Of a stretch of DNA of 38,926 nucleotides, positions 1 through 38,926 are shown piece by piece; the first letter of the stretch is position 1, and each line of letters starts with the position of its first letter. Position numbers and translations under genes: made by a program. Location: positions 20,177-59,102 of the forward strand of contig JAPLZX010000011.1 of assembly GCA_026394815.1 (NCBI GenBank), written 5' to 3'. A model generated the notes under the pieces. The model had not been told where the DNA came from. It ran no database searches and saw only the letters and a program-made list of their open reading frames with translations. This DNA is from Candidatus Zambryskiibacteriota bacterium. Its GTDB lineage: Bacteria > Patescibacteriota > Minisyncoccia > Phycocordibacterales > DATDWN01.

Positions 1-255
1 AGTGATGAGAAAAAAGATAAAACAACAAAGAAAGTAAACAAAATAAATATTCAGCGCTATAAAGGTCTTGGAGAAATGAACTCGGAGGAACTTTGGGAAA
101 CTACAATGGACCCTGCAAGACGAATTCTGAAACAAGTTATTGTGGAAGATGGTGTATCTGCTGATAAAGTGTTTGATGTTTTGATGGGAACAGATGTACC
201 GGCTAGAAAAAGTTTTATACAGTCAAATGCAACGAAAGCAACATTGGATATTTAA
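1..255 (+). CDS. gyrB: DNA gyrase subunit B, C-terminal fragment (truncated by window start)
   Basis: Frame 1 reads ...[70 protein letters not shown], the canonical GyrB C-terminal motif. Confidence 0.93.
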
Positions 256-275
256 ACAAAATTTCTTAAATTACG

Positions 276-302
276 AAAAACCGCTTAGTTAAACGGTTTT
301 TT
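276..302. terminator. Bidirectional intrinsic terminator between gyrB (+) and pspC-like (-)
   Basis: AAAAACCG-cttagttaaa-CGGTTTTTT hairpin with T/A tracts on both sides. Confidence 0.8.
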
Positions 303-525
303 CAGATTCTGTGTGTTCCATATGATGAACAAGAGGTTTTTTGGGCACAATTAGTACAGCGATAATGTATCCGATGACAGCTGGCATTAATCCTGTCAGA
401 ACTGCTATCAAAATATAGAGAAGTCGTAGAATGGTTGGGTCCATATCAAAATATTCAGCTATACCACCAATAACTCCTGCAAAGACTTTATCAATATCAC
501 TTTTATATAATCTTTTTTTAGTCAT
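289..525 (-). CDS. PspC-domain membrane protein
   Basis: MTKKRLYKSDIDKVFAGVIGGIAEYFDMDPTILRLLYILIAVLTG... PspC signature; likely ATG at 525 rather than the ORF-track start at 606. Confidence 0.82.
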   Translation of the reverse strand: MTKKRLYKSDIDKVFAGVIGGIAEYFDMDPTILRLLYILIAVLTGLMPAVIGYIIAVLIVPKKPLVHHMEHTESEKTV

Positions 526-526
526 A

Positions 527-2269
527 TTATTTCTTATTTTTAATTTCTTCCGAAAATTTTGAAACAAGTTCCTCTTTGGAAATTTGCCCAACCTGTCCGG
601 CATCACGAGATTCTAAAGTAACTTTATCAGCTTCTACTTCTTTATCTCCGATTACAATCCAGTATGGTATTTTTTGATTTTTTGCATCACGAACTTTTCC
701 ACCAAGATTTTTATCCTCATTATCCAATTCCGCTCTGATATTATTTTCTTTTAATAAATCAAAAATTTTCTTTGCATATTCATTATGATTTGTGCGAACA
801 GGAATGACTTTGACTTGCACGGGAGAAAGCCAAAGAGGGAAGTTACCGGAATAATTTTCTATCAAAATCATGATAAATCTTTCAGGAGAACCTATTATTG
901 CTCTATGTAACATTACCGGTCTTTTTTCTTTACCATCTTTATCCGTATATTTCAAATCAAATCTTTCTGGCATAACGAAATCAATTTGAACGGTAGATAA
1001 TTGCCACTCTCTACCAATTGCATCAGTAACCAACAAATCCATTTTTGGTGCATAAAAAGCCGCTTCACCAGGTCCGTCAAAGTATTCTATTTTATGACGC
1101 TTCATAATATCTTCGGCCCATTTCTCAACTCTATCCCAAGTTTTTGGGTCGCCAAGATAACTATCAATTTTTTTAGGGTCTCTGGTGGATAATCTGTATC
1201 TATATTTAAATCCAAAAGTGGCCATCACTTTTTTAGTCATATCTAGAGCCACATCTACTTCTTGGTCAATTTGGTCTTCTCGGCAGAATATATGACAATC
1301 ATCCTGAGAAAAAGAACGAACTCTAGCTAAACCACTTAATTCTCCCGGTCTTTCATCTCTATAAAGCATAGCAAAATCTGTATATCTCAAAGGTAAATCT
1401 CTATAACTTCTTGGTTGGCTTGCGTAAATTTGTGTGTGTTGAGGACAATTCATTGGTTTCAAAAAGAATTCTTCATCAGAATAATTTGAAACGACTTTAA
1501 ACATATCGTCCTTATATTTATTATAATGTCCAGAAATTTTAAACAGTTCGGCCTTTGCAATTTGTGGAGTCCACACCTGAGTGTAATTCTCTTTTGTTTG
1601 TAGCTCTTCTATATATTCGTTCAGCAATCTACGAATTAAAGTTCCTCTGGGAGTATATAAAGGCAAACCACTTCCAATGTAATCAGAAAATGTAAACAAA
1701 TCTAATTCTTTACCCAATTTTCTATGGTCTCTTTTTTTAGCTTCTTCTTGTTGTAAAATATACGCATCTAAATCTTTCTTTGATTCAAAAGCTAAACCAT
1801 AAATACGAGTGAGCATTTTATTTTTCTCATCTCCTCGCCAATATGCTCCAGCTATTCTGTCTAGTTTCCACGAGCCCGCAGGAATCTTGCTCATATCATC
1901 AATATGTCCACCGCGACACAAATCAACAAAATCACCGGATTTTTGTGTGGTTATTTGTTCATTTCTTTCGTTTATTTCTTTAATTAGTTCAAGTTTGTAA
2001 GGATTTCCGGCAAATAATTTCTTTGCCTCTTCAAATGATAGGTCGGATTTTTCAAAACCCTTCCAGGATTTTGCTGTTTCTCGCATTTTCTTTTCTATCT
2101 TTTGAAAATCTTTTTCAGAAACTGGTTTTTTGAATTCAAAATCATAATAAAAACCAGTGTCTATAGCTGGTCCGAGTGTTACCAATGTATCTGGATACAA
2201 ATCCAAAACAGCCGATGCTAGTAGGTGAGCCAGTGAATGACGAATTTTACCCAAATTTTCTTTTTCCAT
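527..2269 (-). CDS. thrS: Threonyl-tRNA synthetase, lacking the N-terminal TGS domain
   Basis: Starts directly at the SAD domain (IRHSLAHLLA); class II motifs LKPMNCPQHTQIY, YRDERPGELSGLARVRSFSQDD and C-terminal anticodon-binding domain. Confidence 0.95.
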   Translation of the reverse strand: MEKENLGKIRHSLAHLLASAVLDLYPDTLVTLGPAIDTGFYYDFEFKKPVSEKDFQKIEKKMRETAKSWKGFEKSDLSFEEAKKLFAGNPYKLELIKEINERNEQITTQKSGDFVDLCRGGHIDDMSKIPAGSWKLDRIAGAYWRGDEKNKMLTRIYGLAFESKKDLDAYILQQEEAKKRDHRKLGKELDLFTFSDYIGSGLPLYTPRGTLIRRLLNEYIEELQTKENYTQVWTPQIAKAELFKISGHYNKYKDDMFKVVSNYSDEEFFLKPMNCPQHTQIYASQPRSYRDLPLRYTDFAMLYRDERPGELSGLARVRSFSQDDCHIFCREDQIDQEVDVALDMTKKVMATFGFKYRYRLSTRDPKKIDSYLGDPKTWDRVEKWAEDIMKRHKIEYFDGPGEAAFYAPKMDLLVTDAIGREWQLSTVQIDFVMPERFDLKYTDKDGKEKRPVMLHRAIIGSPERFIMILIENYSGNFPLWLSPVQVKVIPVRTNHNEYAKKIFDLLKENNIRAELDNEDKNLGGKVRDAKNQKIPYWIVIGDKEVEADKVTLESRDAGQVGQISKEELVSKFSEEIKNKK

Positions 2270-2319
2270 GATTCTTATAGCATATCATTTTTTATATGAT
2301 TTTGTATATTTTGATTACA

Positions 2320-2348
2320 TTGACAAATTGTTTTGTGTCTATTATAAA
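2320..2348 (+). promoter_or_regulatory. Promoter of island ORF A
   Basis: TTGACA - 17 nt - TATAAA. Confidence 0.7.
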
Positions 2349-2414
2349 TATACTTAGAAAAGGTAACAGAAGTCGGCTCGTTTCGAGTCAACTGTTTCTT
2401 TGGGAGATGAAACC

Positions 2415-2630
2415 ATGTCTAACAACCCAGCTGTTGATGGAAGAACTTTCCTAGACGAAGACTGGTTCAACAGAAACGCGAAGGTGGGTTGCCAGACCTG
2501 CAAAGGAGAGGGACTGATGGTGTGGCGTTCCTCTTTTGGTGGCCTTGTTGTTTGGACTCCATGTATTGAGTGTTTCCCGGGGAACGAACAAGCCATAGAA
2601 GTGTCAAAGAGGTCCCATGTTACCAAGTGA
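2415..2630 (+). CDS. Small CxxC...CxxC putative zinc-binding protein of unknown function (island A)
   Basis: ATG at 2415 after GGGAGATGAAACC; CQTCKGEG...CIECFPG; GC-richer than flanks; own promoter and terminator. Confidence 0.6.
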   Translation: MSNNPAVDGRTFLDEDWFNRNAKVGCQTCKGEGLMVWRSSFGGLVVWTPCIECFPGNEQAIEVSKRSHVTK

Positions 2631-2650
2631 CGGGGAATTGTACACGAGAA

Positions 2651-2683
2651 GGGGCTGGACACAGCGAAGACCAGCTCCTTTTT
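2651..2683 (+). terminator. Intrinsic terminator of island A, abutting the dnaE stop codon
   Basis: GGGGCTGG-acacagcgaaga-CCAGCTCC-TTTTTC. Confidence 0.8.
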
Positions 2684-5600
2684 CATTCCATCGGTTTAAC
2701 CTTATCAATCAAAATACTTTTACCTCCGTTTCTGGTGGAGAAGGTCCCTTTAATAACAATACAACTTTCAGGGATTAAAATATCTTGAAATTCCTCAAAT
2801 ATTTTTGGAAAAGCTACAACTTCAATTGAGTCTGATAAATCCGTTAATTTGAAGAAAATCATTTTATCTCCATTTTTTGTCATCACACTTCGGACTTCTT
2901 CAACAATTCCGCCAACAACCACAGCTTCTCTTTCTTTAGATTTTTCTTTTATTTTTTTGATATTTGTTTCTTTGTTTTCAAGTTTGTGTTTGAAACTATC
3001 CAAAGGATGTCCGGAAATATAAAGGCCAAGAAGCTCTTTCTCCCAAAGTAATTTATCGGTTGGATTTGTTTTTGGTGCTAACTCTAATTTTATATCGCTC
3101 GTTTGATTTTTATCAACCATCCCTAAAAATAGGGAATCTTGATCACTCTCTTTATTTCTTTCTTCCTTATTAAATGTTAATAATCTATCAAGGTTATATA
3201 AAAGTTCTGCTCTATCTCCAAAAAAATCCATAGCACCTGTTTTTATTAGTGATTCCAAAGATTTCTTATTCAGATTTTTGTCTTTTATGCGACGGAGAAA
3301 ATCAGAAAGAGATATAAATTTTCCATTCAATTTTCTTTCAGTGATGATAGAAGAAGCTATACCTTCACCAAAATTTTTAATAGTTGTTAGTCCAAAACGT
3401 ATTGCATCAAGATTTTCACCTGCTCCATTTTTAATCATCCCAAATCCTTCGAATGACTCATTTACATCTGGAGGAAGTACTGGAATTCCCATACGTTTAC
3501 ATTCACCAATAATTTCAGCAATTTTTTCTATGTCTCCTGATTCTGCGGTAAGTACAGCAGACATGTATATGGCAGGGAAGTTCGCTTTCATGTATGCAGT
3601 TTGATAGGCTACTTTTCCATAACTAGCTGCCTGAAATGGTTCAAATAAATCCCAAAGTTCTTCTGATTTTTTCTCCGACATACCACCATGTTTTTGACAC
3701 CCTTCCACGAATTTAACGTGCTGTTTAGCCATTTCTTCGCGAATTTTCTTTCCCACCGCTTTGCGGAATTTGTCTACTTCGCCCCATGTGTACCCGGCAA
3801 CTTCTATAGCAGTCATCATTAGATCATCTTGATATACAAGCACACCAAACGTACGGTCTAGAAAATCTTTCATTTTTGGGTGAAGATATATAACTGGTTT
3901 TTTACCATGTTTTCTAGCAATATATTCTTGTATATTATTTATCGGTCCTGGACGATATAAAGCCACCATAACATTGATGTCATATATATTAGTCGGTTTA
4001 AGTTCCATTAAAGCCCGTGTCATACCATCACCGTTTAGTTGGAATAATCCAATGGTTTCTCCTAGTGCCAACATTTTAAAAGTTTTTTTATCATCTATGG
4101 GAACATTTTCAATATCTATTTCTATGTTTTCTATTTTCTTAACTCTTTTTACGGCATCAGCTAAAATGGAAAGATTTCTTATACCAAGAAAATCAAATTT
4201 CAAAAGACCAACACCGTCTTCTCCTACCGAATGCATATCATATTGGGTGATTATTTTATTGTCACCTTTTGTATCATATTGAAGTGGCACATATTCAGTA
4301 AGAGGTGTTGGGGAAATAACAACTCCAGCTGCATGCACGGAAATATGTCTTGCACAACCTTCTATCTTTTTTGCCATATCAATTATTTTTTTTACATCTA
4401 CATCTATTTCATACATAGTTTTCAATTCTGGAGTTTCTTTCACAGCTCTTTCTATTGTCATAGGGAAACCTTGGGCGCCCATTGGTATAAGTTTGGCAAC
4501 AGAATCACCGACACCATATGGAAAACCAAGAGCACGAGTGACATCACGCACTGCACCTCGTGCCGCCATAGTACCAAAAGTTCCTATTTGAGCTACTTTA
4601 TCTACTCCATATTTTTGACGAACATAATCAATCATTTCATCTCTTCTATTATCAGCAAAGTCCATGTCTATATCTGGTGCAGACGGTCTTTCTGGATTAA
4701 GAAAACGTTCAAAAGGAAGTTTGTAAAGAATTGGGTCTACATTTGTAATACCAGATAAATATGTTACAAGAGAACCAGCCACCGATCCTCTAATGGTTGT
4801 TAAAATTCCATGTTCATGTGCATAGTGTAATAAATCAGATACAACTAAAAAATATGAAGCATATCCCTTGTCCTTAATAATTTTTAATTCATATTCCATT
4901 CGCTCAATTATTTCTGGAGTTTTTTTGAGTCCTCGTTTTTTAATACCTTCTTCAGTAATACGACGCAGCTCATCGTCATAGGACAAACCACTTTTTACCA
5001 CATAGTTGGGTAAAAACCACTTGCCGATAGATATTTCCAAATTACATCTGTCAGCAATTTTCTCAGTATTTTCTAGAGCATCAGGTAAATTTTTAAAATA
5101 TTTTTCCGCTTGTTCTTGATTTATAAAAGAAAAATCATCATCTCCTTCCTCAATTTTTTCATCGTTTTGATTTTGAACAGCAAGTAATGTATCGCGAGCA
5201 ACACGATCTTCTTTATTTATATAATAAACATCATGGCAAGCGACAAGAGGTGTATTTGTCTGGGTTGCGAACTCAACCATTTTTTTCATATTTTCTTCGT
5301 GACCTTTCATTTCTGGATGATGTGTTATTTCTAGAAAAAAATTTGGTTTTTCAGAATTACCATCAAATGTTTTTTTATACCAACTCAACCTTTCCATAGC
5401 TTGTTCGGTATTGGCAAGTTGGAGTGATTTCAAAATATCATTTGAAAAAGATGGAGCGATAGCAATAAGTCCTTCGTGGTATTTCTCCAGAAGTTCACGG
5501 TCAATTCGGGGTTTATAATAAAATCCTTCCAAATGAGCGAAGGTAACAAGTTTGATTAAATTTTTGTAACCAATCTCATTTTCTGCCAGAAGCACTAATC

Positions 5601-5865
5601 GATAGCGTTCTTTGTCGACACCTGTTTGTTTATCAAATCGTGAACGATAGGCGACATAGGCATCTATACCTATAATTGGTTTGATGTCTTTTTTTCTACA
5701 GGTTTTATAAAACTCAATTGCTCCGTATAGATTGCAGTTATCAGTTAAAGCCAGGGCATTCATATTATTTTTTTTTGCTTCAGCAACCAATGCATCAATT
5801 TTAGGCAAAGCGTTTAGTAGTGAATAGTGAGAGTGAGTATGGAGATGTACGTATTTAGATGACAT
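2683..5865 (-). CDS. dnaE: DNA polymerase III subunit alpha
   Basis: PHP domain start YVHLHTHSHYSLLNALPKIDALV; PDIDMDFADNRRDEMIDYVRQKYG; YQDDLMMTAIEVAGYTWGEVDKFRKAVGKK. Confidence 0.97.
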   Translation of the reverse strand: MSSKYVHLHTHSHYSLLNALPKIDALVAEAKKNNMNALALTDNCNLYGAIEFYKTCRKKDIKPIIGIDAYVAYRSRFDKQTGVDKERYRLVLLAENEIGYKNLIKLVTFAHLEGFYYKPRIDRELLEKYHEGLIAIAPSFSNDILKSLQLANTEQAMERLSWYKKTFDGNSEKPNFFLEITHHPEMKGHEENMKKMVEFATQTNTPLVACHDVYYINKEDRVARDTLLAVQNQNDEKIEEGDDDFSFINQEQAEKYFKNLPDALENTEKIADRCNLEISIGKWFLPNYVVKSGLSYDDELRRITEEGIKKRGLKKTPEIIERMEYELKIIKDKGYASYFLVVSDLLHYAHEHGILTTIRGSVAGSLVTYLSGITNVDPILYKLPFERFLNPERPSAPDIDMDFADNRRDEMIDYVRQKYGVDKVAQIGTFGTMAARGAVRDVTRALGFPYGVGDSVAKLIPMGAQGFPMTIERAVKETPELKTMYEIDVDVKKIIDMAKKIEGCARHISVHAAGVVISPTPLTEYVPLQYDTKGDNKIITQYDMHSVGEDGVGLLKFDFLGIRNLSILADAVKRVKKIENIEIDIENVPIDDKKTFKMLALGETIGLFQLNGDGMTRALMELKPTNIYDINVMVALYRPGPINNIQEYIARKHGKKPVIYLHPKMKDFLDRTFGVLVYQDDLMMTAIEVAGYTWGEVDKFRKAVGKKIREEMAKQHVKFVEGCQKHGGMSEKKSEELWDLFEPFQAASYGKVAYQTAYMKANFPAIYMSAVLTAESGDIEKIAEIIGECKRMGIPVLPPDVNESFEGFGMIKNGAGENLDAIRFGLTTIKNFGEGIASSIITERKLNGKFISLSDFLRRIKDKNLNKKSLESLIKTGAMDFFGDRAELLYNLDRLLTFNKEERNKESDQDSLFLGMVDKNQTSDIKLELAPKTNPTDKLLWEKELLGLYISGHPLDSFKHKLENKETNIKKIKEKSKEREAVVVGGIVEEVRSVMTKNGDKMIFFKLTDLSDSIEVVAFPKIFEEFQDILIPESCIVIKGTFSTRNGGKSILIDKVKPME

Positions 5866-5907
5866 ATTTTACATTATAACATGTCATATGATGGCGCAGG
5901 GAGGGGG

Positions 5908-5936
5908 TTGATATTAAGTAGATTTAGTGGTACTAT
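5908..5936 (+). promoter_or_regulatory. Promoter of island ORF B
   Basis: TTGATA - 17 nt - TACTAT. Confidence 0.65.
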
Positions 5937-5955
5937 GCTAAAGGAGGTGAGTTCA

Positions 5956-6192
5956 ATGAGTCAACTATCACGTTTGGTAGTTGGGAGGAAATCAGGAGTT
6001 CCTCTCGATGAGCTGGAGGCTGAGTTTTTGGTCTGGATTCAGAGAATTTTGGACCAAGGCGACCACAACTCGGCGGACAAAATTCTCCTGTATAACGCCG
6101 TGCTCCTGGTACGTGAATGTGTCGACCTTCGCAAGAAGGCTGAACCAATCACAGTGCTCGATCCCACCACCGGGGAATTCAAAAAGTGGTGA
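5956..6192 (+). CDS. Small hypothetical protein (island B)
   Basis: Perfect SD AAGGAGGTGAGTTCA-ATG; MSQLSRLVVGRKSGVPLDELEAEFLVWIQRILDQGDHNSADKILLYNAVLLVRECVDLRKKAEPITVLDPTTGEFKKW; GC-rich relative to flanks. Confidence 0.72.
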   Translation: MSQLSRLVVGRKSGVPLDELEAEFLVWIQRILDQGDHNSADKILLYNAVLLVRECVDLRKKAEPITVLDPTTGEFKKW

Positions 6193-6220
6193 TGGTTGGA
6201 TTCGAATCACGGTTCTTTGG

Positions 6221-6255
6221 AGGGCTGTTTGCGCGCACGCGCCGACAGCTCTTTT
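6221..6255 (+). terminator. Intrinsic terminator of island B
   Basis: AGGGCTGT...gcgcgcacgcgc...ACAGCTCTTTT. Confidence 0.75.
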
Positions 6256-6275
6256 CGTATGTTAGAATTATTTAT

Positions 6276-6896
6276 ATGAAATATATTGTCGGAATTGATG
6301 AGGTGGGGCGTGGCCCTTTAGCTGGACCAGTGACTATTTGTGTTATTGCTTGTGATATAAAACTATACACAAAATTAAAAAAAAATAGACAGTTACCCCC
6401 ACTTGGAAAAGATAGTAAAAAACTCTCTCAATTTAATCGCCAAAAATACGCAAGAACCCTAAAAGCAATTATCCAAGGTCTGCCCTTGGATAAGAAATAC
6501 ATAGGCCTAGCCTATGTAGTGGTAAATGTTTCAAATAAAATTATTGATGAGAAAGGAATTTCTTTTGCTATAAAAAAAGCTATAAGCCAGGGAATTAAAA
6601 AATTAAGATTAAATCCTAAAAATTGTCAAATATTACTTGATGGTGGATTAAAGGCACCAAAAGAATTCAAAAAACAAAAAACAATAATAAAAGGAGATGA
6701 AAGGGAAAAAATTATTGCTTGGGCATCTATACTGGCAAAAGTAACGCGAGACGCTCTAATGTGTCGGCTGGCCAAAAAATATTCACAGTATGGATTTGAA
6801 ATTCATAAAGGTTATGGAACTCTAAATCATCGAAAATATATAAAAAAATATGGTTTATCAAATATTCACCGAAAGAGTTTTTGTAGAAATATTTGA
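6276..6896 (+). CDS. rnhB: Ribonuclease HII
   Basis: MKYIVGIDEVGRGPLAGPVTICVIACD; LLDGGLKAPKEFK; GDEREKIIAWASILAKVTRD; start moved from the ORF-track 6186 to 6276. Confidence 0.93.
   Translation: MKYIVGIDEVGRGPLAGPVTICVIACDIKLYTKLKKNRQLPPLGKDSKKLSQFNRQKYARTLKAIIQGLPLDKKYIGLAYVVVNVSNKIIDEKGISFAIKKAISQGIKKLRLNPKNCQILLDGGLKAPKEFKKQKTIIKGDEREKIIAWASILAKVTRDALMCRLAKKYSQYGFEIHKGYGTLNHRKYIKKYGLSNIHRKSFCRNI
6469..6517. repeat. Two adjacent perfect hairpins inside the rnhB coding region
   Basis: TTATCCAAGG-tctgc-CCTTGGATAA (10 bp) followed by ACATAGGC-cta-GCCTATGT (8 bp). Confidence 0.75.
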
Positions 6897-6930
6897 TTTT
6901 TTCAAAGCTTTAATGTAATGTATTCACATT

Positions 6931-7155
6931 ATGGTTGTACGAATGCGTAGCACAAAAAGTCACCGAAACCACAGACGATCTCACGATGGTCTGTCTAATC
7001 CTGCTGTCACTTTGGACAAAAATACAAATGTTCCACATTTGCGTCACAGAGCGTCTCTTGTTACCGGTCAATATAAAGGCCGAGTGGTGATTGACATGCA
7101 GGCAAAGATTGCAAAACGCGCAAAAAAGGAGAAAGAAACAAAGAAAAATTCGTAG
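6931..7155 (+). CDS. rpmF: 50S ribosomal protein L32
   Basis: RSTKSHRNHRRSHDGLSNPAVTLDKNTNVPHLRHRASLVTGQYKGRVVID. Confidence 0.85.
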   Translation: MVVRMRSTKSHRNHRRSHDGLSNPAVTLDKNTNVPHLRHRASLVTGQYKGRVVIDMQAKIAKRAKKEKETKKNS

Positions 7156-7171
7156 TTCTCAAATTGTTTCA

Positions 7172-7200
7172 TTGATAATTAAAATATTGGTTGCTATAAT
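7172..7200 (+). promoter_or_regulatory. Promoter of nusB-nudix / rnc operon
   Basis: TTGATA - 17 nt - TATAAT, extended -10 (TGC TATAAT). Confidence 0.75.
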
Positions 7201-7222
7201 AACAATGAAGTTATTTTAAAAT

Positions 7223-8116
7223 ATGGCAAACAGGCACCTTTCCAGATCAATAGTTTTGCAAACACTTTTTGAGTGGGATTTTAGTTCTAAAAATTCCAAA
7301 GAAATTATAGAAATTTTTAAGCGTAATTTGAGAGAATTTGCTCCGGGCCACGGAGATTTTTCTTTTATGGTGAACTTACTCAATGGTATTTTAGAAAAAC
7401 AAAAAGATATTGATTTAATTATAGAAAAAGCCGCTCCGGATTGGCCAATAGATAAGATAAGTATTATAGACAGAAATATTCTGCGCATAGGACTTTTTGA
7501 ACTCCTTTTTTCTGACAGAGGAGAAGTTCCTCCGAAAGTTGCAATAAATGAAGCCATAGAATTGTCCAAGGCCTTTGGTGGAGAAACTTCCAGTAAATTT
7601 GTCAATGGAGTTTTGGGGGCTGTTTACAAAGAACTTGGTGAACCCGGCAAAGAAGAAACCTCAAAAGACAAAAGAAAAGCCCAAATGCCTGCAAATGTAC
7701 CGATACAATATCTTGGCGGAGCTGTCGTCTATGCGCGAGATAAAAAAGATATTTATTTAGCTCTTGTTCATGATGTATTTGGTCATTGGACTTTATCAAA
7801 AGGAAAAATTGAGCAGAACGAAGATATTAAAACTGGAACTGTTCGTGAAATTAAAGAAGAACTTGGACTCGACATAGTCATTAAAGAAAAACTAGGAGAA
7901 AATGAATATCCCACATATCATCCGGAAAAAGGAAAAATAAAAAAACACGTTACATACTTTTTGGCAGAATCAAAATTTGTGGAAATTACACCAGAAGCCA
8001 AAGGAGGATTAGATGATGCCAAATGGTTTAAATTGGCTGATATAATTGACTTAAATTTCTATAATGATATATTGCCGTTGATAACCAAAGCGATAAACAT
8101 ATTACTAAAAAAATAA
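7223..8116 (+). CDS. nusB: NusB antitermination domain fused to a C-terminal Nudix hydrolase domain
   Basis: N-terminal RSIVLQTLFEWDF...IDRNILRIGLFELLF...PPKVAINEAIELSKAFGGETSSKFVNGVLGAV (NusB); C-terminal Nudix box GKIEQNEDIKTGTVREIKEELGL. Confidence 0.9.
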   Translation: MANRHLSRSIVLQTLFEWDFSSKNSKEIIEIFKRNLREFAPGHGDFSFMVNLLNGILEKQKDIDLIIEKAAPDWPIDKISIIDRNILRIGLFELLFSDRGEVPPKVAINEAIELSKAFGGETSSKFVNGVLGAVYKELGEPGKEETSKDKRKAQMPANVPIQYLGGAVVYARDKKDIYLALVHDVFGHWTLSKGKIEQNEDIKTGTVREIKEELGLDIVIKEKLGENEYPTYHPEKGKIKKHVTYFLAESKFVEITPEAKGGLDDAKWFKLADIIDLNFYNDILPLITKAINILLKK

Positions 8117-8118
8117 CA

Positions 8119-8814
8119 ATGACTACAGATTTCACGGAATTTAAAAAGAATGCAAAACTTACATTTAAAGATGCTGGTCTTTTGACCCAGGCTTTTGTTC
8201 ATCGCTCATATATAAATGAAAACAAACAATCTGGGTTAGCGCACAATGAAAGATTAGAATTTTTGGGAGACGCGGTTTTAGAACTTGTCATTACAGATTA
8301 TTTATATAAAAAATACACAGATAAAGCAGAAGGAGAACTGACTGCCTATAGATCTGCTTTGGTAAATGCTGACACTTGTGCTGGAATTGCTACTGACCTG
8401 GGAATGGATGAGTATCTTTTATTATCAAAAGGTGAAAGCAAAGATGTTGGTCGCGCAAGACAATATATATTGGCAAATGCTCTGGAAGCCCTCATAGGCG
8501 CTGTTTATATTGATCAAGGATATGATTCTGCAAAAGATTTTATTGAAAGAAATTTTGCTCCGAAAATAGAAGATATAATTTCTACAGGAAGTCATGTTGA
8601 CGCAAAGAGTTTGTTTCAAGAAAAAGCCCAAGAGTTTGATGGTGTTACTCCATTTTATAAAACTATTAAAGAAGCTGGTCCCGACCACGAAAAAAAATTT
8701 ACAGTTGGTGTTTATGTTGGGAAAGATTTGGTGGCCACAGGCGAAGGGGAATCAAAACAGGATGCAGAACAGGAGGCTGCCCGTGAGGCTTTGAAAATCA
8801 GAGGGTGGAATTAA
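8119..8814 (+). CDS. rnc: Ribonuclease III
   Basis: NERLEFLGDAVLELVITDYLY; ALEALIGAVYIDQGY; C-terminal dsRBD GEGESKQDAEQEAAREAL. Confidence 0.95.
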   Translation: MTTDFTEFKKNAKLTFKDAGLLTQAFVHRSYINENKQSGLAHNERLEFLGDAVLELVITDYLYKKYTDKAEGELTAYRSALVNADTCAGIATDLGMDEYLLLSKGESKDVGRARQYILANALEALIGAVYIDQGYDSAKDFIERNFAPKIEDIISTGSHVDAKSLFQEKAQEFDGVTPFYKTIKEAGPDHEKKFTVGVYVGKDLVATGEGESKQDAEQEAAREALKIRGWN

Positions 8815-8862
8815 TTAAAAATTTTTCTTTTATTCAAATATTTTTGATATACTAATATCGAT

Positions 8863-11124
8863 ATGTATTTGAAATCTATAGAGCTTGCGGGTTTTAAAAG
8901 TTTCGCTAAAAAAAGCGAGCTTAATTTTACGTCAAAGATTTCGGCTATTGTTGGGCCAAACGGTTCAGGGAAGTCAAATGTGGCCGAAGCTTTCAGTTTT
9001 GTTTTAGGTGAACAATCAATCAAATCACTTCGCGGGAAAAAAGGTGAGGATTTGATATGGAATGGTTCAAATGACACACCTCGGGCAAATAGGGCCAGCG
9101 TTAAAATAGTTTTTGATAATAGTAGCAAATTTCTACCAATAGATTATGAAACAGTTACCATCGAGAGAGTGGTGCATCGCGATTCTGTAAATGAATATAT
9201 TATAAATGGTTCGCAAGTGCGTCTGCGAGATGTGGTGGAGCTTTTGGCTTCTGCTCACATTGGTTCATCCGGACATCATATTATTTCTCAAGGCGAGGCG
9301 GATAGAATTCTCAATGCGAATATAAAAGAGAGAAAATCTATGATAGAAGATGCTCTGGGTCTTAAGATGTATCAATATAAAAAACAGGAAAGTGAAAGAA
9401 AATTAATCAAAACTCGAGAAAATATAGCTCAAACACAATCTTTGCGTCGTGAAATAATGCCTCATATTCGTTTTTTAAAAAAACAAGTTGAAAAAGTTCA
9501 AAAGACTATTGAATTGAGAGATGACTTACAGAATCAAGCCTTGGAATATTGTAGACGAGAAGATGAATATATAAAACAAACTACAAAAAGAATAGACGAA
9601 GAAAAATCACCTTTACTTACCAAAGAAAAAGAACTAATTAAAGAACTTAATGAAGCAAAAGCAGTACTTGAGGGAGCAAAACATAGAGACGCTACCTCCG
9701 AAGAACTTATAACACTTGAGCAAGATTTACATAAAACCAGAGACGAGAAAGATAATCTATTTCGCGAGGTTGGGAAACTTGACGGTGAGATTTCTTCACT
9801 TGTCAGAATGGTTAAAAAACAAGAAGAGTTAGCTTTTTCATTGGAACACAAAACAATCACCCTGGTCTCTGTGGAAACACTATCAACGCAAATAGAAACA
9901 AAAATCAAAGAGGCCAAAAAGATTGGAGACATAGAAACTCTTTTAAAAACATTGGATGAAGTGGGGGAATTACTTTCCAGATTTATAGACAAAAACAAAA
10001 GTAAAGTAGACATGTCACTTCTAACAGAAGCCCAAAAAGACATAGAAAATTTAAAAGAATCAAAAAAACAAATAGAAGAATCTCTCGGTAAAATAAAAAA
10101 CAAAGAAAGCGAACTATCATTTCAATATACGGCATTACAAAATAAAATAGAAAAAGAAAAAGATTCAAATCGTGATGCAGAAAAAGCCGTTTTTCGTGTC
10201 ATGGCGGAATCGCAAGAAGTTCGTTCCAAATTACACACTCTGGCAGTAGAGGAGGAAACATTACGTCTAATTCGTGAAGATTTTAAAAGAGAACTTACAG
10301 AATTAGGTATGTTACTTGGCACCCATATTTTACAATTCCAATCTCTCTCTTTTGATTTTAATGAGCCAAGAAATGTGCAGGAAGAACGTCGTCGCAAAAT
10401 AGAAAAAATAAAAATCCGTTTGGAGGATGCTGGTGGCGCAGGGGAGACTGATGTTCTAAAGGAATATACAGAAGTAAGCGAGAGAGATGCTTTTTTAGAA
10501 AAAGAGCTGGCCGATTTAGAAAAATCAGCAGAATCTCTAACAGAACTTATTACGGATTTAGATTTACGTCTTTCTACAGAATTTAAAAATGGAGTTGATA
10601 AAATAAATATACAATTTAAAGAATATTTTGCTGTTATGTTTGGTGGTGGTGAGGCAAAACTTAATGTTGTAAAACCAGAGAAGAAAAACAATATTGATGA
10701 ATCAGTGTTATTTAATGACGAAAGCGAATTGGATTTTGCCGGAGGTACTGACGGTAAGGCCGAAGGCTACGACGGTATAGACATAGAAGTGAATCTTCCA
10801 AAGAAAAAAATAAAAGGCTTAATGATGCTCTCGGGAGGAGAAAGAGCTTTGACTTCTATCGCCCTGCTTTTTGCAATCTCCCAAGTTAACCCTCCGCCAT
10901 TTATCGTTTTGGACGAAACGGATGCAGCATTGGATGAGGCAAATTCAAAAAAATATAGCGATATGATAGAAAATCTTTCGAAATATTCTCAACTTATTTT
11001 AATTACTCATAACAGAGAGACAATGTCTCGTGCCGGGATTCTTTACGGTGTCACTATGGGAATGGGAGGCAGTTCAAAACTTTTGTCGGTGGCATTTGAG
11101 GAAGCAGTCACAATAGCCAAATAA
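8863..11124 (+). CDS. smc: Short SMC-family chromosome segregation ATPase without recognisable hinge
   Basis: Walker A VGPNGSGKSNVAEAFSFVLGEQSIKSLRG; signature MLSGGERALTSIALLFA; Walker B FIVLDETDAALDEAN; only 753 aa. Confidence 0.9.
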   Translation: MYLKSIELAGFKSFAKKSELNFTSKISAIVGPNGSGKSNVAEAFSFVLGEQSIKSLRGKKGEDLIWNGSNDTPRANRASVKIVFDNSSKFLPIDYETVTIERVVHRDSVNEYIINGSQVRLRDVVELLASAHIGSSGHHIISQGEADRILNANIKERKSMIEDALGLKMYQYKKQESERKLIKTRENIAQTQSLRREIMPHIRFLKKQVEKVQKTIELRDDLQNQALEYCRREDEYIKQTTKRIDEEKSPLLTKEKELIKELNEAKAVLEGAKHRDATSEELITLEQDLHKTRDEKDNLFREVGKLDGEISSLVRMVKKQEELAFSLEHKTITLVSVETLSTQIETKIKEAKKIGDIETLLKTLDEVGELLSRFIDKNKSKVDMSLLTEAQKDIENLKESKKQIEESLGKIKNKESELSFQYTALQNKIEKEKDSNRDAEKAVFRVMAESQEVRSKLHTLAVEEETLRLIREDFKRELTELGMLLGTHILQFQSLSFDFNEPRNVQEERRRKIEKIKIRLEDAGGAGETDVLKEYTEVSERDAFLEKELADLEKSAESLTELITDLDLRLSTEFKNGVDKINIQFKEYFAVMFGGGEAKLNVVKPEKKNNIDESVLFNDESELDFAGGTDGKAEGYDGIDIEVNLPKKKIKGLMMLSGGERALTSIALLFAISQVNPPPFIVLDETDAALDEANSKKYSDMIENLSKYSQLILITHNRETMSRAGILYGVTMGMGGSSKLLSVAFEEAVTIAK

Positions 11125-11131
11125 ACAGAAT

Positions 11132-11163
11132 CCCCATCGCGCGCTCAAATGCTCGCGATGGGG
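11132..11163. terminator. Hairpin terminator shared by convergent smc (+) and island C (-)
   Basis: CCCCATCGCG-...-CGCGATGGGG, 10-bp perfect stem; T-rich tail on the minus strand. Confidence 0.75.
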
Positions 11164-11167
11164 CTGG

Positions 11168-11575
11168 TCATCTCACGTCTTCGATTGTGAGGTAAGAACC
11201 GAGTTCCGTCAGTTTTCCCCCGGGGTGTGGGGTTGTCAGTGCCTTGAACCTGATGCGTTTAGCATATTCCAGGTTAGGGACTGATTCCCACCTTCCGGTG
11301 AAGTGGACGCCGTGCCAAATGTCCACACACCAACTTCGTTTCTGTGAGTACCCGGTCTTGGATACCCACAGGCGAAAGAACCCAATGTGTTGTTCACCCC
11401 GGTCAATAGACAAATCACCACACTCAGAGATTTCCATGGCGGTTTCTCTGATTCTGGCGACTGCTGTCGACCGTGAGATGAGGGGCAGAACGACCTGCCA
11501 CTTTTCTTGCAGAATCTCGGTTGAGAGCAATGGCATCACACGAAACGGCCATTGCAATATCCTAGCAACAGGCAT
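11168..11575 (-). CDS. Hypothetical protein (island C)
   Basis: Perfect SD AAGGAGGTGTCAC-ATG on the minus strand; GC-rich; 39 nt downstream of rnr on the same strand. Confidence 0.62.
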   Translation of the reverse strand: MPVARILQWPFRVMPLLSTEILQEKWQVVLPLISRSTAVARIRETAMEISECGDLSIDRGEQHIGFFRLWVSKTGYSQKRSWCVDIWHGVHFTGRWESVPNLEYAKRIRFKALTTPHPGGKLTELGSYLTIEDVR

Positions 11576-11613
11576 GTGACACCTCCTTATATACTATACA
11601 ACATTATTTAGAC

Positions 11614-13563
11614 TTAATCCAGTAGTTTGTAATCTAGGACTCTTTTTTCCATATCTGCGGAAATTACTTTAAATCGGACAGAGTTACCTAAAGTAAATTT
11701 GCGTCCAGTTTTTTCTCCTTTCAGGGTGTAGTTTTTTTCATCCAAAACATAATAATCATCATCAATATCACGAATTTTTACCATTCCCTCACACTTTGTT
11801 TCTTTCTCTTCTATGTATATGCCCCATTCTGTTACACCGGTTATTATGCCGTCAAATTCTTCGCCGATATGTCCCGTCATATATTCAACCTGTTTATATT
11901 TTATACTTGCTCTTTCTGCATCGGATGCTTTTTTCTCCAGTTCAGACGAAGCCAGACAAATACTTTCAAATTTTTGATACTCGTTTTGTTCTATTTTTCC
12001 ACCTTTTAATTCTCGCTCAAGAAAACGGTGTACTAACAAATCAGGATATCTACGAATTGGGGAAGTAAAATGGGTGTAATAGGTAAAAGCCAAACCAAAA
12101 TGTCCAATATTTTTTGTGGAGTAAACTGCTTTTGCCATACTGCGGATTGTAGCTGTTTTTATGAGTTCTTCATTTGGTGTGCCCTCCACTTCCTTAAGAA
12201 GAGCATTTATATCTTTTGATGTGACAACTCCATTTTTGTTTTTTAATTCAAAACCCAGGGCTTTTAAAAATATAGCCAAATTTTCTATTCTTTCTGGGTC
12301 TGGGTTTGCGTGGATTCTGTACACAGACTGAGAACCTTTTTTGCGTATATCTTTGTTTTGTGAAAGAAAAACAAATTTTGCCACAGCTCGGTTTGCCAGT
12401 AACATAAATTCCTCCACTAACTTATGTGTAGCCAAACGACTTTTTTTATATACTCGGATTGGCTTTCCGTTTTTATCCAACTCAAATTTTACTTCTTCGG
12501 TTTCAAAATCAATTGCACCTCCGTAAAATTTTTTCTTTTCTAATTTTTGAGCAATTTCTTTTAATTTACGAAGTTCTGTCTGATGCGGGCCATTTTTTTT
12601 GCCATCTATTATTTCTTGTGCTTCTTCATAGGAAAATCGTTTATCACTTTGTATTACTGTACGACCAAACCATTCCTTCAAAACATTTCCTTCTGCTGTT
12701 ATTGTAAATACAGCAGAAAATGTAAATTTATCTTCATTTGGATTTAAAGAACAAAGGTCATTGGACAAAATCTCCGGAAGCATTGGTATTGTGCGGTCTA
12801 CAAGATAAACAGACAGTCCGCGCTTTTCAGATTCATGGTCAAGTTTTGTGTTTGGTGTGACAAAATAAGAAACATCGGCAATATGTATTCCAACTTCGTA
12901 TTTATTATTTCCTAAATCGACAAATGAAATTGCATCATCAAAATCTTTTGCATCACTCGGATCAATAGTCATAGTTGTAACATTTCTCATGTCACGACGA
13001 TTTTTTATTTCGGCTTCAAAATTATTTTTATATTCATTTTTTATTTTCTCTGCTTCATTTTGTACTTCAATAGGGAATTCGATACGAAAGCCTTTTTCCA
13101 AAACAATTGATTCCATTTCTGTATTATTTTCACCTTTTTTACCTATGACTTTAATAAGCTTGCCTTGGAGACTTTTTGATTCCCAATCAACAATTTTTAC
13201 TAAAACTTTATTTCCTTCAGTTACCTTTGTTTCTTTTGGTAGGAAAATATCAACATATAATCTTTTATCATCTGGAATTATAAATGTGCTGCCTTTATGT
13301 TTTTCTACAACACCAACAAACTCTGTTTTCGCTCTTTTTATTATTTTATTAACTTTGCCCTGTTCTCTGTTTCTGATTTTTTTTCCAGTTTTTGAGATTT
13401 CTACGATATCACCATTAAAAGCTCGATTAATATATTGTGGTTGTATTTCTATACTATCTTTATTGGGAGTACCTGCCTGCACGGGTAGGTCAAAAAAACC
13501 AACACCTTTTGTGTTGATACTAATGGGTCCAATCAAGGCCTTTCTCTTCTCAACGTCTTTCAT
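11614..13563 (-). CDS. rnr: Ribonuclease R (RNase II family 3'-5' exoribonuclease)
   Basis: TTMTIDPSDAKDFDDAISF; GVHIADVSYFV-type motif (GIHIADVSYFV); HFGLAFTYYTHFTSPIRRYPDLLVHR; C-terminal S1 domain. Confidence 0.95.
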   Translation of the reverse strand: MKDVEKRKALIGPISINTKGVGFFDLPVQAGTPNKDSIEIQPQYINRAFNGDIVEISKTGKKIRNREQGKVNKIIKRAKTEFVGVVEKHKGSTFIIPDDKRLYVDIFLPKETKVTEGNKVLVKIVDWESKSLQGKLIKVIGKKGENNTEMESIVLEKGFRIEFPIEVQNEAEKIKNEYKNNFEAEIKNRRDMRNVTTMTIDPSDAKDFDDAISFVDLGNNKYEVGIHIADVSYFVTPNTKLDHESEKRGLSVYLVDRTIPMLPEILSNDLCSLNPNEDKFTFSAVFTITAEGNVLKEWFGRTVIQSDKRFSYEEAQEIIDGKKNGPHQTELRKLKEIAQKLEKKKFYGGAIDFETEEVKFELDKNGKPIRVYKKSRLATHKLVEEFMLLANRAVAKFVFLSQNKDIRKKGSQSVYRIHANPDPERIENLAIFLKALGFELKNKNGVVTSKDINALLKEVEGTPNEELIKTATIRSMAKAVYSTKNIGHFGLAFTYYTHFTSPIRRYPDLLVHRFLERELKGGKIEQNEYQKFESICLASSELEKKASDAERASIKYKQVEYMTGHIGEEFDGIITGVTEWGIYIEEKETKCEGMVKIRDIDDDYYVLDEKNYTLKGEKTGRKFTLGNSVRFKVISADMEKRVLDYKLLD

Positions 13564-13581
13564 GGTGGTATTGTAGCATAT

Positions 13582-13609
13582 TTGTCTTGATGGTAGAAAG
13601 TGTTATAAT
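13582..13609 (+). promoter_or_regulatory. Promoter of island ORF D, divergent from rnr
   Basis: TTGTCT - 16 nt - TATAAT with extended -10 (TGT TATAAT). Confidence 0.6.
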
Positions 13610-13650
13610 TGCGCCAGATTAGTAATCCCGATGAGAGGAGGTGAGAAAAA

Positions 13651-13878
13651 ATGAAGAAACACAGGATGGAACTGCTCGAAGTGGCGCAGGCTCTTCTAAA
13701 ACTGGATATCAACAGTCCCCCTGAAGAAATCCAGAACCTAATCGAAGATGGTCATTTCCATCTAAAGTGGTTAAGGAGCGATCCCTGCAATGTAATCCAG
13801 ACACACGCCCTTGACCAAAGGATAAGAAGAGCCGAGTTTCTACTTGAGCAGAAAGAAGCAGTGAGTCAGAGGAGATAA
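13651..13878 (+). CDS. Small hypothetical, mostly helical protein (island D)
   Basis: SD GAGAGGAGGTGAGAAAAA-ATG; MKKHRMELLEVAQALLKLDINSPPEEIQNLIEDGHFHLKWLRSDPCNVIQTHALDQRIRRAEFLLEQKEAVSQRR; GC-rich. Confidence 0.72.
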   Translation: MKKHRMELLEVAQALLKLDINSPPEEIQNLIEDGHFHLKWLRSDPCNVIQTHALDQRIRRAEFLLEQKEAVSQRR

Positions 13879-13907
13879 GGGGGGACACATGTCACTCCGT
13901 CGTCGGG

Positions 13908-13954
13908 AAAAGTGTTCGTGCAGTCCTGTGGGACATAAGTCGCGAACACTTTTT
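13908..13954 (+). terminator. Intrinsic terminator of island D
   Basis: AAAAGTGTTCG...GTCC-tgtg-GGAC...CGAACACTTTTT. Confidence 0.85.
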
Positions 13955-13970
13955 GTTGTTAAAAAATGTG

Positions 13971-13999
13971 TTGACTCAAGGGTAATGTTTTGTTACTAT
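13971..13999 (+). promoter_or_regulatory. rpsP promoter, -10 only 7 nt before ATG
   Basis: TTGACT - 17 nt - TACTAT, extended -10, then GTGGAAC-ATG (14007). Confidence 0.75.
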
Positions 14000-14006
14000 G
14001 TGGAAC

Positions 14007-14420
14007 ATGTTAAAAATAAGATTACAAAGAGTAGGAAGAAAACACGAGCCAACATTTCGGTTGGTTTTAACTGATTCAAAAAATTCTACTAAAAGCGGTA
14101 GATATCTAGAGAATCTTGGTAATTATGATTCTAGACATGGAGAGACCTCTAATTTTAAAACAGACAGAATTACACATTGGATGTCAAAAGGGGCTCAAGT
14201 TTCCGCTACAGTTCACAATATGCTTGTAAGTAAAAAAATAATTGAGGGTAAAAAAATTAATGTTCTACCACTCAAAAAACCTGTTATTAAAGAAGCAAAA
14301 AAAGAAACACCTGTTAAAACAGAAATTCCAGAAGATATTAAAGAAGAAATAGTAGAAGAAGTCCCTGCAGAAGAATTAACTCCTACCACAGAAAAATCAG
14401 TGGAGGAAATTGCCCAATAG
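14007..14420 (+). CDS. rpsP: 30S ribosomal protein S16 with acidic C-terminal extension
   Basis: MLKIRLQRVGRKHEPTFRLVLTDSKNSTKSGRYLENLGNYD. Confidence 0.93.
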   Translation: MLKIRLQRVGRKHEPTFRLVLTDSKNSTKSGRYLENLGNYDSRHGETSNFKTDRITHWMSKGAQVSATVHNMLVSKKIIEGKKINVLPLKKPVIKEAKKETPVKTEIPEDIKEEIVEEVPAEELTPTTEKSVEEIAQ

Positions 14421-14426
14421 ATTTAT

Positions 14427-14456
14427 TTGACTATATTTGGTTTTGGCTGGTATAAT
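14427..14456 (+). promoter_or_regulatory. khpA promoter
   Basis: TTGACT - 18 nt - TATAAT, extended -10 (TGG TATAAT). Confidence 0.65.
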
Positions 14457-14495
14457 AGTACTGTATTCTTTTACAATTAATCGATAGAATTCATC

Positions 14496-14810
14496 ATGGA
14501 AAACGACGTAAAATTTTTAGATTTTGTGGTTAAATCATTGGTTGAGCATCCTGAGGACGTGAAGATAACAAGAACGGTGGATGAGATGGGAGTGCTTATG
14601 AATTTAGATGTTCATAAAGATGATATGGGTAAAATAATTGGTCGTGAAGGAAACACAGCAAAAGCCATTAGAACATTACTCCGTGTTGTTGGAATGAAAA
14701 ATAACTCTCGAGTAAATTTGAAAATCAATGAGCCTGCTGGAAGTATGCCAGAGGTTAAAGCGGGAGCGACAAAGTCCCTAGACGATGCAATGGCTGATTT
14801 GAAGATATAA
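14496..14810 (+). CDS. khpA: KH-domain RNA-binding protein (KhpA/YlqC family)
   Basis: FLDFVVKSLVEHPEDVKI...MGKIIGREGNTAKAIRTLLRVVG; located between rpsP and trmD. Confidence 0.88.
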   Translation: MENDVKFLDFVVKSLVEHPEDVKITRTVDEMGVLMNLDVHKDDMGKIIGREGNTAKAIRTLLRVVGMKNNSRVNLKINEPAGSMPEVKAGATKSLDDAMADLKI

Positions 14811-14831
14811 ATTCTAAATCTAGTAAAAAAT

Positions 14832-14865
14832 AAAAAACTGTGGTATAGTATTGCCACAGTTTTTT
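14832..14865 (+). terminator. Intrinsic terminator after khpA
   Basis: AAAAAACTGTGG-tatagtattg-CCACAGTTTTTT. Confidence 0.85.
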
Positions 14866-14874
14866 ATTTATAAC

Positions 14875-15528
14875 ATGAATTTTCATATAATAAGTTTATT
14901 TCCAACCGCCTTTGACTCATATTTAAATGAGTCTATTATTGCTCGAGCCATAAAAGATAAAAAAATTAAAGTTAATTTTTATAATCCTCGTGATTTTTCT
15001 GATGATAAATGGAAAAGAGTGGACCAAAAGCCTTACAGTGGCGGTCCTGGAATGGTCATTCAAGCCTTGCCAACCGTCAAAGCAATTGAAAAAGCTCTGA
15101 CAAAAATAAAGAAAAACAAGAAAGCAAAAGCAAAAATCATTTTCTTTTCTCCAGGTGGAAAACAATTTACAACGGATTACGCAAAAAAAACAACAAAAAA
15201 ATACTCCGATATTATTTTTATCTGCGGAAGATATGAAGGTATAGACGCTAGAATAAAAAAGATATTCAAAATGGAAGATATTTCAGTCGGCCCTTTTGTT
15301 TTGACTGGAGGTGAATTGCCGGCAATGATTGTTTTGGATTGTATTTCCAGACAAATAGAAGGAGTGCTTGGTAATTTTGATTCTCTTGAGGAATCTCGTG
15401 TTTCAAGTCATGATGTTTATACTAGACCGGAAGTTTTTAAATATAAAGGCAAAAATTATCGCGTGCCTAAGGTTCTTCTCTCTGGTAATCATAAAAAAAT
15501 AGAAGATTGGAAAACAAAAAAAAGATAA
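14875..15528 (+). CDS. trmD: tRNA (guanine-N1)-methyltransferase
   Basis: MNFHIISLFPTAFDSYLNESIIARA; YSGGPGMVIQ; ICGRYEGIDARI; VGPFVLTGGELPAM. Confidence 0.95.
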   Translation: MNFHIISLFPTAFDSYLNESIIARAIKDKKIKVNFYNPRDFSDDKWKRVDQKPYSGGPGMVIQALPTVKAIEKALTKIKKNKKAKAKIIFFSPGGKQFTTDYAKKTTKKYSDIIFICGRYEGIDARIKKIFKMEDISVGPFVLTGGELPAMIVLDCISRQIEGVLGNFDSLEESRVSSHDVYTRPEVFKYKGKNYRVPKVLLSGNHKKIEDWKTKKR

Positions 15529-15568
15529 AAATTTGCACATTGCGAATTTTTTGTTACACTATATCTCT

Positions 15569-16342
15569 ATGAATATTATTGACGTAAAGAATGTCTCAAA
15601 AAATTTTGGGGAAGTGAAAGCAGTAGACAACATTTCTTTTTCTGTAGAAACAGCTTTCCTTGGTCCTAATGGTGCCGGCAAAACAACAACTATCAAAATG
15701 CTTACCACACTTCTTCCGCCGTCTAAGGGTTCAATTATTCTAAACAATCACAATGTTATCCTAGAACCTGATGCAACTCGTCATTCTTTCGGTATTGTTT
15801 TTCAAGACCCATCCATTGATACAGAACTTACAGCCTATGAAAATATGGAATTTCACGCTGTACTTTATAGTATGAAGTCTACACTTTATAAACCCCGAAT
15901 ACAGGAACTTTTGGAACTTGTTGACCTTTGGGATCGTAAAGATAGTTTGACCAAAGAGTTCTCTGGTGGGATGAAACGTCGTCTTGAAATTGCTCGTGGG
16001 CTTTTGCATCATCCAAAAGTTTTGTTTCTTGATGAACCGACACTGGGACTTGACCCTCAAACTCGCAATCATATTTGGAGTTATATACAAAATCTCAATA
16101 AAAAAGAAAATCTGACTGTATTTTTCACTACACATTATATGGAAGAGGCCGATAAAGTAGCAGATACGGTTTGCATTATTGATCACGGGAAAATAATTGC
16201 AAATGGAACACCAAATGAATTGAAACAAAAAACAAACTCAAAGACTCTTGAGGATGCCTTTCTTGCTTTAACCGGCAAGAATATTCGCGAAGATTCTGGC
16301 GATAATCAAATGAAAATTACAAATAGAATGTGGAGAAGATAA
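15569..16342 (+). CDS. ABC transporter ATP-binding protein (DrrA-like exporter family)
   Basis: GPNGAGKTTT; FSGGMKRRLEIARGLLHHPKVLFLDEPTLGLDP; start moved from 15533 to ATG 15569. Confidence 0.92.
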   Translation: MNIIDVKNVSKNFGEVKAVDNISFSVETAFLGPNGAGKTTTIKMLTTLLPPSKGSIILNNHNVILEPDATRHSFGIVFQDPSIDTELTAYENMEFHAVLYSMKSTLYKPRIQELLELVDLWDRKDSLTKEFSGGMKRRLEIARGLLHHPKVLFLDEPTLGLDPQTRNHIWSYIQNLNKKENLTVFFTTHYMEEADKVADTVCIIDHGKIIANGTPNELKQKTNSKTLEDAFLALTGKNIREDSGDNQMKITNRMWRR

Positions 16343-16352
16343 TAATAAATTT

Positions 16353-17096
16353 ATGTCAACAATTTACATACTTTGGCTTAGACAATTAAAAAGATATGTT
16401 CGCTCAAAACAAAGAATGTTTGCATCTCTTGCACAACCACTTCTTTTTCTAGTGGCTTTTGGTTTTGGTTTTAGTTCAATATTTGCAAAAGCAGGCGGGG
16501 GAAATTACATTGAGTTTCTCGCGCCCGGAATTATTGCTATGAGTGTTATGTTCACTGCGGTTTTTTCTGGTATTGAAATCATTTGGGACAAACAATACGG
16601 ATTTCTCAAAGAAACCTTAGTCGCTCCTGTTTCTAGATTCAATATTATGCTTGGGCGAACGCTTGGTGGTGCTACGGTAGCCTTTATACAAGGTATCATT
16701 GTGCTTATAATCACGCTTTTCATTGGGTTTAAACCAGTTGTTTCGGGAATTTTTTTAGCGATTGTTTTTATGTTTCTTTTGGCACTTTTCTTTACGGCAT
16801 TTGGTACGGCCATTGCATCCAAGCTCGATGATATGCAAGGTTTTCCACTGATTATTAATTTTATTGTAATGCCACTATTTTTTCTCTCTGGCGCTCTATT
16901 TCCTATTGCAGGATTACCAGCAGTATTTGCCGATATTGTAAAACTTAATCCGTTATCATATGCAGTTGATGGTGTTCGTGGGGCTCTAACGGGAATGCAT
17001 ACATTTTCATTTTTTACAGATGGTATTGTGCTCACTCTAATTACACTTGTTTGTTTGTGGATTGGTGCAGAATTATTCAAACGAATACAGGCTTAA
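16353..17096 (+). CDS. ABC-2 type transporter permease
   Basis: Multi-TM protein with ABC-2 layout (RSKQRMFASLAQPLLFLVAFGFGF...IWDKQYGFLKETLVAPVSR); directly follows the ATPase. Confidence 0.9.
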   Translation: MSTIYILWLRQLKRYVRSKQRMFASLAQPLLFLVAFGFGFSSIFAKAGGGNYIEFLAPGIIAMSVMFTAVFSGIEIIWDKQYGFLKETLVAPVSRFNIMLGRTLGGATVAFIQGIIVLIITLFIGFKPVVSGIFLAIVFMFLLALFFTAFGTAIASKLDDMQGFPLIINFIVMPLFFLSGALFPIAGLPAVFADIVKLNPLSYAVDGVRGALTGMHTFSFFTDGIVLTLITLVCLWIGAELFKRIQA

Positions 17097-17119
17097 TTTT
17101 TGCGATAATAAAAACAGTA

Positions 17120-17150
17120 AACCCCGACCTTATATTGCAAAGTCGGGGCT
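17120..17150. terminator. Hairpin terminator shared by ABC permease (+) and island E (-)
   Basis: CCCCGAC...GTCGGGG; minus-strand tail TTTACTGTTTTTATT. Confidence 0.75.
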
Positions 17151-17617
17151 TATGCTGTGCGAGACAGCTCGGCACAGGTTCTTTGGTCGCCGTAATCAAG
17201 GAGACGAACAACTCCATGATGACGACCAAATTGACGTGGGGAAATTGTATCTGGGATACTGCAGGTTTTGAAAGGGGTGGCCGTTCCAAGTTCTTGTATT
17301 GAGATTGGTTCAGCCCTTTCTTGGATGATAACGAACCCAGTAAACCACACTGACATAATTGGCACGACCCTTGAGTCATGTTTGTTCTGCCAGTAATGGC
17401 ATTCTACTCGGTTAGCGATAAGGCCTGCGAAAATATCGCTTACCATCGCTTTACCAAGAGTTTCTCCATATTTTGTAAAAAACCGCTTTCGCAGTTCTCG
17501 ACACAACAGGAGAAATGGAATTCGGAGTATAAAACGGAGAACCCTTATTTTCCCGATTTTATACGCCCTATTGCCGAACACCACCACAAAACGGGTGTTC
17601 CCAAACCTTAGTCTCAT
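17150..17617 (-). CDS. Hypothetical protein (island E)
   Basis: SD AAAGGAGGTTTTC-ATG on minus strand; MRLRFGNTRFVVVFGNRAYKIGKIRV...; GC-rich; start moved from 17683 to ATG 17617. Confidence 0.62.
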   Translation of the reverse strand: MRLRFGNTRFVVVFGNRAYKIGKIRVLRFILRIPFLLLCRELRKRFFTKYGETLGKAMVSDIFAGLIANRVECHYWQNKHDSRVVPIMSVWFTGFVIIQERAEPISIQELGTATPFKTCSIPDTISPRQFGRHHGVVRLLDYGDQRTCAELSRTA

Positions 17618-17633
17618 GAAAACCTCCTTTTTT

Positions 17634-17661
17634 ACAATACCACATAAAAAATATTTGTCAT
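17634..17661 (-). promoter_or_regulatory. Promoter of island E
   Basis: Minus strand ATGACA - 16 nt - TATTGT; -35 overlaps the pif1 -35 on the other strand. Confidence 0.55.
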
Positions 17662-17684
17662 CTAGAGTTATTGGCTGATACAAT
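17655..17684 (+). promoter_or_regulatory. Promoter of pif1-like gene, -10 6 nt before ATG
   Basis: TTGTCA - 18 nt - TACAAT, extended -10 (TGA TACAAT), then AGCCTA-ATG. Confidence 0.65.
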
Positions 17685-17690
17685 AGCCTA

Positions 17691-19373
17691 ATGATGACTC
17701 AATCTGAAGCCTTGGATATTTTAAAAACGGGAAAGAATGTTTTTTTGACCGGCCCTGCTGGGAGCGGAAAAACTCATGTACTTAATTCTTATATCGAATA
17801 TTTAAAATCGCATGCTGTGGATGTGGCTATCACTGCTTCTACTGGTATTGCCGCAACGCATCTTGGAGGGATGACTATACATTCTTGGTCTGGGATTGGT
17901 GTTCGTGACACACTTACGGATTATGATATTGATGATCTTATGCAGAGACAATATCTTTACAAAAGATTTGATAGAACAAAAGTCTTGATTATTGATGAGG
18001 TGTCTATGCTTCATCATTTCAGGTTAGATTTGGTAGAGTGGATATGTCGACAAATGAAACACAATGAAAGACCTTTTGGAGGCATGCAAATTGTTTTGTC
18101 TGGAGATTTTTTTCAGCTTCCTCCTGTTACGCGAGGTGATTTGGTTGAGTCAGAATTTGCATATAAGGCAGAATGTTGGAAAGATGCAAAACTGACAACT
18201 TGTTACATATCGGAACAACATCGTCAAAAAGACAATGTTTATCTTTCTATACTAAATCAAATCCGCCAAAACAAAGTTACAACAAAAACAATAGAACTTT
18301 TAAAAACTCGTTTTAATAAAGACCCGGAGTCCGGCAAGGAATCAACCCGACTCTATACACATAATATTGATGTTGATGTGGTAAATAAGCGTTATTTAGA
18401 TTTAATAAATGCCGAGAAGAAGGATTATCACATGACTTCAAAAGGTTCGCGTGGTTTGGCCGAGACTTTAAAAAAGAATTGTTTATCTCCGGAAAAACTA
18501 GAGTTAAAAAAGGGCGCTAGAGTAATGTTTACAAAAAATCATACAGAAGGTGGGTATGTAAATGGTACTCTTGGTGTTGTCATAGATTTCAATTCTTTCG
18601 GTGACCCGGTTGTTGAAACCAATAATGGTATGAAATTTTCTGTAACACCTCAATCATGGAAAATAGAAGAGGAAGGAAAAGTAAAAGCTGAAATTTCTCA
18701 ACATCCACTGCGCTTAGCCTGGGCTATTACTGTGCACAAAAGTCAGGGGATGTCCTTAGATGCTATGGAAGTGGATTTGTCCAAGTCATTTGTTCGTGGA
18801 ATGGGATATGTAGCTTTATCACGAGTTCGTTCTTTGGATGGAATGAAATTGCTTGGGTTTAATGATATGTCACTTGAAATTGACCCGGAAGTTTTGGAAA
18901 AAGATTTAGAGTTTCAAAAAATGTCAGAAACAGCAAAATCTAGATTACACGAAATGTCTCGCGAGGAGATTTTGGAGAAACAAAAAGAATGGATGCACAA
19001 AATTGAGCCAGAGGAAAAAATAAAAATAAGGAGAAAAGAAAAAGAGGAAAATAAGGAAATGAAAAAATCTACCCAAGAAATTACAGCTGGGATGCTTGCC
19101 GAGGAAGTACCACTTGCCGATATTGCAGAGGTAAGGGGAGTGAAACAAGAGACTATTGTTTCTCACATTGAGGATTTATTAGCGAAAGATAGAAAAAAAT
19201 GTCCAGACATTACTTATTTGAAACGTGAATTAAAACGTAGTGAATTAGATGATATTTTATCCGCGTTCAAAAAATGTAAAACAACAACTCTCTCACCAGT
19301 ATATTATTTTTTAACCAAACAAAAAAAGAAGACAAGTTATCTCAAAATCCGCCTGGCAAGACTATTTTTGTAA
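17691..19373 (+). CDS. Pif1-like / RecD-type SF1 helicase with C-terminal HTH-like domain
   Basis: VFLTGPAGSGKTHVLNSYI; ASTGIAATHLGGMTIHSWSGIG; VLIIDEVSMLHH; LAWAITVHKSQGMSLD; C-terminal TQEITAGMLAEEVPLADIAEVRGVKQETIVSHIEDLL. Confidence 0.92.
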   Translation: MMTQSEALDILKTGKNVFLTGPAGSGKTHVLNSYIEYLKSHAVDVAITASTGIAATHLGGMTIHSWSGIGVRDTLTDYDIDDLMQRQYLYKRFDRTKVLIIDEVSMLHHFRLDLVEWICRQMKHNERPFGGMQIVLSGDFFQLPPVTRGDLVESEFAYKAECWKDAKLTTCYISEQHRQKDNVYLSILNQIRQNKVTTKTIELLKTRFNKDPESGKESTRLYTHNIDVDVVNKRYLDLINAEKKDYHMTSKGSRGLAETLKKNCLSPEKLELKKGARVMFTKNHTEGGYVNGTLGVVIDFNSFGDPVVETNNGMKFSVTPQSWKIEEEGKVKAEISQHPLRLAWAITVHKSQGMSLDAMEVDLSKSFVRGMGYVALSRVRSLDGMKLLGFNDMSLEIDPEVLEKDLEFQKMSETAKSRLHEMSREEILEKQKEWMHKIEPEEKIKIRRKEKEENKEMKKSTQEITAGMLAEEVPLADIAEVRGVKQETIVSHIEDLLAKDRKKCPDITYLKRELKRSELDDILSAFKKCKTTTLSPVYYFLTKQKKKTSYLKIRLARLFL

Positions 19374-19380
19374 AACTAAA

Positions 19381-20391
19381 ATGAATAAGAAATACTACAC
19401 ATTATTGGTTTTATCACTGATTGTCTTTTTTGCATTTAATTTTTTTATTTACACAACCTCTTTTGAGGTTTCAACAGAGGGAATAAAATATCCAGTCCAA
19501 CAACTGGTAGAACAGAAAAATCCATCGGTTTTAAATTTTGGTGATGTTATCTTTGATAGAGGAGTACGAAATATAATAGAAAATCGCGGGCGAGATCCAT
19601 TTGAATATATAAAAAAAGATTTAAATATTATAAATAAGTTTAACGTTATTATTGTGAATTTAGAAGGTCCTATTGTAGAAATGGATAGGAGTAAATGTCA
19701 ATCAAAAGACTACAATTTTCAATTTGCTTCTACTACTCCAGAGTTTTTAAAAAGTGTAGGTGTAAATATGGTCAATATCGCAAATAATCATAGTTATGAT
19801 TGTTTGCAAGCTGGGTTAGATAGCACAAAGGAATATTTAGAAAAAGCGGGAATTGATTACATAGGAGACAAAGAACTTGAAAAAAGCTATGTCATAAAAA
19901 CAATTGGTGGTAAAAAAATAGCTTTTGTTGGTATAGATGAAACAGTTGCACTAATTCCTGTTTCAAATTTTTATTCTCTTATAAAAAGACTAGATACAGA
20001 AAATGATTTTGTTGTGGTTAATATTCACTGGGGAGCAGAATATGAATTAGATAAAACTGAAGCACAAATAGTAATAGCACACAGTCTTATAGACAACGGT
20101 GCAGATGTTATATTTGGTCATCACCCACATGTTATAGAGTCGATGGAGATATACAAAAACAAGGCGATATTTTATTCTCTTGGTAATTTTGTTTTTGACC
20201 AAAATTTTGGAGATACAACGATTGGGCTTGGAGTAGGGGTTAAATTTAAAGACGAAAAAAGTGTTTTTACAATCTTTCCATTCAATATAAAACTTTTTGC
20301 TCCGGAATTTATGAAAGATGAAGAGAAAGATTTGTTTTGTGAAAATTATTTAAAACTCATTAGTCACACAGGATGTGTTTTTGAGATATGA
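19381..20391 (+). CDS. CapA-like (poly-gamma-glutamate biosynthesis) metallophosphoesterase-family protein, membrane-anchored
   Basis: N-terminal TM; NFGDVIFDRGVRNIIE; VNLEGPIV; VNIANNHSYDCLQAGLDSTKEYLEKAGIDYIG; VVVNIHWGAEYE; FGHHPHVIESMEIYKNKAIFYSLGNFVFDQ. Confidence 0.88.
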   Translation: MNKKYYTLLVLSLIVFFAFNFFIYTTSFEVSTEGIKYPVQQLVEQKNPSVLNFGDVIFDRGVRNIIENRGRDPFEYIKKDLNIINKFNVIIVNLEGPIVEMDRSKCQSKDYNFQFASTTPEFLKSVGVNMVNIANNHSYDCLQAGLDSTKEYLEKAGIDYIGDKELEKSYVIKTIGGKKIAFVGIDETVALIPVSNFYSLIKRLDTENDFVVVNIHWGAEYELDKTEAQIVIAHSLIDNGADVIFGHHPHVIESMEIYKNKAIFYSLGNFVFDQNFGDTTIGLGVGVKFKDEKSVFTIFPFNIKLFAPEFMKDEEKDLFCENYLKLISHTGCVFEI

Positions 20392-20425
20392 ATTTGTGGT
20401 TTCTAACTTATCCACACCCTCATAC

Positions 20426-20455
20426 TTGACGAGTGAACCTTGGTTCACTTATAAT
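20426..20455 (+). promoter_or_regulatory. lexA-operon promoter with SOS-box-like operator in the spacer
   Basis: TTGACG - AGTGAACC TT GGTTCACT - TATAAT; 8+8 palindrome containing GAAC-N4-GTTC fills the 18-nt spacer. Confidence 0.82.
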
Positions 20456-20484
20456 GTAAACATATAAATACTAAGAGAAAAAAT

Positions 20485-20697
20485 ATGTCTAAACAAAATT
20501 TAGAAAAAGTTTTAAGAAGAGAATTAGAAGTTTTGAATGATCAAATAGACGAGAAAATAATAAGAGGTTTATCCTATGCTAGGGAAGCAAAGCGACACAA
20601 GTTTATTCTCTCTAGTTTGGCAAATATTCATAGAGAATCACGATCTGATTCTGGGTGGTTGGTTAAATCTTTCAGTAGTACTTTTTCTATAATATAA
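20485..20697 (+). CDS. Hypothetical 70-aa protein, first gene of the lexA operon
   Basis: MSKQNLEKVLRRELEVLNDQIDEKIIRGLSYAREAKRHKF...; 29 nt downstream of the operator-controlled -10 and 4 nt upstream of lexA. Confidence 0.75.
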   Translation: MSKQNLEKVLRRELEVLNDQIDEKIIRGLSYAREAKRHKFILSSLANIHRESRSDSGWLVKSFSSTFSII

Positions 20698-20701
20698 ATA
20701 T

Positions 20702-21280
20702 ATGGGTGAAGAAAAATATATCTTACAAAAAAACAAAATAATTTCTTTTTATCAAAAAAACAGACGAATGCCTGGCTACAAAGAAATTATGGCACTTGTT
20801 GGTTTCAGATCTAAGAATGCTGTATACAAACTGATAAATAAACTTGTAGATGATGAAGTGGTTGATAAAGATTCACAAGGCAGACTTACACCAATGAAAA
20901 TTTTTGGAGAGATCCCTCTTTTAGGTCTCGTCGAGGCAGGCATTCCAACCATTGTAGACCCGAATCTTTTAGATTCATTAAATTTGGACGAATATCTTGT
21001 AAGTAATAAGGAATCAACCTATTTATTAGAAGTCAAAGGTGATTCCATGATAGATGAGGGTATAAAAGAGGGGGATTTGGTTTTGGTAGAGAGAAAGGGT
21101 GACCCAAAGGATGGAGATATTGTTATTGCTGAAGTTGACGGTGGTTGGACGATGAAGTATTTCAAAAAGAAAGGTAATTTGATATACCTTAAACCAGCCA
21201 ACAAAAACTACTCACCAATATATCCGCAATATGATTTGAAAGTGGTAGCGATTGTTAAAGGAGTAATACGTAAATACTAA
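20702..21280 (+). CDS. lexA: LexA-like repressor (S24 family)
   Basis: N-terminal winged HTH; cleavage-type LGLVEAGIP; catalytic GDSMIDEGI and GGWTMKYF. Confidence 0.92.
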   Translation: MGEEKYILQKNKIISFYQKNRRMPGYKEIMALVGFRSKNAVYKLINKLVDDEVVDKDSQGRLTPMKIFGEIPLLGLVEAGIPTIVDPNLLDSLNLDEYLVSNKESTYLLEVKGDSMIDEGIKEGDLVLVERKGDPKDGDIVIAEVDGGWTMKYFKKKGNLIYLKPANKNYSPIYPQYDLKVVAIVKGVIRKY

Positions 21281-21284
21281 AAGT

Positions 21285-21680
21285 ATGGAAGAAACAAAAT
21301 ACAAAATAATCGTTGTGCGAGGAGCGTTTGTTGATCCTACATTGCTAAACAAATTTAATCCAACGATAATTGAGGATTATGAAGAAGGAGATGAATGGCA
21401 AGGTCTTGATGAGATTACTGTTACTCTTAAAGATATAAAAGAATTACAAAAGATTATGATTAAACATTATAGTGGTCAAAATAATCCATGGTATATGGAT
21501 GGACACAAAGAAGAAAATAAGAATGAGCTTATTGTTGTTTTTGGTGCTGATGATGGTGAAAATGGTAAAATATTTCAGTTTAAAAGAACTGATATAGATG
21601 AGATCGAGAAAGTAAAAAAATATGGAATTTCAAAAGGAATTCCAGAAGAGCAAATGGATTTTGGTCAATTAAATGTTTAA
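21285..21680 (+). CDS. Hypothetical protein
   Basis: Full-length ORF in tight operon spacing with lexA and the DUF167 gene; no family recognised. Confidence 0.75.
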   Translation: MEETKYKIIVVRGAFVDPTLLNKFNPTIIEDYEEGDEWQGLDEITVTLKDIKELQKIMIKHYSGQNNPWYMDGHKEENKNELIVVFGADDGENGKIFQFKRTDIDEIEKVKKYGISKGIPEEQMDFGQLNV

Positions 21681-21683
21681 TGT

Positions 21684-21944
21684 ATGAAAATAATAGTAAA
21701 AGCTAAACCAAATTCGAAAATTGAGATGATGGAGAGGATAGGGCAACCATCCCTTGATTTGGAAGGTGTCAGGCCAAGTATTGTCGAATACAAAGTTTCA
21801 ATTAAAGAACCACCTATTGGTGGAAGAGCAAATGAAGCTATTGTGAAGGTTTTGGCAAAATATTTTGATGTTGCACCATCTCTTGTGCGGTTAGTTTCTG
21901 GAGCATCTAGTAAAAGAAAGGTTTTTGAAATACTTAATCAGTAA
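21684..21944 (+). CDS. DUF167 / YggU-family protein
   Basis: MKIIVKAKPNSKIE...YKVSIKEPPIGGRANEAIVKVLAKYFDVAPSLVRLVSGASSKRKVFEI. Confidence 0.88.
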   Translation: MKIIVKAKPNSKIEMMERIGQPSLDLEGVRPSIVEYKVSIKEPPIGGRANEAIVKVLAKYFDVAPSLVRLVSGASSKRKVFEILNQ

Positions 21945-22007
21945 ATTTTATTTTTGAGTATGTCAAATGGGGTGTGAATAGTATGTGGATAACTACATTG
22001 ACTTTAC

Positions 22008-22037
22008 TTGACAAATAATATGCTCTTGACGTATACT
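22008..22037 (+). promoter_or_regulatory. rpoB-operon promoter
   Basis: TTGACA - 18 nt - TATACT, about 275 nt upstream of the rpoB ATG. Confidence 0.75.
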
Positions 22038-22043
22038 CTATTT

Positions 22044-22195
22044 TGACTTCATACGATTGAGTCTCTGGTGAAAAGCGAAGAAGTGTAGGGAATTACAAGG
22101 TGAGAAGTCGTGTTACGACTTCGCAAGACCTTGAGCATCTGTACTCAGATGCGAAAGGTGTACAGAACCTGTAAGGTTAATAAGTTCTCAAACCA
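22044..22195 (+). ncRNA. Structured 5' leader or candidate ncRNA upstream of rpoB
   Basis: Stems CAAGGT/ACCTTG (22096-22133) enclosing GAAGTCG-tgtta-CGACTTC, then GCATCTG-tact-CAGATGC (22135-22152), then AACCT-gta-AGGTT (22166-22178). Confidence 0.6.
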
Positions 22196-22320
22196 TTTTG
22201 CATTTCAATCGTTAACAAATAAATAGCAAAGACAACAACCTCTTTGGGGAAGGGGGCTTGTTTTTGTTGGTTTTCGTTTTATTAATAAACAAAAGAGGGT
22301 TTTAAAAAATAATATTTTTT

Positions 22321-25300
22321 ATGAATATAACAACTGCTCGTCCACAGAAGTTTTTCAGTCGTTTTAGAAAACCACTTGCACCAACACCAAATTTCGTCGA
22401 GCCACAATTGAATTCTTTCAAGTGGCTTGTGGAAAAAGGACTGAAAGAAGTTTTTGAAGAATTTTCTTCCATAAAAGATTTTTCAGAAAAAAAGTTTACT
22501 TTGGATTTTACTGGTTTTGAATTAGCCCAAGCAAAACACGATGAGTATTATGCAAAAGATAACAAACTTTCCTATGAGGCGCCTTTGAAAGTCAAGGTAA
22601 AACTAAAGAATCATATTCTTGGTACGGAAAAAGAGCAGGAGATTTTTATGGCTGATTTTCCCCTAATGACTTCTCACGGCACATTTATCATTTCTGGTAT
22701 TGAAAGAGTTATTGTCCCTCAACTTGCCCGTTCATATGGTGTGTTTTTTACGGCCTCTGAAGTCAAAGGCCGCAAACTTTTTGGGGCTAAGATTATACCT
22801 TCTCGAGGGGCTTGGATAGAAGTAGAATCTGATGCAGAGGGGATGATCTATGTTCGTATTGATCGAAAAAGAAAATTTGCTAGTACTACTCTTCTTCGTG
22901 TTCTAGGAGCAAAAGATGATGCAGGAATCAGGAAGCTTTTTGCGGGGGATAAATTTGCAACTCAATCCATGGAAAGAACTTTATTGAAAGACAAAGATAA
23001 AACAGTAGACGAAGCATTTATTGAAATACATAAAAGATTGCGTGATGGAGATTTAGCTACAGCAGACAATGCACGTGAATTTATTAATTCTATTTTTGAA
23101 GAGGAAAGATATGACCTTTCTCCCGTTGGAAGATATAGATTCAACAAACGATTTAATAAAAAGATGGATGATAAGGAATTAAAGAGAAAAACCATATCTC
23201 TTGATGATCTTGTTATAATAATTTCTCATATAGCATTCCTTAATAACACTCCAAACGCGATGGAAGATGATATAGACCATCTAGGAAGTCGTCGTGTACG
23301 ATTTGTCGGAGAGCTTTTTCAACAAAAAATCCGTACCGGCATGGCCCAGATTAAAAGAAATATTCAGAACAGAATGTCTACTATTGATACGGATGTTACT
23401 CTTCCTATTCAGTTTATATCCCCAAAACCACTTCAAGCTCGTATTAAAGAATTTTTCACAACAAACCAATTATCACAATTTATGACGCAGGAAAACCCTC
23501 TTGCCGAAATAGAAAATCTTCGTACTCTTTCTGCCCTAGGACCTGGTGGTCTTAATCGTACCAGAGCAGGGTTTGAAGTTCGTGATGTGCACACTTCTCA
23601 CTACGGGAGACTTTGTCCAATACATACTCCAGAAGGACCAAATATTGGTTTGGTATTACGTCTTGCTATTTATGCCAGAATTAATAGTTTTGGAATGATA
23701 GAAACTCCCTATGCGAAGGTTAAAAACGGCAAAGTAACAAATGAGATTGTATATATGAACGCATCCGAGGAAGAAAGTTTTGCTATAGCTCATGCTGCCA
23801 CTCCAGTAGATAAAGATGGTAAAATCACTGTTTCAGATGTAGAAGTTCGTATAGAAGGGAATCCAAGTACCGTATCAAAAGACAAAGTAAATTTTATTGA
23901 TGTCGCTACAAACCAAGCCTTCTCAATTGCCACATCAATGATTCCTTTCCTGAACCATAACGAAGCAAACAGAGCTCTTATGGCATCTAATATGCAAAGA
24001 CAAGCTACTCCGTGTATTATTCCGGAAGTTCCGCTTGTTGCCACTGGTATGGAAGCTGATGCTCTTAAAGATACAGGGAGATTAGTTATCGCTACCGAGA
24101 ATGGTGTAGTTACACATTCTGATGGTATGAAAATTGTTGTAAAAAATGATCAAGAAAAATATAAAGAATATACTCTTATAAGATTTTCACGAACAAATGG
24201 TTTTACGGCATTTCATCAAAGACCAAGGGTTAATGTTGGTGATAAAGTAAGAAAAGGGGATACGATTGCCGATACATCTGCAAGTAAAGATGGGCAATCT
24301 GCAATAGGGCAAAATATGCTTGTAGCTTTTATGTCCTGGAGTGGTTCAAACTATGAAGACGCTATTATTCTTTCTGAAAGAGTTGTAAAAAACAGTAAAT
24401 TTACATCTATCCACATAGAGGATTTTGTAGTTAATGTTAGGGAGACAAAACTTGGTCCAGAAGTGACTACATGTGATATTCCAAATGTTGGTGAAGCAAA
24501 ATTAAAAAATCTAGCAGAGGATGGTATTGTTCAAGTCGGAGCAGAAGTTCGTCCTGGAGACATTCTTGTGGGTAAAATTACTCCCAAAGGAGAAACCCAA
24601 CTTACTCCAGAGGAAAGACTTCTAAGATCACTTTTTGGTGAAAAAGCTCATGATGTAAAAGATACTTCAAAACGAATGGAAGGAGGTAAAAGAGGGCGTG
24701 TTATTAAAGTACAAATTTTTTCAAGAGAAAATGGTGATAAATTAGATTCAGGTATTATAAAAAGAATTTATATTGAAGTAGCCCAGCTTCGAAATGTTTC
24801 AGTGGGAGATAAACTAGCTGGACGACATGGAAATAAAGGTGTTATTTCAAAAATTCTTCCGGAAGAAGATATGCCGTATATGGTAGATGGTACACCTATT
24901 GATGTTGTTCTCACTCCACTTGGCGTGCCAAGTCGTATGAACTTGGGTCAGATTTTGGAACTTCATTTGGGACTTGCTGCACATACACTAGATTATCAAG
25001 CTATTGTTCCTCCATTTGCAGGAGCTACAGGCGAAGAAATAAAAGAAGAATTAAAAAAAGCTGGATTTTCAGAAACAGGGAAAATGAAATTATTTGATGG
25101 GCGAACCGGTCAAGCTTTTGAACAGGATATTGCCGTAGGTTATATGTATATTATGAAGCTTCATCATATGGTGGAGGATAAAATTCATATGAGGTCTATT
25201 GGTCCTTACTCACTTATTACACAACAACCACTTGGTGGGAAGGCTCAAAATGGTGGTCAGCGATTTGGAGAAATGGAAGTTTGGGCACTTTTGGGTCACG

Positions 25301-25521
25301 GAGCAGCGCATACACTTCAGGAAATTCTGACCATTAAATCGGACGATATTGTTGGTAGATCAGCGGCTTTTGATGCAATAGTCAAAGGCTTGCCTATTAC
25401 CCAACTAAATACACCAGCATCATTTAATGTGTTGTTAAATAATTTACGTGGTTTAGCTTTAGATGTTCAGATTAAAAGGGGGTCGAAAGAAATATTAGAT
25501 GGTCATAAAGAAATCGTTTAA
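22321..25521 (+). CDS. rpoB: DNA-directed RNA polymerase subunit beta
   Basis: FISPKPLQARIKEFFTTNQLSQFMTQENPLAEI; RLCPIHTPEGPNIGL; GDKLAGRHGNKGVISKILPEEDMPYM; GGKAQNGGQRFGEMEVWALLGHGAAHTLQE. Confidence 0.98.
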   Translation: MNITTARPQKFFSRFRKPLAPTPNFVEPQLNSFKWLVEKGLKEVFEEFSSIKDFSEKKFTLDFTGFELAQAKHDEYYAKDNKLSYEAPLKVKVKLKNHILGTEKEQEIFMADFPLMTSHGTFIISGIERVIVPQLARSYGVFFTASEVKGRKLFGAKIIPSRGAWIEVESDAEGMIYVRIDRKRKFASTTLLRVLGAKDDAGIRKLFAGDKFATQSMERTLLKDKDKTVDEAFIEIHKRLRDGDLATADNAREFINSIFEEERYDLSPVGRYRFNKRFNKKMDDKELKRKTISLDDLVIIISHIAFLNNTPNAMEDDIDHLGSRRVRFVGELFQQKIRTGMAQIKRNIQNRMSTIDTDVTLPIQFISPKPLQARIKEFFTTNQLSQFMTQENPLAEIENLRTLSALGPGGLNRTRAGFEVRDVHTSHYGRLCPIHTPEGPNIGLVLRLAIYARINSFGMIETPYAKVKNGKVTNEIVYMNASEEESFAIAHAATPVDKDGKITVSDVEVRIEGNPSTVSKDKVNFIDVATNQAFSIATSMIPFLNHNEANRALMASNMQRQATPCIIPEVPLVATGMEADALKDTGRLVIATENGVVTHSDGMKIVVKNDQEKYKEYTLIRFSRTNGFTAFHQRPRVNVGDKVRKGDTIADTSASKDGQSAIGQNMLVAFMSWSGSNYEDAIILSERVVKNSKFTSIHIEDFVVNVRETKLGPEVTTCDIPNVGEAKLKNLAEDGIVQVGAEVRPGDILVGKITPKGETQLTPEERLLRSLFGEKAHDVKDTSKRMEGGKRGRVIKVQIFSRENGDKLDSGIIKRIYIEVAQLRNVSVGDKLAGRHGNKGVISKILPEEDMPYMVDGTPIDVVLTPLGVPSRMNLGQILELHLGLAAHTLDYQAIVPPFAGATGEEIKEELKKAGFSETGKMKLFDGRTGQAFEQDIAVGYMYIMKLHHMVEDKIHMRSIGPYSLITQQPLGGKAQNGGQRFGEMEVWALLGHGAAHTLQEILTIKSDDIVGRSAAFDAIVKGLPITQLNTPASFNVLLNNLRGLALDVQIKRGSKEILDGHKEIV

Positions 25522-25534
25522 TCAGATTAACTAA

Positions 25535-29223
<3,689 letters not shown>

Positions 29224-29241
29224 AAAGTTCTTTCATAATCG

Positions 29242-29290
29242 CAAAATCTCTTTCTCGTCAAAATCTTTTCTTTGTCTAAACGAGATTTTG
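29242..29290 (+). terminator. Possible terminator after rpoC
   Basis: CAAAATCTC ... GAGATTTTG-TTTGG with a 31-nt loop; alternative CTCGT/ACGAG pairing. Confidence 0.45.
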
Positions 29291-29327
29291 TTTGGTGGTA
29301 TTTAGAAGTTAACTTTATAACTTATTT

Positions 29328-30761
29328 ATGTCCTCATCTGTTGATCAAATCAAATCAAAAATAGATATTGTCACGCTGATTTCTTCGTACATAAAATTGG
29401 AAAAAGCGGGGACAAATTTTAAAGGTAAATGTCCATTTCATAACGAAAAAACTCCATCATTTTTTGTCTCTCCTGATAGGGGTACTTATTACTGTTTTGG
29501 TTGTCAGGCCAAGGGAGATATTTTTACTTTTGTTCAGGAATTTGAGGGGCTTGATTTCATAGGAAGTTTAAAAGTTTTAGCCGATCGAGCAGGGGTTGTG
29601 CTAGAACACTATAACGCTGGAGAAAAAACAGAAAAACAACATCTTCATTCTGTGTTGGAACAGGCAGTTTTCTTTTATGAAAAAAAACTGTCAGAGAATA
29701 AAGAAGCACAGGACTATCTTTATGGTAGAGGTGTGACAGACAGAACAATAAAAGATTTTCGTATTGGTTTTGCTTCGGCGGAGTGGCGAGATTTATTTGA
29801 GTATTTATTGGAACGAGGTGTCACTGAAAAAGATATGCTTTTAGTTGGTTTGATTAAACAAAAAGAAGGAACTGATTCCTATTACGATACATTTCGTGGG
29901 CGTATTATGTTTCCCATAAACGATTCATCTGGACGAGTTGTTGGTTTTTCTGGAAGAGCACTAAATCCTGATGAAAAAATACCGAAATATTTGAATAGTC
30001 CGGAAACAATTTTGTTTAATAAGTCAGAAATTTTATTTGGATTAGATAAAGCAAAAAAGGATATTAGATTAAAAGATTATTCTATTCTTGTTGAAGGACA
30101 AATGGATTTAATAATGCTTCATCAGGTGGGGATTACAAATGCTGTTGCATCATCTGGTACAGCTTTAACTGAAAATCATCTTATAAAACTTTGCAGACTT
30201 TCAAATCGTATTATTATGTCTTATGATGGTGATAATGCTGGTTTTTCTGCTTCAAATCGTAGTAGCCAACTAGCCCTGTCTTTAGGGATGGAGTTGAAAC
30301 TGGCGGTTATGCCAGAAGGCAAAGACCCTGCCGATCTAGCAAAAGAAGATGTAGAAAAATTGAAAGAATGTCTAAGAAATTCAAAACATATTATTGATTT
30401 TTATATAGATACTCTACTTTCTCGTAACCTAGAATCTCGTAAACTTGGTCAGGAAATACGAAAGCATGTATTACCTTTTGTGGCCTTACTTACAAGTACT
30501 ATAGAAAAAGCACATTTTATAAAAAGTATTGCTCAAAAAACTTTTATAAAAGAAGAAGCACTTTGGGAAGATTTAAAGCAGGTTGGAGTAAATTCGCCAG
30601 ATTTACCAAAAGTAGATATACAAACTTCTCCACCAAAAAAACGGATTGAAGCGATAGAAAGAAGGGTTTGGGGGATTATTTTGTGGCAGAAAGGAAATAA
30701 AGATAAAGTAGAGAATGTAGATATAGAAGAAAAGCAAATAAAATTTTTGGAGACAGATTGA
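29328..30761 (+). CDS. dnaG: DNA primase (main part)
   Basis: CHC2 zinc finger CPFHNEKTPSFFVSPDRGTYYCFGCQAKGD; TOPRIM YSILVEGQMDLIMLHQVGITNAVASSGTALTENH. Confidence 0.95.
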   Translation: MSSSVDQIKSKIDIVTLISSYIKLEKAGTNFKGKCPFHNEKTPSFFVSPDRGTYYCFGCQAKGDIFTFVQEFEGLDFIGSLKVLADRAGVVLEHYNAGEKTEKQHLHSVLEQAVFFYEKKLSENKEAQDYLYGRGVTDRTIKDFRIGFASAEWRDLFEYLLERGVTEKDMLLVGLIKQKEGTDSYYDTFRGRIMFPINDSSGRVVGFSGRALNPDEKIPKYLNSPETILFNKSEILFGLDKAKKDIRLKDYSILVEGQMDLIMLHQVGITNAVASSGTALTENHLIKLCRLSNRIIMSYDGDNAGFSASNRSSQLALSLGMELKLAVMPEGKDPADLAKEDVEKLKECLRNSKHIIDFYIDTLLSRNLESRKLGQEIRKHVLPFVALLTSTIEKAHFIKSIAQKTFIKEEALWEDLKQVGVNSPDLPKVDIQTSPPKKRIEAIERRVWGIILWQKGNKDKVENVDIEEKQIKFLETD

Positions 30762-31033
30762 AGGAATTAGAAAGTAGATTCCAACAAGAAAAAGATTTAT
30801 TAATGTTTGAGATGGAAAGTTATTATAGTGATAAACCTGATTTAAGCCGAGATATTAATTATTTACTTTTAGGGCTTGAAGAAGAATATTTAAAACAAAA
30901 GTTTACAATAGCTATGGTAAATCTTCAAAAAGCAGAACAATCAAAAAACAATGAAGATATTTCAAAATATTTAAAGGAGTGTCAGGAGATTTCACAACAA
31001 ATAAATACAATTAAAAACACCTATGAAAAATAA
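30758..31033 (+). CDS. Probable C-terminal segment of DnaG in the -1 frame, or a separate small ORF
   Basis: [21 protein letters not shown]...[47 protein letters not shown]; starts only at TTG, overlapping the dnaG stop by 4 nt. Confidence 0.6.
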
Positions 31034-32318
31034 AAAAATAAAAAAACATGAAGGAACAAGGCGTAAGCTACGACAGTCTACCAAGAGATTGGTAAAAGCT
31101 AAACCAAAGGCAAAGAAAATAAAGAAGAAAAAATTTGTTGTGCCTAAAGTTCGTAAGAAAAAGAAAAATAAAAGTTCTTTAGCTATGCGAGCAGCAAAAA
31201 CCGTATCACACAAAAACACTCCAAAATTAAAAAAGGCAGACAGACAAGGAGAGGGAATGATAAAACTATTAGCCAAAGGTAAAGACCGTGGTTATATTAC
31301 CTATGATGAGATTTTGAAAGAGTTTCCAACTATTGAGGATGATATTATTTTTCTAGATGAACTTTATGAAAAATTATCAGGAAGCGGTGTTGATATTTTG
31401 GAAGGAGGAGGATTGCTTGAGACACCTCAAAATGAGGACCTTGTAAATAAAAAATATTCCTATGGACGAAGTGGTGAGACATCCTACGATTCTATTCAAA
31501 TGTATCTCAAAGAAATTGGTCAATATCAACTTATTTCAGGTGGAATGGAAAAAGAGTTAGCAAAGCGTATAGAAAAAGGAGATGTTGAAGCAATAAATCT
31601 TTTAGCCAGAGCCAATCTACGTCTAGTTGTTTCTATTGCCAAAAAATATGCAAATCGTAGTCCAGACTTAACTCTTCTTGATCTTATACAGGAAGGGAAT
31701 CTAGGGCTTTTTAAGGCGGTCAGTAAATTTGATTGGACAAAAGGTTATAAATTTTCCACCTATGCAACCTGGTGGATTCGTCAAGCTATCACTCGTGCTT
31801 TGGCTGACCAATCGCGTACAATTCGTGTTCCTGTGCATATGGTAGAGACAATTGCAAAATATAAACAAGTGGTAAGACGTCTTTCTCAAGACCTCGGACG
31901 AGACCCACTACCAGAAGAGATTGCTATTGAAATGAATCTTCCGGTTGATAAAGTTTATACAATTGAGAAAATTGACCAAAGTACCTTATCTCTTGAAAGT
32001 CCGATAGGAGAGGATGGTGATGATAGTAAAAGTAAACTTGGGGATTTTCTTGCAGATGAAAAAATTCTTTCTCCAGACCAAGAGTCTGCTAGACGAATTA
32101 TATCCGACCAAGTTAAAGAAATTTTAAATGATTTACCGGAAAAAGAAAGAAAAATTTTGGAACTTCGTCACGGACTTGTTGATGGTGTGACACATACACT
32201 TGAAGAGGTGGGTAAAGAATTTGGTGTTACTCGTGAGCGTATTAGACAGATTGAAGCTAAGGCTCATGAAAAAATCCGCCAGCATGAAAAGATTAATCGC
32301 CTTCGTAATTATTACTAA
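31023..32318 (+). CDS. rpoD: RNA polymerase primary sigma factor with a Lys/Arg-rich N-terminal extension
   Basis: [76 protein letters not shown]. Confidence 0.96.
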
Positions 32319-32340
32319 CAGCTCGGGAATATCTTAAAAT

Positions 32341-32371
32341 CAAAAACCCTTAACTTTAAGGGATTTTTGAT
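32341..32371 (+). terminator. Terminator after rpoD
   Basis: CAAAAACCCTT-aacttt-AAGGGATTTTTG hairpin with one bulge. Confidence 0.75.
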
Positions 32372-32446
32372 TTACGAATATGATTACATATGATACTCTA
32401 ATAAAGGAAATTTCTAGACAACCTTTTCAATACTACTGGGGGCCAA

Positions 32447-32632
32447 ATGATAAAAGCTTCTTATGTCGTTGACGGACAAAGGGTTTGCCCGTGTTGCGGA
32501 AGTACAAATATCATTATCGTGGTTAAGCAGTATCGCCACTGTCAAAACTGCGGGCAACTTCTGGAGTCTGTTGAGGTTGACAAAGAGAATGGAGGATGGA
32601 AACTGGCACCCCCTCCTGCCGTTTTGGAGTAG
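32447..32632 (+). CDS. Small zinc-ribbon-like protein (island F)
   Basis: MIKASYVVDGQRVCPCCGSTNIIIVVKQYRHCQNCGQLLESVEVDKENGGWKLAPPPAVLE; CPxCG...CxxCG; GC-rich; G-rich weak SD. Confidence 0.65.
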   Translation: MIKASYVVDGQRVCPCCGSTNIIIVVKQYRHCQNCGQLLESVEVDKENGGWKLAPPPAVLE

Positions 32633-32645
32633 TCTCGTATTGGTG

Positions 32646-32670
32646 AAGGGCCCGTGTTTTTGGGGCCCTT
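32646..32670 (+). terminator. Hairpin after island F
   Basis: AAGGGCCC-gtgttttt(g)-GGGCCCTT. Confidence 0.6.
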
Positions 32671-32723
32671 AAACCATCACGAGGCTTTTTTCGTAGCTTT
32701 TGATTTCGTGATATTCTATATGT

Positions 32724-35678
32724 ATGATTTCTAACAAAGAATTTGAAGAACGGTATAAAAAATTAAATAAAGAACAAAAAAAAGCCGTTGATACTATTGA
32801 TGGCCCTGTTTTAGTAGTTGCTGGTCCTGGTACAGGGAAAACAGAGATTTTAACTTTGCGTATTGCAAACATTTTAAAAAAAACGGATACAGCTCCTGAA
32901 AATATTTTAGCTCTAACTTTTACTGATTCTGCTGGAACTAATATGAGAAAAAGGCTTTCTCAACTGATTGGTGCTTCTGCCTATAGGGTAGTTATAAACA
33001 CCTTTCATTCTTTTTGTAATGATATTATAAAAAATTATCCAGAATACTTTCCAACTATTATTGGTTCGGCTCATATAACAGCGGTTGAATCACTTTCTAT
33101 TCTGGAAAAACTAATAGATAAATTAACACTTGATCTTTTGCGCCCTTGGGGAGAACCCTTGCATTATTTGCGAGATATAAATAAAAAAATAGAGGAATTA
33201 AAAAGAGAAGGGGTTACTCCAGAAAAATTTCAAAAAATAACAAAGGATGAAGAAAAAAGATTTAAAAATCGAAATGATTTATATCACCAGAAAGGAGCCT
33301 ATAAAGGGAAAATGAAAGGAGAACACAAAAAATTTGAACGCACTATAGAAAAAAACAAAGAATTGGCTTTAATCTACATTGAATATCAAAAAACATTAAA
33401 AGAGGAACGAAAATATGATTGGAGCGATATGATAATGGAAGTTTTACATGCTTTAGAGGAGGGGGGAGATTTAAAGTTATCTCTTCAAGAAAATCATCAT
33501 TATGTTTTAGTTGATGAACACCAAGATACAAATAATGCCCAAAACAGGATAATAGAACTTTTGCTTGATTTTCATAAAAACCCGAACATTTTCATTGTGG
33601 GAGATGAAAAGCAAGCAATTTTTCGATTTCAAGGTGCTTCTATTGAAAATTTCTTTTATTTTAAAAAACTTTATCCAATGGCAGAAGTTATAGAACTTTC
33701 AAGCAATTATCGTTCTAGTCAGGGGATTTTGGATGCTGCTCATTCTCTTATGCCTTCAAAGATTCCTCTTAAATCAAAAAATGTTTCATCAGGAGGTGCA
33801 GAGATTTATGTTGCAGAGCTTTCGACTAAAAGTTATGAACTTTATTTTGTAGCACAAAAGATAAAAGAACTTACAAAAAAAGAAAAAATTTCTCCAGAAG
33901 AGATTGCTGTGCTTTATCGTTCAAACAAAGAAGCTTTTGCTATATCTGAAGCATTACAAAGAGAAGAAGTAGTTCATGTTATAGAATCTGACGAAGATTT
34001 ATTATCTGAAAGATTTGTAAAAAAATTAATTATAATATTCGACACAATTTCTCATTATAGTGATGATGAATATTTAATTCCTTTACTTCATATAGATGAG
34101 TTTGAGATTGATGCTTTGGATCTTTATCGACTAATAGCTAAATCATCAAAAGAAAAAACATCTTTGTATGATTTAATATCTAATTCAGAAAACTACAATA
34201 TATTAGAAATTAGTAGGAAACTAAAATCTTGGACGAGATTTGCAAACAGTGATAACCTTTCTGAATTTTTGGAAAGAGTGTTACGAGAGTCAGGTATTTT
34301 AAATTCTATGATTTCATCAAAAAATGCCAGCGCATTTTTAGGTATTGAGAGACTTTTTGAGGAAGGAAAAAGAATTGCTACGAATCGAATGGGGGCAAGT
34401 TTTAAAGATTTTGTGGAATATATAAACATACTTAGAGATCATAATTTATTTATAAAACGTCCAAAACACTCTATAAATCAAAAAGCAGTTCGTTTAATGA
34501 CTGCGCACGGAGCAAAAGGTTTAGAGTTTGAATATGTCTTTATTATAAATGCTACAGAGAACTCTTTTGGAGAAAAAGCTGACCGAGATCATCTACCTCT
34601 TTTACCCAAAGTTTATTTGAAGGGGGATGTAGATATAAATCTAGACAAGAATTCTATAGAGGATGAGCGTCGACTTTTTTATGTTTGCATAACTCGAGCA
34701 AAAAAATTCGTCTATATTACACATGCTTCTTTTGATGAAAACGGGAAAGAAGTTTTAGCGTCACCTTTTGTCTTAGAGATTAGAGCCGATAGAAAAAACA
34801 TACTTGATACAAATCAATTTGAGAAAAAAATAAAAGAAAATCCACAATTACTTTTTGCAGAAAGAAAACCTGTGGAAATTCTAGAAATAGACCGTCAATT
34901 TATTAATGAATTATTCCATTCACATCCATTATCTGTTAGTGCTTTAAATAATTATCTGACATGTCCTTGGAAATATTTTTATAGAAATCTTCTTCGTATC
35001 CCCAGTTCTCCAGAAAAACATCAAATATATGGTATTGCTATGCATTCATCTGTTGAAGATATGTGGCGTGTAATGAAAGATAGGGAGGTAGATAAAAAAT
35101 TTCTTCTCGATTCATACAAAAGAAATCTAGGTCTTTTGGGTATTTTATCTCAAAGAGAATTTAATGAGGCTTTGGAAAAAGGCAACAAATCCCTCTCTGG
35201 TTGGTTTAAATGGTCAAATCCAAAACTGACCAATCCTGTAATTCCAGAATTTAAAATAAATGGAGTAGAATTGTCTCCTGGTATTATACTCTCTGGTAAT
35301 TTAGATAAGGTGGAGATTATCTCTTCAAACAAGGTTGTGGTGACTGATTATAAAACAGGCAAACAAAGAAGTCGTAATGATATAGAAGGTAAAACAAAAA
35401 ACTCTACTGGAGATATGAAAAGGCAACTAGAGTTTTATAAATTACTTTTGAAATTACACGATAACATTATTATGCAAACAGGGATTATTGAGTTTTTGGA
35501 ACCAAATGATAGTGGTAAATATAATCGTGAGGAATTTGAAATAAGTGAAGAAGAAGTTAATAAGCTTATAAAAACCATAAAACAAGCAGTAAAAGAAATC
35601 ACAACCTTATCTTTTTGGGATAAGGTTTGTGATGATAAAGATTGTCAATATTGTTCTTATAGAAAACTACTGAAGTAA
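32724..35678 (+). CDS. UvrD/Rep-type SF1 helicase with C-terminal PD-(D/E)XK (RecB/AddB-like) nuclease domain
   Basis: VAGPGTGKTEILTLRIANIL; VLVDEHQDTNNAQ; IVGDEKQAIFRFQGA; LMTAHGAKGLEFEYVFI; DERRLFYVCITRAKKFVYI; nuclease VVVTDYKTGKQ and QLEFYKLLL; Cys set TCPWKYFYRN ... CDDKDCQYC. Confidence 0.92.
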   Translation: MISNKEFEERYKKLNKEQKKAVDTIDGPVLVVAGPGTGKTEILTLRIANILKKTDTAPENILALTFTDSAGTNMRKRLSQLIGASAYRVVINTFHSFCNDIIKNYPEYFPTIIGSAHITAVESLSILEKLIDKLTLDLLRPWGEPLHYLRDINKKIEELKREGVTPEKFQKITKDEEKRFKNRNDLYHQKGAYKGKMKGEHKKFERTIEKNKELALIYIEYQKTLKEERKYDWSDMIMEVLHALEEGGDLKLSLQENHHYVLVDEHQDTNNAQNRIIELLLDFHKNPNIFIVGDEKQAIFRFQGASIENFFYFKKLYPMAEVIELSSNYRSSQGILDAAHSLMPSKIPLKSKNVSSGGAEIYVAELSTKSYELYFVAQKIKELTKKEKISPEEIAVLYRSNKEAFAISEALQREEVVHVIESDEDLLSERFVKKLIIIFDTISHYSDDEYLIPLLHIDEFEIDALDLYRLIAKSSKEKTSLYDLISNSENYNILEISRKLKSWTRFANSDNLSEFLERVLRESGILNSMISSKNASAFLGIERLFEEGKRIATNRMGASFKDFVEYINILRDHNLFIKRPKHSINQKAVRLMTAHGAKGLEFEYVFIINATENSFGEKADRDHLPLLPKVYLKGDVDINLDKNSIEDERRLFYVCITRAKKFVYITHASFDENGKEVLASPFVLEIRADRKNILDTNQFEKKIKENPQLLFAERKPVEILEIDRQFINELFHSHPLSVSALNNYLTCPWKYFYRNLLRIPSSPEKHQIYGIAMHSSVEDMWRVMKDREVDKKFLLDSYKRNLGLLGILSQREFNEALEKGNKSLSGWFKWSNPKLTNPVIPEFKINGVELSPGIILSGNLDKVEIISSNKVVVTDYKTGKQRSRNDIEGKTKNSTGDMKRQLEFYKLLLKLHDNIIMQTGIIEFLEPNDSGKYNREEFEISEEEVNKLIKTIKQAVKEITTLSFWDKVCDDKDCQYCSYRKLLK
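35598..35633 (-). terminator. Hairpin inside the 3' end of the helicase gene, positioned as terminator for the convergent DsbA-like gene
   Basis: ATCACAACCTTATC-tttttgg-GATAAGGTTTGTGAT with one bulge; minus-strand tail TTTCTTTTACTG. Confidence 0.55.
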
Positions 35679-36380
35679 AGCATCAATAATAGGTTTCAAA
35701 CTTTCATATGGCACAGCCCCCCCTGTGATTGGTGTCTTTGTTCCATCTTTTGAAATGATTACTGAATATGGGGTTCCTTGTGCTCCTGCGTTTTGTGCAT
35801 CTTGAACACTCGCTTCTATTTTTGCTGCATATTTACCACTGGATAAACAAGTATTGAATGCTGTTACATCAAGACCCACAGCTTTTGCCATTTTTGGAAG
35901 TTCTGCTGGGTCGAGTGAATTATTTGAGTTTGTTGTTTGGTAAAGTAAATTAGTATATTCCCAGAATTTTTCTCCACTACCAAGTTCATTTGCGCACTCC
36001 ATTGCTTCTGATTCTTTACGTGCTTTTGGGTGATTTGAATCTATAGGAAAATGTCTATAAACCCAGGCAACCCTACCATCCTTACCATACTCATTCATTA
36101 CTCTTTGTAATGTATTATGAAATACTTTACAATAAGGACATTCAGTATCTGAATATTCTACTATTATTAAATCTGCATTTGGGTTTCCTAGGATATGATC
36201 ATCTGCAGATACAGGTTTCATACCAACATTAGTATTCACAATGGGAGCATTATTCACGGCTTTAATGGGGGCTTTTACATTTGAATAATACAAAGCTCCA
36301 GCTATTAAAGCTCCAGATATTACAACAGCTATTGGTACTGACAATTTTTCCATATTCATCCCGTTTAGAAGTGGAGTCAT
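35667..36380 (-). CDS. DsbA-family thiol-disulfide oxidoreductase with N-terminal signal/TM
   Basis: IIVEYSDTECPYCKVFHNTLQRVMNEYG; QGTPYSVIISKDGT (cis-Pro region); start may be an internal ATG at 36359 or 36353. Confidence 0.9.
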   Translation of the reverse strand: MTPLLNGMNMEKLSVPIAVVISGALIAGALYYSNVKAPIKAVNNAPIVNTNVGMKPVSADDHILGNPNADLIIVEYSDTECPYCKVFHNTLQRVMNEYGKDGRVAWVYRHFPIDSNHPKARKESEAMECANELGSGEKFWEYTNLLYQTTNSNNSLDPAELPKMAKAVGLDVTAFNTCLSSGKYAAKIEASVQDAQNAGAQGTPYSVIISKDGTKTPITGGAVPYESLKPIIDALLQ

Positions 36381-36458
36381 ATTTCATTTTGACCCAACTT
36401 AAATTAAATTTCTAATAAAACTTATCTTTATATGAACCACGTAGACTTCTAACGGGAT
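36358..36458. repeat. Imperfect inverted repeat between the divergent DsbA-like gene and uppP
   Basis: ATCCCGTTTAGAAGT (36358-36372) versus ACTTCTAACGGGAT (36445-36458). Confidence 0.6.
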
Positions 36459-36499
36459 TCATATTTTTTAATTACGTTTCCGTGTTAATATTGTACTAT

Positions 36500-37252
36500 A
36501 TGACATATTTTGTGGCAATGATACTAGGTTTTGTTGAGGGGGCAACAGAATTTATACCAATTTCATCCTCTGGACACCTTATAATCTTTCGTCAAATATT
36601 GGGTGCAAATAATTTTAACAGTTTAGCTTTTGATGCAGTACTTCAGCTTTCTGCTGCATTAGCACTTTTTGTCTATTTTTGGAAGGATGTTTTAAGTTTA
36701 AAAGAAAATAAGACACTACTCTATACTATTTTAGTCGGAACAATTCCAGCAATTATTTTTGGATTATTGCTTGAGAATTGGATGGGGACTATTTTTCGTA
36801 ATACAGAACTCGTGGCGTTAACTCTGATTCTTGGTAGTGTTTTATTTTGGTATGCAGAAAAAGTAGCCAAACAAGATAAGGTAGTTACTTTGGGTAGGGG
36901 AATAATAATTGGGTTTTTTCAATGTCTTGCTTTAGTACCGGGAGTGTCCCGTTCCGGCGCCACTATCTCTGGAGGACTTATCACTGGGCTTAACAAAGAT
37001 GAAGCTGTGCGTTTTAGTTTCCTACTTTCTCTACCAATACTATTTGGAGCTGGTTTGAAAAAAGTTTTCGAAGTTCGTCAAGAATTATTTTCTGTAGATT
37101 TTGGCTTACCACTTTTTTTAGGATGTATTACGGCTTTTATCACAGGACTTATAGCAATTAATTTTCTTATAAAATATCTCAAGACCCACAGTCTAAAATT
37201 ATTTATCTGGTATAGAGTAGTTTTAGCAATAATTATATTTTTGGTTTTTTAA
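36500..37252 (+). CDS. uppP: Undecaprenyl-diphosphatase (BacA/UppP)
   Basis: ILGFVEGATEFIPISSSGHLII; LVPGVSRSGATISGGLITGLN; start moved to ATG 36500. Confidence 0.94.
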   Translation: MTYFVAMILGFVEGATEFIPISSSGHLIIFRQILGANNFNSLAFDAVLQLSAALALFVYFWKDVLSLKENKTLLYTILVGTIPAIIFGLLLENWMGTIFRNTELVALTLILGSVLFWYAEKVAKQDKVVTLGRGIIIGFFQCLALVPGVSRSGATISGGLITGLNKDEAVRFSFLLSLPILFGAGLKKVFEVRQELFSVDFGLPLFLGCITAFITGLIAINFLIKYLKTHSLKLFIWYRVVLAIIIFLVF

Positions 37253-37821
37253 ATAGTTGCACCATTATGAAGGGGTAGACAAAATAGTTTTTTGTATTCT
37301 ATTGTTTTTTCTAAGGGTCTATAAATTACCAACTTTTTGATTAACTTTTTTAAATTTTATTTCTAGATTTCTCTGGTTATAACAATTTTAAGATTCCAAA
37401 TTTTGTAAATTTTATAGCTACTTGAGATAAGGGGGAAGTCCTCATTTCTTATTTTTATTATAGTCGTTAAAGGATCTTTAAAAGACCAAAAATGAAAATT
37501 ATCTTGAGTTAGTACAATTATAAACCTTAATAAAGTTTCATAATAATTAATAAGAAAATTTCAAGTTTATTTGTTTTTTAACCTATAAATCAAAAAAGCT
37601 TTAAATAAATTAGTACGAACTAAATACATTAAAACCAGATGATTAATAGGTAATTTATAACTATTTCCTTGAGATTAAATCCTACTACTTTTTCTGAACA
37701 TTTTTTCAGGTCTTTTTCTTTATAAGAAAAATCTCTCGTAATTTCCCAAAATATTGCTTCGTCTTTTTCATGACGGATAGACAACAAATTGAGTATTATC
37801 CACATATTTTTGTGTTTTTAT

Positions 37822-38926
37822 ATGAACACAAAATATATAATTATCTCAATGAGTTCTGATCTATTTTTTGAAAATAAAAAATATATTTCAGTTAAAAAAG
37901 CCCATCTCTTGACGGGCTATTCAAAAGACCACATTAGTAAACTTTGTCGGCTTGATATTGTTGCATCAAAAAAAATAGGTCAGATTTGGTATGTCGGTGA
38001 AGAATCAATTCTCAAACATAAAGGTTCGTCTGTTTCTAATAATTTCCTTAAAATTGAAGACAGGTATATTTCAGTTAAAGAGGCGAGTCTCTTAACTGGC
38101 TATGCCAAAGATTATATAAGCAAACTTTGTCGACAACAGTTAGTGGTTTCTAAGATGATTGGTCGAGCTTGGTTTGTGGATGAGGAATCGATTTTAAAAT
38201 ATAAAAATGCTCCAACCAACTTTAATTTTTCACAAAATCTTAATGGACGAAAAAAAGAAGAAAAAGTTTTAGTTGAAAAATCTATTGTTGCCAAATCCCC
38301 AAAAGTAAAACATTCTAAACCTTCAGCTTTTAAATATTTCCATATCAATCTACCGAGAGTAATCACTCCTGTTCTAGTTGTTCTTCTTGTCCTAACCACC
38401 TTCTTTCTAAAAAACATCTCTCCAGTAGAAACCACATATCAAGCACTGAATGAAATAGTTGATTATTACAGCACAAAGCTAGGACAACAATACAACAATC
38501 TAGGTAATGTAATTATCAGAGAAACATCAACTCTCCTAAACAACCCAGCACTCTATCTAGTACAGAACCTAAAGTCTCTGTCAGAGAAAGAAGTAAATCT
38601 AGTAAAAACAATTAACACAAAATCTGTAGAATTAACATTAAACACTCCCAGAAGAATATTCTCATTCATCTCCGACTCTCTGAATGGAATAACAGATGCA
38701 AGAAATCTAACAGCTAATGTCATCACTTCACTTAATCCTTTTGACCAAGCAGGAGTACTGGTCTACCAGAAAATAAATAATTTGATTGATAACCTGCTCT
38801 ATCAACCAACATCTAGATTATTTACCACATCTGAAATTGTTACACCGACAGTTGTTAAACCAAAAGTTGTTGTACCTGAAGTACCCAAAGTCATTGTTCA
38901 AAAAGAAATCACTCCTCCTGCTCAAA
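37822..38926 (+). CDS. Tandem helix-turn-helix protein with single TM segment and long C-terminal region (truncated by window end)
   Basis: Open frame to window end, hence absent from the ORF track. Repeats YISVKKAHLLTGYSKDHISKLCRLDIVASKKIGQIWYVGEESILKHK and YISVKEASLLTGYAKDYISKLCRQQLVVSKMIGRAWFVDEESILKYK; TM VITPVLVVLLVLTTFFL. Confidence 0.85.
   Translation, partial: MNTKYIIISMSSDLFFENKKYISVKKAHLLTGYSKDHISKLCRLDIVASKKIGQIWYVGEESILKHKGSSVSNNFLKIEDRYISVKEASLLTGYAKDYISKLCRQQLVVSKMIGRAWFVDEESILKYKNAPTNFNFSQNLNGRKKEEKVLVEKSIVAKSPKVKHSKPSAFKYFHINLPRVITPVLVVLLVLTTFFLKNISPVETTYQALNEIVDYYSTKLGQQYNNLGNVIIRETSTLLNNPALYLVQNLKSLSEKEVNLVKTINTKSVELTLNTPRRIFSFISDSLNGITDARNLTANVITSLNPFDQAGVLVYQKINNLIDNLLYQPTSRLFTTSEIVTPTVVKPKVVVPEVPKVIVQKEITPPAQ

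Follow-up and report, generated by a model that had tools for sequence, protein, structure and literature searches.

Organization of the rpoB locus

The 38,926-nucleotide stretch of DNA analyzed here, referred to as the window, contains rpoB at positions 22321 to 25521, recognized by its Pfam RNA_pol_Rpb2 domains, and, as the next gene, rpoC at 25735 to 29223, recognized by its RNA_pol_Rpb1 domains. These genes and the window features given below by coordinate are on the forward strand. The promoter TTGACA-N18-TATACT that the initial annotation had placed upstream of rpoB is present at 22008 to 22037; it matches 11 of 12 consensus positions, aligns with the -35 and -10 elements of the sister species, and is predicted to start the transcript at about 22044. 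The 281-nt stretch upstream of rpoB folds better than its dinucleotide shuffles (z = -3.25; 1 of 200 shuffles was as good). No tRNA or tmRNA was found in the window, and an Rfam scan of it returned nothing at the gathering threshold and chance-level hits below, in agreement with the earlier statement that the conspicuous hairpins in front of rpoB are not tmRNA, RNase P, SRP, 6S RNA, or a catalogued riboswitch. Two separate things lie upstream of rpoB, namely, a copy of a repeat, termed R1, and an older, conserved rpoB leader.

R1 is a recent insertion

When positions 22000 to 22330 were compared with 41 relatives by DNA search, the multicopy match was limited to approximately 22098 to 22178, and the covariance model of R1 matches 22098 to 22180 (G000:C6:42274-42356; 104.5 bits). 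The element itself, TGAG...CTGTAAGG, occupies 22101 to 22176, a site that is empty in the sister species. All 10 family members with an alignable rpoB leader lack R1 at this position, and their promoter and flanks are conserved. The empty site reads TTACAAGG directly followed by TTATTGG (L161), whereas the window reads TTACAAGG-[TGAG...CTGTAAGG]-TTAATAAG. A 76-bp insertion without loss fits equally well as a 78-bp insertion that replaced 2 bp of the target (TT), in which case the right end moves to 22178; with AAGG on both sides, the junction can be placed only to within 4 nt. Approximately 10 further R1 copies could be set against an empty site, either an orthologous locus or, for many of them, another copy of a larger dispersed repeat into which R1 had inserted. 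These comparisons revealed in several cases a left junction that follows a purine-G stretch (AAGG, AGGG, CGGG, or CGAG) and an apparent replacement of about two target bases. The R1 copy in the window is thus a recent insertion and not a regulator of rpoB; since its stems are dispersed and no relative that could be compared has them in this leader, they do not form a conserved rpoB control element. The original reading of these stems as a structured 5' leader or independent noncoding RNA has to be revised in this respect.

R1 forms three covarying hairpins

Hairpin P1 (22104 to 22122) is the proposed stem GAAGTCG-tgtta-CGACTTC, and all seven of its pairs show double-sided changes among 20 copies. 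Hairpin P2/P3 (22128 to 22159) combines the stem ACCTT/AAGGT, formed by 22128 to 22132 and 22155 to 22159, with the GCATCTG-tact-CAGATGC stem noted previously (22135 to 22152); the two are separated by a GA/GA internal loop (22133-22134 and 22153-22154), and both the 20- and the 88-copy alignments show covariation. The terminal hairpin P4, with the form NNCC-TGTAA-GGNN, spans 22166 to 22178 and corresponds to the reported AACC(T)-gta-(A)GGTT; the alignment with the sister species places it on the right insertion junction. The enclosing stem CAAGGT/ACCTTG did not hold up: its letters exist, but the 5' arm consists of flanking host sequence, CAAG together with the junction, and in the 88 other R1 copies ACCTT pairs instead with AAGGT, with 99.5% of the cells paired.

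In the 20-copy alignment, 18 of the 23 pairs of the three hairpins changed on both sides and 96% of the cells are paired. Double-sided changes were observed at 22 of 23 pairs in the alignment of 88 matches, which was fitted to the covariance model and hence leans towards it. Counts of this kind are inflated by relatedness among copies; the covariation score of 0.506 compares with 0.03 to 0.09 in a slid control that preserves relatedness, and none of 500 shuffles scored as high. The very strong covariation indicates that the hairpin set is a real structured element. P4 is paired in 98.3% of the cells of the 88 copies, with approximately 110 double-sided changes and a single G-U cell, and this scarcity of G-U may hint that the hairpin is maintained at the DNA level. 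The conserved core letters are GTGAG, GCAAGACCTT, AAGGTGTACNG, and CTGTAAGG, and unpaired core letters are kept across families. At the R1 loci, Rfam (release 15) gave no R1 match above the gathering threshold and recognized only neighbouring tRNA, rRNA, and a group I intron. Compensatory covariation, whose absence was to count against the original reading, is present in the stems, but as that of a repeat family and not of rpoB leaders, a warning that a group of hairpins cannot be taken for a leader regulator on the strength of covariation alone.

Distribution and genomic context of R1

In the genome from which the window comes, the covariance model detected six copies, of which two are weak; it also detected R1 in 42 of 61 relatives, whose genomes are metagenome assemblies, with 1 to 29 copies per genome. 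Among 188 genomes sampled evenly from the class, just 8 contained R1. The matches listed for a degenerate R1 pattern belonged to Parcubacteria lineages (Zambryski-, Nomura-, Kaiser-, Taylor-, Lloydbacteria, and similar) or to unclassified bacteria, and one of those listed was in a record titled Woesebacteria. The same pattern had no match among the viral contigs of IMG/VR, searches of phages and of plasmids likewise gave no match, and a phage or plasmid origin was rejected. The orientation of R1 relative to neighbouring genes is mixed; these neighbours stem from crude ORF calls, and many of the listed overlaps involve spurious ORFs. R1 is frequently nested within other, larger repeats.

R1 is enriched beside tRNA genes: 11 of 43 copies lie within 300 bp of one, versus an expectation of about 3.3%. 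In some of the tRNA-adjacent units, the last segment repeats the tRNA 3' end, and an antisense copy of this segment lies between the two. Independently of R1, downstream duplicates of the 3' end follow 9 of 60 tRNAs in two genomes, versus 0 in both controls.

The leader beneath R1

The GATTGAGT box, at 22055 to 22068 (GATTGAGTCTCTGG; consensus GATTG[A/T]GTTnYGG) and close to the start of the rpoB transcript, is kept by the sister species and by other families of the order. Of 86 regions upstream of rpoB in the order, 62 contain GATTG[A/T]GT, whereas shuffled sequences gave 2.6 and the reverse strand 4. The figure of 62 is a minimum, since a few of the 86 regions are cut by contig ends or misplaced. 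The usual distance of the box downstream from the start of the -10 hexamer is 21 to 25 nt (approximately 23), its consensus is GATTGAGTTnYGG, and in the genomes G007 and G010 the sole copy that is correctly spaced from a good -10 element is that of rpoB. Some, not most, other orders of the class contain it (5 of 29 loci, one of which is of the window's order).

Just upstream of rpoB, at 22234 to 22265, a terminator-like hairpin, AACAACCTCTT-TGGGG-AAGGGGGCTTGTT, is followed by a T-run. Such a hairpin with a T-run was found in 55% of the rpoB leaders, compared with 10% of shuffles, commonly 90 to 115 nt past the box, and its consensus stem in 11 family leaders has five pairs, of which four covary. 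The leader has the intrinsic terminator-like hairpin between promoter and rpoB that an attenuator would need. The apex TTGGGGAA (22240 to 22255) is common to several family leaders, and its conservation exceeds what a plain terminator requires. Separately, loci from other orders (L369 to L373) have short, box-less rpoB leaders with a terminator-like hairpin, e.g., CCCCTT...AAGGGG plus a T-run.

The box region may also pair over a distance, with CGATTGA (22054 to 22060) as the 5' arm and TCAATCG (22205 to 22211), the site of a TCAATCGCTAACA motif conserved in the family, as the 3' arm. Pairing of at least 6 bp that joins the box region to an AATC(G/TTGC) segment further downstream was found in 14 to 17 of 56 leaders, and in an anchored Watson-Crick test the own partner was longer than swapped ones, with 0 to 6 of 300 swaps as high depending on the settings, a modest signal. 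A looser test that admitted G-U pairs and any position was not significant (7.12 versus 6.96 ± 0.16), RNAalifold on the family leader returned the terminator stem and no long-range stem, and Rfam gave nothing above the gathering threshold on the rpoB leaders.

Interpretation of the two elements

We consider it probable that both parts of the following reading hold jointly, i.e., that R1 is an inserted mobile repeat moved in trans and that the underlying leader attenuates rpoBC transcription. It builds on the observed insertion, dispersion, and covariation of R1 and on the observed conservation of the box and enrichment of terminators in the leaders. The conspicuous hairpins are one copy of a nonautonomous mobile repeat of about 76 to 78 bp of the Paceibacteria (Parcubacteria), recently inserted into the loop region of a preexisting rpoB leader, where it lies between box and terminator and leaves both intact. 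Most likely R1 is moved as DNA by an enzyme acting in trans, which would recognize the conserved core (GTGAG, GCAAGACCTT, AAGGTGTACNG, and CTGTAAGG) together with the hairpins. Its target would be purine-G rich, typically NRGG upstream of the insertion, with no clear target duplication and possibly about 2 bp exchanged. For the leader, which has the GATTGAGT box at its 5' end and the terminator hairpin further downstream, the most likely function is attenuation of rpoBC transcription, and the state of the box, free or bound, would decide the passage of the polymerase through the terminator. We regard the leader with moderate confidence as a candidate transcription attenuator of rpoBC. The initial guess that rpoB is controlled from this region may thus be correct in that a long leader possibly controlling rpoBC exists, though its conserved parts differ from the stems that had been named.

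Other explanations concern either the leader or the repeat. That the GATTGAGT box acts as DNA, as an operator or as an element of the initial transcribed sequence, is a tentative possibility: its distance to the -10 box is nearly fixed, but the downstream terminators and partner stems suggest a role as RNA. The hairpins of R1 could be read as a functional RNA, a small RNA or cis-regulatory module that spreads through its usefulness and was co-opted in this species by the rpoB leader as an additional domain. The covariation, the unpaired letters conserved throughout the order, and the position of R1 in a transcribed leader are in line with this idea, but the mixed orientation to genes, the same leader without R1 in the relatives, and the pattern of changes in P4, which suits upkeep as DNA more than the drift through G-U expected of RNA, make it distinctly improbable. 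Near absence of G-U from P4 would also follow if template-switch repair of palindromes kept the hairpins perfect without selection for DNA binding or RNA function. An R1 variant at L280, in which the P1 arm comes from the host gene and its complement lies in the insert, fits as well; the conservation of unpaired core letters across families is left unexplained, and we judge this reading very improbable. It is also improbable that two further proposals hold jointly: that the box is an RNA element acting on RNA polymerase or a partner in an order-wide autoregulation via terminator read-through, and that R1 and the tRNA-end variants are mini-elements integrating by hairpin-guided recombination, with arms built complementary to the target.

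No enzyme moving R1 was identified among the candidates considered. RAYT-like (Y1) genes, which would make R1 a REP-type repeat, are present in 39 of 61 relatives, and their number correlates weakly with R1 copy number (rank correlation of 0.32; p = 0.012). Five genomes with 7 to 14 R1 copies have no Y1 match, though, and the palindromes next to the RAYT genes of G007 and G010 are not R1, so that mobilization by RAYT transposases appears improbable. The host's Xer-type tyrosine recombinase is a rather unlikely mover of R1 and the tRNA-adjacent units. It occurs in nearly every genome, mostly exactly once, and duplicated tRNA 3' ends are a classical mark of tyrosine-recombinase integration. Against it stand the majority of R1 copies, which are away from tRNAs, the failure to recognize a dif-like site, and the copy-rich G007, in which no Xer-type match was found (a MAG that is 86% complete); since the recombinase is near universal, its co-occurrence with R1 cannot discriminate. 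Reverse transcriptases were rejected because they show no correlation with R1 copies. No gene-bearing, autonomous version of R1 was found in the two near-complete genomes G007 and G010. R1 behaves as a small nonautonomous mobile element resembling bcr1, BOX, or MITEs.

Comparison with known elements

The BCRs (bcr1 etc.) and the MITE-like repeats RUP, NEMIS/Correia, and ERIC are short, noncoding, dispersed, lineage restricted, and similar to mobile elements (PMC6542083, PMC3733652). R1 resembles the BCRs of Bacillus cereus and these MITE-like repeats in these respects. It differs in that it measures approximately 80 bp (100 to 400 bp for BCRs), shows no TTTAT motif and no terminal inverted repeats, belongs to a different clade, carries P4 on its junction, and has tRNA-linked variants. 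Empty sites add to its likeness to MITEs, from which the lack of an autonomous version in two genomes and of terminal inverted repeats sets it apart; where a MITE would show a target site duplication, AAGG is present at both junctions in the window and an apparent 2-bp exchange elsewhere. REPs are palindromes of 20 to 40 bp, tagged at one end by GTAG or CGTC (PMC3733652). R1 shares with the REP/RAYT system extragenic palindromes, single-strand hairpins, and a host with RAYT-like genes, but at approximately 80 bp it has three hairpins, ends in GTGAG and CTGTAAGG without a GTAG/CGTC tag, and is absent from the flanks of those RAYT genes that were examined, in G007 and G010. We regard R1 as a variant of the bcr1/MITE/REP type of repeat, since it misses defining REP and MITE features, its junction is unusual, and some of its variants are tRNA-linked (PMC6542083, PMC3733652).

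A search of open-access papers on repeats in Patescibacteria or on an rpoB leader found nothing relevant, and both the R1 family and the rpoB leader appear to be undescribed. The BOX elements of Streptococcus pneumoniae are modular repeats that fold into stable stems and lie close to genes; R1, likened to them by description only, is also structured, with stable stems, and near genes, and consists of a single module plus variants. The rplL-rpoB attenuator of Escherichia coli is a terminator ahead of rpoB that could set the supply of RNA polymerase. A terminator-like hairpin precedes rpoB here as well, but, unlike in E. coli, rpoB is preceded by its own promoter, a conserved 5' box lies at about +10, and rplJL is not the immediate upstream neighbour. 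If confirmed, the leader would be a new, lineage-specific rpoB attenuator, and a box and terminator in front of rpoB throughout the order would, if true, be a simple means of controlling RNA polymerase supply. The Paceibacteria are abundant, mostly uncultured, and have very small genomes; in genomes this small, a family of structured, mobile repeats that includes tRNA-linked forms and has no obvious transposase raises the question of who moves it.

Repeats found alongside R1

Several further observations were made in the relatives. RAYT-like Y1 transposases (among them L205 to L214) are common in the order and have their own flanking palindromes. G007 (L215 to L234 and L275 to L292) and G010 (L235 to L274) contain larger dispersed palindromic repeats of 120 to 170 bp, often with a nested R1; one family of them occupies about 22 places in G007 and 10 in G010. 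At L237:4022-4376, L233:4489-4700, L265, L266, L270, L274, and L234, a tRNA gene is followed by a unit that ends in a copy of the gene's own 3' end; some of these units are arranged in tandem, and an antisense copy frequently separates the two 3' ends. A group I intron (Rfam RF00028) adjoins an R1 copy at L188 (G047), positions 1219 to 1441. The R1 variant at L280:5206-5396, which is 96 bp long, forms an exact tandem duplicate at a gene end, and the 5' arm of its P1 is the host gene's own sequence, with the complement within the insert.
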